A DNA stretch of 64,000 nucleotides from Sphaerisporangium siamense (GTDB lineage: Bacteria; Actinomycetota; Actinomycetes; Streptosporangiales; Streptosporangiaceae). The DNA lies in contig NZ_JACHND010000001.1 of NCBI RefSeq assembly GCF_014205275.1, positions 5,828,001-5,892,000 on the forward strand, given 5' to 3'. Numbering within the stretch: the first letter of the stretch is position 1; the number at the start of each line of letters is the position of its first letter. Shown here in pieces: positions 1 through 64,000 of the stretch. The translations under genes were made by a program, and so were the position numbers. The notes under the pieces are model-generated. The model was not told the origin of the DNA and searched no databases. It worked only from the letters and a program-made list of their open reading frames with translations.

Positions 1-32
1 GTGCCCTTCAACATCTCCGTCAGGTCGTCCAT
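1..32 (-). CDS. PadR-family transcriptional regulator, N-terminal tip only
   Basis: Only the first ten codons lie in the window; the gene runs leftward off the edge. The reverse strand from the ATG at 32 reads MDDLTEMLKG, the typical beginning of PadR winged-helix repressors (usually followed by a TLEGCVLEII-like helix). The divergent repeat-rich stretch just upstream (52-97) is where such a repressor would bind to control itself. The call rests on one short peptide, so it is moderately sure. Confidence 0.6.
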   Translation of the reverse strand, partial: MDDLTEMLKG

Positions 33-51
33 CGTGGCTCTCTTCACTCCT

Positions 52-97
52 GGTACCTTGTAGTACCGAGTACCACTACATAGTAGCACAGAGTACT
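52..97. promoter_or_regulatory. Operator-like repeat array upstream of the PadR gene
   Basis: This short stretch is much richer in A and T than its surroundings and repeats GTAC/GTAG words: GGTAC, AGTACC, GAGTACC, CTAC-ATA-GTAG and GAGTACT. CTAC and GTAG form a small inverted repeat at the centre. It sits directly upstream of the leftward PadR start, so autoregulation is the simplest reading. No binding evidence exists; this is inference from position and symmetry. Confidence 0.45.
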
Positions 98-167
98 GAG
101 CGGATACCCGGTGGGCGCAGTGACAGCGGCGAGCTCCGACGATTTCTGGAAATCGGCATGCCGCCGG

Positions 168-194
168 TGTCGAGAACGCGGGGCCGGCTCCGTC
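168..194 (+). promoter_or_regulatory. ECF42-type promoter driving the YCII/sigma operon
   Basis: A TGTCGA box (168-173) is followed after 17 bases by CGTC (191-194), about 50 bases before the ATG of the YCII gene. ECF42 sigma factors are reported to recognise TGTCGA at -35 and CG(A/T)C at -10. The cognate sigma gene is the second gene of this operon, so the match predicts autoregulation. Confidence 0.75.
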
Positions 195-243
195 CCAGGG
201 GCACGAACGGCCACGACGGGCCGCGAGACGAAGGAGAACTACC

Positions 244-651
244 ATGAAGTACCTGCTGCTGAAGCACTACCGAGGCGGCCCGACCCCCACCGTCGCCTTC
301 GAGCCGATGGACCGCTGGACGCCGGAGGAGGTCGACGCGCACGTGCAGTACATGCACGACTTCGCGGCACGCCTGGAGGAGACCGGCGAGTTCGTCGACG
401 GGCAGGCGCTGGCCCCCGAGGGCACGTTCGTGCGGTATGACGGCGAGGGGCGCCCTCCGGTCACCGACGGCCCGTTCGCCGAGACCAAGGACCTCATCGC
501 CGGCTGGATGGTCATCGACGTGGAGTCCTGGGATCGCGCGGTCCAGCTCGCCGGGGAGCTGTCCGCCGCGCCCGGCCCCGGCGGCAAGCCGATCTACGAG
601 TGGCTCGAGGTGCGGCCGTTCCTCTCCGGGGCGCACACGGGCACCGAGTGA
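244..651 (+). CDS. YCII-related (DGPF) protein partnered with an ECF42 sigma factor
   Basis: A 135-residue protein of the YCII/YciI-like ferredoxin-fold family. The hallmark DGPF motif is at residues 75-78, within TDGPFAETKD, and the N-terminus MKYLLLKHY is typical of the family. An AAGGAG ribosome site lies just before the ATG. The stop overlaps the GTG of the downstream sigma gene, so the two are translationally coupled. DGPF proteins are the standard genomic partners of ECF42 sigma factors; their biochemical role is unknown. A cytosolic regulatory or enzymatic partner is likely. Confidence 0.9.
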   Translation: MKYLLLKHYRGGPTPTVAFEPMDRWTPEEVDAHVQYMHDFAARLEETGEFVDGQALAPEGTFVRYDGEGRPPVTDGPFAETKDLIAGWMVIDVESWDRAVQLAGELSAAPGPGGKPIYEWLEVRPFLSGAHTGTE

Positions 652-1793
652 ACGAGTCGCTGCTGCGGGAGCTCGTGCCCGCGGTGATCGGTGTCCTCGT
701 CCGACGCGGCGCCGACTTCGCGTCGGCCGAGGACGCCGTGCAGGAGGCCCTGATCCGGGCGCTGCAGACCTGGCAGGAGGACCCGCCGCGCGATCCGAAG
801 GCATGGCTGGTCACGGTCGCGTGGCACAGGTTCCTCGACGCCGCCCGCGCCGAGACGTCGCGGCGGGGCCGGGAACTGGCCGTGGAGGTCGAGCCTCCGG
901 CCGGTCCTGCGACCGCCACGGACGACACGCTGCGGCTCTACTTCCTGTGCGCGCACCCCGCCCTGCCGCCGAGCTCGGCCGTCGCCTTGACGCTGCGCGC
1001 GGTCGGCGGTCTGACCACGCGGCAGATCGCGACCGCCTGCCTCGTCCCCGAGGCGACCATGGCGCAGCGGATCAGCCGGGCCAAGCGGCGGATCGCGGGG
1101 CTGCCGCTCGATCGGCCGGGCGATCTCGGGACGGTGCTGCGCGTGCTCTACCTCGTCTTCAACGAGGGGTACGGCGGGAACCTCGACCTGGCGGCCGAGG
1201 CCATCCGCCTCACCCGCCAGCTCGCCGCCTTGACCGACGAACCCGAGGTCGCCGGGCTGCTCGCGCTCATGCTCCTTCACCATGCGCGCCGCGCGTCCCG
1301 CACCGGCCCGGGAGGTCGCCTGGTGCCCCTCGCCGCGCAGGACCGATCCCGCTGGGACACCGCCCTGATCGCCGAAGGGGTGGCCATTCTGCAGGCCGCG
1401 CTCGCCCGCGACCGCCTGGGCGAATACCAGGCGCAGGCCGCCGTCGCCGCCCTGCACGCGGACGCCCGGAGCGCCTCCGAGACCGACTGGGTGCAGATCG
1501 TGGAGTGGTACGACGAACTGCTGCTCCTCACCGGCAGCCCGGTGGTGCGGCTCAACCGCGCGGTGGCGGTCGGCGAGGCCGACGGACCGCAGGCCGGTCT
1601 GGCGGCGCTGGCCGGCGTCCCCGCGGACCTGCCCCGTTACACCGCGGTGACGGCATACCTGCACGAACGCGCCGGCGACCTCACCCGCGCCGCCGACCTG
1701 TACGCCGAGGCGTCCCGCGCCGCCACCAGCGTGCCGGAACGCGACCACCTCACCCGGGAGGCCGCACGCGTACGGCAACTGCCGCGTCCGTGA
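648..1793 (+). CDS. ECF42-group RNA polymerase sigma factor
   Basis: A 381-residue sigma factor of the extracytoplasmic-function class. Region 2 lies in about residues 5-70 (with ASAEDAVQEALIRALQ), region 4 in about 105-155 (LTTRQIATACLVPEATMAQR helix-turn-helix), and a long helical TPR-like C-terminal extension follows from about residue 160 (LYLVFNEGYGG). That extension defines the ECF42 group and is needed for activity in studied members. No anti-sigma gene is adjacent. The GTG start overlaps the TGA of the DGPF gene, and the upstream promoter matches the group consensus. Confidence 0.92.
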   Translation: MNESLLRELVPAVIGVLVRRGADFASAEDAVQEALIRALQTWQEDPPRDPKAWLVTVAWHRFLDAARAETSRRGRELAVEVEPPAGPATATDDTLRLYFLCAHPALPPSSAVALTLRAVGGLTTRQIATACLVPEATMAQRISRAKRRIAGLPLDRPGDLGTVLRVLYLVFNEGYGGNLDLAAEAIRLTRQLAALTDEPEVAGLLALMLLHHARRASRTGPGGRLVPLAAQDRSRWDTALIAEGVAILQAALARDRLGEYQAQAAVAALHADARSASETDWVQIVEWYDELLLLTGSPVVRLNRAVAVGEADGPQAGLAALAGVPADLPRYTAVTAYLHERAGDLTRAADLYAEASRAATSVPERDHLTREAARVRQLPRP

Positions 1794-1832
1794 GCCACGA
1801 CATCGCGGTCTCCTGATCGGCGGCAGGCGGCG

Positions 1833-2564
1833 TCAGCCGAGGTGCCGGGCGAAGAACCGTAGCGTGCTGTCCAGCTCGAATGCCGGGACCTCCCCGTGCT
1901 CGCCCGGGTTGGCGTGCAGCGTCTTCTCCTTGGAGGCGAAGGCGTCGAACAGCGCCAAGCCCGCGGCCCGCGGCACCCGCTCGTCGTCCCATTGCAGCAG
2001 GAACTCCACCGGGACCGTGATCCTCGCGGCGGCCTCCGCCGATGGCGCCCCGCCGCCCAGGCCCAGCACCGCCGCGCGAACCCGGGGTTCTGCGGCGACG
2101 AACGGCACCCCGAGCCCGCACCCCAACGACACGCCCCAGTAGCCCACCGGACCGGCCCCGACGTGCTCCAGCCCCTGGAGCGCGTCCAGGACCGCCCGCC
2201 ATTCCGGGACGGTCTGGCGGGCCACGAGCGCCTGGAAACCCGCGATGAGTGGGGCCGGCTCCTCCCCGGCCTCCACGCGGGCCTGGTTCTCGGTCGCGAT
2301 CCGGTTGTACTCCTCTTCCATCGGCCGGTCCCCATGGCCGGGCACGTCGACCGCCACGACCGCGAACGCGCACTCGGCCACGAAGCGGCGCGCACGGGTC
2401 ACGATGTCGGGGGCCTTCTTGTGCTGACCGCCGCCATGTCCCATGACGACAAGGGGACGAGTACCGGTGGCGGCTTCCGGCGTCCACAGCACGCCGGAAA
2501 TCTCACCCAGCGTGAAGAGCCGTTCGGAGACACCGCCGGATGTGGTCTCAGAGGTGAAGCGCAT
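1833..2564 (-). CDS. Dienelactone-hydrolase-like alpha/beta hydrolase
   Basis: A 243-residue cytosolic alpha/beta hydrolase. Visible features are an oxyanion-type HGGG near residue 43, the nucleophile elbow GVSLG with Ser146, an acidic residue in QWDDERVP (about 193) and His223 in GEHGE, a complete catalytic triad. The ATG at 2564 was chosen because a GAAAGG ribosome site precedes it and the fold begins just after. The substrate is unknown; the family includes dienelactone hydrolases and acyl esterases. It is divergent from the PLP-enzyme gene. Confidence 0.8.
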   Translation of the reverse strand: MRFTSETTSGGVSERLFTLGEISGVLWTPEAATGTRPLVVMGHGGGQHKKAPDIVTRARRFVAECAFAVVAVDVPGHGDRPMEEEYNRIATENQARVEAGEEPAPLIAGFQALVARQTVPEWRAVLDALQGLEHVGAGPVGYWGVSLGCGLGVPFVAAEPRVRAAVLGLGGGAPSAEAAARITVPVEFLLQWDDERVPRAAGLALFDAFASKEKTLHANPGEHGEVPAFELDSTLRFFARHLG

Positions 2565-2737
2565 GGCGTTCCAGCCTTTCGGGATGCCTGGGCGGGCAGG
2601 TCGACGGATCCGCCCGCCCCGGTCGGGGAGCTGTTCTCCACCATCCTGGCCGGTTTCGCCGGCAGGACATCTGGGTTCATCCCACTGCACATACGCCATG
2701 AGTTATTTGCGCAGGCAACTACTCCGCGATCCCCGCC

Positions 2738-2762
2738 CGTAGCGGCACCTGGCGCCGCTACG
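2738..2762. promoter_or_regulatory. Perfect inverted repeat before the PLP-enzyme gene
   Basis: Nine-base arms CGTAGCGGC and GCCGCTACG flank a 7-base spacer, ending 10 bases before the ATG at 2773. It could be an operator for an unlinked regulator or an mRNA hairpin masking the ribosome site. No adjacent regulator obviously matches it. Confidence 0.45.
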
Positions 2763-2772
2763 CTGCCATGTC

Positions 2773-3753
2773 ATGCAAGGGACGCGGCTCGACACCGCTC
2801 GCATCCGGGCGGCTCGCCGGGTGATCGACCCGATGTTCCTCGACACTCCGCTGTACCGCTGCGAGGCGCTGGAGCCCGACCTCGGGTGCGCGGTGAGCAT
2901 CAAGCTCGAAACGGCGAACCCGGTCCGCAGCTTCAAGGGACGCGGCACCGAGCTGGTCGCGAGCCTGCTCGCCGGCAACGGCTCGCGGGCCGTGGTGTGC
3001 GCCAGCGCGGGCAACCTCGGCCAAGCCCTCGCCTGGTCCGGCCGCGGCCGGGGGCTCGACGTCACCGTCGTGGCGTCCCGTTTCGCGCCCGCGGCCAAGC
3101 TCGACCGCATCCGCGCGTTGGACGCCAGGCTGGAGCTGGTGGACGGCGACTTCGACATGGCTCGCGAGCGGGCGGCGGCCCTCGCGCGGCGCGACGGCAT
3201 CCGGCTGGTCGAGGACAGCCTGGACATCGAGACCTGCGAGGGCGCGGCGACCATCGGCCTGGAACTGGTGGACGCCGTGCCGTCGTTCGACACGGTCCTC
3301 ATCGCCCTCGGCGGCGGGGCGCTGGCCACCGGTGTGGGTCATGTGCTGAAGGCGTTGGCGCCCGAAGTCGAGGTCATCTGCGTCCAGCCGCTGGGCGCGC
3401 CGGCGATGACACGCTCCTGGCGTCAACGGCGCGTCGTCACCACCGACACGACCGACACCATCGCCGACGGCGTCGCCGGCCGGTGCCCCATCCCGGCCGT
3501 CCTGGACGACCTCCTCCTGGTCGCCGACGACGCCGTCCTGGTCCAGGAGGCGTCGATCATGGCCGGTATGCGAATGCTCCTCCACCACGCCGGCCTCGTC
3601 GTCGAACCGTCGGCGGCGCTCGGCGTCGCGGCGATCCTCGAAGACCGTGACCGCTTCGCCGGCCGGCACGTGGCCACCATCGTGTGCGGCAGCAACGTCG
3701 ACGTGGACGCCTATCACCGCTGGGTCGGCGCGGCTCCCGTCCGCGGATCCTGA
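2773..3753 (+). CDS. Threonine-dehydratase-like PLP enzyme (fold type II)
   Basis: A 326-residue fold-type II pyridoxal-phosphate enzyme of the tryptophan-synthase-beta superfamily. The Schiff-base lysine is Lys55 in VRSFKGRG. ASAGN (about 77-81) forms the substrate loop and GGGALATG (180-187) the phosphate cradle. Overall it resembles threonine/serine dehydratases but has no C-terminal ACT regulatory domain, so allosteric control by isoleucine is not expected. It may be a catabolic dehydratase, a racemase or a related beta-eliminating enzyme; sequence alone does not decide. Confidence 0.82.
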   Translation: MQGTRLDTARIRAARRVIDPMFLDTPLYRCEALEPDLGCAVSIKLETANPVRSFKGRGTELVASLLAGNGSRAVVCASAGNLGQALAWSGRGRGLDVTVVASRFAPAAKLDRIRALDARLELVDGDFDMARERAAALARRDGIRLVEDSLDIETCEGAATIGLELVDAVPSFDTVLIALGGGALATGVGHVLKALAPEVEVICVQPLGAPAMTRSWRQRRVVTTDTTDTIADGVAGRCPIPAVLDDLLLVADDAVLVQEASIMAGMRMLLHHAGLVVEPSAALGVAAILEDRDRFAGRHVATIVCGSNVDVDAYHRWVGAAPVRGS

Positions 3754-3834
3754 CGGTCGCGCCACGCCGCGGCCGGAGGGACGACCAGGCCGTCCGCGTC
3801 ATCTTTCACAACAGGACACGACAGGCTTCGCGAA

Positions 3835-4551
3835 TCACTCCGGTTCGACCGCGAGCCGGTCCCAGATGTGAGGTTCGCGGGCGCGCAGGTAGGCGTCCAG
3901 GTCGGCGGCGCCCTTGAGCATGGCGCGGCCACGGGCGGACAGGCGGCTCTGCCAGTCGCGCAGGGTCGACTCCAGCGGGGCGACGCCTCCGGCGGAGCGG
4001 ACCTGGGCGATCAGCGGGGCGATCTGCTCCAGCAGGTAGCCGCCCCGCCTGAGCTGGTGGGCCAGCCGGACGTCCCGTACGTCGGCCGCGCCGTAGATCC
4101 GGTAGCCCGTCCGCGGATCACGGCGCGGCCGGACCAGCCCGGCGCTCTCCCATTTGCGCAGGGTGGCGGGGCGGAGGCCGAGCCGCCGGGCCAGCGGGCC
4201 GATGAACGTGTCGCCGCGTTCCTGCGGCACGGGCGCCAGGTCGCGGAGCGCGGCTTCGACGGCCTGGAGGGTGCGGCGGTCGCCGAGGAGCTGGCCGTGG
4301 CTCTCGTCGATGAGCCGCAGCGCATCCTCGGTGGCACCCCGGTTGACCGCCTGCATGATCGACGTGGCCGTCCGGTGGCCGTGCCCGGGCACGAGGGCGA
4401 GGAACGCGCGCAGGGCCTGCGCGTGCAGCGGCGTATAGGTGCGGTAGCCGTGGACGGTACGTCCGGCGGCGGGCAGGATGCCGGCGTCCTCGTAGTTCCT
4501 GATCGCCTGGGTGGACAGGCCGTGCTCGCGCGCCAGGTCCACTGGCCTCAT
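3835..4551 (-). CDS. MerR-family regulator with two HTH motifs (TioE-like)
   Basis: A 238-residue regulator with two MerR-type winged helices. One is at the N-terminus (LAREHGLSTQAIRNYEDAG, residues about 6-50) and one in the second half (LARRLGLRPATLRKWESAG, about 128-175). This duplicated layout is that of TioE-like regulators, found beside resistance genes. There are no clear metal-binding cysteines, so a small-molecule or ligand-free mode is likelier. The ATG at 4551 fits the fold start. It is divergent from an erythromycin-esterase-like gene, with a symmetric operator in the gap. Confidence 0.85.
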   Translation of the reverse strand: MRPVDLAREHGLSTQAIRNYEDAGILPAAGRTVHGYRTYTPLHAQALRAFLALVPGHGHRTATSIMQAVNRGATEDALRLIDESHGQLLGDRRTLQAVEAALRDLAPVPQERGDTFIGPLARRLGLRPATLRKWESAGLVRPRRDPRTGYRIYGAADVRDVRLAHQLRRGGYLLEQIAPLIAQVRSAGGVAPLESTLRDWQSRLSARGRAMLKGAADLDAYLRAREPHIWDRLAVEPE

Positions 4552-4621
4552 GGATGCATCACCGATTGAAGGTCCGTCGCGACGAGATCTGGGATTTGTC
4601 TGCAAAAGTTTCCATCGAAGG

Positions 4622-4639
4622 TTCAACGATACCGTTGAA
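4622..4639. promoter_or_regulatory. Operator palindrome upstream of the erythromycin-esterase gene
   Basis: TTCAACG and CGTTGAA form perfect arms around the spacer ATAC. Two further TTGAAGG/TCGAAGG words lie upstream (near 4563 and 4616). The palindrome ends three bases before the ATG at 4643, so a bound protein would block translation initiation or an early promoter. The divergent MerR protein is the obvious candidate binder; this is inferred. Confidence 0.6.
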
Positions 4640-4642
4640 GGC

Positions 4643-5800
4643 ATGGATCTCAAGGACACCGCCCGGCCGCTCGACGGTGCGGGGATCTCGGCCTTCGTCC
4701 GGTCGCTTCCCGCCAAGCCCCTGCTGCTCGGCCTGGGCGAGGCGAGGCACTTCGTGGGGGAGCTGGGTGACGTGCGCAACGAGGTCTTCCGGCATCTGGT
4801 CGAACACGAGGGTTACCGGTCGTTCGCCGTCGAGAGCGACTGTCTCATGGGTCTGGTGGTGGACGACTACATCACGACGGGCGCGGGCACGCTCGACGAC
4901 GTCATGGAACGCGGCTTCAGCCACGGTTTCGGCGCCTCACCGGCCAGCCGCGAGCTCGTGCGCTGGATGCGGGCGTACAACGAGGAACATGAGGAGAAGC
5001 TCCGGTTCTTCGGGTTCGACGGCCCGCTGGAGTACTGGGCGGCGAGCCCGCGCCAGGCCCTCACCGCTCTCCACGACCTCCTCGACGGCCCGCTCCCTTG
5101 TACCAGGGAAACCCTCGGCACGCTGCTGGGCCCGGACGAGCGGTGGTCGAACGAGGCCGCGGCCATGGACCCGTCCCAGTCGATCGGCCGGTCGGCCGAG
5201 GCCCAGCGGCTGCGGCTGATCGCCGACGACCTGGTGGCGCTGCTCGACACGCAGGTGCCGCGGCTGAGCGCGGAGGACAGGGAGCGGGCGGCACTGTACG
5301 GGCGCACCGCCGTCGGCCTGCTCCGCTACCACCACGGGATGGCCGACGCGTCCCCGGCGCGGTGGGCCCGGCTGTCGGCCCTGCGGGACGCGATGATGGC
5401 CGCAAACCTCCGTGCCGTCGCCGGGCACGGCCCGGCCCTGGTCTTCGCGCACAACCTTCACCTGCAGCGGAACAGGACCCTCATGCCGTTCGGTGACCAA
5501 CAGCTGGAGTGGTGGAGCGCGGGGGCGATCACCGCGGCGCACCTCGGCGACCGGTACGCCTTCCTCGCCTCGGCCCTCGGCACCGTCGGCGACGACACCC
5601 CGCCGCCGGACACCGTCGAGGGCATCCTGTCCACGCTCCCGTGGGACCGCTCTCTCGTCGACGCCCGCCACCTGGCCGAGGCCGTCACGAAGCCCGCCCC
5701 GCGCGTCTCCGACGACTTCCGCTACTTCCCCCTGGACCCGGCCCAGCTCGACATGATCGACGGCATCGTCTTCCTCAAACAGGCCGTCAGGCTGGATTGA
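4643..5800 (+). CDS. Erythromycin esterase family protein
   Basis: A 385-residue member of the Ere family (PF05139), cytosolic hydrolases that include macrolide lactone esterases. The conserved motif GLGEARHFVGE provides Glu33 and His36. FAVESD supplies Glu64 and FAHNLHLQR the later histidines, matching the metal-independent catalytic set described in EreB. The ATG at 4643 follows GAAGGC. Many actinobacterial homologues do not act on erythromycin, so the substrate is open, but control by a divergent MerR regulator suggests inducible detoxification. Confidence 0.85.
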   Translation: MDLKDTARPLDGAGISAFVRSLPAKPLLLGLGEARHFVGELGDVRNEVFRHLVEHEGYRSFAVESDCLMGLVVDDYITTGAGTLDDVMERGFSHGFGASPASRELVRWMRAYNEEHEEKLRFFGFDGPLEYWAASPRQALTALHDLLDGPLPCTRETLGTLLGPDERWSNEAAAMDPSQSIGRSAEAQRLRLIADDLVALLDTQVPRLSAEDRERAALYGRTAVGLLRYHHGMADASPARWARLSALRDAMMAANLRAVAGHGPALVFAHNLHLQRNRTLMPFGDQQLEWWSAGAITAAHLGDRYAFLASALGTVGDDTPPPDTVEGILSTLPWDRSLVDARHLAEAVTKPAPRVSDDFRYFPLDPAQLDMIDGIVFLKQAVRLD

Positions 5801-5903
5801 CAGGCACGTGCGTATCAGGCGGGCGTTCCGTGTCGCTGATCAGATCCGGTGGGGCGGCGAGAGTCGCCTCGTTGCCGAGTACGGGTGACCATTGACCTTG
5901 CGG

Positions 5904-5938
5904 GGGCACGGGCGACGCCCACGAACGGGCGCGTGCCC
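5904..5938. terminator. Possible bidirectional terminator between ere-like gene and folD
   Basis: GGGCACG and CGTGCCC form outer arms of a GC-rich hairpin with internal complementary GCCC/GGGC bases, in the convergent gap of 234 bases. There is no T-run, which is common in high-GC actinobacteria. Nothing else was seen in the gap. Confidence 0.35.
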
Positions 5939-6034
5939 TTACCGGCGTCGTCCAGGCGCGGCCGTTCGGCCCGCCGTCTCGCCTGCCGGGCACGCGTATG
6001 ACCGGGAACGGCGTCGCCTGAAGGGACGTTGCGA

Positions 6035-6895
6035 TCAGGTCACGTTGAGCTGGCGTGCCGCCGCCTGGACCGTCTGGGCGAGCAGCACGGCGATGGTCAT
6101 GGGGCCCACGCCACCGGGGACAGGGGTGATCAGGCTCGCCCGGTCCTTGGCCGTCTCGAAGTCGACGTCCCCGACGTTGCCCGGGTTGTAACCCGCGTCG
6201 ATCACCACGGCGCCGGGCTTGATGTCCCGGCCGCCGATGAACCGCGGCCGGCCCACCGCGGCCAGCAGGACATCGGCCTGTCGCACGATCGACGGCAGGT
6301 CGGCGGTGCGCGAGTGGCAGTAGGTCACCGTGGCGTCCCGGCCGAGCAGGAGCATGCCCGCCGGCTTGCCGAGAATGGCGCTGCGGCCCACCACCACCGC
6401 GTGCTTGCCGGCCAGGTCGACCCCGTACTCGTCCAGCAGGCGCATGATCCCTGCCGGTGTGCAGGACGCGAAGCCCGGCAGGCCGAACCCCATCGCGGCG
6501 AAGGAGTGCATGGTGACGCCGTCGACGTCCTTCTCCGGGGCGATGGCTTCGAAGGCGGCGCGTTCGTCGATGTGCGGTCCCACCGGGTGTTGGAGCAGGA
6601 TGCCGTGCACGCCCGGGTCCTGCGACAACTCGGTGATGGCCTGGACCAGATCACCGGTGCCGACCGAGGCGGGCAAGGCCACATGCCGGGACCGGATGCC
6701 CGCCTTCTCGCACCGGGCGCGCTTCATCCGGACGTATGTCACCGAAGCGGGGTCTTCTCCGACCAGCACGGTCGCCAGGCACGGGGCGGTTCCCGTGCGC
6801 CGCCGCACGTCCTCGGCGGCCGCGGAACTGGTCTCGATGATGCGGGCGGCGAGGCGGGTGCCGTCCATCAGGCGGGCTGTGCGCGTCTGGGCCAT
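6035..6895 (-). CDS. folD: Bifunctional methylenetetrahydrofolate dehydrogenase/cyclohydrolase
   Basis: A 286-residue FolD, which interconverts methylene-, methenyl- and formyl-tetrahydrofolate using NADP in the cytosol. The catalytic lysine is Lys58 in YVRMKRARCEKAG. The active-site loop reads HGILLQHPVGPHID (98-110) rather than the more usual QLPLP form, an actinobacterial variant. KDVDGVT (122-128) and VVVGRSAILGKPAG (168-180) are the signature and NADP-binding stretches. The ATG at 6895 has an AGGAG site. Upstream lies a ZTP riboswitch, which fits one-carbon/purine control. Confidence 0.93.
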   Translation of the reverse strand: MAQTRTARLMDGTRLAARIIETSSAAAEDVRRRTGTAPCLATVLVGEDPASVTYVRMKRARCEKAGIRSRHVALPASVGTGDLVQAITELSQDPGVHGILLQHPVGPHIDERAAFEAIAPEKDVDGVTMHSFAAMGFGLPGFASCTPAGIMRLLDEYGVDLAGKHAVVVGRSAILGKPAGMLLLGRDATVTYCHSRTADLPSIVRQADVLLAAVGRPRFIGGRDIKPGAVVIDAGYNPGNVGDVDFETAKDRASLITPVPGGVGPMTIAVLLAQTVQAAARQLNVT

Positions 6896-6921
6896 GTGCG
6901 ACTCCTGAGGTCCGCGGTGGG

Positions 6922-6998
6922 TCGCCCAGGCGCACGGCATCGACGATTCGCCGGGCCGCTCCCCGGTGGTACTCCACCTCAGCGCCAGTCACGGCCCA
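6922..6998 (-). ncRNA. ZTP (pfl) riboswitch in the folD leader
   Basis: On the reverse strand the leader contains, in order, GGGCCGUGACUGGCG, a small GGUGG-AGUA-CCACC hairpin running into CCGGGGAGCGGCCC, a variable linker, and the 3' domain GUGCGCCUGGGCG. These are the conserved blocks of the pfl motif that senses the purine intermediate ZTP/AICAR. It ends about 27 bases before the folD start, with the AGGAG ribosome site in between. The expected effect is to raise folD expression when 10-formyl-tetrahydrofolate is short and ZTP accumulates. Confidence 0.93.
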
Positions 6999-7011
6999 AC
7001 CCCACCCTAGC

Positions 7012-7029
7012 CAACCCCTACAGGGGTTG
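7012..7029. repeat. Palindrome just upstream of the riboswitch
   Basis: CAACCCCT and AGGGGTTG flank a 2-base centre. It lies about 14 bases 5' of the ZTP aptamer, within the likely folD promoter zone, so it may be an operator or part of the 5' leader. Confidence 0.45.
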
Positions 7030-7126
7030 CCGCAGCATCCGCCGAACATCCAACAGATTGGACCCACCAGCACGTATAACAGTCCGATAACTGTCATCAC
7101 ACACCGTTTGTACACCCTGGCGTGGT

Positions 7127-7152
7127 CCATGCAGCCGGAGCGGGCTGCATGG
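7127..7152. terminator. Strong hairpin between the protease and folD genes
   Basis: Ten-base perfect arms CCATGCAGCC and GGCTGCATGG enclose a 6-base loop. Both flanking genes run leftward, and the hairpin lies downstream of the protease and of a gene relic, so it probably ends that transcript before the folD promoter. No T-run is present. Confidence 0.55.
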
Positions 7153-7255
7153 CTTCAAGGGGGTTGAACTGGGCGGGTGAGGCGAGGTCCGCGACGAGTG
7201 CGCCCATCAGGTGGGTGCGTGTGCGCGGCCCCGGCGCGCGTGCCGGGAGGTGGTA

Positions 7256-7351
7256 TTACGGCTCGGTCAGGCCCGGCGTGTAGGCGCCGGCGCCCGCGTA
7301 GGCGTGGACACGGTAGCGGTAGGTACCGGCAGGCCCCGCCTCCGCTGGCGT
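7256..7351 (-). pseudogene. Relic of a fibronectin type III-like C-terminus
   Basis: The reverse strand has a 31-codon open stretch, stop-bounded upstream and with no start, ending at TAA. Part of it reads AGTYRYRVHAYAGAGAYT, which resembles the F-strand and G-strand of fnIII modules common in secreted actinobacterial enzymes. It follows the protease gene directly and may be the end of a lost downstream domain or gene. The match is short, so this is tentative. Confidence 0.35.
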
Positions 7352-7394
7352 TCACGTGGAACGTTCACGGAAGCGGAGCCCGCAGGGGATCGGT

Positions 7395-8744
7395 TCAGGC
7401 GGTCGCCCACAGAGCGGGAGTGTTCGGCGGCTCCCAGCCCTGGAGGGCGGTGTGCGGCTGCACGCAGCGGTAGCGCGCGCCGTTGTAGGTCACGATGTCA
7501 CCGGCCTTGTACGCCGTACCGGCCGCCCACGACCCACTGGGCGGGTCGGTGGGGCCGGAGGTGGGGCTGGGGCTGGGGCCGCTACCGGTGGTCTTCAGCG
7601 TCAGGCCGTAGACCGAGAGGATCTCGTTGACGGGCTGGAAGTAGGTCGTGCCGCCCGAGGAGCAGTTGCCCGACCCGCCGGAGGTCACGCCCTGCGCCTG
7701 GTTGCCGGAGATGAACGAACCACCGGAGTCACCGGGCTCGGCGCACACGTTGGTACGGGTGACCTCGTACACGGTGCCCTGGGAGTAGGTGACGCTGCTG
7801 TTGCGCTGCTGGACGCTGCCGCAGTGCCAGCCGGTGGTGGAGCCGGAGCGGCAGATCGAGGCGCCCTCGACCGCCACCGTCGAGCCGGCGACCTGCAGGT
7901 TGCCGCCGTTCTGGTTCACCCACGGCTGCGGGGTCCAGTTGCTGTTCGTCGCGATCCACGAGTAGTCGTTGGTCGGGAAGGACGAACCCTGGAAGGTGCC
8001 CTGGGCGACGCGGTTGGAGCCGGTGGTCGTGGCGCCGGTCGAGCCGCAGTGGCCGGCGCTGACGAAGCCGCCCTGGGTGCCGCGGGTGGCCGGGAAGCCG
8101 ATCGAGCAGCGGCTGCCGCTGCCGATGTAGTAGGCGTCGCCGCCGCGCAGGTCGTAGTACGTCTGCGGAGTCTCGTTCGACACCTCGACGCGCACGGCGC
8201 TCCGGTCGGCGCCACTGGCCGCGATGAAGGCCTCGGCGTCGGCGGGCTTGGAGGTCTGCACGACGACGCTGTTGGTCCGCACGTCGACGTACCACACCGG
8301 CGCCGACCTCGTGGCGGTCTTGGCGCTGGCCCTGTCGAGGGCGTCCTTGGCGGCGTTCAGGGAGGCCAGGCTGTGCCTGACCACCTTGGCCTGGACGCCG
8401 GCGCCGCTCACCTGCGACGTCGCCGAAGCGTCGCTGGTGGCGACCGTGAGGGTGGAGGAGGTCGGGCCACTCAGCCAGGAGCCCGCGAAGTCCTCGCCGA
8501 GCTGCTTGCGGATCTTGGCCTCGACGTTCGTCAGGCGGGACTCGTTGAGCAGGCGCGACTCGGCCTGTGCGGCGGTGAGTCCGAGGTCCCGCTGGAGAGC
8601 CTGGACCATACCCGGAGGGGGCTTGATTGAGGAGTTTGCGGACTGGCCCGAAATTTCGGGTTCTGCACCGGCCGGAGAGACCAGCAGGGCCAGCGCGCCG
8701 ACGGCGAGAGCGCATGCGGCGGTGACCGCGCGGCTTCGGAGCAT
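7395..8744 (-). CDS. Secreted S1 (alpha-lytic/streptogrisin-type) protease with chitin-binding-like C-terminus
   Basis: A 449-residue preproprotease. Residues 1-27 are a signal peptide. About 40-195 is the alpha-lytic-type pro-region that assists folding. The mature chymotrypsin-fold domain starts near 198 (YYDLRGGDAYY). The catalytic triad is His232 (SAGHCG), Asp260 (NDYSW) and Ser340 (GDSGGS), with paired cysteines around them. A Ser/Pro/Thr-rich linker (388-403) joins a CBM5/12-like module (AYKAGDIVTYNGARYRCVQ, about 410-445). Extracellular protein degradation on chitin-like surfaces is likely. An AGGAGT-type site precedes the ATG. Confidence 0.93.
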   Translation of the reverse strand: MLRSRAVTAACALAVGALALLVSPAGAEPEISGQSANSSIKPPPGMVQALQRDLGLTAAQAESRLLNESRLTNVEAKIRKQLGEDFAGSWLSGPTSSTLTVATSDASATSQVSGAGVQAKVVRHSLASLNAAKDALDRASAKTATRSAPVWYVDVRTNSVVVQTSKPADAEAFIAASGADRSAVRVEVSNETPQTYYDLRGGDAYYIGSGSRCSIGFPATRGTQGGFVSAGHCGSTGATTTGSNRVAQGTFQGSSFPTNDYSWIATNSNWTPQPWVNQNGGNLQVAGSTVAVEGASICRSGSTTGWHCGSVQQRNSSVTYSQGTVYEVTRTNVCAEPGDSGGSFISGNQAQGVTSGGSGNCSSGGTTYFQPVNEILSVYGLTLKTTGSGPSPSPTSGPTDPPSGSWAAGTAYKAGDIVTYNGARYRCVQPHTALQGWEPPNTPALWATA

Positions 8745-8833
8745 GGGTACTCCTAGAAGGTTGGGGGATGCGCCGCCACCGTAGCCCGCTGACCCGTTGC
8801 AAGCGGAACTATCGTTTCGGTCCTATCGCGACA

Positions 8834-9238
8834 TTATGGAACCGTCCCAAAATGGGGACTTCGGACTAGCCGTTCCGCGTAGGCCCGGCCGACGCGCCAG
8901 GGGCGCGCGCTGTAGTCGCGGTCTTCGCGTTCGCACCGCTGGGGGAACGCTTCTGCGGAGCAGCTGAAGAATTCCCCATCGCCGCTCCGGATGATCCAGT
9001 CGCCTACGCCGGCCGGCTGCGAACCCTCAAGCCTCGTAGAAGCCAGGGTTTCGGCTGTGGATGGCGCCGCCCGGCGTAGGGCCGGATTGGCTCCCGTAGC
9101 GGCCCCACCGCGCTGAGCCGGCCAGACGCCGTTCCAGGTGCCGGACCGGATCAGGATTCTGTCCGGCCAGCGCCCCGGCGCGGCCCGCCCGGTCAGCGGC
9201 AGGTTCGTTGGATTTTCCGCGACTACTACTGGGACCCC
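8834..9238 (-). pseudogene. Start-less open frame, probable gene relic
   Basis: On the reverse strand a frame stays open for 134 codons between TAG and TAA but contains no ATG, GTG or TTG near its beginning. Its second half reads like protein: VGDWIIRSGDGEFFSCSAEA followed by a charged, aromatic-rich tail. The GDWII..GEF pattern recalls small phage- and actinomycete-borne proteins with a GDWIV..GE.YPC motif. The first half is less convincing and codon use is mixed. It could be a 5'-truncated gene. The rest of the 8745-9310 gap shows only the protease and TetR flanks. Confidence 0.35.
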
Positions 9239-9310
9239 CTACAGGGGGGAGAGGCGAAGATCTTTGAGTTCGTCGAAAACCGACACGACCTGCGCTGCCT
9301 GGGCGGGTGA

Positions 9311-9919
9311 TCAGGAGGCCGAATCGCGGGGGCGCAGGCCGCTGAGGGCGGTGGTGACGACGCTGTCGGCGTAGTCGGTGGTGAGAGGGGCGCTGCGCTG
9401 CAGCCAGCGGTTGAGCACCGGGCCCCACACCATGTCCACGGCCACGTCGAGGTCGAGGTCCCCGGCGAGCTGGCCGGCCTGCTGCGCGCTGCGCAGCCGC
9501 TGCTTCTTGACCTCCTTCATCGGGCCGTCCAGCCGTTCGGCGTAGGCGGCGGCCAGGACGGAGTCCTGCGCGATCGCCGTGTTGAGCGCCCGCATCGGCT
9601 CGTCGTAGCGCGGGTCGTTCAGTTCCTCGACCGTCGCGCGCAGGACCGTCTTCAGATCCGCTTCCAGATCGCCGGTGTCGGGCAGCGCCGCGGGCTCTCC
9701 GTCCTCACCCTCGTTGAGCATGAGGAACGCCTCGAAGAGCACCGTGCCCTTCGACGGCCACCAGCGGTAGATCGTCTGCTTGCCGACGCCGGCGCGCGCG
9801 GCGATCCCCTCGATGCTGAGCTTGGCGTAGCCGACCTCGTTCACCAGCTCAAGGGCCGCGGTGAGGATGGCCCGCCGGGAGGACTCGCTGCGCCGGGAGG
9901 CATTGTGGTGCGTCACCAT
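9311..9919 (-). CDS. TetR-family transcriptional regulator
   Basis: A 202-residue repressor. The N-terminal HTH spans about residues 15-60 (LSIEGIAARAGVGKQTIYRW). The C-terminal part is a ligand-binding TetR_C helical domain ending in WGPVLNRWLQRSAPL. It is divergent from an SDR gene, and two AGACG/CGTCT symmetric sites lie in the gap of about 130 bases. The likely role is ligand-relieved repression of the SDR and itself. Confidence 0.88.
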   Translation of the reverse strand: MVTHHNASRRSESSRRAILTAALELVNEVGYAKLSIEGIAARAGVGKQTIYRWWPSKGTVLFEAFLMLNEGEDGEPAALPDTGDLEADLKTVLRATVEELNDPRYDEPMRALNTAIAQDSVLAAAYAERLDGPMKEVKKQRLRSAQQAGQLAGDLDLDVAVDMVWGPVLNRWLQRSAPLTTDYADSVVTTALSGLRPRDSAS

Positions 9920-9930
9920 GGCGTCATTCT

Positions 9931-10001
9931 AGACGAACCGGACCGTCTTGACTTGCGCGCGGAGAGGGATTACCGTCATCGCATGGCAAGACGAACCGTC
10001 T
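9931..10001. promoter_or_regulatory. Paired TetR operators between TetR and SDR genes
   Basis: Two related inverted repeats: AGACGAACC-GGACCGTCT (9931-9948) and AGACG-AAC-CGTCT (9989-10001). Both use AGACG/CGTCT half-sites and sit between divergent starts, the usual place for a TetR operator. Confidence 0.6.
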
Positions 10002-10053
10002 CGGTCCGTCTCTGCTCTTATGAATGTCCGATGCCGACGAACGGAGTTCTCTC

Positions 10054-10911
10054 GTGCGTACTTCCTCCGCTTCCTTCCGCACCTGGTTCATCACCGGCGC
10101 CAGCCGCGGCCTCGGACGTGCTTTCGCCCAAGCGGCGCTGGAGCGGGGCGACCGGGTGGTCGCCGCCGCCCGCAGTGTCACCCCGGCCGATTTCGATGAG
10201 CGGCACGCCGACCGGCTGCTCGCACTGCCGTTGGACGTGACCGATCGTGCGGCGGTGTTCGCCGCGGTCGCCCGCGCCGCCGAGCATTTCGGAGAGATGG
10301 ACATCGTGGTCAACAACGCCGGGACCATGTCGTCCGGCATGGTCGAGGAGTTCACCGAGGCCGAGGCCCGCGCCCAGTTCGAGGTCAACTTCTTCGGCGC
10401 CTTGTGGGTCTCCCAGGCCGTCCTGCCCCATCTGCGCGCCCGCGGTGCCGGGCATATCGTGCAGATCTCCAGCATCGCGGCCCTGGGCGGCTTCCCGTCC
10501 ACCGGGATGTACAGCGCGAGCAAGTTCGCGCTGGAGGGCATGAGCGAGGCGCTGGCCATGGAGGCGGCGACCTTCGGCGTCAAGCTCAGCATCGTCCAGC
10601 CCGGCGGCTACTGGACGGACCTCTACTCCCATATCTCCGCCACCGAGCCCATGGAGCCTTACGCACCGCTGCGCGTCGAACTGGAGAAGCAGTGGGCGGA
10701 GGGCTCCGTCGACAGTGAACCCCGCCTGGCCGCCGAAGCTCTCCTCAAGCTCGTCGACAGCGACGACCCGCCACTGCGCCTCCTGCTCGGCAGCATGGTC
10801 TACGACCTGGCCGCCGACATCTCCCGCCGACGCCTGGACACCTGGGCGGCCTGGGAAGAGGTCAGCCGCGCCGCCGAACACGCCGTTCCCGCTCCCGGCT
10901 CTCCGGCGTGA
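10054..10911 (+). CDS. Short-chain dehydrogenase/reductase
   Basis: A 285-residue classical SDR. The cofactor motif TGASRGLG is at 14-21 and NNAG at 87-90. The catalytic residues are Ser140, Tyr153 and Lys157 (MYSASKFALEG). The GTG at 10054 was chosen because GGAG lies seven bases upstream; an ATG 30 bases earlier has no ribosome site. It is probably an NADP(H)-dependent oxidoreductase induced through the divergent TetR. The substrate is unknown. Confidence 0.87.
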   Translation: MRTSSASFRTWFITGASRGLGRAFAQAALERGDRVVAAARSVTPADFDERHADRLLALPLDVTDRAAVFAAVARAAEHFGEMDIVVNNAGTMSSGMVEEFTEAEARAQFEVNFFGALWVSQAVLPHLRARGAGHIVQISSIAALGGFPSTGMYSASKFALEGMSEALAMEAATFGVKLSIVQPGGYWTDLYSHISATEPMEPYAPLRVELEKQWAEGSVDSEPRLAAEALLKLVDSDDPPLRLLLGSMVYDLAADISRRRLDTWAAWEEVSRAAEHAVPAPGSPA

Positions 10912-10941
10912 GCCACGGGCGGCCTGGCCGAGAGAACAGGA

Positions 10942-11235
10942 TCAGCGGCGCAGGGTGGTCTCCCGCTCGACACGTGACAGCTTCTCGGGGTTGCGCACGG
11001 CGTACAGGCCGGTGATGAGGCCGGCGTCGATGCGCACCGCGATGACGGTGTCGATCTCGCCGTCGAGCCGGAGGATCAGTGCGGGATAGCCATTGACCTG
11101 TGCGGGCTGCAGCAATGCCGCGGCGCCGAACCTGCGCAGGCCAACGGCCAGGGGCGCCACTCGGCCGGCTCCCACGATGGGCGCCGGCGCGGCCTCCTTG
11201 ATTCCGCCGCCGTCACCGAGGGCCCACATGGCCAA
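10942..11235 (-). pseudogene. C-terminal fragment of an ECF41/SigJ-type sigma factor
   Basis: About 97 codons match only the SnoaL-like C-terminal domain of ECF41 sigma factors: GDGGGIKEAAPAPIVGAG early and VRNPEKLSRVERE at the end, the DGGGK and NPxKL landmarks of that domain. Regions 2 and 4 are absent, and no start fits. An intact ECF41 gene lies at 17391-18314, so this is a decayed paralogue or recombination remnant. Confidence 0.75.
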
Positions 11236-11338
11236 CTGACCGGCAGGCCGATCCCGGCCCGGCCCAGGATCACCCGATCTGGGCCGGGGCCCGCGCATAC
11301 GGCGCCGTCCGGTGCGTCGGCGTGTGTCTGGCCGGAAG

Positions 11339-11848
11339 TCAGGCGGACTCTTCGCCCGGCTCCTTGGCGAGGGACACGCCACGCAGGCTGAGCAGCACCA
11401 GGGCGGCGCATCCGCAGGTGAGGGCGATGTCGGCGACGTTGCCCACGAACACGCCGTAGTCGATGAAGTCCACGACGTGCCCGCGGGCGAAGCCGGGCTC
11501 GCGGAAGAGCCGGTCGCCCAGGTGGGACACCGCGCCGCCGAGGAGCAGGCCCAGCACCAGCGCCCAGCCGCGTGAGGCCAGCCGGCGTGCGGTGTAGAGG
11601 ATGCCGACCACCGCGCCCGCCGCCGCAAGGGCGAACACCCATGTCGTGCCGGTGCCTATGGAGAACGCGGCACCGGGGTTGTACAGCAGCCGGAAATGGA
11701 TCAGAGGGGGGATCACGGCGACGCGTTCACCGTCGGACAACGCGGAGACCGCCCAGAACTTGGTGAACTGGTCCAGGAGCACGACCACCGCGGTCAGCAT
11801 GAGCATCATGCCGTACAGCCGGCTCGAACCCCGCTCCGATCGCATCAT
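11339..11848 (-). CDS. lspA: Lipoprotein signal peptidase (signal peptidase II)
   Basis: A 169-residue integral membrane aspartyl protease that cleaves prolipoprotein signal peptides. The landmarks are DQFTK (26-30), NPGAAF (57-62), Asp112 in GDRLFR and Asp140 in GNVADIAL, the two catalytic aspartates. Four hydrophobic segments are visible. The usual GN.xDR is replaced by SHLGDR (Asn lost), a mild departure. It stands alone among relics, so it may be an accessory copy rather than the housekeeping one. Confidence 0.88.
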   Translation of the reverse strand: MMRSERGSSRLYGMMLMLTAVVVLLDQFTKFWAVSALSDGERVAVIPPLIHFRLLYNPGAAFSIGTGTTWVFALAAAGAVVGILYTARRLASRGWALVLGLLLGGAVSHLGDRLFREPGFARGHVVDFIDYGVFVGNVADIALTCGCAALVLLSLRGVSLAKEPGEESA

Positions 11849-11958
11849 TCATGGCCTCCGTGCCGCAGTAATGTCCGAACGAAAATTTGCCTGAGACTAC
11901 CGGGCGCCCTGTGAGGCATCCGTCAGTACCAGAGGCCGCGGCCGGAGTTGGGGCTTGG

Positions 11959-12467
11959 CTAGGCGCCCATATGAAGGTAGGGCACCCAGACGGAGGGGGA
12001 GTGCGGGTAGCGCGCGCGGAGGACCGGCCCGGGTCGTCGTCGCACACCTCGGCCAAGGCGCGTTCCGCGAGCTCGACCGCCTCGGGGATCGCCGTGCGCT
12101 CCCCGGCGAACAGCCGGAGCCGGGTCAGTCCGTACGCGAGCGCCGCGATCGTCTCCGGGGGACCGTCCTGCCGCCGATCGGCCGCCTGCAGCCGTCGCAG
12201 CGCCGACTCGTCCCGCACCGCGTCATATTCGTGGCGGGACGCCGGCAGGAGGTTCGCGACACGGTCGACACGGAAACGGTGCTCGCCCGGCGTGAGGGCG
12301 ACGCCCCTGCGTCCGACGCGGAGGCAGGGGAAAGGAGCCCTCGTCGTTCAGGTAGAGGGGGAAGAGCAACGTCATGGCGTCCGACTGGTCCGCCGGGTTT
12401 CCGGTGGCGTTGTGCCGGGCGAGATGGAGATCACCGAGAACGAGCAGCGCACTCGGATGCGGTCAGG
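11959..12467 (-). pseudogene. Frameshifted gene of unknown family
   Basis: Three successive reverse-strand frames join into one protein-like text. Frame one is ALLVLGDLHLARHN ... LLFPLYLNDEGSFPLP. After a shift near 12330 comes LRVGRRGVALTPGEHRFRV ... PPETIAALAYGLTRLRLFAG ... ERALAEVCDDDPG. After a second shift near 12010 comes RYPHSPSVWVPYLHMGA, then TAG. The second shift falls in a GCGCGCGC tract, where one extra GC explains it. The 5' end is also cut by a stop. I do not recognise the family. Confidence 0.65.
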
Positions 12468-12503
12468 CCCCGCGATCTGCCGGGGGCGCGGGTCGGCAGT
12501 GTC

Positions 12504-13406
12504 TTACGCCACGAGGGCCGCTCCGCCGCGCGCGTGCTCGACGGCCGCCTCGTTGAACGCCCGGATTGCCGCGGTCTCCGCCGCCTTCACCCAGGCCAGG
12601 CCGAGCATGGAGGGAGGCAACCCCACGACGGGGACGAAAGTGATGTCCGGGCGCCTGTGGTGAAGCGCCGTGGGGGTGCAGAAGAGCATGCCGCCCCGGT
12701 TGAGCGCCACCTGGGTCAGTCCCTCTTGGGAGGTGGCCACCGTGCCGCCGCGGGGGACGGGGCGGCCGGACGGAGTGACGGACGGTGCGACGTACTCCCG
12801 CCACGCGCGCGGAGCGGGGTCGTCCAGGCCGATCAGGGACACGCCGGCCAGTTCCTCCGCGCTGATGCTCGAACGCGTGGCCAGCGGGTGGCGCGAGGAG
12901 ACACCGAGCCGGTACGAGACCCGGTTCAGCGCTTCACCCGTCGCCAGATCGGACTCCTCCACCGGTAGCAGCGTGAACGTGATGTCCACCTGCCCGGCCC
13001 GCAACTTGCCGAAGGGGTCGGAGAGCGGGATCTCCACGAGCTCCGTCTCGCACCCCGGGTACCGGCGCTCGAAGGCGCGGACGCTGCCGGTGACGACGTC
13101 CGTGGGCGTGGCCAGGAAGCCGAGCCTGATCACGCCTGTCACCTCGCGGGCGGCGGCCTTGGCCCGGCGGATCGCGTTCGCGAGACCGTCGTAGGAGGGG
13201 CGCAGGTCGGCCAGGAATCGTTCGCCCAACGGCGTGAGGCTCACGTGCCTGCTGGTCCGGTGGAAGAGCCGGCCGCCGACCCTGGTCTCCAGCGAACGCA
13301 TGAGCTGGCTCACCCGGCCGGGTGAGAGGTAGAGGCGCTCGGCCGTGCGGGCGAAGTGCAGTTCCTCGCTGAGCACGACGAAGCACTCCAGTTCCCTGAA
13401 CTCCAT
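12504..13406 (-). CDS. LysR-family transcriptional regulator
   Basis: A 300-residue LysR regulator. The N-terminal HTH spans residues 1-60 (FVVLSEELHFARTAERLYLS and LMRSLETRVGGRLFHRTSR). A periplasmic-binding-type effector domain spans about 90-295. The ATG at 13406 gives the standard MEFRELECF start. It is divergent from an MFS exporter over a 91-base gap holding a LysR-type symmetric site, so it probably activates or represses that exporter in response to a ligand. Confidence 0.9.
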   Translation of the reverse strand: MEFRELECFVVLSEELHFARTAERLYLSPGRVSQLMRSLETRVGGRLFHRTSRHVSLTPLGERFLADLRPSYDGLANAIRRAKAAAREVTGVIRLGFLATPTDVVTGSVRAFERRYPGCETELVEIPLSDPFGKLRAGQVDITFTLLPVEESDLATGEALNRVSYRLGVSSRHPLATRSSISAEELAGVSLIGLDDPAPRAWREYVAPSVTPSGRPVPRGGTVATSQEGLTQVALNRGGMLFCTPTALHHRRPDITFVPVVGLPPSMLGLAWVKAAETAAIRAFNEAAVEHARGGAALVA

Positions 13407-13440
13407 CGCCGCCTCCAGGTGATCGCTTAATCCTCCTAAA

Positions 13441-13458
13441 CCAAGCCTTCGAGCTTGG
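13441..13458. promoter_or_regulatory. LysR-type binding site
   Basis: CCAAGC and GCTTGG flank a 6-base spacer in the short gap between the divergent LysR and MFS genes, 35 bases from the LysR start and 40 from the MFS start. Position and dyad symmetry suit a LysR recognition box. Confidence 0.55.
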
Positions 13459-13497
13459 CGATTGTTCCCGCCCGTGGTCCGCAGAAGGCTGACGGGC

Positions 13498-14703
13498 ATG
13501 ACCATGACGGACGTTTCCCCCGTTACCCGGGCACGCTGGCTCGCCGTGTTCTCGGTCTCGGTGGGCACCTTCACCATCGTGACCAGCGAGATGCTGCCCG
13601 TCGGCCTGCTGACCTCGATCGCCGCCACCCTCGGCGTCTCCGACGGGACCGCCGGGCTGATGATGTCGGCGCCCGGGCTGGTCGCCGCCGCCTCCGCGCC
13701 CGTGCTGGCGTTCACCACCCGGCGGCTCGACCGGCGGGTCACGCTGATGGGGTTGATGGCGCTGCTGGCGGTGGCGGATCTGATGGGCGCGTTCGCGCCG
13801 AACTACCCTGTCATGCTCGCCGCCCGCGTGCTGACCGGGGTGAGCATCGGCGGGTTCTGGGCCTTCGCCGCCGGGCTCGGCGTGCGCCTGGTTCCCGAAG
13901 GGGCCGTCGGGCGGGCCACGTCGATCATCCTGGCCGGGGTGTCGGTGGCGTCGGTCCTGGGCGTGCCCGTGGGAGCGTTCATCTCGTCGTTCGCGGGGTG
14001 GCGGACCGCGTTCGTCGCCATGGGCGTGCTGGCCTTGGCCCTGGTCGGGCTGCTGGCCACCGCCCTGCCGCCCCTGCCCGGCGAACCTCGGGCCCGCGTG
14101 CCCGAGCCGTCGCCCCGGGCGACGCCCGTCCGCGGGCCGGCGTGGCTCTCCGGCCCGCTCAAGGTCGTCCTCGTCCTGACCGTCCTGATCGTGTCCGGCC
14201 ACTTCGCGGCCTACACCTACGTCCGGCCGTTCCTGGAGCAGATCTCGCAGGCGGGTCCGGCGTTCGTCAGCGCCGCCCTGCTGCTGTACGGCGCGGCGGG
14301 CGTGGCCGGCAACTTCGCGGCGGGCGCGTGGGCGGCCAGGAACCCCAGGCCGGTCCTGGTCGTGCTGGCCGTGCTGATGGCGCTCGCCACGGCGGCGCTG
14401 CCCCTGATCGGCCTGCCCTTGGTCGTGCTGGTGGTGTGGGGCCTGGGCTACGGCGGGGTGGGGGTGACGTTGCAACTGTGGATCATGCGGTCGGGCGGCG
14501 GGGAGATGGGTACGGCGCTGTTCGTCGGCGCCTTCAACGTCTCCATCGCGCTCGGCTCGTTCGCCGGCGGCCGCGTCGTGGACGGCGCGTCGCTCTCCGC
14601 GGTGATGTGGGCGGGCGCCGTGCTCGCCGCGGTCGGCGCGGCCGTCGCCGCCTTCTCGGGCCGCACCTTCGGGAACGGCCGAAGGGGCCGCGCTCGCCGT
14701 TGA
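13498..14703 (+). CDS. MFS drug/metabolite exporter
   Basis: A 401-residue, twelve-helix major facilitator of the DHA1-like (sugar/drug efflux) type. TSEMLPVGLLTSIAATLGVS opens helix 1 and the first loop. ARVLTGVSIGGFWAFAAGLG covers the helix 4 region and GVPVGAFISSFAGWRTAF the helix 5 antiporter motif. The start ATG at 13498 follows a short leader after the LysR box. It is located in the inner membrane; the substrate is unknown. Confidence 0.87.
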   Translation: MTMTDVSPVTRARWLAVFSVSVGTFTIVTSEMLPVGLLTSIAATLGVSDGTAGLMMSAPGLVAAASAPVLAFTTRRLDRRVTLMGLMALLAVADLMGAFAPNYPVMLAARVLTGVSIGGFWAFAAGLGVRLVPEGAVGRATSIILAGVSVASVLGVPVGAFISSFAGWRTAFVAMGVLALALVGLLATALPPLPGEPRARVPEPSPRATPVRGPAWLSGPLKVVLVLTVLIVSGHFAAYTYVRPFLEQISQAGPAFVSAALLLYGAAGVAGNFAAGAWAARNPRPVLVVLAVLMALATAALPLIGLPLVVLVVWGLGYGGVGVTLQLWIMRSGGGEMGTALFVGAFNVSIALGSFAGGRVVDGASLSAVMWAGAVLAAVGAAVAAFSGRTFGNGRRGRARR

Positions 14704-14720
14704 CGCACGGCATTGCATTC

Positions 14721-14736
14721 TCATTATCGATAATGA
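14721..14736. promoter_or_regulatory. 16-bp perfect AT-rich palindrome before an ABC operon
   Basis: TCATTATC followed by GATAATGA with no spacer, ending 12 bases before the GTG of the HTH gene. In DNA this GC-rich, a 16-base AT palindrome is exceptional. The first product is itself an ArsR-like HTH protein, so autoregulation is the simple model. The sequence also resembles Fur/Zur-type boxes, so a metal regulator is an alternative. Confidence 0.65.
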
Positions 14737-14748
14737 TAACGTCCGAAG

Positions 14749-15291
14749 GTGGGCATTTCGACTGAGCGGTGGGCCGAGCTGGCGCTTCATCCCGTGCGCA
14801 TCCGGATCCTGGCCGCCGTGGCCGGGGATCGCCGCACGGCGTCCGAGCTGGCCGGCCTGCTGCCCGACGTGCCGCAAGCCACCCTCTACCGGCACATCGC
14901 CACGCTGGCCAAGGCCGGAATGCTGGAGGTGGTGGAGGAGCGGAAGGTCGGCGGCGCGACGGAACGGGTCCACGCCTTGCCCAAGGAGGGCCTGACGCCG
15001 TCCGCCGAGGCGCTGGCCTCGGCGTCGCCGGAGGAGCACGCGCGGTACTTCACCGCGTTCGTCTCCACCCTCCTGTCGGAGTTCTCGCGCTACCTGACCA
15101 AGGAGCACATCGACCTGGTGGCCGACGGCGTCGGCTACCACCAACTGGTGCTGCACCTGGACGAGGAGGAGCTCGCGCGCTTCGCGCAGGGCTTCGCCGA
15201 ACTCGTGCGGCCCCTGCTCGCGAACGAACCGGGAGGGAACCGGACGCCTCGACTGCTGGCGACGATCCTCCTCCCGTTGACGAAAGGCTGA
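14749..15291 (+). CDS. ArsR-like helix-turn-helix regulator
   Basis: A 180-residue regulator with a winged helix at residues 8-70 (HPVRIRILAAVAGDRRTASE and PQATLYRHIATLAKAGML) and a helical C-terminal half (EEHARYFTAFVSTLL). It has no ArsR metal cysteines. It is the first gene of an operon with a small protein and an ABC exporter, so it probably represses that operon through the adjacent palindrome. Confidence 0.82.
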   Translation: MGISTERWAELALHPVRIRILAAVAGDRRTASELAGLLPDVPQATLYRHIATLAKAGMLEVVEERKVGGATERVHALPKEGLTPSAEALASASPEEHARYFTAFVSTLLSEFSRYLTKEHIDLVADGVGYHQLVLHLDEEELARFAQGFAELVRPLLANEPGGNRTPRLLATILLPLTKG

Positions 15292-15296
15292 GACCC

Positions 15297-15655
15297 ATGG
15301 CCACGGTCATGATCGCAGACGGTTCGATCACCATCGAGTTCGGCCCGTGGGAGCGGATCTTCACGGGCCGGTCCCGGCACACCATTCCCCTGCGTGCGGT
15401 ACGACGGGCGGCCGTCGCCGACCGGCCGCTGCGCGTCGCACGCGGCGCGCGACGGGGACTCGCCGTGTCCGGGCACACCAAGATCGGCGTTTGGGGTCTG
15501 TTCGGCGGCCCTCGTCAGCTGGTCGCGGCCGGCCGTCACCGGCCCGGTGTGCACCTCATCCTGGATCGCGCGAGATCCGGCGGCGAGTTCGACGAGGTCG
15601 TCGTGTCGGTCCCCGACGCCGCCCGGCTCGTCGAGACCATCAGGCGCGTGGCCGC

Positions 15656-15659
<4 letters not shown>
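15297..15659 (+). CDS. Small beta-rich protein encoded with an ABC exporter
   Basis: A 120-residue cytosolic protein beginning MATVMIADGSITIEF. The pattern of alternating hydrophobic strands and the phrase GHTKIGVWGLFGG suggest a small beta-barrel or PH-like fold, as in actinobacterial proteins that accompany ABC-2 operons. The stop overlaps the GTG of the ATPase gene, so it is co-translated with the exporter. Function unknown. Confidence 0.75.
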
Positions 15660-16545
<886 letters not shown>

Positions 16546-16549
<4 letters not shown>

Positions 16550-17343
16550 CACCCCTGATCCACGCGGAGGTGCGCCGGCTGCTCGCGACCCGGATGTGGC
16601 TGGGCGCCCTGCTGGTGGCAGCCCTGCTCGGCGGCGGCCTGATCGGCCTGCTGACCGTCGTCGGGCCGGAGAACTTCCAGCCCCCGATGCCCGGACTGGA
16701 CACCGAGGCCGGGGTCCGAGCCGTCCTGGGTTTCCTCGGCTTCACCGCCTTCGTCCCCGCCGCGATCGGCACCCTGGCCGTGACCTCCGAATACCGGCAT
16801 CGGACCGTGAACTTCACGTTCCTGTTCGCGCCGGGCCGCTGGCGGGTGCTGGCCGCCAAGCTGGTCACGTACGGCGTCGCGGGCATGGTCTACGGGCTCG
16901 TCCTGTCGGGCACGGCCGCGCTGGCCCTGTTCGGCGCCGCCGCGGCCCGCGGCGTGAATCTGGGCCTGCCCGCCGGGACCGTCGTGGAACTGCTGGCCCG
17001 GCTGGCGGTCGCGATGGTCGCCTACACGGTGCTCGGCGTGGGCATGGGAGCCCTGATCCGTCACCAGGTCGCCGCCCTGTGCGTGGTGATCGGATACCTG
17101 TACGGCGCGGAGCTGCTCCTGATGACGATCCCGGGCGTCCGCCACCTGTATCCGTGGCTCCCCGGCGGCGCCACCTCGGCGCTGACCGACTTCACCGCCG
17201 TGGCCGACGCCCTGTCCCAGCAGCTGTCCAGCGAACCGGTCCGGCTGCTCTCCCCGCAGGCCGGCGCGCTGCTGCTGGTCGGATACACGGTGCTCGCGAG
17301 CGCCTTCGCGCTCCTCAAGCCGATGCGCCGCGACGTGACCTGA
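16546..17343 (+). CDS. ABC-2 family permease
   Basis: A 265-residue membrane protein with about six hydrophobic segments (for example MWLGALLVAALLGGGLIGLL and GYTVLASAFALL). The phrase LAVTSEYRHRTVNFTFLFAP after TM2 is characteristic of ABC-2 permeases. The ATG overlaps the ATPase stop by four bases. With the ATPase it forms one exporter under the upstream HTH regulator; the substrate cannot be told. Confidence 0.88.
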
Positions 17344-17390
17344 CCACCCCGGCCGCTCGCCGGGGTCCGAGGCGCGGCCGGCTGTCGTGC

Positions 17391-18314
17391 TCATCCGGTG
17401 GATCGGCGTGCCCGTCGTACTTCGCGGTCGATCGCCCAGGCGTCCGCTACCGGGCCCACGTGCCGGAGCTTGTCGGGGTTGATCACCGAGCGGATCGTCT
17501 GGATCCGCCCGTCGAGCACATCGAGCGCCATGGTCTGCAGCACCTTGCCGTCCCGGTCACGGAAGATGGCGCCCGGCTGGCCGTTGACGTGGTGCGGCTC
17601 GACCAGCACGCCGATCCTGACCAGCCTGGAGTGGACCGAGGAGAGCAGCCGGGCCACTTTCGCGGCGCCGATGACGGCCCGGGCGAGCTGCGGGGCCTTG
17701 CCGCCGCCGTCGCCGACCATCGAGACGTCGGCGGCGAGCAGCTCCCGCAGGCCGGCGACGTCGCCTTCGCGCAGCGCGTCGAAGAACCGCGAGGCCAGTT
17801 CCTCCTGCTCCTGGCGGAGCGCTTCGAAGCGCGGCCGGCCGGCCGCCACGTGCCGCCGCGCCCGTACCAGCAACTGCCGGCACGCCGCCTCCGAGCGCCC
17901 CACCGTCGCGGCGATCTCGTCGAACCCGAAGCCGAAGACCTCGCGCAGCACGAACACGGCCCGTTCCAGCGGGCTGAGCCGCTCCAGCAGCAGCAGCGCC
18001 GCCATCGACACCGAGTCGGCCAGCTCCGCCGCCCGCGCCGGATCCTGGTACGGATCGCTCAGCAGCGGCTCGGGAAACCACGGGCCCACGTACTCCTCCC
18101 GCCGGGACCGCGCGGAGCGCAGCACGTCGATCGCGATGCGCGTCACCGTGGTCGCCAGGAACGCCTTGGTCGAGGCGGGCCGGGTCGCCGAGCCGGCGAA
18201 GCGCAGCCACGTCTCCTGCACCGCGTCCTCGGCCTCGCCCACACTGCCCAGGATTCGATAGGCGATGGAGAACAGCAGCGGCCGCAGCTCCTCGAACTCC
18301 TCGACCTCGCTCAC
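17391..18314 (-). CDS. ECF41-group sigma factor (SigJ-like)
   Basis: A 307-residue sigma factor. Region 2 spans residues 5-70 (VGEAEDAVQETWLRF), region 4 about 105-155 (LSPLERAVFVLREVFGFGFD), and a SnoaL-like C-terminal domain carries GDGGGK (about 208) and VINPDKL near the end. That C-terminal domain substitutes for an anti-sigma factor in the ECF41 group. The carboxymuconolactone decarboxylase gene just upstream is the group's usual partner and target, and its promoter carries the ECF41 consensus. Confidence 0.93.
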   Translation of the reverse strand: MSEVEEFEELRPLLFSIAYRILGSVGEAEDAVQETWLRFAGSATRPASTKAFLATTVTRIAIDVLRSARSRREEYVGPWFPEPLLSDPYQDPARAAELADSVSMAALLLLERLSPLERAVFVLREVFGFGFDEIAATVGRSEAACRQLLVRARRHVAAGRPRFEALRQEQEELASRFFDALREGDVAGLRELLAADVSMVGDGGGKAPQLARAVIGAAKVARLLSSVHSRLVRIGVLVEPHHVNGQPGAIFRDRDGKVLQTMALDVLDGRIQTIRSVINPDKLRHVGPVADAWAIDREVRRARRSTG

Positions 18315-18453
18315 GCCGGATCCCCTTCTTTGAAGCCCTCCCGCCTGGCCGTGCTCGCTGGAGCAGGCGCCATCTGGTGAACAGGCAGGCCAGGGTAGCG
18401 GCCCCGCACCCGCCGGCCCGCAGGCGGACCCGCGGGCCGGCGGCGGACGCCGT

Positions 18454-18927
18454 TCAGTGGAACCGGCCGGGCTCGTAGTCGCCGGCCGGCTGCCGGGTGA
18501 TGATGTTCAGCCGGTTCGCCATGTTCATGAAGGAGATCAGCATCACCAGGGCGGTGAGCTGTTCGTCGTCGTAGTGCGCGGCGGCGCGCGCCCACACCTC
18601 GTCGCCGACGCCACCGGCCGCGTCCGCGACCCGGGTCCCTTCCTCCGCCAGTTCCAGCGCGGCGCGTTCGGCCTCGGTGAAGACGGTGGCCTCCCGCCAC
18701 GCCGCGACCAGGTTCAGCCGCACGGAGGTCTCGCCGCCGGCGGCGGCGTCCTTGGTGTGCATGTCGACGCAGACGGCGCAGCCGTTGATCTGGCTGACGC
18801 GAAGTGCCACCAGCTCCTGGGCGGCGGCCGGCAGCGAGGATTCCTTGAGGGCCTTACCCGCCGGCATGAGGTGCTTGAGCGCCTTGCCGGCGGCCGGCGA
18901 GGCCAAGTAGTCCAGTCGCGCGTCCAT
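18454..18927 (-). CDS. Carboxymuconolactone decarboxylase/AhpD-like protein, ECF41 partner
   Basis: A 157-residue protein of the CMD/AhpD family. The redox-type motif CAVCVDMH (about residues 55-62) holds the CxxC and histidine of alkylhydroperoxidase-like members. It is probably an oligomeric cytosolic peroxidase-like enzyme, though the substrate is unknown. It lies upstream of, and in the same direction as, the ECF41 sigma gene with 139 bases between. An ECF41-type promoter sits 41 bases before its ATG, so it is probably the main target of that sigma factor. Confidence 0.92.
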   Translation of the reverse strand: MDARLDYLASPAAGKALKHLMPAGKALKESSLPAAAQELVALRVSQINGCAVCVDMHTKDAAAGGETSVRLNLVAAWREATVFTEAERAALELAEEGTRVADAAGGVGDEVWARAAAHYDDEQLTALVMLISFMNMANRLNIITRQPAGDYEPGRFH

Positions 18928-18967
18928 GGAGTGCTCCTCTGTGGTCGTCCGTTGCTTCACCCGTTGA

Positions 18968-18994
18968 GACGAGGTGGCCCGGCGCCCTGTGACA
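18968..18994 (-). promoter_or_regulatory. ECF41-type promoter for the CMD/sigma operon
   Basis: Reverse strand: TGTCACA (18994-18988), then 16 bases, then CGTC (18971-18968). This matches the published ECF41 promoter consensus. The start codon follows about 40 bases later. Confidence 0.85.
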
Positions 18995-19092
18995 TGGACG
19001 AATGTGACGTGTCTCACCGGTCCTGCGGAGCAGCGCCCGCGGATGTGCGGTGATGCGCCGACCTGACATTTCACCCCGCTGTCTTGTCGAAC

Positions 19093-19118
19093 CGGGTGAG
19101 AGCAGACGCTCTCACCCG
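19093..19118. promoter_or_regulatory. Long inverted repeat before the P450 gene
   Basis: Eleven-base perfect arms CGGGTGAGAGC and GCTCTCACCCG around AGAC. It ends 20 bases before the chosen ATG (19139). It may be an operator for an unlinked TetR-like repressor or a stable mRNA hairpin shielding initiation. The neighbouring sigma factor would not bind such a dyad. Confidence 0.6.
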
Positions 19119-19138
19119 ATCACAGGATGGATGGGCAG

Positions 19139-20335
19139 ATGACGACGCCACCGCTGAAGTTGCCGCTGCACATGCGGCGGAACGGGTTGGACCCGGTCGA
19201 GGAACTGGCCCGGGCCCGCGAGGACGAGGGTGTGGTGCCGATGGAGACGCCGTGCGGTCCACCCGAGTATCTGATCTGCCGCCATGAGGATGTCCGCCAG
19301 GTGCTGGCCGATCCGGGCCGGTTCAGCAGTGCCCTGGCGCCGTTACCGGGATTCGAATACGTGGACGCCGAAGAACTGGAGCGACTGCGGGCCGGGCAGT
19401 TGTTCAGGTCGGATCCGCCCGAGCACACGCGGCTGCGCCGGATGCTCACGCCCGAGTTCACGATGCGGCGGATGCGCGAGCTGGAGCCGCGGATCACGCA
19501 GATCGTCCACACGGCCCTGGACGATCTGGAGCGGGCCGGGAAGCCGGCCGATCTGGTGGAGCACTTCGCGCTGCCGGTGCCCTCACTGGTGATCTGCGAG
19601 CTGCTGGGCGTGCCCTACGCCGATCACGCCCGGTTCCAGCAGTGTGCCGTGCGCCTGCTGGACACCTCCTTGCCGATGGAGCAGCGCGTCGAGGCACAGC
19701 GGGAGAACCGCGCCTACATGGCCGGTCTGGTCGCCCGCGCCCAGGCCGGCCCGGGCCAGGACATGCTCGGCATGCTGGTACGCGAGCACGGCGACGACCT
19801 CAGCACCGACGAGCTGATCGGCATCGCGGAACTGCTGCTGCTCGCCGGGCACGAGACCACCTCCAACATGCTCGCCCTGGGCGCCCTGGCCCTGCTGCGG
19901 CACCCGGACCAGCTCGCCATGATCCGCCAGGACTTGGCCCAGGCCGAGCCCGCCGTCGAAGAGCTGTTGCGCTGGCTGTCCGTCGTGCACGCGGTGCCAC
20001 CGCGCATGACCACGACGGAGGTGGAGATCGCCGGGCACGCCATTCCCTCGGGCTCGCTCGTGACCTGCTCCCTTCCCGCCGCCAACCGCGACCCCGCCCT
20101 GGTCCACGATCCCGAGACCCTCGACGTCACCCGCGCGGCGACCGGCCACCTCGCCTTCGGCCACGGGGTGCACCACTGCCTCGGGGCGCCGCTGGCGCGG
20201 ATGGAGATGCGCATCGCCTTCCCGGCCCTGCTGCGGCGCTTCCCCGGTCTGGCCCTGGCGGATCCGAACGAACAGGCGGACTTCCGGGTCTCCACCCTCG
20301 TGTACGGCGTGAACGCCCTGCGAGTGACCTGGTGA
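19139..20335 (+). CDS. Cytochrome P450 (class I, actinobacterial type)
   Basis: A 398-residue soluble P450. The I-helix is AGHETTSN (about 236-243), the K-helix ExxR is in VEELLRW, and the heme loop FGHGVHHCLGAPLAR provides the axial Cys347. Proton delivery residues are normal. ATG 19139 was chosen because GGATGG lies eight bases before it; an ATG 12 bases earlier has no spacing for a ribosome site. No ferredoxin or reductase gene is adjacent, so redox partners are supplied elsewhere. The substrate is unknown. Confidence 0.93.
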   Translation: MTTPPLKLPLHMRRNGLDPVEELARAREDEGVVPMETPCGPPEYLICRHEDVRQVLADPGRFSSALAPLPGFEYVDAEELERLRAGQLFRSDPPEHTRLRRMLTPEFTMRRMRELEPRITQIVHTALDDLERAGKPADLVEHFALPVPSLVICELLGVPYADHARFQQCAVRLLDTSLPMEQRVEAQRENRAYMAGLVARAQAGPGQDMLGMLVREHGDDLSTDELIGIAELLLLAGHETTSNMLALGALALLRHPDQLAMIRQDLAQAEPAVEELLRWLSVVHAVPPRMTTTEVEIAGHAIPSGSLVTCSLPAANRDPALVHDPETLDVTRAATGHLAFGHGVHHCLGAPLARMEMRIAFPALLRRFPGLALADPNEQADFRVSTLVYGVNALRVTW

Positions 20336-20363
20336 ACGGACGGCCGCCCCGCGTGGAACGGGC

Positions 20364-20386
20364 TCTCGGCTCCTGACGAGCCGAGA
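20364..20386 (+). terminator. Terminator after the P450 gene
   Basis: TCTCGGCTC and GAGCCGAGA form a 9-bp stem with a 5-base loop, starting 29 bases after the stop. A short AAATCC tail follows rather than a T-run. Confidence 0.6.
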
Positions 20387-20428
20387 AATCCTTTGCGCGG
20401 AAGCGCGAAGCGTGGGCACAGTGACCGG

Positions 20429-21094
20429 ATGAGCGACCGCATCGAACTCTTCTCACGCTCTTGGGCGGCGTTGCGCGCGGCGGTGGCCGAGACCCCGGAC
20501 GAGGACTTCGGGCTCCCGTCCGGGTGTGCCGGCTGGCTCGTGCGGGACCTGGTGTGCCACCTGGTCATCGACGCCCAGGACGTGCTGATCACCCTGGTCA
20601 CGCCCGCCGCGGCCGAGCCGACCGTGGACGCGGTCACCTACTGGAACCTCGTCGAGCCCCCCACCGGAGAGGACCCGCTCGACGCGCTGATTCCCCGGCT
20701 GGCCGCCGCGTACGGCGAGCCGGGGCTGCTCAAGTTCCACCTGGACGACGTAGGCTCCGCCGCGGGCCGTGCCGCCGGGCTCGCCGATCCTGCGGCCCGC
20801 GTCGGCACCCGCGACCAGGTGCTCACCGCCGGCGACTACCTGTCCGCGTACGTGCTCGAATGGGCCTTGCACCACCTCGACCTGATCGCGTACCGGCCGT
20901 CGGCCGCCGAGCCGCCCGCCGAGACCCTCGCGGCGGCACGCGGCTCCCTGGAGAAGATCGCCGGTGCCTCGTTCCCCGCGTCGTTCTCGGACAAGGACGC
21001 GCTGCTGGTCGGCACCGGGCGTCGTGCGCCGAGCGACAGGGAGACGGCCGCGCTGGGCGATCTGGCGGCGCGGCTCCCGTTCGTCCTCGGCTGA
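20429..21094 (+). CDS. Mycothiol-dependent isomerase-like (DinB/MDMPI fold) protein
   Basis: A 221-residue protein of the maleylpyruvate isomerase/DinB-like four-helix family. The metal-site pattern appears as His in LVCHLVIDAQD (about 44) and the HH of LEWALHHLDL (about 148). The N-terminal phrase GCAGWLVRDLVCHL is characteristic. Members typically use mycothiol in detoxification or isomerisation. The ATG at 20429 was preferred over an earlier one because the fold starts here. The substrate is not identifiable. Confidence 0.78.
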   Translation: MSDRIELFSRSWAALRAAVAETPDEDFGLPSGCAGWLVRDLVCHLVIDAQDVLITLVTPAAAEPTVDAVTYWNLVEPPTGEDPLDALIPRLAAAYGEPGLLKFHLDDVGSAAGRAAGLADPAARVGTRDQVLTAGDYLSAYVLEWALHHLDLIAYRPSAAEPPAETLAAARGSLEKIAGASFPASFSDKDALLVGTGRRAPSDRETAALGDLAARLPFVLG

Positions 21095-21357
21095 GCGGCG
21101 GGCTCGGCGGTGCGGGGCGGCCTCCCGTCCGGCACGACGAAGGGTCAGGGACGCAAGCGGTCAGGAATGGAGAAGCGCCGGTCAGCGGAGCGTGGCTAGC
21201 GTTGCCGACATACCGCGGCGACGTCCTCAAGCTGCGCCAGGACCGGTGGTCGCCGCGCGAAGAACCGGACTTATTCGTCTAATCTGGTCAGCCCCGGCCA
21301 GGCGATGTCGACAAGAGCCCGCCAACGCGGCCCGCCCGAAGAACAGATGGAGACACG

Positions 21358-23748
<2,391 letters not shown>

Positions 23749-23820
23749 CGGAAGCCACCGGAGTCAGGGACCACCTGCCCCGCCGAATGAGCACCACGGC
23801 ACCCGGGCGCCGCCGCGCGG

Positions 23821-24408
23821 TCACGTGCCGGCCGTCGCGGGGGGGCCTGGCCAGTTGCGCAGGGCGACGTCGAGGGCGTCGAGCATGCGCTCCCAGGACG
23901 GGTCGGCGCCGCGCGGGTGGTGGCGGAAGCCGCCCGCCCGTTCCAGGGTCACGAAGCCGTGGAAGGCGCTGCCCAGCAGCCGGACGGCGTCGGTCTGGTC
24001 CGGCTCGCCGAGGGCGTAGCCGCGCAGGATCGCGCGCATCATGTCCGAGTGCCGCCGCGCCGCGCTCGCCTCCGCCGTCTCGAGGTCGAGTTCGACCTGC
24101 GCGGCGGCGTACCTGCCCGGATGCTCCCTGGCGTAGTCGCGGTAGGCGGCGGCGAAGGCGACGAGCGCGTCCTTGCCCGCCCGCCCCGCCAGCGCGCCCG
24201 CCGCCCGGTCGGCCAGCTCGGCCAGGGCGAGCACGGCGACCCGCACCCGCAGCTCGTGAACGTTCCTGATGTGGGAGTACAGGCTGGCATCCTTCACGCC
24301 GAACCTGCGCGCGAGCGCCGCGAGCGTCACGTTCTCCAGCCCCACCTCGTCGGCGAGTTCCGCCGCCGCCTCCGCCAGCCGTTCGGCCGTCACCCCGGCA
24401 CGTGCCAT
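23821..24408 (-). CDS. TetR-family regulator (WHG-type C-terminus)
   Basis: A 195-residue repressor with HTH at about 20-50 (VTLAALARRFGVKDASLYSH) and a TetR_C_33-like helical domain. It is convergent with the UvrA-like gene and divergent from the FBP-domain gene. A CCTAGG dyad sits 16 bases upstream of its start. It probably controls itself and the FBP gene. Confidence 0.85.
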   Translation of the reverse strand: MARAGVTAERLAEAAAELADEVGLENVTLAALARRFGVKDASLYSHIRNVHELRVRVAVLALAELADRAAGALAGRAGKDALVAFAAAYRDYAREHPGRYAAAQVELDLETAEASAARRHSDMMRAILRGYALGEPDQTDAVRLLGSAFHGFVTLERAGGFRHHPRGADPSWERMLDALDVALRNWPGPPATAGT

Positions 24409-24423
24409 GCACCACGCTCCTTC

Positions 24424-24438
24424 CCTAGGGGTCCTAGG
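24424..24438. promoter_or_regulatory. CCTAGG dyad, likely TetR operator
   Basis: CCTAGG-GGT-CCTAGG in the short gap between divergent TetR and FBP-domain genes. A further CTAG follows at once. The placement is typical for a TetR site. Confidence 0.5.
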
Positions 24439-24489
24439 CTAGTGACTATTCAGTTGCGGCGCACGCTTACGGTGGATAGCTTCGTGGCT

Positions 24490-24975
24490 ATGAGACCGCT
24501 CGCCGAGCCGGAGATCCGCGCCTCTTTCGTCAACTGCACCAAGGGCGAGGCCAAACGCCTGGCCGTGCCCAGGGACCTGAACACCCGGCCGTGGGACGAC
24601 CTGGACTTCCTCGGCTGGCAGGACCTGGCGTCACCGGGCCGTGCCTACCTGGTCGCCGAGCACGGCGGGCGGCTGGTCGGGGTGGCGTTGCGCCGGGCCG
24701 CGCCGCATGCCGGGCACCTGCGGCGCAGCATGTGCTCGCTGTGCCTGACCACGCACACCGGGGACGGCGTCGCGCTGCTGACGGCGCGTCGTCCCGGCGG
24801 CGGCGGCGACTCCGTGGGCGCCTACATCTGCACCGACCTGGCCTGCTCGCTCTACTTGCGAGGGAAGAAGGACGTCGGCCCCGGCGGGCGCATGCACGAG
24901 TCGCTCACGCTCGACGAGAAGATCGGCAGAACCGCGGCGAACGTGGCCGACTTCCTGGAGAAGGTCACCCAGTGA
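24490..24975 (+). CDS. FBP-domain protein (EF-G-binding, FusB-like)
   Basis: A 161-residue protein with the FBP_C zinc-finger fold found in FusB-type proteins, which bind elongation factor G and rescue ribosomes stalled by fusidic acid. Cysteines at 82 and 85 (MCSLC) and at 114 and 119 (CTDLAC) are placed as a four-ligand zinc site. The N-terminal helical part begins MRPLAEPEIRASFVN. The stop abuts the convergent small gene. A translation-factor role is a family inference; fusidic acid resistance is not assured. Confidence 0.8.
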   Translation: MRPLAEPEIRASFVNCTKGEAKRLAVPRDLNTRPWDDLDFLGWQDLASPGRAYLVAEHGGRLVGVALRRAAPHAGHLRRSMCSLCLTTHTGDGVALLTARRPGGGGDSVGAYICTDLACSLYLRGKKDVGPGGRMHESLTLDEKIGRTAANVADFLEKVTQ

Positions 24976-25197
24976 TCAGGTCCGGCCGGACGTGCCGCGG
25001 CCCTTGCGGTGCCGGCCGATCAGGGCGGCGGCGCAGCCCAGCGCGACCAGCCCGAACCCGGCTCCGATGAACCCGCTGAGGTCCGCCAGGTGGGCCACCA
25101 TGCCGCCGACCGCGCTGAGCAGCAGCACCAGCCACAGCACCACGCGCGCCAGGCCGGGCTGGGCGCCGTCCGGTGGGGAGGAGTGAGGGTCGGCCAT
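24976..25197 (-). CDS. Small two-helix membrane protein
   Basis: A 73-residue protein with a polar N-terminus, two hydrophobic segments (VVLWLVLLLSAVGGMVAHL and IGAGFGLVALGCAAALI) and a basic tail GRHRKGRG. The ATG at 25197 follows GGAGCCC. No family is recognised. The stop abuts the FBP gene stop. The stretch 25198-25420 holds no convincing gene. Confidence 0.6.
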   Translation of the reverse strand: MADPHSSPPDGAQPGLARVVLWLVLLLSAVGGMVAHLADLSGFIGAGFGLVALGCAAALIGRHRKGRGTSGRT

Positions 25198-25420
25198 GGT
25201 GGGCTCCCGGTGCCGTGCGGAGTTCCGCGATGGGTGGACGAGGCACCAAGCTAGGCGCCGCCACCGCCGCCGCCGATCCCGTAGACGCGACCTGAACGGT
25301 AGAGCAGCCTGTACCACGCGGCTCCGGTGATCGAGCCACCTCCTGACGGTGCCGTACATCCGGTCACCGCCCGGCGGGGCGCGGGCGGTGCACGTCGATC
25401 CAGCGCGGGACGCCTCTCGG

Positions 25421-26749
25421 TCAGCGAGGCGACGTCGTGAGTTCCCGCCGGGCGAGTTCTCGCAGTTCGGCGGTGCACATCATGAATCTGCCCGTGGGGA
25501 GGTGCGCCACGTAGTGGTCCAGGTCGGCGCCGAGGGCGAAGACGTGGACCGGGGTGCCGGTGCCGGCGCCCGATTCGACCGCCTGGCGCAGGCCGGCCAG
25601 GACGGCGGGATGCCGGGTCTGGTAGGAGGGGGCGACCAGGTGGTTACCCCGGTCGGCGGCCAGGTAGAACTGGGTCAGATCCTTGGTCCCGACGAAAAGC
25701 TCGCTGGCTCCGGCGGCGCAGAACTCGGCCGCGGAATGGACCGCGGCGGGGGTCTCGACGAAGACCGAGAGAGGAAGGTCGCCGGGCAGGTCGAGGTGCA
25801 GGCGCAGGCGCAGGAACTCGTCCTGGTCGTTGATGAAGGGCACCGCGAAGCTCACCCGCGCCGCCGCGAGCCCGAGCCGTTCCCGCACGTGGGCGCGAAG
25901 CGCCCGGAACGCCCGCGGGTAGTGCTCCTCGTTGAGCAGTCCGCGCGCGCCGTGCAGGCCGAGTTCGGGGTTGGGTTCGTGGTCGACCTCGACCTCGGTG
26001 GTGATCCGCGCGGCGTCGTCGGAGCGGAGGTCGAGCAGTCGCATGACGATTCGCTGGCCGGGGAGCAGTTCCCTGACCAGCGCGCACAACTCCGCGGCGA
26101 CCGCGGTTCCGTAGCGTTCGGCCTCGGCGGCGCCTGCCCGGAGCGCGTCCAGCGGGCTCAACCCCGCCGAAAGGCAGAGGAACTCCTCACGGATGAAGAA
26201 ACTGTCCACCTGCTCGACGCGGGGGACGAGCGTGTTGATCGTCCGGATGTCGGTCGCGGCGGCGACGACCACGCAGATCGACCCGAGGTCGCCCGGAGTG
26301 ACGACCGGGGACTCGGGAGCGTGCACGGAGGGCTCGGTATCGCCGAGCACGACGGACTGGCGGTCGGTCGAGACGGTGACGTAACCGCTGACCCGCGCCA
26401 GGTCGGACGGCGCGACGCGCAGGACCGGGATCCCCCGGGTGCGGCACAGGGACTGCATGTGGCCGGTCCGGCCGCCGCGGGAGCAGATCACGGCGGACGC
26501 GGCGATGACGGCCTTGTACAGTTCCGGGCCGAGCGTCTCGACGACCAGCACAGAGCCCTCGATCGGCTTCCCGGTGCGATTGCAGACGCCCCCAACGGTC
26601 GTCGACGGCGTACCGGCGAGCAGAACCCCTGGTATCTCGCGAGAACTCACGGTCGTCTCCCATGGCCACAGGTCGGTGACGACGACGAGAACGCCGGCGG
26701 GCGGGCGCCTCGGCGTCGTCATGGCTCCGCCGGAATCCGATGGAGCCAT
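25421..26749 (-). CDS. Stand-alone PEP-utilising enzyme (swivel plus PEP barrel, no ATP-grasp)
   Basis: A 442-residue protein built like the C-terminal two-thirds of PEP synthase or PTS enzyme I. Residues about 15-150 form a phosphohistidine swivel domain with SRGGRTGHMQSL (His is the expected phospho-carrier). About 170-440 is a PEP barrel: LLDLRSDDA (cf. TLDIGGDK), VFVETPAAV (cf. MIETPAA) and VGTKDLTQFYLAADRGN (cf. IGTNDLTQYTLAVDRGN), and near the end MMCTAEL in the place of the catalytic Cys. There is no ATP-binding or HPr-binding domain. It probably moves phosphate between PEP and an unknown acceptor. It is 102 bases downstream of a COG4529 flavoprotein gene. Confidence 0.78.
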   Translation of the reverse strand: MAPSDSGGAMTTPRRPPAGVLVVVTDLWPWETTVSSREIPGVLLAGTPSTTVGGVCNRTGKPIEGSVLVVETLGPELYKAVIAASAVICSRGGRTGHMQSLCRTRGIPVLRVAPSDLARVSGYVTVSTDRQSVVLGDTEPSVHAPESPVVTPGDLGSICVVVAAATDIRTINTLVPRVEQVDSFFIREEFLCLSAGLSPLDALRAGAAEAERYGTAVAAELCALVRELLPGQRIVMRLLDLRSDDAARITTEVEVDHEPNPELGLHGARGLLNEEHYPRAFRALRAHVRERLGLAAARVSFAVPFINDQDEFLRLRLHLDLPGDLPLSVFVETPAAVHSAAEFCAAGASELFVGTKDLTQFYLAADRGNHLVAPSYQTRHPAVLAGLRQAVESGAGTGTPVHVFALGADLDHYVAHLPTGRFMMCTAELRELARRELTTSPR

Positions 26750-26851
26750 GACACGAGCCTCGCAGCCGTCCGTCCGGCCACGCGTCTTCTCGAATGCTGA
26801 TCAGCCGTGCGGAGGGTCTGTGGTCTCGCCGGGAGCGGCGGTACTTCGGTG

Positions 26852-28729
26852 TCAGGTAGCCGGTTCCGCCGGTTCCGCGAGCCCGAGAAGGGAGCGGAGG
26901 TCCCGGGGCGTCACGGAGAGGTCCGTCATCTTCACCGTCGCGGCGGCGTTGACCGCGAAGCGCAGCGCGGGAGTCGTCGCGGGGGTGCCGCCGTTCCGCG
27001 TCGTGATCTCGCGGATCCTCTGGATGCTCTGTTCGAGGTGGCCCTCCAGTGCCTGGCGGTCGGCGCGCCGCCGGGTCGCCATCCGGCGCACGTCGAGCAT
27101 GACCGCACGCCCGGCCGCTTCGCCGCCCTCCCGGTCGGTGGCGCCGGTCAGCGTCACGGCGTCGTCGCCGGCGCGTTCGTCGTAGCAGGATTCGAGCCGG
27201 TGCAGCACGGTGGCCGCGACCTGCACCGAGTGGTTCTTGATCGCGGCGAGGTTGAAGGCGAACGCCCCCGTCCGCCCGTAGCGCACGATCTCGTCGCCCT
27301 CGCGCGGGCCGCCCACCACGGAGATCGGGCCCGACGGGACGCCGTCCCGTCCCAGGAGGACGCCGCGCTCGTCCACCTCGACGCCCCGCCCGGTACGCCC
27401 GTGCGGCAGTGCGAGCCCCTTCCGCAGGAGGCTCGCCCAAAGCGCGGACTCGACGCGCTCGTAGTCGGACTCCCGCCCGAAGTTCGAGATCACCAGGTCG
27501 GCCTCGACGGTGCGGGTCGAAAGCCGTCCCGCGACCGACAGTACGAGTCCGCCCGCCTCGGTCTCGCCGATGTCCACGATTCTTCCGGTGGTGATGATGA
27601 TCTGCCCGCCGGCGGCCATCGCGGCGTCGACCACTTCCGTCGTATACGCCACGGCGCCCACGCGCAGCACGGCCAGCAGGCTTCCGTAACCGTCAAGAAG
27701 CGCGCGGAGATCGGCGGACGGGACGCGCCGCAGAATCCGCGGCATATAAGGTTCCCAGGATTTGGCGACCCTTTCCGTTATCACCTCCGGCGGCACGTCG
27801 GGATACTCGCGGGCGACGGCGGCGCAGGCCCGTTCCCATTCTTCGGTGAGGCACCGGACGAATTCGTCGAGTCCTTCGTAGGCGTCGCGGTGCAGCCGGG
27901 GCGGGGGCAGGCGTAGCACCTGGTGCCGGTGGTCGGGGGGATATGTTCGCAGCGTCAGGCCGGAGCGGGAGATCATGTGAATCGTCCCCGTGTGGCCGCG
28001 GCGCAGCAGGAGCGCCGCCGAGTCGTAGGCGCTGAGCAGCGTGCCCACGATGGCCACGACGGCGTCCCGCCTGACGTCGAGGATCCGCGCGATCCCCGCC
28101 TCCGAGTACGGGTGCCGCACGAGCGCGGGATGGTCCATCACGCGGGCCGCGAAAGCCGGCCGTTTCCTTTCGAGGCCGGTGGCCAGCACGACGTGGTCGG
28201 CTTCGAGCACCGTGCGGCCGGATCCGCCGGCGTTCCCTGGCGCGGGGAAACCGTCGAGACCGTCGATGACGACGTGCACGTGGTCGCCGACGACGTCGAG
28301 GTCGACCACCTCGCCTCCCGCCTCGGTCAGGGTCACGCCCGTGGACGCCTCGCGCGCGGCTTCGGCCAGGCGGCTGGCGAGGTAGTCGGGGTAGATGCGC
28401 CGGGGCGCCGGGCCGGACTCGGTGAACTCGGTGTCCCGCCATTCCGCGGGCCAGCCGGTCCGGTCGGCCTCATGGTTGGCCCACAGCACGAAATCGTCGA
28501 CGTCCTCGCGGAACATCGACATGCGGCCGGCCTGGATGTTGAAAACGTGGTGCCAGTGATTGCCGGCCCGGTGATACGCCACCCCGGCGCCCCGATATTC
28601 GGCGCGTCGTTCGAGTAACACGACCTGCAATGGTTCTCTGGCGAAACGAAGAATACGGATGGCGGTGGCGGTACCTGCCAGGCCCGCCCCGACAATGACG
28701 ACCCTGCGAGTCCGGCCGGCGCGCGTCAC
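26852..28729 (-). CDS. COG4529-type FAD/NAD(P)-binding protein
   Basis: A 625-residue flavoprotein. The N-terminal FAD motif is VVIVGAGLAGTATAI (about 10-24), and VLATGLERKRP with a second GxLxxAYD-type NAD(P) region (VGTLLSAYDSAALLL) lie mid-protein. The NAD_binding_9 (PF13454) family, also called YdhS-like, has no firm biochemical role but resembles amine-N-hydroxylases and Baeyer-Villiger-type enzymes. The GTG start at 28729 is inferred from the first FAD strand. It is probably co-transcribed with the downstream PEP enzyme, suggesting one pathway of oxidation plus phosphoryl transfer. Confidence 0.82.
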   Translation of the reverse strand: MTRAGRTRRVVIVGAGLAGTATAIRILRFAREPLQVVLLERRAEYRGAGVAYHRAGNHWHHVFNIQAGRMSMFREDVDDFVLWANHEADRTGWPAEWRDTEFTESGPAPRRIYPDYLASRLAEAAREASTGVTLTEAGGEVVDLDVVGDHVHVVIDGLDGFPAPGNAGGSGRTVLEADHVVLATGLERKRPAFAARVMDHPALVRHPYSEAGIARILDVRRDAVVAIVGTLLSAYDSAALLLRRGHTGTIHMISRSGLTLRTYPPDHRHQVLRLPPPRLHRDAYEGLDEFVRCLTEEWERACAAVAREYPDVPPEVITERVAKSWEPYMPRILRRVPSADLRALLDGYGSLLAVLRVGAVAYTTEVVDAAMAAGGQIIITTGRIVDIGETEAGGLVLSVAGRLSTRTVEADLVISNFGRESDYERVESALWASLLRKGLALPHGRTGRGVEVDERGVLLGRDGVPSGPISVVGGPREGDEIVRYGRTGAFAFNLAAIKNHSVQVAATVLHRLESCYDERAGDDAVTLTGATDREGGEAAGRAVMLDVRRMATRRRADRQALEGHLEQSIQRIREITTRNGGTPATTPALRFAVNAAATVKMTDLSVTPRDLRSLLGLAEPAEPAT

Positions 28730-28919
28730 CCTGCTTCTCTGTCCTTTCCGGCACGGCCGGTGAGAACCGGAGGACTCGACCGGGGTCGCGTCGTTCCCGT
28801 GCGTCGAATCGAGCTGCCAGTGGGCACGCTACCGTCGCCCCGCGCCGGGAAATAGCGGACCCCATAAAGGCCCCCAGAAGGATAGGGGTGGTTATGGGGT
28901 CAGTCGCTTTCAGGGCCGC

Positions 28920-29173
28920 TCCTATATCGGCGCGGCGCTCGCTTTCAACGGGGCCGAGCACCATTCCCGCCGCCCGGTCTCGCGGCGGAAGCAGAGCACG
29001 CAGCCGGCCTCGGACCGGCGGGTGTCGGCGCGACCGTCCCGCCGGCGGCCGTGCGGTTCCTCATCGAGCCCGCCACCCGCAGGCGGATGCGCGTCAACGG
29101 CCGGGCGCGCCGGCACGGCGGCGTCCCCCAGCGCTGGTCCTTCGGCGGCTACTTCCGCTTCAACCCCGCCTGA
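28920..29173 (+). pseudogene. Relic of a pyridoxamine-phosphate-oxidase-like protein
   Basis: One forward frame without a start reads EAEHAAGLGPAGVGATVPPA then FLIEPATRRRMRVNGRARR and stops at TGA. The first piece resembles the N-terminus and the second the core strand of PNPOx-like flavin proteins; the middle is missing, as after an internal deletion. The rest of 28730-29204 shows only the flavoprotein leader. Confidence 0.5.
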
Positions 29174-29204
29174 CCACCTCCGGAGACGAGAGAGCCATGG
29201 TGTC

Positions 29205-29876
29205 CTAGGGCAGTTCGGCGAAACGCTCGACCCGGTCCGTAGGGCCGGAGACGATGACGACGTCGCCGTAGCGGAGTTCGGTCTCGGCGGTGGCGTAGGT
29301 GAATTCCTCTCCCGGGCTCTTGACGGCGACGATCGTGACGCCGTGCTTGCGGCGCAGGTTGGATCGGCCGAGCGGGACGCCGACGTAGTCCTTCGGCGGA
29401 AGCGTCTTGACCAACGCGAAGTTCTCGTCCACCTGCATGTAGTCGAGCATCCGGCCGCTGACCAGGTGGGCGACGCGCTCGCCCATGTCGTGCTCGGGGA
29501 ACACCACATGATGGACGCCGATCCGGTCCAGGATCCGTCCGTGCTGCTTGCTGACCGCCTTGGCCCAGATGTGGTCGATCTCCAGCTCCACGAGCAGGGA
29601 CGCGGTCAGGATGCTCGCTTCGATGTCGCTCCCGATCGCGACGACGGCACGGTAGAAGTCAGGCACGCCGAGCTGACGCAGGGTCGCCATGTCGGTGGCG
29701 TCCGCGGTGGCGATGTGGGTGATCTCTCCCGCCAGCCGCTGCACGTGTCTGGGGTCGTTGTCCAGGGCCAGTACCTCGGTGCCGCGCCGGGCCAGTTCGA
29801 GGGCCAGCGCGCTGCCGAACCGTCCCAGCCCGATCACCACGACCGGGTCGTTGTTCCTGTCAGCCAACGATGACAT
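29205..29876 (-). CDS. TrkA/KtrA-type potassium channel regulatory subunit
   Basis: A 223-residue RCK protein. The Rossmann motif VVVIGLGRFGSALALEL opens the TrkA_N domain, with acidic LALDNDP at the strand 2 end, and a TrkA_C domain fills the last 80 residues (YGDVVIVSGPTDRV). It binds nucleotides on the cytosolic face and gates the TrkH/KtrB pore. Its start overlaps the end of the pore gene by 17 bases, so the two are one operon. Confidence 0.93.
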   Translation of the reverse strand: MSSLADRNNDPVVVIGLGRFGSALALELARRGTEVLALDNDPRHVQRLAGEITHIATADATDMATLRQLGVPDFYRAVVAIGSDIEASILTASLLVELEIDHIWAKAVSKQHGRILDRIGVHHVVFPEHDMGERVAHLVSGRMLDYMQVDENFALVKTLPPKDYVGVPLGRSNLRRKHGVTIVAVKSPGEEFTYATAETELRYGDVVIVSGPTDRVERFAELP

Positions 29877-31209
29877 TCTCCTCGGGGAGTTGGTAGCGGC
29901 GGATGCGGTCCTTCAGCGCCAGAGCGGAGCCCAGGGTGAGCGGACCGGTCCTGCCGATGAACATGAGCAGCGTCAGCAGCACCTGCCCGGCGGGCGTGGT
30001 GTCGGCGGTGATGCCGGTGGACAGGCCGACGGTGGCGAAGGCCGAGACGACCTCGAACAGCACGTGGTCCAGGCCGTGCGATGTCAGAGCCAGCAGCAGG
30101 TACGTCGACACCGCGACCAGCGCCACGCTGATGAGGCCGATCGAGACGGCCTGACGCTGGGCCGCGTCCGTGAGCCGGCGATGGCCGATGTTGACCTCCC
30201 GCTCGCCGCGCAACTCGGCCCAGATCACGAAGGCCAGCAGGCCGAAGGTGGTGACCTTGATGCCGCCCGCGGTGCCGGCGCTGCCGCCGCCGATGAACAT
30301 CAGCAGGTCGGTGGCCAGCCAGCTGGTGGGGTACATGCCGGAGAGGTCGAGGCTGTTGAATCCCCCGCTGCGGGGCATGACGGCGGTGAAGAACGCCGCC
30401 AGCAGCTTGCCGGAGCCGTCGAGCGCGCCGAGCGTCTTCGGGTTGCGCCATTCGGTGGCCAGGAACACCAGCGTGCCCCCGACCAACAGGACCGCGGTGA
30501 CCCCGACGGTGATCCTGGTGAGGACCGACCAGCGGCTGGGCCGGCGCCAGCCGCGCGACAGCTCGAACATCACCGGGAAGCCGAGCCCGCCCACGATCAC
30601 CGCGATCGCGATGGTCAGGCAGATCCACGGGTCGGTGACGTAGCGCGTCAAGCTGTCGGGCCACAGCGCGAACCCCGCGTTGTTGAACGCCGAGATCGCG
30701 TGAAAGACGCCCTGGTAGAGGGCGCGGCCGAACGGCTCCCCGTAGCCGAGCAGGAACCGGCCGGTCAGGACCAGCGCGGTGACGGCCTCGCAGGCCAGGC
30801 TGAAGACCACCACCTTGCGGACCACACGCCGGACGTCGGTCATGTTCAGGGTCTTGGTCTCGGCCTGCGCGAAGATCCTGGCGCGCAGACCGAGACGCCC
30901 GGCCACCAGGACGGTGAACAGCGTCGCCAGGGTCATGATCCCGATGCCGCCGACCTGGACCAGCCCGGCGACCACCCACTCGCCGAACATCGACCAGTGG
31001 GTGGCGGTGTCCACGACCACCAGCCCGGTGACGCACACCGCGGACGTCGCGGTGAACAGGGCCGTCAGCCAGCCCGCCGACTCGCCCGACTCGGTGGCGA
31101 TCGGCAGCGCCAGCAAGGCGCTGCCGATCAGGGCCACCGCGGCGAACCCGGTGACGATCACCTGGGCCGGGTGCTGGAAACGGCCGAGGATTCCGGGGGG
31201 TCGTCTCAT
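29860..31209 (-). CDS. TrkH/KtrB-type potassium transporter pore
   Basis: A 449-residue membrane protein of the SKT superfamily with four pore-loop repeats: TSAVCVTGLVV, FNNAGFAL, RSGGFNSL and TVGLSTG. The GGGSAGTAGGIKVTT gate-loop phrase is also typical. It mediates K+ uptake, with the RCK protein downstream as its regulator. Its start overlaps the small upstream gene by four bases, implying a coupled operon. Confidence 0.93.
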   Translation of the reverse strand: MRRPPGILGRFQHPAQVIVTGFAAVALIGSALLALPIATESGESAGWLTALFTATSAVCVTGLVVVDTATHWSMFGEWVVAGLVQVGGIGIMTLATLFTVLVAGRLGLRARIFAQAETKTLNMTDVRRVVRKVVVFSLACEAVTALVLTGRFLLGYGEPFGRALYQGVFHAISAFNNAGFALWPDSLTRYVTDPWICLTIAIAVIVGGLGFPVMFELSRGWRRPSRWSVLTRITVGVTAVLLVGGTLVFLATEWRNPKTLGALDGSGKLLAAFFTAVMPRSGGFNSLDLSGMYPTSWLATDLLMFIGGGSAGTAGGIKVTTFGLLAFVIWAELRGEREVNIGHRRLTDAAQRQAVSIGLISVALVAVSTYLLLALTSHGLDHVLFEVVSAFATVGLSTGITADTTPAGQVLLTLLMFIGRTGPLTLGSALALKDRIRRYQLPEENVIVG

Positions 31210-31481
31210 GGCGTCCGCTCGCGTCCGCGGAGGCGGCCGAACCAGGTGGGGACGTCGTGTTCATCGCCGAAGCCGCGGGCCACCACGATGTCGGTGGAGG
31301 AGTGCGGCAGGGATGGGGTGATGAGCGCGCCGAAATGCTCGAACGATGCGCGACGCCGAGGCCCGAAGGTCGCCACGGTGATCCCGGCGGCGAACGCGGC
31401 CGGGAACAGGTCGCCGTGCGTGGCCTTGCCCACGGCCAGGACGAGCAGGCCCGCGAAGGCGGTCAGCAGGCTGCCCATCAC
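31206..31481 (-). CDS. Small membrane protein coupled to the Trk genes
   Basis: A 91-residue protein starting GTG ATG, with two hydrophobic stretches (LLTAFAGLLVLAVG and FPAAFAAGITVATFG) and a polar C-terminus. Its last four bases overlap the TrkH start and its start overlaps the stop of a 59-codon ORF. No family is recognised. It could be an accessory subunit of the K+ system or a small leader protein. Confidence 0.6.
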   Translation of the reverse strand: MMGSLLTAFAGLLVLAVGKATHGDLFPAAFAAGITVATFGPRRRASFEHFGALITPSLPHSSTDIVVARGFGDEHDVPTWFGRLRGRERTP

Positions 31482-31657
31482 GCGGGCGGGGGAAAGGTGA
31501 TCACGCGAGGCGGGTCTCCGGTCCGGTCGCCGTCGAATTCGTCGCCGACCAGACTTCCCGGCGCACCGGCGATTACCTTAACAGCGCCGTTGGCGGCACG
31601 CACCGAGAGGTTCTCGACCGCGGCCCATGGAGCGGGCGGCTGTCGCGATCTCGTCAT
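31478..31657 (-). CDS. 59-codon small ORF heading the Trk operon
   Basis: The reverse strand from ATG 31657 encodes MTRSRQPPAPWAAVENLSVR and ends RVITFPPPA at a TGA that overlaps the next start (GTGATG). A GAGGG site sits six bases before the ATG. It is proline-rich and soluble, with no known family. Part of it (AGAPGSLVG) lies in a 24-bp inverted repeat whose other arm is before the CBS gene. Confidence 0.5.
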   Translation of the reverse strand: MTRSRQPPAPWAAVENLSVRAANGAVKVIAGAPGSLVGDEFDGDRTGDPPRVITFPPPA

Positions 31658-31822
31658 GGGCGCCCTCGGAATGATGCCGTCTCGAAGCGAGAAGTATGGA
31701 TGCCGACCCTGCCAGTAAACCGGCCGGGCGGGGCTGGGCAGTCACCTGCCGTGTACGGGCCTGCCGAGACCTTGACGGGTCCTGGTACGTTTTGTCCAGG
31801 TGCGCCGGGAAGTCTGGTCGGC
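31544..31822. repeat. Pair of 24-bp inverted repeats flanking the divergent promoter zone
   Basis: Bases 31544-31567 and 31799-31822 are perfect reverse complements (core GGGAAGTCTGGTCGG), 231 bases apart. One arm is inside the 59-codon ORF; the other ends 33 bases before the CBS gene start. On the forward strand the second arm can be read as PGAPGSLVG, the same peptide as in the ORF, so an inverted duplication is likely. Confidence 0.8.
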
Positions 31823-31855
31823 AGGTCCTTGTCCCGTTGACGTAAGGATGTGCTG

Positions 31856-32299
31856 GTGCGCGCCCGAGACCTGCTCGCCGACTTCCCCGTGGTGGGGCTC
31901 GATTCCCCGGTGATCGACGTGGCCCGGCTGCTCGCCGACCAGGATCTGCCCGGCCTCATCGTCATCGGAGACGACGGCACGCCGTTCACGATCCTGCCCG
32001 GCACCCAGGTGCTGCGCCTGGCGGTGCCCGGCTACTGCGTTGACGATCCCGCGCTGGCCCGGGTGGTGGACGAGGCACATGCCGACGCCTTCCTGCGCGC
32101 ACTGGACGGCCGCACCGTGCGCGACGCGCTGCCGGAGCAACCGCGCGAACTGCCGGTCACCGACCCCGGCGCCACCGTGCTGGAGCTCGCCGCGCTGATG
32201 GCACGCACCCGCAGCCCGCTGGTCGCCGTGGTGGACGACGGGCGATTGCTGGGCGCGGTGACGTTGCAGGCGCTGCTGGACCGGATGCTCGCCGCGTGA
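31856..32299 (+). CDS. CBS-domain protein coupled to an anion permease
   Basis: A 147-residue protein with two CBS motifs (about residues 5-60 and 85-147; [11 protein letters not shown] and [20 protein letters not shown]). CBS pairs bind adenine nucleotides and act as sensors. GTG 31856 was chosen because AAGG lies eight bases before it. The stop overlaps the GTG of the permease, so it may gate or report energy state for that transporter. Confidence 0.85.
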
Positions 32300-33588
32300 G
32301 CGTGCTCCCCTGGGCGAGCGTCGCGGTGTTCGTGGCCGCCTACGTGCTGATCGCCACCGAGAAGGTTCACCGGGTCGCGGCGGCGCTGGGCGGGGCGGGG
32401 CTCATGCTCCTCATCCATGCCACCGGCGCCAAGGCCGCGTTCTTCTCCGAGCACACCGGCATCGACTGGAACGTCATCTTCCTGCTGCTCGGCATGATGG
32501 TCATCGTCGGGGTGCTCAAGGAGACCGGCGTCTTCGAGTACCTGGCGATCTGGGCCGCCAAGCGCGCCCGGGGGCGGCCGTTCCGGTTGATGGTGCTGCT
32601 GGTGCTGATCACCGCCTCGGCCTCGGCGCTGCTGGACAACGTCACCACGGTGCTGCTGATCGCGCCCGTGACGTTCCTGGTGTGCGAGCGCCTGGCGGTG
32701 AGCCCGGTGCCGTTCCTGATCGCCGAGGCGATGGCCTCCAACATCGGCGGCGCCGCCACCCTGGTCGGCGACCCGCCCAACATCATCATCGCCAGCCGCG
32801 GCGCCTTGACCTTCAACGACTTCCTCGTCCACATGGCACCGATGATCATCATCCTCATGGCGGTGTTCGTCGCCCTGTGCTGGCTGCTGTTCGGCCGGTC
32901 GTTCCGCTACGACCCCGAGCGGGCAGAGCACATCATGGCGCTGGACGAGCGGGAGGCGATCGCCGACCGGTGGCTGCTGTGGCAGTCGCTGGCCGTACTG
33001 GCCCTGGTGATGGCCGGGTTCGTGCTGCACCCGGTGCTGCACTACGAGCCGTCGGTGGTCGCGCTGCTGGGCGCCGGCGTGCTGGTGGCCGCCACCAAGG
33101 TGCGCACCGAGCAGGCCATCGCCGAGGTGGAGTGGCCCACGCTGGTGTTCTTCGCCGGGCTGTTCGTCATGGTCGGCGCCCTCGTCGAGACCGGCGTCAT
33201 CGGCCGGCTGTCCCAGGCCGCGGTCACGGCGACCGCCGGCCAGCCCGAGTTGACCGCCATGGGGCTGCTGGGCGGCTCGGCGGTGGTGTCGGCCATTGTG
33301 GACAACATCCCCTACGTCGCGACGATGAGCCCGATCGTGGAACAACTGGTGCAGGCCGAAGGCGGCAACGGGCCCGGCCAGGTGCTGTGGTGGGCGCTGG
33401 CCTTCGGCGCCGACCTCGGCGGCAACGCCACCGCCGTCGGCGCCGCCGCCAACGTCGTCGTGCTCGGCATCGCCGCCCGCAACGGCACTCCGATCAGTTT
33501 CTGGCAGTTCACCCGGTACGGCTTGATCGTCACCGCGGTGACCGTCACCCTGGTGGCCCCCTACTTGTGGCTGCGCTACCTGATGTGA
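32296..33588 (+). CDS. ArsB/NhaD-family (SLC13-like) ion permease
   Basis: A 430-residue inner-membrane protein with about eleven helices. Family landmarks are [43 protein letters not shown] and [18 protein letters not shown], the paired re-entrant loops of the ion-transporter superfamily. It could be a Na+/H+ antiporter or an oxyanion (arsenite, tungstate-like) or dicarboxylate carrier; no arsR or arsC is near, so arsenic is not favoured. Coupling to the CBS gene suggests nucleotide-linked control. Confidence 0.87.
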
Positions 33589-34718
33589 GCGCACGGCCAC
33601 ACCCTGGGCGGGGTGGCGGCGCGGGGGCGGTCGAAGAGGTGGAAGGCGGCCCAGCACACCAGCAGGGCCAGGGCGAACGCCGGAAGCCAGGCCAGGCGGG
33701 CGGCCACCCAGGCGGGCGAGTCGGGCACGGTGTGCAGGCCGGGCAGGGCGGCGCCGGTGAGCATGCCCAGCGCGGTGATGGTGATCATGGCGGTCTGGTG
33801 CCACAGGAACAGCGTCATCGCCGACAGGTTGAGCAGCGCCACGGCCGCCCAGGCGGCGGGACGCCGTCCCAGCAGCCGCCGCAGCGGGCCGAGCAGCAGC
33901 GAGGCCGCCCCGCACTGGGCGAGACCGAAGGCGACCGCCGCCAAGGTGGGCGGGGCCTGGTTGGAGACGGGCGCGCCCGGCACGCCGACCATGGCCGCCG
34001 GATAGCCGCCCCACACGACCAGCGCGGCGGTCGCGGCGGCCCCGCCCGCCAGCAGCGCCCACCCGGTCGCCCGGCCGCGCGCCCGGCCGCGTGCCCAGGC
34101 CGCGCCGAGGCAGTACGGGACCATCCAGCCGGCCACCACGTTGACCCACGCGGGCCACTCGGGGCCGCCGACGCCGAACCTCACCAGGTCGGTGAGCGCG
34201 ACGAGGGCCAGCGGCCACGCCGGGTTCAGCCGGGCGGCCAGCGGGGTGACCGCCGTCAACACCGCGAACACCGGCAGGAACCACAGCGGCCCCCACACCA
34301 GTTTGGCCAGCGCCCGCACGGTTTCCGGGTCGGCCCCCGCGGCGAGCGACCCGGCCGCCACCGCGATCCACACCGCGGCCACGGCCACCACCGGCCGTAC
34401 CAGCCGCGCCGTGCGGACGCGCAGCCACCGGCCGTAAGTGGTGCCCGCGGCCCGGGCGCGGGCGTGACTCTGGGCGGCCATCTGCCCGCCCACCAGGAAG
34501 AACACCGCCATGGTCTGCAGCAGCCACGACGCGGGGGCCAGGCCGGGCATGTACTTGAGCGGGCTGGTGGTCCGCAGGGTGCCGCTGTCGGCGACCAGGG
34601 CCGTGACCAGCCAGTGGCCGAGCACCACGCCCAGGATGGCCAGCGCGCGCAGGGCGTCGGCGGCGCGGTCGCGGCCGGGCGGTGTCCGCGCGCCGATCCG
34701 GCTGACGAGGTCACCCAT
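33576..34718 (-). CDS. Acyltransferase 3 family membrane protein
   Basis: A 380-residue protein with about ten helices of the acyltransferase-3 (PF01757) family, which O-acylate surface or secreted sugars. The early R/D...HW pattern appears as [18 protein letters not shown], and [13 protein letters not shown] is the conserved second-helix phrase. Its last 13 bases overlap the permease end in convergent orientation. The acceptor is unknown. Confidence 0.82.
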
Positions 34719-35190
34719 CGCGTCCCCCCGTGGACGGCGCCGGTGTGAGGGGCACGGGGGAGAGGGCGGATGGAGCCCTGAACCCCCAGCTCAAGCCTCT
34801 GCCACCACCTCCGACGATACCCGTCATGCCGTCCTGCGGCCCCGGCGGCACGGCGGCGCTGAAGGCGGTCACCGGGCAGGCCCCGGACTCCACGGCCGGG
34901 CCGCGGACGGGCCCGCGCATCGGAGAGGTGGCCGTGCCGCCGACCCGGCCGAGCGCGCCTGGTGACGCGTGATCGCACGCGGTGCGGACGGCCACAAGGG
35001 TGGGGGGCGCGGCGCGGGGATGACCGTGGGGGGACGGCCGGACTGCTGTTCGGATCACGGGGTAAGGGTGGCGGGTCACGGGGTGGAGCGGCATCGGACC
35101 GCCGGCCACTTCCGCGCGGGGCCGGGTCACCCGGAGGAGTACGTCCGCGGGCCGATGCCCGCTCGCGCGGGCGCTGGCTACGATCGACGC
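34719..35190. other. 472-base divergent intergenic region, nothing decisive
   Basis: The gap lies between the leftward acyltransferase and the rightward histidine kinase. It contains short open frames with proline/glycine-rich translations and imperfect repeats of CGGGTCACGGGGT near 35060-35090, but no start, domain or hairpin that I can support. Confidence 0.4.
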
Positions 35191-36486
35191 ATGTCCGCCG
35201 CACCGCTCGCTCCTTCGCGCCACGTTAAGGTGGCGCGGTCGGCGCCGGCCTGGTGCGGGGCACTGGCGTTCCTGGCGGTGGTCGCCGCCGAGGCGAGGAA
35301 CTGGCCCCGCGACCCACTGGCCCTGAGCCTGCTGCTCACGATGCTGGTCACGGTGATGCCGGCCTGGCTGCTGCGGCGCAGGCCACTGCCCGCCCTGGCG
35401 ATCATCCTGGCCGGGACGTTCATCGCCGCGACGACCGACCACTCCTGGCTGATCACCTACCCGCTGGTCGCGGCGGGGGACGCCGCCGTCGCGTACATCG
35501 CGGCCACCCGCAGGCGTCCCGTCGCCATCTGCGGAGCGCTGATGGCGCTGGCCGCGCAGATCGCCTGCGCCCTCTACTTCACCAGCGGCGGGGACGTCTT
35601 CACCGCGACCGTCGCGCTGCTGGTCCTTGGGGTCTCCACGAGCTGGCTGGTCGGCCACTCGGTACGCGAGCGGCGCGAGCACGCCGTCGCGCTGCGCGAG
35701 CGGGCCACGGTCCAGGCGGTGACCGCCGAGCGGCTGCGCCTCGCCCGCGAGCTGCACGACATGATCGCCCACAGCATCGGCCTCATCGCCATCCAGGCCG
35801 GGGTGGGCAGCCGGGTCATGCACACCCAGCCCGCCGAGGCGCGCAACGCGCTCATGACCATCGAGGCCACCAGCCGCGAGACCCTGGCGGGGCTGCGGCG
35901 CACGCTGGTGGCGCTGCGGCACGGCGACCCCGGCCGCGGGTCCGGCGAGCCCGCACCGGGGCTGGGCGACGTCGAGCGGCTGGCCGCGGCCACCACCGAC
36001 GCGGGGGTCCGCGTCCGGCTGGTGTGGCGCGGGCGGCGGCGCGCGCTTCCCCCGGACATCGAACTGGCCGCCTTCCGCATCGTCCAGGAATCCCTGACCA
36101 ACGTCGTACGCCACTCCGGCGCCCGCGACGCCCAGGTGACCGTCGACTTCGGCGAGGGTCAGCTCACCATCGAGATCCTCGACAACGGCCGCGGCGACGG
36201 CGGCCGCGACGGGCACGCCGTCGGCTTCGGCCTCGTCGGCATGCGCGAACGAGTAGCCCTCCTGAACGGCCACCTCACCGCGACCCCGCGCCCCGAGGGC
36301 GGCTTCCGCGTGCGGGCCCGGCTACCCGTGCCCGCGGACATGGCGGAGGGCGCGGAAACGGCCGCACCGGCGGAGGTGACGGTGGGCGCGGGGAGCGAAC
36401 GCGGTGACGGACACACGGACGGGCACGCCGGCAGGCCGAAGCTGGGCGCGGGGGCGGCGGGCGCGGAAGCAGAGGAGGGGTGGTGA
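35191..36486 (+). CDS. NarL-type sensor histidine kinase
   Basis: A 431-residue membrane kinase. Four to six hydrophobic segments fill residues 20-160. HisKA_3 dimerisation carries phospho-His189 in RELHDMIAHS. The HATPase domain has Asn304 (ESLTNVVRHS), DNGRG (331-335) and GFGLVGMRER. The C-terminal 75 residues are a low-complexity acidic/glycine tail. ATG 35191 was chosen because the first helix follows. It is coupled to the response regulator by a four-base overlap. The input signal is unknown, probably membrane or envelope stress. Confidence 0.9.
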   Translation: MSAAPLAPSRHVKVARSAPAWCGALAFLAVVAAEARNWPRDPLALSLLLTMLVTVMPAWLLRRRPLPALAIILAGTFIAATTDHSWLITYPLVAAGDAAVAYIAATRRRPVAICGALMALAAQIACALYFTSGGDVFTATVALLVLGVSTSWLVGHSVRERREHAVALRERATVQAVTAERLRLARELHDMIAHSIGLIAIQAGVGSRVMHTQPAEARNALMTIEATSRETLAGLRRTLVALRHGDPGRGSGEPAPGLGDVERLAAATTDAGVRVRLVWRGRRRALPPDIELAAFRIVQESLTNVVRHSGARDAQVTVDFGEGQLTIEILDNGRGDGGRDGHAVGFGLVGMRERVALLNGHLTATPRPEGGFRVRARLPVPADMAEGAETAAPAEVTVGAGSERGDGHTDGHAGRPKLGAGAAGAEAEEGW

Positions 36487-37139
36487 GGGTCCGGGTCCTG
36501 TTGGCTGATGATCAGCCATTGGTGCGCGCGGGGTTGCGTGTGCTCATCACCGATACGCCGGACATCGAGGTGGCCGGCGAGGCCGGGACCGGGGCGGAGG
36601 CCGTACGGCTCGCCCGGGAGCTCGCGCCGGACGTGGTGCTGATGGACGTCCGCATGCCGGGCATGGACGGCATCGAGGCCACCCGCCGGATCATGACCGG
36701 CCCCGGGCACACCCACGTGCTGGTACTGACGACCTTCGACGACGACGAGTACGTCTACGGCGCCCTCCGCGCGGGCGCGAGCGGGTTCCTGGTCAAGGAC
36801 ATGGCGCTGGACGACATTCTGGCGGCCGTCCGCGTGGTCGCCGCCGGCGACGCCCTGATCGCCCCGAGCGTCACCCGCCGCCTGATCGCCCAGTTCACCG
36901 GCCGTTCGGACCCGGCGCCGCCCCGGCGCCTGCCCGCGGGCGTCACCGACCGGGAACGCGAGGTGCTGACGCTGGTCGCGCGGGGCCTGACCAACGGCGA
37001 GATCGCCACGCGGCTGTTCATCAGCGTGGCCACGGTCAAGGCGCACGTGGCACGCCTGCTGGCCAAGCTCGGCGCCCGCGACCGCGTCCAGCTCGTCATC
37101 GCCGCCTACGAAGCCGGCCTGGTGTCCCCTTCGGCGTGA
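36483..37139 (+). CDS. NarL/LuxR-type response regulator
   Basis: A 218-residue regulator. The receiver domain has acidic LLADDQ, phospho-Asp55 in LMDVRMPGMDG, Thr in LTTF and Lys in FLVKD. The LuxR HTH reads VTDREREVLTLVARGLTNGE and SVATVKAHVARL. GTG 36483 follows GAGGAGG by four bases. It is the partner of the kinase above. It converges on the UvrA-like gene, so regulation of that unit is possible but not shown. Confidence 0.93.
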   Translation: MRVRVLLADDQPLVRAGLRVLITDTPDIEVAGEAGTGAEAVRLARELAPDVVLMDVRMPGMDGIEATRRIMTGPGHTHVLVLTTFDDDEYVYGALRAGASGFLVKDMALDDILAAVRVVAAGDALIAPSVTRRLIAQFTGRSDPAPPRRLPAGVTDREREVLTLVARGLTNGEIATRLFISVATVKAHVARLLAKLGARDRVQLVIAAYEAGLVSPSA

Positions 37140-37283
37140 GCGTCCCCGCCTTGGCGTGGTCCGCCGGCGCGTCAGGAAGGGCGGGCGGGCCGGTGGCCGG
37201 GGTGCTCGGTCCGGCGCGGACGTCGCAGGGGGCCGCGGCGGCCATCGTGCTGCCGGGCCTGGCCGCCGCGGGGGTTCTGCTGG

Positions 37284-39632
<2,349 letters not shown>

Positions 39633-39664
39633 GGAACCCTTCCATCGTCGATGGTCGATTCGAA

Positions 39665-39694
39665 CGGCGACCACGGCCGCGGCCGTGGTCGCCG
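39665..39694. repeat. 30-bp perfect palindrome upstream of the UvrA-like gene
   Basis: Fifteen-base arms starting CGGCGACCACGGCCG meet with no spacer. It lies 33 bases before the GTG start. A second small dyad, CCATCG-T-CGATGG, lies at 39642-39654. As RNA it would form a 13-bp GC stem; as DNA it is a strong dimer site. Confidence 0.75.
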
Positions 39695-39702
39695 GGGGGA
39701 AC

Positions 39703-39720
39703 CGCCCGCGCTCGCGGGCG
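39703..39720. repeat. GC hairpin in the permease-UvrA gap
   Basis: CGCCCGCG-CT-CGCGGGCG, eight-base arms with a 2-base centre, between the 30-bp palindrome and the tandem array. It may be an intercistronic terminator or processing hairpin. Confidence 0.6.
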
Positions 39721-39757
39721 TTGCGAAGGTGCTGCCGGCGTGGGGGAGGGGGATAGC

Positions 39758-39797
39758 CTACATCGGGCTACATCGGGCTACATCGGGCTACATCGGG
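39758..39797. repeat. Four tandem copies of a 10-bp unit at the permease stop
   Basis: CTACATCGGG occurs four times in perfect tandem. On the reverse strand the first-read copy supplies the permease stop (CCG ATG TAG); the other three lie beyond. The copy number is likely to vary between strains by slippage. Confidence 0.85.
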
Positions 39798-40639
39798 CGC
39801 TGCATGGCCTTTTCCCGTTTCGCCGCCACGCTGGAACCGGACTCGCGGCGCGCCATCCGGCGCAGCACGATGGGCGCGAGCAGCAGCCCGGCCACGGCCC
39901 AGGCGCCGAGGACGCCGGCCGTCTCCAGGTGCCGCCAGGAGGCGCCGATCTCGGCCGCGGCCATCGCGTCCGGCAGCAGCGCCGAGCGCAGCCCGAGCCC
40001 CATCCAGTACAGGGGGAAGACCTGCGCGATGACCTGCACCCAGCCGGGCAGGGCGGTGATCGGGTAGAACACTCCCGAGACGGCCAGCAGCACCATGATG
40101 GGCAGGCTGACCACGCTCAGGCTCTGCGTGCTCGCCGTCAGCGAGCCGATGACCGCGCCGAGCGGCAGGACGGCGGCCAGGCCGAGGGCCAGCACCCACG
40201 CCACGGTCAGCCAGGACGACACCGAGGCCAGGTCCAGGCCGTCGAACAGCAGCGCGGCCGGGACCAGGGGGACCAGCACGCTCACCACGACCATGCCCGA
40301 CCTGCCGGTCACCTTGCCGACCAGGTAGCCGAGCATGCCGCCCGGGATGGCCTTGGCGCGCAGCAACGTGCCGTCCTCGCGGTCCATGGTGAGCACCACC
40401 GCGACGGCGGTCAGCCCGTTGAACACGACGTTCATCGCCAGGATGCCGGGCACCGAGTGCGAGCCGACCGAGAAGCCGGTGCCCGGCACGGTGTTGCCCC
40501 GCAGCAGGAACATCACGACCAGCGCGATGAGGGGGAAGAACGCCGCGCCCCACAGGTCCTGGGCGCTGGTGACGCTCTGGCGGAACTCGATGCGCCCGCG
40601 CTCCAGCCCGGCGCGGACGGCGACGCCGGTGGGGTTCAC
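39788..40639 (-). CDS. ABC-2 permease, DrrB-like
   Basis: A 283-residue membrane protein with about six helices and an ABC-2 layout: LTMDREDGTLLRAKAIPGGM after TM2 and VSGVFYPITALPGWVQ before the last helices, both typical of DrrB-like drug exporters. The GTG start overlaps the ATPase stop by four bases (GTGA). The stop codon falls inside a 10-bp tandem array. It should form an exporter with the ATPase upstream. Confidence 0.87.
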   Translation of the reverse strand: MNPTGVAVRAGLERGRIEFRQSVTSAQDLWGAAFFPLIALVVMFLLRGNTVPGTGFSVGSHSVPGILAMNVVFNGLTAVAVVLTMDREDGTLLRAKAIPGGMLGYLVGKVTGRSGMVVVSVLVPLVPAALLFDGLDLASVSSWLTVAWVLALGLAAVLPLGAVIGSLTASTQSLSVVSLPIMVLLAVSGVFYPITALPGWVQVIAQVFPLYWMGLGLRSALLPDAMAAAEIGASWRHLETAGVLGAWAVAGLLLAPIVLRRMARRESGSSVAAKREKAMQRPM

Positions 40640-41646
40640 GCGCCCACCCCCGTCAGCTCGCCGGGCGCCGTGGCGGGCCGTCCGGACTCGAACTCGCGCA
40701 CCATGGCCAGGTAGACCTCCGCCAGGCTCGGCCGGCGTACCTCCAGGTCGCCGATCGCCGTGCCGTGCCGGGCGAACAGTTCGCGCACGTACCCGGTGGC
40801 GTCCTCGACCGAGACGCTGTGGTGCTCGCCGTCCTTGCTGAAGCGGACCTCGGCCTTGGCCGAGACCCGCGCGGCCAGCTCCGCCGCGCTTCCCTCGGCG
40901 ACGATCCGGCCGCCGGCCAGCAGCGCGATGCGGTCGGCGAGCCGTTCGGCCTCGTCCAGGTCGTGGGTGGTGAGCAGGATCGTGGTGTCCTCCAGGTCCG
41001 ACAGCCGGCGCACCAGGTCGTGGAAGTCCTGCCGGGCCACCGGGTCGAAGCCGACGGTGGGCTCGTCCAGGAACAGCAGGTCGGGCCGGCCGACCAGGCC
41101 GACGGCCACGTCGAGCCTGCGCCGCTGCCCGCCCGACAGCCGGGCGACCATCGTCTCGGCCTGCTCGGTCAGCCCGACCAGGCCCAGCAGCTCGCCGGTG
41201 TCGTAGGGGCGGGGACGGCCGGGCGTGCCGTAGGGGGTGTAGTAGCGGCCGAGGTGGGCCAGCAGCTCGCGCACGCGCCAGCGTCCGTGGTCTCGCCACG
41301 ACTGCAGGACGATGCCCAGGCGGGCGCGCCACGCCTCGTCGCCGTGGTCGGGGTCGGCGCCGAGGACGCGCACCTCCCCGGCCGAGCGCCTGCGGAAGCC
41401 TTCGAGGATCTCGATGGTGGTCGTCTTGCCGGCCCCGTTCGGCCCGAGCAGGGCCAGCACCTCGCCGCGGTGGGCGCGCAGGTCCACCCCGTGCAGCACG
41501 TCGGTGGTGCCGTAGCGCATCCGCAGGCCGCGGATCTCGATGACGGGCTCCCCGGCGTGCTCGCCGTCCCTCTGGTCAGGGCGCGGGCCCGGTGATATGT
41601 GACGGAGGGGATCCGTCGTCGCGACGTCTGGTTCGCGGGAATCCAT
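40636..41646 (-). CDS. ABC exporter ATPase, DrrA-like
   Basis: A 336-residue ATPase: Walker A LLGPNGAGKTTTIEIL, signature RLSGGQRRRLDVAVGLVG, Walker B LLFLDEPTVGFDP and switch LLTTHDLDEAERL, followed by a C-terminal DrrA-type extension of about 90 residues. The ATG at 41646 has only a weak GAGAG site. It heads the ATPase-permease-UvrA order that resembles the DrrABC resistance unit. Confidence 0.9.
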   Translation of the reverse strand: MDSREPDVATTDPLRHISPGPRPDQRDGEHAGEPVIEIRGLRMRYGTTDVLHGVDLRAHRGEVLALLGPNGAGKTTTIEILEGFRRRSAGEVRVLGADPDHGDEAWRARLGIVLQSWRDHGRWRVRELLAHLGRYYTPYGTPGRPRPYDTGELLGLVGLTEQAETMVARLSGGQRRRLDVAVGLVGRPDLLFLDEPTVGFDPVARQDFHDLVRRLSDLEDTTILLTTHDLDEAERLADRIALLAGGRIVAEGSAAELAARVSAKAEVRFSKDGEHHSVSVEDATGYVRELFARHGTAIGDLEVRRPSLAEVYLAMVREFESGRPATAPGELTGVGA

Positions 41647-41649
41647 GCG

Positions 41650-41667
41650 TTCAAGTCTCTCATTGAA
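41650..41667. promoter_or_regulatory. Dyad at the DrrA-like gene start
   Basis: TTCAA and TTGAA separated by 8 bases, ending three bases from the ATG at 41646. It uses the same TTCAA/TTGAA half-sites as the MerR-side operator at 4622-4639, so a related regulator is possible but unproven. Confidence 0.35.
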
Positions 41668-41803
41668 GCGCCCGTGGAGACTTTTTCCGGATAACCGCCT
41701 CTTGACGTGGCAATGCACCTTCATAACCTTCAACCGGCTTACGAACGCCTGCTATGAAGCGTCGCGGTGACCACAGGCGGACCGACGACGGCACGGGCGG
41801 GCA

Positions 41804-41935
41804 TCAGGGCTGGACGTTCTCCAAGTCTTCAAGGAGGCCGGAGTACGTCGGCTGCCATCCGAGGGCGTTGCGGGTGCGGGCACTGGACGCCGGTCGGTCC
41901 ATGGCGAAGATCGCACCGAACGGGCCGAAGCGCTC
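41804..41935 (-). pseudogene. C-terminal relic of an NAD-dependent epimerase
   Basis: The last 43 codons before a reverse-strand stop read ERFGPFGAIFAMDRPASS then ARTRNALGWQPTYSGLLEDL, the usual end of extended SDR epimerases (DRPASSARTR..LGW.PT). The upstream part of the gene is gone. The rest of 41647-42165 shows only the promoter dyads. Confidence 0.6.
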
Positions 41936-42127
41936 TGGGCCGGCTCGCTCGGGTGGTCTCGGCGGATCCGGCGGATTCTCCGCAGTGCGCCTGCTCAACG
42001 GCCTACGACCCGTCCGTCGAAACCCCGTGGCCGCAGACGCCATCGACGGATACCGCCACGCCGCCGCACCGCGACTCGAGCCACGTGGCTCAAGATGCGA
42101 GCTGGACGCGTTTTGACACTTCCTGCA

Positions 42128-42157
42128 GATAACCGCTATCTATTGGCTAACCGTTAG
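42128..42157. promoter_or_regulatory. Operator-like dyads before the PadR/ABC operon
   Basis: GATA-ACCGC-TATC (42128-42140) and CTAAC-C-GTTAG (42147-42157) lie just before the GTG at 42166 in a locally AT-rich stretch. PadR repressors usually bind such dyads over their own promoters. Confidence 0.5.
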
Positions 42158-42165
42158 GGGATGCC

Positions 42166-42702
42166 GTGCAAGACGCAGTACTGGCGATGCTCGCCAAGGA
42201 GCCGTCACACGGGTACGGCCTGCGCGCCCGGCTGCGCCAGAGCCTGGGCCCGCTGGGCGAGTCGATGAACCCCGGCCAGATCTACGTGACCCTGTCCCGG
42301 TTGGAGAAGCTTGGGCTCGTCGTCTGCGAGCGGGAGGACGGACTGCCCGAGCGGCCCGACCGCAAGGTCTACGCGCTGACACCGGCCGGTCAGCAACGGG
42401 TGGCCGCGTGGCTGACCGAGGTGGGCTGGCCCAAGCCGGACCAGGCGGAGTTCCACCTCAAGCTCGTCGCGGCGGCCGCGGCCCGGCTCGCCGACCCGAT
42501 CGAGCTGGTGGCGGCGCAGCGCCGCGAGCTGCTGCGCCGCCTGCGCGAGGCACAGCACACGATCATGGCCGAGCCGGTGGGCTCGAAGGCCGTGCTGCTG
42601 CTGGAGGGGGTCGTGCTGCGGCTGCAGGCGGACCTGCGGTGGCTGGAAGCCTGCGAGCGGACCTGGTCCAGGGCCGATGACAGAGTTGAGGGTGGCGCGT
42701 GA
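42166..42702 (+). CDS. PadR-family transcriptional regulator
   Basis: A 178-residue PadR protein: the winged helix reads VLAMLAKEPSHGYGLRARL and GQIYVTLSRLEKLGL with the VYALTPAGQQ wing, followed by a long C-terminal dimer helix. GTG 42166 is in the frame that opens the HTH. Its stop overlaps the ATPase GTG, so it represses its own exporter operon. Confidence 0.9.
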   Translation: MQDAVLAMLAKEPSHGYGLRARLRQSLGPLGESMNPGQIYVTLSRLEKLGLVVCEREDGLPERPDRKVYALTPAGQQRVAAWLTEVGWPKPDQAEFHLKLVAAAAARLADPIELVAAQRRELLRRLREAQHTIMAEPVGSKAVLLLEGVVLRLQADLRWLEACERTWSRADDRVEGGA

Positions 42703-43439
42703 ACGAGTCGGGTGCCGTGGTCCGGGTCCGTGACCTGGTGAAGGAGCACGGTCAAGGGGAGAGCCGGGTCCGGGCGGTCGACGAGGTCGGCCTGGAGGTG
42801 CCCGAGGGGCAGATGCTGGCGGTGATGGGGCCGAGCGGCTGCGGCAAGTCGACCCTGCTGCACATGCTCGGCGGCCTGGAGCGGCCCACCCGCGGGGAGG
42901 TGTGGCTGGCCGGGCAGCGCATCGACACCTTGAGCGAGCGTGCTCTGGCGCGTATGCGGCGCCGCTCGGTGGGGTTCGTCTTCCAGGCCTTCCACCTGGT
43001 GGAGGAGCTGTCGGCGACGGAGAACGTGGAGTTGCCCGCGCTGCTGGCCGGCCGTTCGCCGCGGCAGGCCAGGCGGTGCGCGAGCGCCCTGCTCGAACGG
43101 GTCGGGCTCACGGCGCGCGCCCGGCACCTGCCGTCCGAGCTGTCGGGCGGGCAGCGTCAGCGGGTCGCCATCGCCCGGGCGCTGGCCAACCAGCCGCTTG
43201 TCGTCCTGGCCGACGAGCCGACCGGCAACCTCGACAGCGCGGCCACCCTCGACATACTGCGGATCTTCGAGGAACTGCGTTCGGCGGGACAGACGCTGGT
43301 GATCGTCACGCATGACGAGCGCGTCGCCGCCAACGCGGACCGGCTGATCTCGATGCGCGACGGGATGTTCGTCGACGACACCAGCTTGGCCGGCTCCCAC
43401 CCGCGCGGGCTCGGCGGCCTGATCGGGCTGGAGGGCTGA
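42699..43439 (+). CDS. MacB/LolD-type ABC ATPase
   Basis: A 246-residue ATPase of the type IV/MacB branch: Walker A VMGPSGCGKSTLLHMLGG, VGFVFQAFHLVEELSATENV Q-loop, signature LPSELSGGQRQRVAIARAL, Walker B VLADEPTGNLDS and H-loop IVTHDERVA. It is co-translated after PadR and five bases before the FtsX-like partner. It likely drives extrusion of an antibiotic or lipid-like compound. Confidence 0.93.
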   Translation: MNESGAVVRVRDLVKEHGQGESRVRAVDEVGLEVPEGQMLAVMGPSGCGKSTLLHMLGGLERPTRGEVWLAGQRIDTLSERALARMRRRSVGFVFQAFHLVEELSATENVELPALLAGRSPRQARRCASALLERVGLTARARHLPSELSGGQRQRVAIARALANQPLVVLADEPTGNLDSAATLDILRIFEELRSAGQTLVIVTHDERVAANADRLISMRDGMFVDDTSLAGSHPRGLGGLIGLEG

Positions 43440-43444
43440 ACGGC

Positions 43445-45235
43445 ATGGGCTCCCTCGTGCTCGTCGTGCGCCTGGTGCTCGCCGACGTTCGCCGGCACCC
43501 GTCCCAGGTCGCGATGCTCTTGTTCGCGGTGACCGCCGCCAGCGCCACTCTGGCTCTGGGCCTGTCCCTGGGCGGGACGAGCCAGACGCTGTACGAGCAG
43601 ACCCGCGCGGCCACCGCCGGGCCGGATGTGGTGGCGCTCTCCGGCGACACGGGCCCCGCCGTGACCTCGGCCCTGGCCGAGCTGGCGGACGCTCCCGACG
43701 TGGTCGGCCACCACGGCCCCTATCGCATCGTCTACGCCGACCTCACCACGCGCGACGCCACGGCGTCCCCGGTGGTGGTGCACGGCTTCGCCGAGAAGCT
43801 CGGCGCGCTCAACCGGCCGCTGGTGACTTCCGGGCGGTGGGTGCGTTCCGGCGGCACCGTCCTTGAGCGCGGCTTCGCCGCCGCGCTGGGCGTCGGCGTC
43901 GGCGACCGCGTGACCATCGCCGGCCGGTCGTACCCCGTCGTCGGGATCGCCGTCACCGCGGCCACCTCCATCTACCCCTGGGCGGCGCAGATCGGCCCGG
44001 GCGGCGGCCCGACCGACTACACCGGCCTGGCCTGGATGACCCGCTCCGACGCCCGCTCCCTGGCCTCCTCCCACGGTCTGCCGGTGACGACGGCCATGGA
44101 CCTCAAGCTGCGCGACCCAGCCGCCACCGAGGCCTTCCGTCACGCCCACCGCGGCTCCGACGTCAGGATCAACTTCCACTCCTGGCAGCGCGAGGCCGAC
44201 CAGGACGCCGTCATTCTCCGGGGCACCCAGCCGATCCTGGTCCTCGGAAGCTGGCTGCTCAGCTTCGTGGCCGTCACCGGGGTGGCGGCGCTGGCCGCGG
44301 GCCGCGTCGTCCGGCAGACCCGGCGGGCCGGGTTGCTCAAGGCCGTCGGCGCCACCCCCGGTCTGATCGCCGCCGTCCTGCTCACGGAGTATCTGGCCGT
44401 GGCGCTGCTGGCCGACGTGCTGGGGCTGGTGATCGCACGCCTGACCGTGCCCGTCATCGCCAGCCCCACCGCCAGCAGAATCGGCGACCTCGGCGGCCCG
44501 ACCGGCTCCGTCATCGCCGCGACGACCGTCCTGGCCGTGGCGGTGGCGGTACTGTCGGCGCTGCGTCCCACGCTGCGGGCCCTGCGCACCGCGACCATCG
44601 CCGCTCTGGCCGACACCGTTCACCGGACCCGCCGCCGTCCCCTGCTGACCGCGCTATCCGCGCTGCTGCCCACGCCGTTCCTGCTCGGGCTGCGGCTGAC
44701 CGCCCGCCGGCCGGGCCGGGTGATGCTGCAGGCGTGCTCGACCGCCACCACGCTGATCGCGCTCACCGGCCTGCTGTCCCTGTCCGTCGATTCGTCGAGG
44801 GGCTACGGCCTGAACGGCTCCACCGCCCTGCCGAACCTGCGGGCCGAGAACGCCGGCCACCTGCTGATCGCGGTCTCCGCCCTGCTGATCGCGCTGGCCG
44901 TGGTGAACACCATCGCGTTCACCTGGACCATGGCGATGGAAGCCCGGCCGAGCCTGGCCATCGCCCGTGCGCTCGGCGCCACCCCCGGACAGGTCTCCGC
45001 GGGGTTGTCCATCGCTCAGCTCCTGCCCTGCCTGCCCGGCGCCGTCATCGGCATCCCTCTGGGCATCGGCGTGTTCTCCGCCTTCAGCCCCAGGAACGCG
45101 ATCCTCGCACCGGTCTCCTGGATGCTCATCGCCGCGCTCGCGACCCTCCTGGTGACGGTGACGCTCACCGCCCTGCCCGCCCGCTTGGCGGCCCGCCGTC
45201 CCGTGGTACCGGCCCTCAGCGCCGACACAGCGTGA
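43445..45235 (+). CDS. FtsX-type ABC permease (double repeat)
   Basis: A 596-residue permease with an N-terminal helix (VAMLLFAVTAASATLALGLS), a large extracytoplasmic domain (about 50-250), and two FtsX modules: LGSWLLSFVAVTGVAALAAG ... GLLKAVGATPGLI and VSALLIALAVVNTIAFTW ... IARALGATPGQV. The GATPG phrases are the coupling regions for the ATPase. It completes a PadR-regulated three-gene exporter. Confidence 0.9.
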   Translation: MGSLVLVVRLVLADVRRHPSQVAMLLFAVTAASATLALGLSLGGTSQTLYEQTRAATAGPDVVALSGDTGPAVTSALAELADAPDVVGHHGPYRIVYADLTTRDATASPVVVHGFAEKLGALNRPLVTSGRWVRSGGTVLERGFAAALGVGVGDRVTIAGRSYPVVGIAVTAATSIYPWAAQIGPGGGPTDYTGLAWMTRSDARSLASSHGLPVTTAMDLKLRDPAATEAFRHAHRGSDVRINFHSWQREADQDAVILRGTQPILVLGSWLLSFVAVTGVAALAAGRVVRQTRRAGLLKAVGATPGLIAAVLLTEYLAVALLADVLGLVIARLTVPVIASPTASRIGDLGGPTGSVIAATTVLAVAVAVLSALRPTLRALRTATIAALADTVHRTRRRPLLTALSALLPTPFLLGLRLTARRPGRVMLQACSTATTLIALTGLLSLSVDSSRGYGLNGSTALPNLRAENAGHLLIAVSALLIALAVVNTIAFTWTMAMEARPSLAIARALGATPGQVSAGLSIAQLLPCLPGAVIGIPLGIGVFSAFSPRNAILAPVSWMLIAALATLLVTVTLTALPARLAARRPVVPALSADTA

Positions 45236-45428
45236 TCGACCGGCCGCGGCGGCCGCGAGCGCGCCGTCGGCCTCTTCCCGGCACCCCTACGCGCCTGCGC
45301 GCCCGCGCCCGCGGGGGCCCGAGTAGCAGGGTTTCACCGGTTTCGCCAGTCATCCCACGCACGGGCGCGAGGCCCCCACCTGCGACGATGGCCCGGAGTC
45401 ACCATCTGGTCTTCATCGGGGGGGAATT

Positions 45429-46226
45429 GTGGCGTGGCTCCAGAACAAAGTAGTGATCATTACCGGTGCCGGGAGCGGCATCGGAAAGGCGGCGGCCGAG
45501 TTGATGAGCCGGGAGGCGGCGAGCGTCCTCGTGGCCGACCTCGACTCCGCCGCCGCGCGGGACGTGGCCGAAGGCATCGTGGCCGCGGGTGGTCGTGCCA
45601 TATCGTGCGAGGTCGACGTGACCGTCGAGGCTTCCATCGCGGCCATGGTGGAGACGGCCGTGGCCGAGTTCGGACGGCTCGACGTCCTGTGCAACCACGT
45701 AGGGGGAACGGATCCGCGCCGGGATCTGGACCTGCTCCGGCTGGACATGGACGAGTTCGACAGGGCCGTGGTGCTCAACGTCCGCAGCGCCCTGCTCGCG
45801 ACCAGGCACGCCCTGCCGCACCTGATCGAGGCCGGTGGCGGTTCCGTGGTCAACACCGTCTCGATCGGGGGCCTGCTGGGCGACTCCTTGCAGATCGCCT
45901 ACGGCGCGGTGAAGGCGGCGTTGATCAACGTCACCAGATACATCGCCGTCCAGTACGGGCGGCAGCGGGTCCGCTGCAACGCCGTCGCCCCGGGGGCGGT
46001 GATGACTCCGGCACTGCGCGACAACATGCCGGTCGAGGCGATCGAGCGGCTCCAGAGTCACAACGCGCTGCCGTATCTGGGGGCTCCCGAAGACATCGGC
46101 AACACGATGCTCTTCCTCGCCTCCGACGAGTCGCGCTACATGACAGGGCAGACGCTCGTGGTGGACGGAGGCTGTACCAGCCAGTCCCCGGTCGCGCCGG
46201 ATCGCAGGGCACTGCTTCCCGAGTGA
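45429..46226 (+). CDS. Short-chain dehydrogenase/reductase (FabG-like)
   Basis: A 265-residue classical SDR: TGAGSGIG (12-19), Asp37 in ADLDS favouring NAD, CNHVGG in place of NNAG, Ser145, Tyr158 and Lys162 (YGAVK), and the C-terminal GQTLVVDGGCTSQ. GTG start with GGGGGGA six bases upstream. It stands alone; the substrate is unknown. Confidence 0.88.
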   Translation: MAWLQNKVVIITGAGSGIGKAAAELMSREAASVLVADLDSAAARDVAEGIVAAGGRAISCEVDVTVEASIAAMVETAVAEFGRLDVLCNHVGGTDPRRDLDLLRLDMDEFDRAVVLNVRSALLATRHALPHLIEAGGGSVVNTVSIGGLLGDSLQIAYGAVKAALINVTRYIAVQYGRQRVRCNAVAPGAVMTPALRDNMPVEAIERLQSHNALPYLGAPEDIGNTMLFLASDESRYMTGQTLVVDGGCTSQSPVAPDRRALLPE

Positions 46227-46253
46227 AGCCCTGCCCGGCCGCCCCCCTTCGCT

Positions 46254-46598
46254 TCACGCCCGCCCCGGCCGGCGAGCTCCCCAGCGCACGATCGGCGGCG
46301 TGACGGCCGGGAGAACCGCCGCAGATGGGTCATGGAGACCGGCCCGGTGCGGCCAGGACATGAAGGACGGCCATACGGGCATCGGCCCTGCCGCCTCCCG
46401 GCGGCCTTTGTGCAACTCGGCTGCCCGTGCTCCCGATGAGGTCTGGCATGCCCGCCCGGCCGGTGCGTCGCACCGGGGGCAGGACACCCGGCGGCCCCAG
46501 TCCCGTTCGCGGGAGCGTTCGACATCCCCGCGCTCGCACTCTTCTTCGGATGCCTTCACGTGTGCGTGCCGGAACTCGCGGCCGATCCGCTCGGCCAT
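46254..46598 (-). CDS. Small zinc-finger-like protein
   Basis: A 114-residue ORF with CPRCDAPAGRACQTSSG...H (Cys40, Cys43, Cys51, His63), a zinc-ribbon-like pattern found in small actinobacterial proteins. The N-terminus MAERIGREFRHAHVK is charged and helical. The last 40 residues look non-homologous, and a partner frame upstream suggests a possible frameshift, so the gene may be damaged. The rest of 46227-46887 holds only the protease promoter. Confidence 0.5.
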   Translation of the reverse strand: MAERIGREFRHAHVKASEEECERGDVERSRERDWGRRVSCPRCDAPAGRACQTSSGARAAELHKGRREAAGPMPVWPSFMSWPHRAGLHDPSAAVLPAVTPPIVRWGARRPGRA

Positions 46599-46887
46599 CG
46601 TCCACCTGCTTCCCGGCCTCGTCCATCTGGCCGAGAACCTGTCTGTGACCATGCGGCGTTCTGACCACGTCAGTCAGTTCAGTATCAGAGGCCTGAACTG
46701 CCACTAAAGCGCCATGAATGCGCTGCTAACCCACCCGCCCACATGCTCGGCGAACGAGCCGCCAAGCCTGTCGCACGCGGAGGCGGCGGCAACAGCGTGA
46801 CACGGGTGGAGCCAACGGTGACGTAGTCCGCCGTGAGCGCCCACCCCGAGACGACCGGTAGTGAACTACGACTCGCAAAGGACAGCG

Positions 46888-49800
46888 ATGCAGCGATTAA
46901 CCGCAGTACTCGCCCTCGCGGCCCTGACCGCGCTGAGCGTGCCGCCACCACCCGCCACCGCAGACACGGGCACGGGCACGACCGCCGGCCCGGCCACTAG
47001 CCCGGCCCCGGTACGGTCCGGCCCCGCACCGGCGCCCACGACCATCACCCTCATCACCGGCGACCGGGTCACCGTGCCGGGCACCTCCGGCGACCCGCAG
47101 GGATATCGCGTGACGCCCGGCGCCGGGCGCAAGGTCACCTTTTCCATCCAGACGGTCGCCGGGCACACCTACGTGCTGCCCTCCGACGCCAAGCCGCTCA
47201 TCGACAGCGGCCTGATCGATCGGCGCCTGTTCAACGTGACCCAGCTGGTGGAGTGGGGCTACGACGACGCCCACACCACCGGCATCCCGGTCCTGACCAA
47301 GGGCGGCGGCACACCACGGCCCGCCCTGGCCGGACGCACGCTGGCCTCCATCGGCCTGAAGGCGGCCAAGGTGCCCAAAAGCCAGGCCGCCACCGTCTGG
47401 CAGCGGTTACGTCCCACCGCGGGCGCCAGGACGCTCGCGGCAGGGGTGTCCAAGCTGTGGCTGGACGGCGGCGTCTTCCCCACTCTGGACAGGAGCGTCC
47501 CGCAGGTCGGCGCCCCCGTGGCCTGGCAGAAGGGCCTGACCGGCAAGGGCGTCACGGTGGCCGTCGTCGACTCCGGTTACGACCCGAACCATCCCGACCT
47601 CAAGGGCGTGGTCACCCAGGCCGTCAACTTCACCGACGCGCCCGACACCATGGACGAGCTCAACCACGGCACCGGTGTGGCCTCCGCCGTCGCGGGCTCG
47701 GGCGCCGTCTCCGGCGGCAAGTACCGGGGTGTCGCCCCGGACGTCAAGATCGCCGTCGGCAAGGTGCTCAAGGGCAGAGGCAACAACCTGGTGTCCGACG
47801 TGGTCGCCGGCATGGAGTGGGCGGCCAGAGTGATCAAGGCGCCGGTGATCAATGTGAGCCTCGGCATGGCCGACGCGCCGGGCCTGGACCCGATGGAGGA
47901 GGCGGTGAACAGGCTCAGCGAGGAGACGGGAAGCCTGTTCGTCGTCGGGGCCGGCAACGAAATGTTCCCCGAGACCATCTACAGCCCTGGCAGCGCCGAC
48001 GCCGCGCTGACGGTCGGCATGGTGGACCACGACGACAACGTGGCCAACAACTCCAGTCAGGGCCCGCGCGTCATCGACAAAGCCGTGAAACCGGACATCA
48101 CCGCACCAGGCGTGGAGATCGTCGTGGCACGCAGCAACGCGGACGGCGCCGGCCTGGCGTACGAGGCGAGGATCGGCACCTCGCTGGCGGCTCCGCACGT
48201 GTCCGGCGCCGCCGCCATCCTCGCCCAGCAACACCCCGGCTGGAACCGCCACCAGCTCAAGGCCGCGCTGATCGGCACGGCCAAGCCGGCCACCGGCATG
48301 AGCCAGTACCGGCAGGGCGCCGGTCGCCTCGACGTGGCCCGCGCGGTCAGCCAGGGCGTGACAGCGGACACCGGCAACCTCTGGACCTACCTCTCCTGGC
48401 CCCACCACAACGAGGAGGTCACCGAGAAGGTCACCTACACCAACGCCACCCAGGAGCCGGTGACCCTCACCCTGACCGAGGACGGCCCCTACACGCTGTC
48501 CGCCGACCACCTCACCGTCCCAGCGGGCGGCGACGCCTCGGTGACGCTCACCTTCGACCGGAACCGGCAACCGGGCGTCTACACCGGGACACTCACCGCC
48601 ACCGCGGGCGACCTCACCATCCGCAGCCTGACCGGCGCCTACATCGAACCCGAGGCCCACACCCTGGCGTTGACGATCATCGGCAGGGACGGCCTGCCCG
48701 CGACGGAGTTCGCCTTCCCCTCACTGATCAACCTCACGACCGGTGAGCGCGCCCCCGCGAGGTTCGTCGACGGTGTCCTCGAGCGGCGGCTGGCACCCGG
48801 CGAATGGAACTTCTACGCCGAAGTGCTCGGGAAGGACGGCGATTCGACCTTCATCGAGCGTGTGATCCGGATCGACTCCGGGGATCTGAGCCTGAGACTC
48901 GACGCCCGCCTGGCCCAGCGGATCAGCCTCACGGTGGACGACCCCGCGGCCAAGCCCTTCGGCAACCTCTCGGTCACTCTGGGCACCACGAGGGGCCAGG
49001 GCTTCGAGGCGACCCGTGCGATGTCTTCGGGGAAGGCCGCGTACGTGCTGCCCGACCGCCTGCCGGGCCTGAAATACGTGGCTTACCAGGCGCTGGCGGC
49101 GGGCGGCGCGACACCCAGCCGGTACGACCTGGTGGACCAGCGCACCGGCGAGATCCCCTTCGTCCCGGCCAAGCAGTTCAAGAAGGCCGACCTGGCCAAG
49201 GTCAGCATGACCTTCCGCGCGCAGAACGTGGACACCGAAGGCCGGTTCCACAGGTCCGTCCGCGTGGGCGACTCGAACTCCATCGGCGGCGACCCCATCC
49301 CCGTGACGGTTCCCGGCACGATCGACAACTACCTGACACCGGGACAGGACATGCGCTGGTCCGGCGCGTTCACGCAGCCCGGCTACTCCCTCGCCGACAT
49401 CGGTGAACGCACCGTGCAGCGCGGGCAGTCCACCGAGGTGTGGAACACGGCGGTGACCGGGCCCGCCGCGCCGCGCATCACGCGCTACGGCGACGACCTC
49501 GACTACTCCATGGTGGGCCTGTTCAGCGACGGCGACCCCGGCCGCACCGGCTGGGACGGCAACCTCACCGGCACCGCGGCACTGCTGAAGGACGGCACCG
49601 TCCTTCAGCAGACCGATCTGCAGGACTGCGACAGCCCCGATGACTGCTCCCTGTCCGCGCAGGTCCCGGCCGCCGAGGGCGCCTACACCGTGAACGTCTC
49701 CGCCCGTCGCGACGTCGACTACGCCGCGCTCTCCACGGCGATCGACACCTCCTGGACGTTCACCTCGGCCCACACCGACGGGTCCACCCAACTCGCGGTG

Positions 49801-50100
49801 CCGTCCATCCGCTACGCCCCCCAGGGCCTGGACGTCCACAACCGGGCCAAGCCCGGTTCAGTGACCGAGATCCCGATCACGGCCCACGGAGGCAAGCTCA
49901 CCACCCTCCGCCTTGAGGCCTCCTTCGACGACGGCACCACCTGGCAGGATCTCCAGGTCCGCCCGAACGGCGAGAGCTGGACCACCTCGGTCACCAACCC
50001 CACCACCGCCGGACACGTCACCCTGCGCGCCACGGCCACCGGCCCCGGCGGGGTGCAGGTGAAGCAGACCATCACCCGCGCCTACGCCGTCCAGAACTGA
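46888..50100 (+). CDS. Secreted subtilisin-family (S8) protease, multi-domain
   Basis: A 1070-residue exported protease. The signal peptide is within residues 1-26, with the pro-region after it. The S8 domain spans about 205-490 with Asp228 (VAVVDSGYDPNHPDL), His260 (NHGTGVAS), oxyanion Asn357 (GAGNE) and Ser432 (GTSLAAPHVSGAAA). Beyond it are several beta-sandwich modules to the C-terminus (for example VTYTNATQEPVTLTLTEDGP), making it far longer than subtilisin, as in Streptomyces-type extracellular S8 enzymes. ATG 46888 follows AAAGGA by five bases. Confidence 0.93.
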   Translation: MQRLTAVLALAALTALSVPPPPATADTGTGTTAGPATSPAPVRSGPAPAPTTITLITGDRVTVPGTSGDPQGYRVTPGAGRKVTFSIQTVAGHTYVLPSDAKPLIDSGLIDRRLFNVTQLVEWGYDDAHTTGIPVLTKGGGTPRPALAGRTLASIGLKAAKVPKSQAATVWQRLRPTAGARTLAAGVSKLWLDGGVFPTLDRSVPQVGAPVAWQKGLTGKGVTVAVVDSGYDPNHPDLKGVVTQAVNFTDAPDTMDELNHGTGVASAVAGSGAVSGGKYRGVAPDVKIAVGKVLKGRGNNLVSDVVAGMEWAARVIKAPVINVSLGMADAPGLDPMEEAVNRLSEETGSLFVVGAGNEMFPETIYSPGSADAALTVGMVDHDDNVANNSSQGPRVIDKAVKPDITAPGVEIVVARSNADGAGLAYEARIGTSLAAPHVSGAAAILAQQHPGWNRHQLKAALIGTAKPATGMSQYRQGAGRLDVARAVSQGVTADTGNLWTYLSWPHHNEEVTEKVTYTNATQEPVTLTLTEDGPYTLSADHLTVPAGGDASVTLTFDRNRQPGVYTGTLTATAGDLTIRSLTGAYIEPEAHTLALTIIGRDGLPATEFAFPSLINLTTGERAPARFVDGVLERRLAPGEWNFYAEVLGKDGDSTFIERVIRIDSGDLSLRLDARLAQRISLTVDDPAAKPFGNLSVTLGTTRGQGFEATRAMSSGKAAYVLPDRLPGLKYVAYQALAAGGATPSRYDLVDQRTGEIPFVPAKQFKKADLAKVSMTFRAQNVDTEGRFHRSVRVGDSNSIGGDPIPVTVPGTIDNYLTPGQDMRWSGAFTQPGYSLADIGERTVQRGQSTEVWNTAVTGPAAPRITRYGDDLDYSMVGLFSDGDPGRTGWDGNLTGTAALLKDGTVLQQTDLQDCDSPDDCSLSAQVPAAEGAYTVNVSARRDVDYAALSTAIDTSWTFTSAHTDGSTQLAVPSIRYAPQGLDVHNRAKPGSVTEIPITAHGGKLTTLRLEASFDDGTTWQDLQVRPNGESWTTSVTNPTTAGHVTLRATATGPGGVQVKQTITRAYAVQN

Positions 50101-50148
50101 CCACCTGACCCTGCGAGACGGCAGGACTGATCGAGCAGCCCTGCCGCG

Positions 50149-50180
50149 GGACGCCCGCCATCCGCCGATGGCGGGCGTCC
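50149..50180. terminator. Strong bidirectional terminator after the S8 protease
   Basis: Thirteen-base perfect arms GGACGCCCGCCAT and ATGGCGGGCGTCC with a 6-base loop, between the convergent protease and monooxygenase genes, 48 bases after the protease stop. It could serve both strands. Confidence 0.75.
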
Positions 50181-50248
50181 TGGCATCCACGCGGCCGCGG
50201 CAAGGAACCGCGGCGGTGCCGTGCTGCTCGTGCTCTCGGTGTTCGCGG

Positions 50249-51403
50249 TCAGGAGGGCTGGACTTCGTCGAAGAGGGTGAGGGCTTCGGCGGGGTCCGGG
50301 CTTACGAGGCGTTCCAGGCCGGCCGCGGTGATCTTCGCCCATCTGCCGGCTCGTGCCCACATCTGTTCCTCGAAGGCGCGGACGGCCTCGTCCAGATCGT
50401 CAGGGCCGGGGGCGGCGGCGACGGACTCGGCGAGTTCGGCGCCTTCCAGCATCGCGAGGTTCGCGCCCAGCCCCAGTGGGGGCATCAGGTGGGCGGCGTC
50501 GCCCAGGAGCGTCACCCCGGGGACGTGGGCCCAGGTGTGCGACACGGGCAGGACGTGCAGGGGGCGGTGGACGAAAGCGGTGCCGTGGCGCAGGAGGTCG
50601 AGGACGGGAGGCGCCCAGCCGTCGAACAGGGCCAGCAGGCTTGATCGGACGGCCTCGGCGTCGGCCGGGTCCAGGCTCGCGCCGAGGCCGGTGCGCCGGT
50701 CCAGGTTCGTGTGCCAGTCCAGCGGTGCGCGGAACTGGGCGTAGACCTTGACGTGGCCGCCGCTGTTGCGCTGGGCGACCAGGGCGCGGTTCACGCCGTA
50801 CACGGCCAGGGAGCCGTCGCCGATCAGCCGGGCGAGGCCGGGGTGGCGGGTGTCGACGTCGTCCAGGGAGGTCTCGACGAAGGTGACGCCGGTGTAGTGC
50901 GGCGTCGCGGACGAGACCGCCGGGCGGACGCGGGACCAGGCGCCGTCGGCGCCGACCACGAGGTCGAACGTCTCCTGCCGCCCGTCCGCGAAACGGACCA
51001 GCACGCCGTCTCGGGTCCCCGGCACCACCTCCGTCACGCCCCGGCCCCACTGGACGTCCAGGGATCCGAGCAGCAGGTCGCGGAGTTGCCCGCGGTCGAT
51101 CTCGGGATTGGCTCGCTCGCCCGGACGGGGTCGCCAGTCGCGCAGGACGGTTCCGTCCGTGGCCAGGATGCGCATGGCCTGCCCTTCGGGACGGGACAGC
51201 GCCTGGAACCGCGCCAGCAGCCCCGCCTTGTCCAGCGCGAGCTGGCCCATCCCTTCGTGCAGGTCGAGCGTGCCGCCCGGGGGCCGGGCGTCGGGGGAGG
51301 GGTCGCGTTCGAGGACGGTGACGGGGTGATCGTGGCGGTGCAGGACGCGGGCGAAGGTGAGGCCGGCGGGGCCGCCCCCGATCACGGCGATACGACGTCT
51401 CAT
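50249..51403 (-). CDS. TetX-like FAD-dependent monooxygenase
   Basis: A 384-residue group A flavin monooxygenase. The FAD motif is GGGPAGLTFARVLHR (9-23), and VVGADGAWSRVRPAV and LLGDAAHLMPPLGLGANLAM are the second and third FAD/NADPH fingerprints. Tet(X) and related enzymes hydroxylate tetracyclines; homologues often act on other aromatics. A divergent TetR with paired operators suggests induction by its substrate. Confidence 0.88.
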   Translation of the reverse strand: MRRRIAVIGGGPAGLTFARVLHRHDHPVTVLERDPSPDARPPGGTLDLHEGMGQLALDKAGLLARFQALSRPEGQAMRILATDGTVLRDWRPRPGERANPEIDRGQLRDLLLGSLDVQWGRGVTEVVPGTRDGVLVRFADGRQETFDLVVGADGAWSRVRPAVSSATPHYTGVTFVETSLDDVDTRHPGLARLIGDGSLAVYGVNRALVAQRNSGGHVKVYAQFRAPLDWHTNLDRRTGLGASLDPADAEAVRSSLLALFDGWAPPVLDLLRHGTAFVHRPLHVLPVSHTWAHVPGVTLLGDAAHLMPPLGLGANLAMLEGAELAESVAAAPGPDDLDEAVRAFEEQMWARAGRWAKITAAGLERLVSPDPAEALTLFDEVQPS

Positions 51404-51407
51404 GTCG

Positions 51408-51436
51408 ATACACTGTATTTAGGCAATACGGCGTAT
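51408..51436. promoter_or_regulatory. Tandem ATAC-N3-GTAT operators
   Basis: ATAC-ACT-GTAT (51408-51418) and ATAC-GGC-GTAT (51426-51436), 18 bases centre to centre, together also forming one longer inverted repeat. They fill the gap between the monooxygenase start and the TetR start. Two dimers could bind side by side. Confidence 0.7.
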
Positions 51437-51457
51437 CGCAACAGTACGATGTAACCC

Positions 51458-52150
51458 ATGACCGTGTGGGACCGGCCGGAGCCGCCGACTCGCCCAGCCC
51501 CGCTCGACCGCGAGCGAATCGTCGCCGCCGCCATCGCACTGGCCGACGAGGGCGGGCTGGAGGCGGTGTCATTGCGCAAGGTCGCCGCCCGGCTCGACGC
51601 CGGCCCGATGCGGCTGTACCGATACATCTCCACCAAGGAAGAGCTGTTCGATCTCATGGTGGACGAGGTCTACGCCGAGATCCTCCCCAAGGAGCGGCCC
51701 GGCGACTGGCGGGAGGCGCTGCGCGGCCACGCCCACCGCACCAGGCGAGCCGCCCTCCGTCACGAATGGCTGGCCGACCTGCTCGGCGGCCGCCCGAGCC
51801 TGGGCCCGAACGCTATGGCCGTGGCAGAGGGCACGCTGTCCGCCCTCGACGGCCTCGCCGACCTCGACACCGTCATGCGCGCCGTGGAGACCGTCAGCGC
51901 CTACATCACCGGCGCGATCAGGCGCGAGATCGCGAACCTGCGAGCCGAACGCGCCACGGGCCTGTCCAAGCTCGACTGGCAGCGCGCCTACGGCCCGCAC
52001 GTGAGCAGGATGCTGGCCACGGGCCGCTTCCCCGCGCTGGCCAAGGCCGTGCACGACGGCACGGAGGTGGACGCCGAGACGTCCTTCACGACCGGCCTGG
52101 ACTGGATCCTCGACGCCGTGGCCGCCAAACTCACCCGGCCGCCGACGTGA
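51458..52150 (+). CDS. TetR-family regulator of the monooxygenase
   Basis: A 230-residue regulator. The N-terminus is MTVWDRPEPPTRPAP, the HTH is at about 20-60 (VSLRKVAARLDAGPMRLYRY), and the C-terminus is a TetR_C_11-like ligand domain. It is divergent from the TetX-like gene with shared operators, so ligand binding should release monooxygenase expression. Confidence 0.9.
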   Translation: MTVWDRPEPPTRPAPLDRERIVAAAIALADEGGLEAVSLRKVAARLDAGPMRLYRYISTKEELFDLMVDEVYAEILPKERPGDWREALRGHAHRTRRAALRHEWLADLLGGRPSLGPNAMAVAEGTLSALDGLADLDTVMRAVETVSAYITGAIRREIANLRAERATGLSKLDWQRAYGPHVSRMLATGRFPALAKAVHDGTEVDAETSFTTGLDWILDAVAAKLTRPPT

Positions 52151-52224
52151 GGACACCTGTGACCAGCCGCTAAAGCGCCAGGTTCTCATGCCTGCTCCCT
52201 TATCGAGGCGTGAAATGGGCGGGA

Positions 52225-52258
52225 TCCGGCTTCGGAGTGCCTACGCTCCGGAGCCGGA
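52225..52258 (+). terminator. Terminator-like hairpin after the TetR gene
   Basis: TCCGGCTTCGGAG and CTCCGGAGCCGGA form a 13-bp stem with one G-U pair and an 8-base loop, 75 bases after the TetR stop. The remainder of 52151-52439 shows nothing else clear. Confidence 0.6.
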
Positions 52259-52439
52259 CCGCGCGCGCACGCGGTCTATGACTCGTCCGGTTCCGTAAGG
52301 CCGCGCCTCGGCGCAGCGCCTCGATCCGTCAGCCCGCCCAAATGACCGAGTGCACGCGCGACCTCGGCCGTGGAGCGATCCATGTGCCGGGGTCGTGGAA
52401 AGCTGCGAGTATCGCCGGACCGATCGGGAGGGGAGTCGC

Positions 52440-53168
52440 GTGAGTGAGCCCGTGGTCCGGCCGAACGAGACGACGGTGCCGTTGATGCCGTGCGCGTCGG
52501 CGGAGGACACTCTGGCGTTCTACAAGGGGCTGGGGTTCGAGGTGGCCTACGAACAGCGCAGGCCTTATGTGTACCTGGCGCTGCGGTGGAGCGGATTCCA
52601 GTTGCACTTCGGGCCGGCGCCCAAGGATCTGGACCCGGCGCGGGAGCAGTCCGGCGCCTGCCTGGTCATGGTCGACGCCGTGGCGCCGTACCACGCGGCG
52701 TTCGTGGCGGCGATGCGCCGGGCCTATGGGAAGGTGCTGAGCTCCGGCCTCCCGCGGATCACCCGCTACCGGCCGGGCGCCTCTCGGTTCACCCTGATCG
52801 ACCCGTCCGGCAACTCGATCGTTTTCATCCAGCGCGACGAGCCGGCCGAGCTGGAGTACGGCGGCTCCAAGCGGCTGGCGGGCCTGGCCAAGGCGCTGGA
52901 CAACGCCCGGATCCTGCGCGAGTTCAGGAACGACGACCTGCAGGCGTTCCGCGCGCTGAAGTCCGCGATGCGCAGGCACGGCGCGGACGCCTCACCCGTC
53001 GAGCGGGCCATCGCCCTGGGCCACCTGGCCGACCTGGCCACGGTCCTGGGCGAGCCGGCCGAGCCGTGGGTCGCCGAACTGCGCGCCCTGGAACTCACCG
53101 CCGCCGACAGAGAGCGTGTGGAGTCGGAGCTCAGCCACCTGCCCGGTGTGGGGGAGTGGCTCAGCTGA
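52440..53168 (+). CDS. VOC/glyoxalase-like protein with helical C-terminus
   Basis: A 242-residue protein. Residues 1-130 are a vicinal-oxygen-chelate domain (LMPCASAEDTLAFYKGLGFE and RFTLIDPSGNSIVFIQ). The C-terminal 110 residues are helical (EWLS end) and unusual for bleomycin-binding VOC proteins. GTG 52440 follows GGGAGG. VOC members include bleomycin-binding proteins and dioxygenases; here the metal-site residues are not all evident, so binding rather than catalysis is possible. Confidence 0.8.
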   Translation: MSEPVVRPNETTVPLMPCASAEDTLAFYKGLGFEVAYEQRRPYVYLALRWSGFQLHFGPAPKDLDPAREQSGACLVMVDAVAPYHAAFVAAMRRAYGKVLSSGLPRITRYRPGASRFTLIDPSGNSIVFIQRDEPAELEYGGSKRLAGLAKALDNARILREFRNDDLQAFRALKSAMRRHGADASPVERAIALGHLADLATVLGEPAEPWVAELRALELTAADRERVESELSHLPGVGEWLS

Positions 53169-53282
53169 GAAGGGTGGTACCCGTCGCCGCCGGGCGCGGC
53201 GGGACGGGGCTCCGCCGGCGCATGGCGCATGGGAGGGCGCGGCGCGGGTACAGGGTTATAAAAGTGCAAATCCCCTCAAACC

Positions 53283-54305
53283 ATGACAGATGGGGGTGTA
53301 GACGTGCAGGTGCCCTCGCCGCGCGGTCCTCTCACCTGCCGCCTCGTGGATGAACTGGTCCGCGCCCCCCACGACCTGAGCCCCGGCCCGGTGCCGCATG
53401 AGACCTGCGCGCTGACCGACGAGGACCTCCAGCTCGCCTTGTACGTCTGCTACGAACTGCACTACGGCGGTTTCGACGAGGTCGACGACCGGTGGGAGTG
53501 GAACCCCTCGCTGCTGGCACTGCGGGCACGGCTGGAGGAACGGCACGCGGCGGACCTGGCCGCGGCCGTACCCGAAGCGCCGCGCGTGGCCGCCGAGGAC
53601 ATCGCCCAGGCGCTGGCCGAGCTCATCGCCTCCCAGGAGGAGGGCGCCGCCATGGCGATCTTCCTGCACCGCGCCGCGGACCCCGGCCAGTTCCGCGAGT
53701 TCCTGATCCACCGGTCGCTGTACCACCTCAAGGAGGCCGACCCGCACACCTGGGCGATCCCCCGGCTGCGCGGCCCGGCCAAGGCGGCGCTGGTGGAGAT
53801 CCAGGCCGACGAGTACGGGGGCGGCCGCCCGCACCGGATGCACTCGGAGCTGTTCCGCGCCACCATGCGCGCGATGGGCCTGGACGACTCCTACGGCGCC
53901 TACGCCGACCGGGTGCCCGCGATCACGCTGGCGATCGGCAACACCATGTCGATGTTCGGCCTGCACCGGCGGCACCGGGGCGCGCTGCTGGGCCACCTGG
54001 CGGCCCTGGAGATGACCTCCTCGCTGCCCAACCACCGCTACAGCCAGGGCCTGCGCAGGCTCCGCGCAGGCGCGGCGGCGCGGCGCTTCTTCGACGAGCA
54101 CGTCCAGGCCGACGCCGTCCACGAGCAGATCGCCGCCAACGACATGTGCGGCGCGTTCGTGGCCGAGCATCCCGGCCTGGCCGGGGACGTGCTGTACGGC
54201 GCGGCCTGCGCGGTGACGCTGGACCGGCTCTTCGGCGAGCACGTCATGCGCCACTGGTGCGCCGGAAGGACGTCCCTGCGCGACCACGCCACGGCACACC
54301 CGTGA
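53283..54305 (+). CDS. Heme-oxygenase-like di-iron enzyme (iron-containing redox family)
   Basis: A 340-residue member of the HDO/iron-containing redox family (PF14518). Metal-ligand phrases are EIQADEYGGGRPHRMH (172-187) and DEHVQADAVHE (271-281), with EEGAAM (119-124) on an earlier helix. HDOs perform unusual N-oxygenation, desaturation and C-C cleavage reactions in natural-product pathways. It is coupled by a four-base overlap to a glycosyltransferase. A promoter-like TATAAA lies in the 25 bases before the ATG. Confidence 0.82.
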   Translation: MTDGGVDVQVPSPRGPLTCRLVDELVRAPHDLSPGPVPHETCALTDEDLQLALYVCYELHYGGFDEVDDRWEWNPSLLALRARLEERHAADLAAAVPEAPRVAAEDIAQALAELIASQEEGAAMAIFLHRAADPGQFREFLIHRSLYHLKEADPHTWAIPRLRGPAKAALVEIQADEYGGGRPHRMHSELFRATMRAMGLDDSYGAYADRVPAITLAIGNTMSMFGLHRRHRGALLGHLAALEMTSSLPNHRYSQGLRRLRAGAAARRFFDEHVQADAVHEQIAANDMCGAFVAEHPGLAGDVLYGAACAVTLDRLFGEHVMRHWCAGRTSLRDHATAHP

Positions 54306-55387
54306 TCGACCTGGACTACGTGCTGCCGCTGCGCTGGGACGACGACGCCGATCCGGCGGAGCTGACCGGCTACCTGCGCCGCCTGGCCGGGCAGGTCCGC
54401 GTCATCGTGGTGGACGGCTCGCCGCCGCGGCAGTACCGGCGGCACGCCCGGGCGTGGCAGGGCATCGTTCGCCACGTGCCGCCGCGGGAGACGACCGCCA
54501 ACGGCAAGGTCGGCGGGGTGCTCACCGGCGTGCGGCTGGCACGCTCGGACTACGTGGTCATCGCCGACGACGACGTCCGCTACGACGCGGCCGGGCTGGC
54601 GGCGCTGCGGGCCCTGCTGGAGAAGGCCGAGGTGGTCCGGCCGCAGAACTACTTCGACCCGCTGCCCTGGCACGCCCGCTGGGACACCGCCCGCACGCTG
54701 ATCAACCGCGCGTTCGGCGCCGACCACCCCGGGACGCTCGGCGTGCGCAGGTCGTTCTTCCAACGCATGGGCGGCTATGACGGCGAGGTGCTGTTCGAGA
54801 ACCTGGAACTGGTCCGCACGGTCCTGGCGCACGGCGGCCGCGCGCGCCACGCGCCCGGCCTGTACGTGCGCCGCCTGCCGCCCGGCGCGCGGCGGTTCTG
54901 GGCGCAGCGCGTCCGGCAGGCCTACGACGATCTCGCGCAGCCCGCGCGGATGGCGGTCTTCCTGGCGGTCGTCCCCGGACTGGTCTGCCTGCTGGCGCGC
55001 CGGCGCCTGGCGGGCGTGCTCGGGTACGCCGTGCTCACCGCCGGACTGGCCGAGGCCGGGCGGCGCAGGGCAGGCGGACGCGGGGTGTTCCCGGCGTCCT
55101 GCGTGCTGTTCGCCCCGGTCTGGGTGCTGGAACGCGGCGTGTGCAGCTGGCTGGCCCTGTACCGGCGCGGGCGCGGCGGCGTCCGCTACGCGGGCCGGAC
55201 GATCCGGGTGGCGGCGCACTCGGCCCGCCGGCTCAGGGCCCGCCGTCAGGGCGGCGTCTCGGGCTCGCTGGACGCCCGGAAGCCGACGACCTTGTGGGAG
55301 CCGTCGCAGAACGGCTTGGTCGCCGACCGGCCGCAGCGGCACAGCGCCACCGTCGCCCGCCCGGGGTCGATGACGCGGCCGTCCTGA
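54302..55387 (+). CDS. GT2-type glycosyltransferase
   Basis: A 361-residue protein with a GT-A fold. The acidic VIADDDVRYD (Asp89-91) is the nucleotide-sugar/metal site, and GGYDGEVLFENLELVRTVLA the acceptor region. Hydrophobic segments near 215-250 and 275-290 could anchor it at the membrane. GTG overlaps the di-iron enzyme stop. Its final 47 codons run antisense through the CDGSH gene, an unusual overlap. The donor and acceptor are unknown. Confidence 0.8.
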   Translation: MIDLDYVLPLRWDDDADPAELTGYLRRLAGQVRVIVVDGSPPRQYRRHARAWQGIVRHVPPRETTANGKVGGVLTGVRLARSDYVVIADDDVRYDAAGLAALRALLEKAEVVRPQNYFDPLPWHARWDTARTLINRAFGADHPGTLGVRRSFFQRMGGYDGEVLFENLELVRTVLAHGGRARHAPGLYVRRLPPGARRFWAQRVRQAYDDLAQPARMAVFLAVVPGLVCLLARRRLAGVLGYAVLTAGLAEAGRRRAGGRGVFPASCVLFAPVWVLERGVCSWLALYRRGRGGVRYAGRTIRVAAHSARRLRARRQGGVSGSLDARKPTTLWEPSQNGLVADRPQRHSATVARPGSMTRPS

Positions 55388-55470
55388 GTCGTGATGGTGA
55401 AACGGCCCCGGACCAGCAGGGGCCCGTCCCGGCACGGCGTCACGGTCACCCCGTCGTCCTGCTCCTCCAT
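55246..55470 (-). CDS. CDGSH iron-sulfur domain protein
   Basis: A 74-residue protein with the motif CRCGRSATKPFCDGSHKV: Cys44, Cys46, Cys55 and His59 are the 2Fe-2S ligands of CDGSH proteins. Small cytosolic examples carry electrons or sense redox state. It lies tail-to-tail with the glycosyltransferase and overlaps it by 142 bases. Closeness to a di-iron oxygenase hints that it could supply electrons to it, which is inference. Confidence 0.92.
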   Translation of the reverse strand: MEEQDDGVTVTPCRDGPLLVRGRFTITTQDGRVIDPGRATVALCRCGRSATKPFCDGSHKVVGFRASSEPETPP

Positions 55471-55560
55471 GCCGGCCCCTCCCCGTCGCGCCCCCCGTCA
55501 GGACCGATTGCCCTTCCGGCACCCCGCAAACCTGCGGCCTCCGCTTGCCGTCCTCGGCAC

Positions 55561-56655
55561 TCAAGGACGGTTCGGCTGCCGCGCGAACCGCACGGTGATG
55601 GACAAGCCGCCTTGTGGGCGTGCGCCGGCGGTGAGGGTGGCGTGGTGGGCGCGCGCGACGGCATCGACGATGGCCAGGCCGAGGCCGTGGCCGCCGTGAC
55701 GATCGGGCGCCAGTCTCTGGAAGGGGTGGAAGAGGCGCTGGATCTGATCGCCGGGGACGACCGGCCCGCTGTTGGTGACGGTGAGGACGGCCTGAGCACC
55801 GCAGGTCCGCGTGGTGATCTCTACGTGCCCGTCCGGGTGGTTGTGGCGGATGGCGTTGTCGAGGAGGTTGGCGACCAGGCTTTCGACCAGTCTCGCGTCT
55901 CCGGCCGTCACCACGGACGTTAAGCGCTCGGCCAGACCGATGCCTTTCCGCGTCGCCTGATCGCGGCGGGAGGCGAGCACCGTTTCGGCGACGTGGGCGA
56001 GGTCGAGGGCGTCCCATCGGGTCACGCCGCGCTCGCTGGTGGCCAGGGTGAGCAGCGCGTGGACGAGCCGCTCCTGATACCCGCCGAGAGCCAGGGCCTC
56101 CTGGCAGACCGAGCGCAGGGTGCCGGCGTCGGCGTCGGGATCGGCGAGGGCCACTTCGAGGAGGGTGCGCAGGCCGGCCAGCGGGGTGCGCAGTTCGTGG
56201 GAGGCGTTGGCGACGAAGTGGCGGTGGGCGTCGAAGGAGCCTTGAAGGCGGGCGAACAGGTCGTCGAGGGTGTGGCCGAGCGCGGTCAGCTCGTCGGTGG
56301 GCTCGCCGAGGTCCAGGCGCCGGTGCAGGTTCCCGGCGGAGATGTCCTGGGCGGTGGCGGTGATGGCGCGCAGCGGATGCAGGAACCGGCCGGCGACGAA
56401 CCAGCCCAGAGCCAGGGCGACGGGAATCAGCAGGACCAGCGCGACGGCGGACCCGGTGAGGAGCTGGGGCAGGCCGACCCCGGTCCCGGTGATCGCACGC
56501 GAGGAGGGCCGGTCTACGGGGGTGGCCGCGTTGACACCGGCGAGCGGGACGGCGACGAACAGCAGCACCAGGACCCCGGCGGCGTAGATGCCCGCCGCGT
56601 AGGCGAGCGCGAGCCGCGTCCGCAGGGACCTTCTGGCGAGCTTCCGGGGGGTCAT
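55561..56655 (-). CDS. OmpR-partner sensor histidine kinase
   Basis: A 364-residue membrane kinase. TM1 is 15-40 and TM2 about 66-90, with a short extracytoplasmic loop. HAMP is about 90-145. The HisKA box has His153 (NASHELRTPL), and the HATPase domain includes LLDNAIRHN and GHGLGLAIVDAVARAH. Its ATG overlaps the regulator stop by four bases. The signal is unknown; the regulator has a target repeat right upstream. Confidence 0.92.
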   Translation of the reverse strand: MTPRKLARRSLRTRLALAYAAGIYAAGVLVLLFVAVPLAGVNAATPVDRPSSRAITGTGVGLPQLLTGSAVALVLLIPVALALGWFVAGRFLHPLRAITATAQDISAGNLHRRLDLGEPTDELTALGHTLDDLFARLQGSFDAHRHFVANASHELRTPLAGLRTLLEVALADPDADAGTLRSVCQEALALGGYQERLVHALLTLATSERGVTRWDALDLAHVAETVLASRRDQATRKGIGLAERLTSVVTAGDARLVESLVANLLDNAIRHNHPDGHVEITTRTCGAQAVLTVTNSGPVVPGDQIQRLFHPFQRLAPDRHGGHGLGLAIVDAVARAHHATLTAGARPQGGLSITVRFARQPNRP

Positions 56656-57314
56656 GGCGGTCCGATGCGGTAGCCGCCTTCGCGGATGGTCTCGATCACC
56701 GGCGGGTCGCCCAGCTTGGCCCGTAACCGGTGCATGGTGTGCTTGACGGCGCTGCTGAAGGGGTCGGCGGCCTCGTCCCAGACGCGTTCGAGCAGTTCCT
56801 CGGCGGAGATGACCAGGCCGGGCACGGCGAGCAGGCATTCGAGCAGCGCGAACTCCCTGGGGCTCAGGTCGAGGCGCCGGCCGGCCCGGGCCGCGGTACG
56901 GCGGGCCGGATCGAGGCTGATGTCGCCGCACGCCAGGGTGGGCGGCAGGGGTGGGGTGGCGCGGCGGGCCAGGGCACGGACGCGGGCGACCAGTTCGGCG
57001 AACGCGAACGGCTTGGGCAGGTAGTCGTCGGCGCCGAGGCCGAGCCCGTCGACCCGGTCCTCGATCGTGCCGGAGGCGGTGAGCATCAGGACGCGGGTCT
57101 CACAGCGGCCGTGCGCCAGTCGCCGGCAGATCTCGTCCCCGTGGACGCCGGGCAGGTCGCGGTCGAGGATCACCACGTCGTAGCGGGTGGCGGCCAGCCG
57201 GTCCAGGGCGGCGGTCCCGTCCATGACGACGTCGACGGCCATGCCCTCACGGCGCAGCCCGGTTCCGAGGGAGCGGGCGAGGATCTCGAAGTCCTCGACG
57301 ACGAGGACCCTCAC
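56652..57314 (-). CDS. OmpR-type response regulator
   Basis: A 220-residue regulator: receiver with Asp51 (VVILDRDLPGVHG), LMLTAS and YLPKPF; winged helix with LSPREFALLECLL and AVKHTMHRLRAKLGD plus the GGYRIG wing. GTG start at 57314. It is divergent from an orphan permease with a 47-nt inverted repeat in the 151-base gap, a probable binding site. Confidence 0.94.
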   Translation of the reverse strand: MRVLVVEDFEILARSLGTGLRREGMAVDVVMDGTAALDRLAATRYDVVILDRDLPGVHGDEICRRLAHGRCETRVLMLTASGTIEDRVDGLGLGADDYLPKPFAFAELVARVRALARRATPPLPPTLACGDISLDPARRTAARAGRRLDLSPREFALLECLLAVPGLVISAEELLERVWDEAADPFSSAVKHTMHRLRAKLGDPPVIETIREGGYRIGPP

Positions 57315-57398
57315 CGCCGCTCACCGCCGGTCGTCGTGCGGGCGCGGCGGCCGAACCGGCCGCCGGGTCGAGGTGCCATGGGTGAACGATGCCAGATT

Positions 57399-57445
57399 CC
57401 CGGTCGCAGCCGGGTCGCAGCCGCCGCGACCCGGCTGCGACCGGG
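57399..57445. promoter_or_regulatory. 47-nt inverted repeat, predicted response-regulator site
   Basis: Twenty-base perfect arms (57399-57418 and 57426-57445) around a 7-base centre. Each arm contains two GGTCGCAGCC-like words in direct repeat, 11 bases apart, so four half-sites are present. It ends 20 bases before the permease ATG. Confidence 0.75.
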
Positions 57446-57465
57446 TGCCGCGTACAACCGTCGGC

Positions 57466-58989
57466 ATGAGTTCATCCACACCTCGCCCCTGCGGGCAGGA
57501 TCGTTTCGCTCAGGTGGTGCGCGCGGAGTGGAGCAGGTTCCGCACCGCGCGCGGCCTGGTGCTCGCCATGGCGGCCTCCGTGCTGGTCACCGTGTCGCTC
57601 GGACTGCTGGTCGCCGGGGGCGCCCGCACCAGCTGCGTCACCGGGCGGGGGGAGGGCCCCTGCCCCGCGCCGCTGGTGGGACCCGAGGGCACGGCGGTGA
57701 AGGACAAGTACTACTTCGTGCACCAGCCGCTCACGGGGAACGGCACCATCACCGCCCGCGTGTCGGACATGACCGGGCAGATCCGGCTGCCGGACGTCGT
57801 ACCCGGGGTGCGCAACGTCGCGAAGGGGGTGGTGCCGTGGGGGAAGGCCGGGCTGCTCGTCCGGCAGAGCCTCAAGCAGGGCACACCCTATGCCGCCGTC
57901 ATGCTCACCGGCGCGCACGGCGTGCGGATGCAGTACAACTACATCCACGATGTGGCCGGCGGCCCTCACAACGGCCCCCAGTGGCTGCGGCTGAGCAGGT
58001 CGGGCGACACCATCACCGGCTACGAGTCGGACGACGGCGACAGGTGGGCCGAGGTCGGCACGGTGCGGCTGGCCGGGCTGCCGCAGACGGTCGAGATCGG
58101 GCTGTTCGCCACCTCACCAGGCGCGGTATGGGACATGGCGAAGGCGTTCGCCCAGGCCACCGCCACCTTCGACCAGATCACGCTGCAGGGCGCGAACGGC
58201 TCGTGGCGCCGCGACGACGTGGGCGTCTCGATGCTCTCCGACGGCAAGACCCCGCATCACCCCGGCGGGGTCGTCGAGTCCGGCGACAAGCTCATCGTGA
58301 CCGGGGGCGGTGACATCGGGCCCGCCACGATGGAGGGCGGCATGCGCGCCGACCTCATGCTGATCGGCGGGGCCGTGGGGCTGATCCCGGTGCTCGTGGC
58401 GGCGGTCACGTTCTTCACGGCCGGACAGCGGCGCGGGCCGATCAGGACCGGCCCGCCGGTCGCGCCGCGTCCGGCGCCGGTGGCGGCCACGGCCATGGTG
58501 GCCGGCGCGGCCGCGTTCGCGGCGGGGCTGGTGACCTCGGGGATCGTGGTTCCCGCCGGCCTGGCGATGTTGCGCGCCAATCAGAACCCGGTTCAGCCGA
58601 TCACGCCGGCGACCGAGGTGCGGGTGATCGTCGGCTACGCGGCGCTGACCGCGGCCGCCGCCGTGCTGGCCGTGGGCCTGGCCGCGCTGGTCAAGCGGGG
58701 CGTCGTCGCCATCGGGCTGGCCGTCGCGCTGGTCGTCGTGCCCTACCTGTCGGCGACCGCGGGCCTGGCGCCATGGCTGCTGGCGATCACCCCTGCCGCC
58801 GGGTTCGCGATCACGCAGAGCGTCCCCACGTTCGCGCACGTGGACGTGGACTCCTCACTGCTCGGCGGCTATTACCCGCTCCCGCCAGGGGCGGGTTTGA
58901 CCGTGACCTGCGGATACGCCGCCCTCGCCCTCGGCGCGGCGGTGGCCGTCCACCGCGGCAAGGCCGCACGTCAGGCTCCGCTCGCCTGA
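57466..58989 (+). CDS. Orphan ABC permease with embedded beta-sandwich domain
   Basis: A 507-residue membrane protein. TM1 (about 30-52) is followed by a 220-residue extracytoplasmic beta-sandwich (73-290; YYFVHQPLTGNGTITARVSD and GKAGLLVRQSLKQGTPYAAV), resembling DUF1349/concanavalin-like folds. Five more helices follow (300-500; LMLIGGAVGLIPVLVAAVTF onward). Actinobacterial ABC permeases of this shape normally follow an ATPase gene; none is adjacent here. The divergent two-component pair probably controls it. It may work with an ATPase elsewhere or as a sensor-like surface protein. Confidence 0.78.
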   Translation: MSSSTPRPCGQDRFAQVVRAEWSRFRTARGLVLAMAASVLVTVSLGLLVAGGARTSCVTGRGEGPCPAPLVGPEGTAVKDKYYFVHQPLTGNGTITARVSDMTGQIRLPDVVPGVRNVAKGVVPWGKAGLLVRQSLKQGTPYAAVMLTGAHGVRMQYNYIHDVAGGPHNGPQWLRLSRSGDTITGYESDDGDRWAEVGTVRLAGLPQTVEIGLFATSPGAVWDMAKAFAQATATFDQITLQGANGSWRRDDVGVSMLSDGKTPHHPGGVVESGDKLIVTGGGDIGPATMEGGMRADLMLIGGAVGLIPVLVAAVTFFTAGQRRGPIRTGPPVAPRPAPVAATAMVAGAAAFAAGLVTSGIVVPAGLAMLRANQNPVQPITPATEVRVIVGYAALTAAAAVLAVGLAALVKRGVVAIGLAVALVVVPYLSATAGLAPWLLAITPAAGFAITQSVPTFAHVDVDSSLLGGYYPLPPGAGLTVTCGYAALALGAAVAVHRGKAARQAPLA

Positions 58990-59087
58990 CGGCGCGTAAC
59001 CCCGGCCGGCACGATCTGCGGTGGCGACCCCGGCGCCGAGACATCGCGTTCTGCCGTGACATCGCGCCGGCCGCACCGGTGCCGCGG

Positions 59088-59474
59088 TCATCCGGTCACG
59101 GCGCCGGCCAGGGCGAAGCCGAACGCTCCCGCGCCCAGGCCGCCCGCCACGCCGGCCGCGACGCTGGCCACGGCGGTGAAGCGGGCGCCGTCCTCGATCA
59201 GGCGCAGCGTCTCGTAGCTGAAGGTCGAATACGTGGTCAGCGCGCCGCAGAACCCGAGCCCCGCCCCGGTCATCACCACCTGGTCGGCCGGCAGGGCGGT
59301 CAGGAAGCCCAGCAGCGCCGACCCGGCCAGGTTCACCGTGAAGGTGCCCCACGGGAACACGGTGTCGTGGCGTGCCTGGACCAGGCGGTCGGTCAGGTAG
59401 CGCAGCGGCGCGCCGATCGCCGCGCCGGCCGCGACCAGCAGCACGGCCAGCGGGCCGGTGAGCGTGCCGCTCAT
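59088..59474 (-). CDS. Fluoride channel FluC/CrcB, second copy
   Basis: A 128-residue, four-helix fluoride channel. [30 protein letters not shown] and [15 protein letters not shown] are the FluC signatures (phenylalanine-box and central Na+ site). Start ATG 59474 overlaps the DUF190 stop. In many actinobacteria two CrcB proteins form a heterodimer; this and the copy at 59818-60303 are such a pair. Confidence 0.92.
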
Positions 59475-59821
59475 CGCGGGCCGCCGGGGGAGCGGCCGGC
59501 GTAGCGGATCACTTCGACCTCGTCCAGGATGACCAGTCCTTCGCCGATCAGCTCGTCCAGTTGCGGGAGGAAGGCCCGGATCGGCGCGGGTTCGTCGATG
59601 ATGACGATCGCCACCGGCAGGTCCTGCGACAGCGACAGGATGCGGGTGGTGTGGATGAGGCTGGAGGCGCCGTATCCCTCGACGCCGCGGAACACGCTGG
59701 CCCCGGCCAGCCCCGCCGCGTGCGCGCGGTGCACGATCTCGTGGTAAAGCGGCCGGTGATGCCACTGATCGGTCTCGCCGACCAGCACCGTCAGCCGCAG
59801 CGCGGCGCCGTGCGGCCTCAT
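59471..59821 (-). CDS. DUF190 family protein between two FluC genes
   Basis: A 116-residue ferredoxin-fold-like protein of the PII-like DUF190 family ([20 protein letters not shown] and [17 protein letters not shown]). It overlaps both neighbours by four bases. DUF190 commonly accompanies crcB; it may be a regulator or a nucleotide sensor. Cytosolic. Confidence 0.88.
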
Positions 59822-60303
59822 CGCCCGCGCCCTTCCCCGCGGGCGCCCACCTTCCGGGTGGCCGCGCTGCCGGCCCACACCCCCGCCAGCGCCAGCACCG
59901 GCGTGACCAGCAGGTACGCGACCGCCGCGCGGGCCTGCCCGCCGGCCAGCAGACGCCCGGTGTCCACCACGAAGGTGGAGAAGGTGGTGAATCCCCCGAG
60001 CACTCCGACGCCCAGCAGCGGCCGCACCCAGCCGGGCGCCGTCCACAGTTCGGTGATCGCGACCATCAGCACCCCGATCAGCAGGCTCCCGGCCGTGTTG
60101 ATGGTCAGCGTGGTCCACGGGAAAGCCCCCGCCGGTTGCGGGAACGCCACGCCCAGGCCGTAACGGGCCAGGGTGCCGGTCACGCCGCCCGCGGCGATGA
60201 CCCCCAGAGTGGACCACGGCGCCCGCCGCAGCTCGGCGCGCTGGGCGGGCACGTGAAGATCGACGTCGGAGTCGACGGGACGCCCGGGCTCATGACGCGA
60301 CAT
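59818..60303 (-). CDS. Fluoride channel FluC/CrcB, first copy
   Basis: A 161-residue CrcB with a polar 30-residue N-terminal extension, then [31 protein letters not shown] and [17 protein letters not shown]. It exports fluoride, probably as a heterodimer with the second copy. It is the first gene of a three-gene unit with overlapping ends. A hairpin-forming leader precedes it. Confidence 0.9.
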
Positions 60304-60312
60304 GCGAATCCT

Positions 60313-60400
60313 CCTACCAGCAGCACGACTTCACCTCTGGTAGGGACCGTTGGCGAGCGACGGTCGCGGTTCCCTGCGCCCCCTTGGCGAGGTGCGAGGA
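60313..60400 (-). promoter_or_regulatory. Leader with RBS-sequestering hairpin; possible fluoride riboswitch
   Basis: Reverse strand: an AACCGC and GACCGT/ACGGTC hairpin is followed by CCCTACCAG (60345-60337), whose last eight bases pair with CTGGTAGG (60320-60313) right at the GGAGG ribosome site. The trailing CUACC and position before crcB fit a fluoride riboswitch, but the GAUG core of the consensus is not clear. So this is a candidate only. Confidence 0.4.
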
Positions 60401-60490
60401 CGGCGGGCCCCACCGCCGCGGCCCCGTCCCGCGGGGCGTGCCCTCACCTTACCAACCGCCACCGATCGCCCGCCGCCGGGCCGTCTCGCC

Positions 60491-61225
60491 TCAGGTCCGC
60501 TCGTACACCGAGACGTGCTGCCGGCCGGCCGCGGTGAACGGGGCGCGGTCCCAGCCGGCGTACCGGTCGCGCAGCCGCATCCCGGCCAGCCGGGCCATCA
60601 GGTCCAGTTCGCTGGGCCAGCAGTAGCGCAGCCGCAAGGGGCGCAAGGTCGTGCGGCCCGCCGTGAAGGCGACCCGCTGGTAGGTGATGACCTGACGCAC
60701 CGGGTCGTGCCGCTGGAGGTCCATGTCCACCGAGTCTTCGGTCATGGACCGGGTCGCGACGAGCTGGTCGTTCCGGAACCCGGTCAAATCCGGGACGAAG
60801 GCCTCGACGACGAACAGGCCGCCCGGGGCGAGGACCCTGGCCACGTTGCGGAAGCAGTCGACCTGCCGGTCCTGTGCGGTCAGGTTGAACAGCGTGTTGT
60901 ACACCAGGTAGGCCAACTGGAAGGGGCCCTCCACGGGCACGTCGGCCATGTCGCCGGTGGCCACGGGGATGGCGGCCCCGCCGGGCTTGGCGCGCATCCG
61001 CTCGGTCATGGCCTCGGAGGCCTCGACGCCCTCGACGGCGAGGCCGCGCCGGGCGAGCGGCACGGCGACGCGGCCGGTGCCGCTGGCCAGCTCCAGCACC
61101 CGGCTCCCGCCGGGGACCAGGCCGGCCAGGAACTCCACGGCCGGGGCCGGGTCCAGGGGATGACGCTCGTCGTACTCGTGGGCGTAGCGCTCGCCGAAGA
61201 AGGCCGGGTCGTCGAATCCGCTCAT
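60491..61225 (-). CDS. Class I SAM-dependent methyltransferase
   Basis: A 244-residue methyltransferase: VLELASGTGRVAVPLARRG (motif I), EGVEASEAM (post I), NTLFNLTAQD and VLAPGGLFVVEAFVPDL (motifs II-III). ATG 61225 was preferred over a GTG nine bases earlier. The substrate is unknown. It lies upstream of the fluoride genes on the same strand, but 187 bases and a leader separate them. Confidence 0.85.
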   Translation of the reverse strand: MSGFDDPAFFGERYAHEYDERHPLDPAPAVEFLAGLVPGGSRVLELASGTGRVAVPLARRGLAVEGVEASEAMTERMRAKPGGAAIPVATGDMADVPVEGPFQLAYLVYNTLFNLTAQDRQVDCFRNVARVLAPGGLFVVEAFVPDLTGFRNDQLVATRSMTEDSVDMDLQRHDPVRQVITYQRVAFTAGRTTLRPLRLRYCWPSELDLMARLAGMRLRDRYAGWDRAPFTAAGRQHVSVYERT

Positions 61226-61269
61226 GCGGCCCACCCAACCAAGCCGCCTCCGGGCGGCGCCATCGAATA

Positions 61270-62106
61270 TCAGGGGGCCGGGGCGTCCAGGAGCGGCACC
61301 AGGTGTTCCTCCTCGTAGTCCAGGTGGGTCTCCAGCTCCGTGGTGAGCCGCTCGACCTGGTGCGCCAGGCGCGCGGGGTCGGCGTCGCCGGCGGACAGCA
61401 CGGCCTTGAGCTCCTCCATCAGCGCCGCGATCGCCTCGTGCTCGCGGTTGAGCCGCTCCAGGACCGGGGCCAGGTGGGGGTGGCGCTCGCCGATGCGGGG
61501 AAAGAGCATGGTGTCCTCGCCGACGTGGTGGTGGTGCAGGCCCTGGCAGACGGTCAGGCAGTTGACGCGAAGCTGGGCGCCCAGCGCCGGGCCCGAGCGG
61601 GCGACGTCCTGGCGGATCAGGGCGAGCTCCCTGCGGAAGATCTGGTGGACCAGCTTGAGCGTCGCGCCGAACGATCCGGCCGCGGGCGGCCCGGCCATGA
61701 TCTGGTACAGGGCGACCACGGGCAGCGTCCGCCCGGACTTGGCCTCGTAGTCGGCCCAGGCGGGGTCGGCCTCGGCGGCGCGGGCGAACAGGCGGTCGCG
61801 CTCCTCGCCCTCCAGGACGGCGGCGCGGGCCTTGACGGTGAACAGGCCGAACTCGACCGTTACCTCGGGGTTGGCGAGCACGTTGCGAAACCAGTCGGGG
61901 TGGCGGGGCGAGCCGCCGGCCGAGGCGACGACCAGGGTGCGCTCCAGGCCGTCGGGCAGGTAGGCGAGGGGGGTGGTGTGCGGGCGTCCTGACCGCGCTC
62001 CCGTGGTGGTCAGCAACAGCAGCCGTCCGCCTGCGAAAGGCCCGCCGACTTGTCCTTTCGTGGCGCGGAACTCCTCGATGACCTGCTGGTTGAAATCAAT
62101 GGGCAT
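61270..62106 (-). CDS. Fusion of F420-type nitroreductase domain and hemerythrin domain
   Basis: A 278-residue protein. Residues 1-145 are a deazaflavin-dependent (DUF385/Ddn-like) domain (LLLLTTTGARSGRPHTTPLA and FGLFTVKARAAV). Residues 150-275 are a HHE hemerythrin helix bundle with His154, HHHH (191-194) and Glu197, His223 and His261/Glu265 as iron-site candidates. The fusion joins F420 redox chemistry with O2/NO-binding di-iron, so a peroxide, oxygen or nitric-oxide sensor-reductase is plausible. It is cytosolic and runs leftward just 44 bases from the methyltransferase start. Confidence 0.88.
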   Translation of the reverse strand: MPIDFNQQVIEEFRATKGQVGGPFAGGRLLLLTTTGARSGRPHTTPLAYLPDGLERTLVVASAGGSPRHPDWFRNVLANPEVTVEFGLFTVKARAAVLEGEERDRLFARAAEADPAWADYEAKSGRTLPVVALYQIMAGPPAAGSFGATLKLVHQIFRRELALIRQDVARSGPALGAQLRVNCLTVCQGLHHHHVGEDTMLFPRIGERHPHLAPVLERLNREHEAIAALMEELKAVLSAGDADPARLAHQVERLTTELETHLDYEEEHLVPLLDAPAP

Positions 62107-62625
62107 TGTGGTGGTGTTCTCCGTTTCCTGGGCCGCCGCGAACCGTTCGCGGGCATGGCGAAGAACCGCCCGGCGGGCGGTCGGGATTAGACCACGGCGT
62201 CACGGTGTGCCGTAGGCCGGTAAATGCGGTCGCGCGCGGTAATTGCGTCCGGCGCGCGCGGGAATGCGCCTCCGAGCCGCGGCCGTCCCGTCGGCGTCGT
62301 GGCGGGGGAACCGCAGGTGGAAGCGGCGCCGACCGGCGACGAGGCGATGGCATACGCGGAGGGAAATGCGCTGATGATGGGGGAGGCGGGGCTCTGGCCC
62401 GCCCGGCGCTCACGTGGAGGCCGGGTGACTCTCTCGCTTTTGGCCCATGGCCGACCCGGCAGTCACGAGGAAAAGCCTAGTGCGCCCGCCACGCCGGGGC
62501 AACCGGCCTTTTCCGCGAAATGCCATGACTCACGATTAGCCGCCGCCCCGTCACCGTGTGCCGTTTTTCCGGAGGGAATACCGCCGTGGGCGCAATGGCC
62601 GTGCCGCCGGGTGGACGCCGGCGCG
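62107..62625. other. 519-base intergenic region, nothing convincing
   Basis: The gap lies between the leftward fusion gene and the leftward MarR gene. A forward frame is open through the gap and into the MarR antisense strand, but it has no ribosome site and no family resemblance. No hairpin or riboswitch is clear. Confidence 0.4.
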
Positions 62626-63156
62626 TCACCGGCTGGTCTGGCCGCCGGGCCGCTCCCGGGGGAGCAGGGCCGGGCCGGCGTCGGTGATGCGGGTGCGCAG
62701 CGGGCGGCGGTCCAGGGCGCGCAGGGTCTCCTCGATCAGGCGGCTGAGCGGGTAGGGCAGCTCGGCCTCCAACTCGGCCGCCGCGGCGGCGGTGGCGTCC
62801 CATTCGGCGCGCAGCAGGGGCAGCAGCTCCTCGGCCCTGGGGGTCAGGCCGGCGATGCGCTCGCGGGCGTCGGCGCCGGGGGTGAGCGTGACCAGGCCGT
62901 CCTTGGCCATCTGGGCGACGGTCTGGCTTGCCGCCGAGTGGGTCACCCCGGCCGCGCGGGCCAGGTCGCGGATGGAGGCGGGACCCGAGGCGGCCAGGGA
63001 TCGCAGCATGGGGGTGTAGCGCGGGCGGAACCCGGCCAGGCCGAGGCCGGCGTAGACGGCGGCGACCTCGCCGTCCAGCAGGTCGATCAGGTGGCGCAGG
63101 CGGGTGCCGAGGAACGCGGGGCCGTGCGGGGCCGGGACGGGAGAGGACACCCCCAT
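62626..63156 (-). CDS. MarR-family transcriptional regulator
   Basis: A 176-residue winged-helix regulator: ASGPASIRDLARAAGVTHSA, then QTVAQMAKDGLVTLT and the wing PGADARERIAGLT. ATG 63156 is followed by a short linker MGVSSPVPAPHG. It is divergent from a proline iminopeptidase with an AACAGC/GCTGTT palindrome in the gap, probably its operator. Confidence 0.88.
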   Translation of the reverse strand: MGVSSPVPAPHGPAFLGTRLRHLIDLLDGEVAAVYAGLGLAGFRPRYTPMLRSLAASGPASIRDLARAAGVTHSAASQTVAQMAKDGLVTLTPGADARERIAGLTPRAEELLPLLRAEWDATAAAAAELEAELPYPLSRLIEETLRALDRRPLRTRITDAGPALLPRERPGGQTSR

Positions 63157-63161
63157 AATGT

Positions 63162-63173
63162 AACAGCGCTGTT
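63162..63173. promoter_or_regulatory. MarR operator
   Basis: AACAGC-GCTGTT, a perfect 12-base palindrome, six bases from the MarR start and 27 bases from the peptidase start. It is the natural binding site for the divergent MarR protein. Confidence 0.65.
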
Positions 63174-63199
63174 GTATCGTGAGGAAGGAAACCCCCGCC

Positions 63200-64000
63200 A
63201 TGACCGTGCTGTATCCCCCGGTGGAGCCCTACGCGCAGGGCATGCTCGACACCGGCGACGGCGACCGGATCTACTGGGAGACCTGCGGCGACCCCGGCGG
63301 CGGGCCCGCCCTGGTCGTGCACGGCGGCCCCGGCGGCGGCGCCGGGAGCGGCTACCGGCGTTACTTCGACCCCGCCCGCTACCGGACCGTGCTGTTCGAC
63401 CAGCGCGGCTGCGGGCGCAGCACCCCGCACGTCGCCGACCCCGCCACCTCCCTGCGCCGCAACACCACCGACCACCTGATCGCCGACATGGAACTCCTGC
63501 GCGAGCACCTGGGCGTGGAGCGCTGGCTGCTGTTCGGCGGGTCGTGGGGCTCGACGCTGCTCCTGGCCTACGCCGAGCGCCACCCCGAGCGGGTCCGCGG
63601 GATCGTCGTCTACGACGTCACCACCACCCGCCGCTCGGAGATCGACTGGCTGTACCGGGGGGTCGGCAGGTTCTTCCCCGAGCAGTGGGAACGGTTCCGG
63701 GCAGGCTCCGGCCTGCCCGGGGACGGCGACCTGCTCGCCGCCTACGCCCGCCTGATGGAGGACCCCGACCCCGCGGTGCGGGCCCGCGCGGCGGCCGACT
63801 GGTGCGCCTGGGAGGACGCGGTGGTCTCCCTGGAGCCCGGCGCCCCGCCCGCCCCCTACGGCTCGATCCCCTCGGCCGACCGGCAGGCGCTGGCGCGCCT
63901 CGCCGCGCACTACTTCTCGCACGGCGCCTGGCTGGAGGAGGGGGTGCTGCTGCGCGAGGCGGGCAGGCTGGCCGGGATCCCCGGCGTGCTGATCCACGGC
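63200..64000 (+). CDS. Proline iminopeptidase, 3' end beyond the window
   Basis: The first 267 codons of an alpha/beta hydrolase of the prolyl aminopeptidase (S33) family. HGGPGGGAGSG forms the oxyanion hole, FDQRGCGRSTPH is the conserved second motif, and GGSWGSTLLLAYAERHPERV contains the nucleophile Ser. The Asp and His of the triad lie past the cut. ATG follows GAGGAAGGAA. It removes N-terminal proline from peptides or acts on related esters. It is regulated by the divergent MarR. Confidence 0.88.
   Translation, partial: MTVLYPPVEPYAQGMLDTGDGDRIYWETCGDPGGGPALVVHGGPGGGAGSGYRRYFDPARYRTVLFDQRGCGRSTPHVADPATSLRRNTTDHLIADMELLREHLGVERWLLFGGSWGSTLLLAYAERHPERVRGIVVYDVTTTRRSEIDWLYRGVGRFFPEQWERFRAGSGLPGDGDLLAAYARLMEDPDPAVRARAAADWCAWEDAVVSLEPGAPPAPYGSIPSADRQALARLAAHYFSHGAWLEEGVLLREAGRLAGIPGVLIHG

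Follow-up and report, generated by a model that had tools for sequence, protein, structure and literature searches.

The window analysed here is a 64,000-nucleotide stretch of DNA from Sphaerisporangium siamense. Two ORFs lie side by side on its reverse strand, as the initial annotation had reported. The first gene (26852..28729, minus strand) encodes P2, a 625-aa FAD/NAD(P)-binding, class-B monooxygenase-like protein with Pfam matches to NAD_binding_9 and Pyr_redox_2. The second (25421..26749, minus strand) is a 442-aa ORF whose Pfam matches make P1 a swivel plus PEP-barrel protein. Translation of P1 probably starts at a GTG at 26650 and not at the ORF start, because the family consensus begins there, GGGAG is found just 5' of that codon, and residues 4-34 have a pLDDT below 50 in the structure model.

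Only two families were matched by P1 in Pfam, PEP-utilizers (the mobile, or swivel, domain; E 5e-9) and PEP-utilizers_C (the PEP barrel; E 2.7e-19). The latter match, a TIM barrel, spans residues 225-401 (25547..26077, minus strand) and resembles PEP synthase, PPDK and PTS enzyme I (EI) in fold. Neither an ATP-grasp nor an HPr-binding domain is among the Pfam matches, in agreement with the initial annotation, and no third gene able to supply an ATP-grasp was a general neighbor of the pair in domain scans covering part of the neighbors. The GGRTGH swivel motif noted at the outset is also in place (26459..26476, minus strand). Its phospho-acceptor, H97, is identical in all 64 aligned sequences and falls opposite the swivel His in the EI and PPDK that this genome encodes. 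P1 is nearest by sequence and fold to the C-terminal half of PEP synthase and PPDK, where a swivel is likewise followed by a PEP barrel, but it is without their ATP-grasp. With EI it shares the PEP barrel and the phospho-His swivel, while the HPr-binding helical N-terminal domain was not found with Pfam. As the corresponding domains are missing, it is fair to infer from the sequence that the phosphate acceptor of P1 would differ from that of PEP synthase or the PTS.

In rifampin phosphotransferase (RPH), HpeHI, CreHI and PpsAB, the swivel His hands phosphate to a small molecule, and the latter three are small-molecule dikinases divided between two proteins (PMC12167813). These enzymes have an ATP-grasp and a rifampin-type substrate domain but no PEP barrel. 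P1 is the reverse, with neither an ATP-grasp nor a rifampin-type substrate domain among its Pfam matches.

To compare the active site, 64 P1 sequences were aligned with MAFFT using the genome's own EI and PPDK as reference. The set (A3) consists of the window's own sequence and those from 63 of the 74 relatives, with five left out for a coordinate artefact, two for broken genes and four by choice. R187, R237, E332, D357 and R367 are invariant in all 64 sequences and the same as in both references. The Mg ligands Glu and Asp and the phosphate-binding Arg residues of the PEP synthase/PPDK/EI barrel are thus kept, except that EI Arg358 (EI numbering from the PDB alignments) is His266 in P1 (25952..25954, minus strand), a His in 64/64 sequences and an Arg in both references. 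EI Asn454 is replaced by Lys356 (25682..25684, minus strand; Lys in 64/64, Asn in both references). The catalytic Cys of EI and PPDK at the end of strand 7 is replaced by Phe404 (25538..25540, minus strand), with Phe in 60 sequences and Tyr in four, an assignment based on the MAFFT alignment as the PDB alignments end before that position. Only one of the 63 relatives has a Cys anywhere in residues 398-412. The PEP barrel previously described is therefore present but altered at three positions, and the alignment bears out the phospho-His and most of the PEP and Mg residues but not the Cys, one Arg and one Asn. All three replacements set P1 apart from PEP synthase, PPDK and EI alike. Loss of the catalytic Cys makes ordinary PEP-to-pyruvate chemistry by P1 uncertain. 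A candidate for a relocated catalytic Cys is Cys425 (25475..25477, minus strand), at the end of strand 8. It is Cys in 64/64 sequences and Gly or Ala in the genome's own PPDK and EI, in a gapped part of the alignment; in the P1 structure model strand 421-425 ends at this residue.

With Phe or Tyr in place of the catalytic Cys in all 64 sequences and two more active-site positions changed in all, P1 could have ceased to be a PEP enzyme and act instead in regulation or as a scaffold, with His97 as a phosphate switch. We consider this unlikely as a scaffold would not need His97, R187, R237, E332, D357 and R367, all invariant.

The partner of P1 had been called a large flavoprotein, with the label COG4529, and the 625-aa P2 matches the flavoprotein family NAD_binding_9 (PF13454) with an E of 5e-26. 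Its FAD Rossmann motif, GAGLAG, lies at 28673..28690 (minus strand). In its structure model (pLDDT 88), P2 folds most like the aspartate N-hydroxylase FzmM, which takes Foldseek ranks 1-3 and is followed by KtzI, SidA and PvdA (TM 0.54-0.57, rmsd near 10, identity 18-19%). In FzmM-type, ornithine and lysine N-hydroxylases, a helical domain accompanies the FAD and NADP domains (PMC10404684). The P2 model has helices at the place matching the helical domain of class-B N-hydroxylases, a fold-level likeness with an rmsd near 10. While the FzmM-type L-aspartate and the ornithine/lysine N-hydroxylases are the best Foldseek matches, there is no sequence-level match to them, and FzmM was not listed when PDB sequences were searched with a P2 profile at E values up to 10. 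Conserved Arg, Lys and His residues are the basis for thinking of an anionic amine as the substrate of P2.

P1 and P2 are inherited together and form an operon-like unit. A pattern scan of species genomes placed P2 upstream of P1 on the same strand in 73 of 74 relatives, and close orthologues of both proteins are encoded by one common set of 21 genomes among the 297 sampled from the order. Such conserved adjacency, which the initial annotation had left to be surveyed, is far above chance. Distances in P1 and P2 correlate with an r of 0.955 over 64 loci. A further sequence set, A4, comprised the window and 64 of the 74 relatives, with five left out for a coordinate artefact and five by choice. 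Among 395 other genomes of the phylum none encodes an orthologue. That scan gave three matches (1e-21 to 1e-24), all to the barrel only and inside longer frames. Ten of 72,556 plasmids carry the pair, several of them near copies, and the next-best plasmid matches are mostly annotated ptsP or ppsA (best 40 of 64 records). A literature search found no account of the P1/P2 pair among the matches listed.

Beyond the two genes, the surroundings are diverse. Neighbor genes were called by composition with a simple script, which overlooked the pair itself in some cases, and the Pfam identity of each neighbor family comes from one member. No third gene is general across the loci, so a wider operon was rejected. 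A defence or phage system was also rejected: PADLOC gave no match for P1 and weak ones only for P2 (E 0.003-0.004), PHROG gave none, and viral contigs showed no relative. Optional partners include three CMD families, at most two genes from the pair at 18 of 74 loci, which we take to be AhpD-like peroxidases. A His-rich membrane protein (F5) is found at eight loci and a cobalamin-independent methionine-synthase-like protein (F7) at seven, some of either a few genes off.

Nearly all pairs are found in bacteria with an enediyne cassette, and some lie within the cassette or next to it. The marker was the cassette gene unbU, named UnbU in some records, which has matches on two proteobacterial plasmids as well (45-48% identity). 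In the order sample all 21 genomes with the pair encode unbU, compared to 118 of 297 overall (hypergeometric P 1.2e-9). The same holds within an Actinomadura-like genus (18/18 versus 26/65; P 3.1e-10), a Streptomyces-like genus (4/4 versus 13/150; P 3.5e-5), and the order minus the Actinomadura-like genus (6/6; P 0.004). Among plasmids, unbU is on 49 of the 72,556 and on all 10 with the pair. Of the 74 named genomes, 72 have unbU, one as a 74-residue match at a contig edge only. These order, genus, named-genome and plasmid sets overlap and are not independent, and kinship inflates the P values. In one of the two unbU-negative genomes, L158, P1 is truncated and P2 is missing, and the second, L116, a 5.5-Mb MAG, has both genes whole. 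Genomes with the pair fall into both similarity classes of unbU (roughly 62-87% and 44-59% to the query), so no single enediyne class explains it. Neither this co-occurrence nor the loss of the catalytic Cys was part of the initial annotation.

Cassette gene content was examined in 20 of the 21 order genomes with the pair, the window's own included; their unbU regions encode unbV in 20 and an enediyne PKS in 15. No more than 50 kb separates the pair from unbU in 22 of 74 genomes, against about one expected. It lies inside an enediyne region in NBC_00846 and near the C-1027 genes in SGLP1. For 50 of the 74 named genomes, unbU was either not found or sits on a different contig, and in the window's own genome it is about 1.6 Mb away. 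Although the pair co-occurs with the enediyne PKS cassette (unbV, unbU, PKS and companions), it is often elsewhere in the genome and is missing from 97 of the 118 unbU genomes of the order (present in 21), showing it is not needed for the enediyne core. Unlike a member of the enediyne cluster, the pair does not accompany most cassettes; like an enediyne-associated accessory gene, it is co-present with the cassette, as marked by unbU.

The frequent lack of linkage to unbU and the otherwise diverse neighborhoods would suit a module for secondary metabolism or redox chemistry with no tie to enediynes, brought together with them by ancestry and large genomes. That is very unlikely given that the association persists within single genera (18/18 and 4/4) and on plasmids (10/10), that 22 of 74 pairs are physically linked to unbU, and that genomes with only distant P2 homologues encode unbU at the background rate (14/36).

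A distinct though lesser possibility is self-protection, with the pair chemically disarming escaped enediyne or radicals as RPH does rifampin. Near-confinement to unbU genomes is consistent with this, as are the CMD-family neighbors at most two genes away at 18 of 74 loci and the unlinked position, which resistance tolerates. Resistance genes often spread to non-producers, and a MAG is the sole genome found to have the whole pair but no unbU. Further, 97 of the 118 unbU genomes manage without the pair. The swivel-His logic would be the same as that described for RPH (PMC12167813), but P1 is without a further RPH-type substrate domain.

The evidence tilts towards a function linked with enediyne production. 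We favor, at a probability of about 0.6, the pair being a dedicated accessory oxygenase-phosphotransferase module of enediyne-producing actinomycetes, either biosynthetic or protective, with the chemistry suggested by fold and residues. P2 would draw on FAD, NADPH and O2 for the oxygenation, probably an N-hydroxylation, of a small and probably anionic amine. P1 would move phosphate from PEP to His97 of its swivel domain and pass it to a small molecule that P2 uses or makes within one short pathway, and not to HPr or to AMP/Pi. Cys425 may take over the proton transfer of the lost Cys or render it needless. The product may act in the maturation or supply of the enediyne, or in protecting the producer. 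The initial annotation's suggestion of an unrecognised phosphoryl-transfer plus oxidation pathway is plausible. Quite unlikely is a PEP-driven oxidative coupling in which P1 makes a Mg-bound enolpyruvate nucleophile that is trapped by an electrophile made by P2, such as a nitroso or oxime, forming a C-C or C-N bond and building a small accessory molecule exclusive to enediyne producers. Trapping of the enolate would follow from the proton donor being gone (Cys to Phe/Tyr) with the phosphate on His97.

Enediynes are DNA-cutting antibiotics and among the most potent cytotoxic natural products. To our knowledge, several steps in their making and in producer survival are unsolved. Genome mining centred on clusters would overlook a unit that tracks the enediyne cassette over many genera but often sits far from it. 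With neither an ATP-grasp nor the usual catalytic Cys, a protein made of a swivel and a PEP barrel would put a central metabolic fold to a new use, and the pair suggests that a helper step in producing or surviving enediynes has gone unnoticed.

Both open reading frames of the initial annotation were found at the positions it gives, on the reverse strand. P1 (25421-26749, -) has Pfam matches to two parts of PEP-utilising enzymes and to nothing else, the mobile (swivel) domain and the PEP-binding barrel, and P2 (26852-28729, -) is a NAD_binding_9 flavoprotein. P2 is the upstream gene in the window and P1 follows in the same direction. The GTG at 26650 is the most likely P1 start and gives 409 amino acids: it coincides with the beginning of the family consensus, and the model shows residues 4-34 of the open reading frame as unstructured.

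We surveyed 297 genomes of the order and found close P1 orthologues in 21 (64-100% identity, E < 1e-170); weaker matches are partial (E ~1e-15), with a gap below the close orthologues. Close P2 orthologues are encoded in the identical 21 genomes and in none of the rest, where the next-best matches reach E ~1e-14. The two genes are adjacent by coordinates in 20 of the 21 and ~1.6 kb apart in the other. A pattern scan of one genome per species (84,980 species), which overlaps the order sample and may overlook relatives because exact short peptides were required, returned 74 loci. All are from actinomycetes, including Actinomadura, Saccharothrix, Lentzea, Streptomyces, Kitasatospora, and Actinoplanes. 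The proposed pairing is conserved elsewhere, with P2 upstream of P1 on the same strand in 73 of the 74 loci (among them two truncated at contig ends, two with interruptions, and one with 1.6 kb spacing). At L088 the 1.6 kb between the genes is filled by a TetR-like gene and one for a carboxymuconolactone-family (CMD) protein. The sole exception, L158, lacks P2 and retains only a truncated P1. At many Streptomyces-type loci the P2 stop is followed immediately by the P1 start, as in six of seven annotated plasmid records viewed. No third gene is general around the pair in the neighbourhoods of either set. P1 and P2 distances correlate across 64 loci (r 0.955, reached by 0 of 999 permutations). 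P1 and P2 are a co-inherited unit.

P1 residues were judged against PTS enzyme I (EI) and pyruvate phosphate dikinase (PPDK) of the same genome in an alignment of 64 sequences, the window's and 63 relatives. The predicted phospho-His, PEP-binding, and Mg residues (H97, R187, R237, E332, D357, and R367) agree with those of EI and PPDK in all 64. The P1 active site is altered yet conserved: EI Arg358 is replaced by His266 and EI Asn454 by Lys356 in 64 of 64, and where EI and PPDK have the catalytic Cys, P1 carries Phe (60) or Tyr (4). One of the 63 relatives has a Cys elsewhere within residues 398-412. Strand 8 ends with Cys425, which all P1 sequences share; the aligned residue is Ala in EI and Gly in PPDK, although the alignment is gapped there. 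The P1 model (pLDDT 84) matches PEP synthase, PPDK, and EI in fold.

The P2 model (pLDDT 88) matches the aspartate N-hydroxylase FzmM first, then ornithine and lysine N-hydroxylases, at TM ~0.55 with an rmsd near 10; the domain orientation of P2 therefore differs from theirs. Sequence profiles of P2 do not reach FzmM. Passages on FzmM describe a helical, arginine-rich substrate domain between two nucleotide domains (PMC10404684), and the P2 model likewise has helices at that place. R261, H267, H269, K323, R356, R486, and K498 are invariant in P2.

The pair is associated with the enediyne polyketide synthase (PKS) cassette. As marker we used the UnbU-type gene (unbU) from the enediyne region of Streptomyces sp. 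NBC_00846, in whose public plasmid record the pair lies inside that region. While 118 of the 297 order genomes encode unbU, all 21 with the pair do (P 1.2e-9). The same holds within an Actinomadura-like genus (26 of 65 overall, 18 of 18 with the pair; P 3.1e-10), in the order without that genus (six of six pair genomes; P 0.004), and within the Streptomyces-like genus of L121 (13 of 150 overall, four of four with the pair; P 3.5e-5), where three of the four pair genomes are also among the 74 and one is the sample centre. As a control, list comparison places unbU in 14 of the 36 order genomes whose only P2 homologues are distant, which is the background rate. Among the 74 named genomes 72 encode unbU, one by a match of 74 residues at the edge of a contig; the other two are L158, whose pair is broken, and L116, a MAG of 5.5 Mb in which the pair is whole. 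On plasmids, unbU is present on 49 of 72,556 and on 10 of 10 that bear the pair, several being near copies of each other. Broken copies also occur in genomes with unbU, at L161 (both genes interrupted) and L126 (P2 interrupted).

Linkage is also physical in part of the set. unbU and P1 share a contig in 24 of the 74 named genomes and lie within 50 kb in 22 (one an interrupted pair), where random placement in a 9-Mb genome would give ~1. On plasmid SGLP1 the C-1027 genes have a UvrA-like gene at their edge; the pair is ~7 kb from this gene and ~70 kb from unbU. Cassette content was checked in pair-bearing order genomes (20 of 21): the unbU regions hold unbV in 20 of 20 and the enediyne PKS in 15; its absence from the remaining five may be due to contig ends or to the limits of the regions. 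In the window's genome the cassette lies 1.6 Mb from the pair, near 4.27 Mb (L200, G000:C1:4256000-4275900), and includes genes for the PKS (64% over 1929 aligned of 1938 residues), unbV, unbU, and DUF1702. This cassette also holds a CMD-family 'peroxidase-related' relative. The L160 genome (G725) has its whole pair on a different contig from unbU and a second, fragmentary P1 (C52 170127-170540); this fragment, ~4.3 kb from unbU, suggests that a pair was formerly beside the cassette.

The pair was not described among the listed literature matches, in the parts seen, on COG4529, PEP-utilizing and flavoprotein clusters, enediynes, and the C-1027 plasmid. Its novelty is provisional. An enediyne neighbourhood network has been described (PMC5181780), and the words phosphoenolpyruvate and carboxymuconolactone do not occur in its main text. 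The lidamycin region of pTFSG1 is placed at 16,475-112,894 in PMC6553541, where none of the passages seen discusses the pair; the pair's coordinates on the plasmid record fall within it.

In the window the pair lies between genes for two UvrA-like ABC proteins (21358-23748, +; 37284-39674, -), and the second shares 50% identity with the UvrA-like gene close to the C-1027 genes of SGLP1. Genes of the uvrA-like kind have served as markers for DNA-acting metabolites (PMC10413001). The SGLP1 locus (L168, 13766-24862) is a block of MetE-like, CMD, P2, and P1 genes with a P4-type primase and DUF6009 gene on either side, as if inserted with duplication. A His-rich membrane protein family (~190-210 aa) adjoins or lies near the pair at eight of the 74 loci, for example L141:11444-12034, L121:11228-11857, and L149:5113-5688; Pfam gave no match for the single member scanned.

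Phosphate might pass from PEP to His97 of P1 and on to a small molecule, and oxygenation by P2 could be coupled to this transfer. CMD proteins are near the pair at 18 of the 74 loci, and the window's genome has a CMD relative in its enediyne region; both observations hint at a further shared step. The pair may act in production or in protection. Given the plasmid result and the two genomes without unbU (the pair is broken in one and whole in the other, a MAG), we lean towards a role for the pair that is useful while the enediyne is made.
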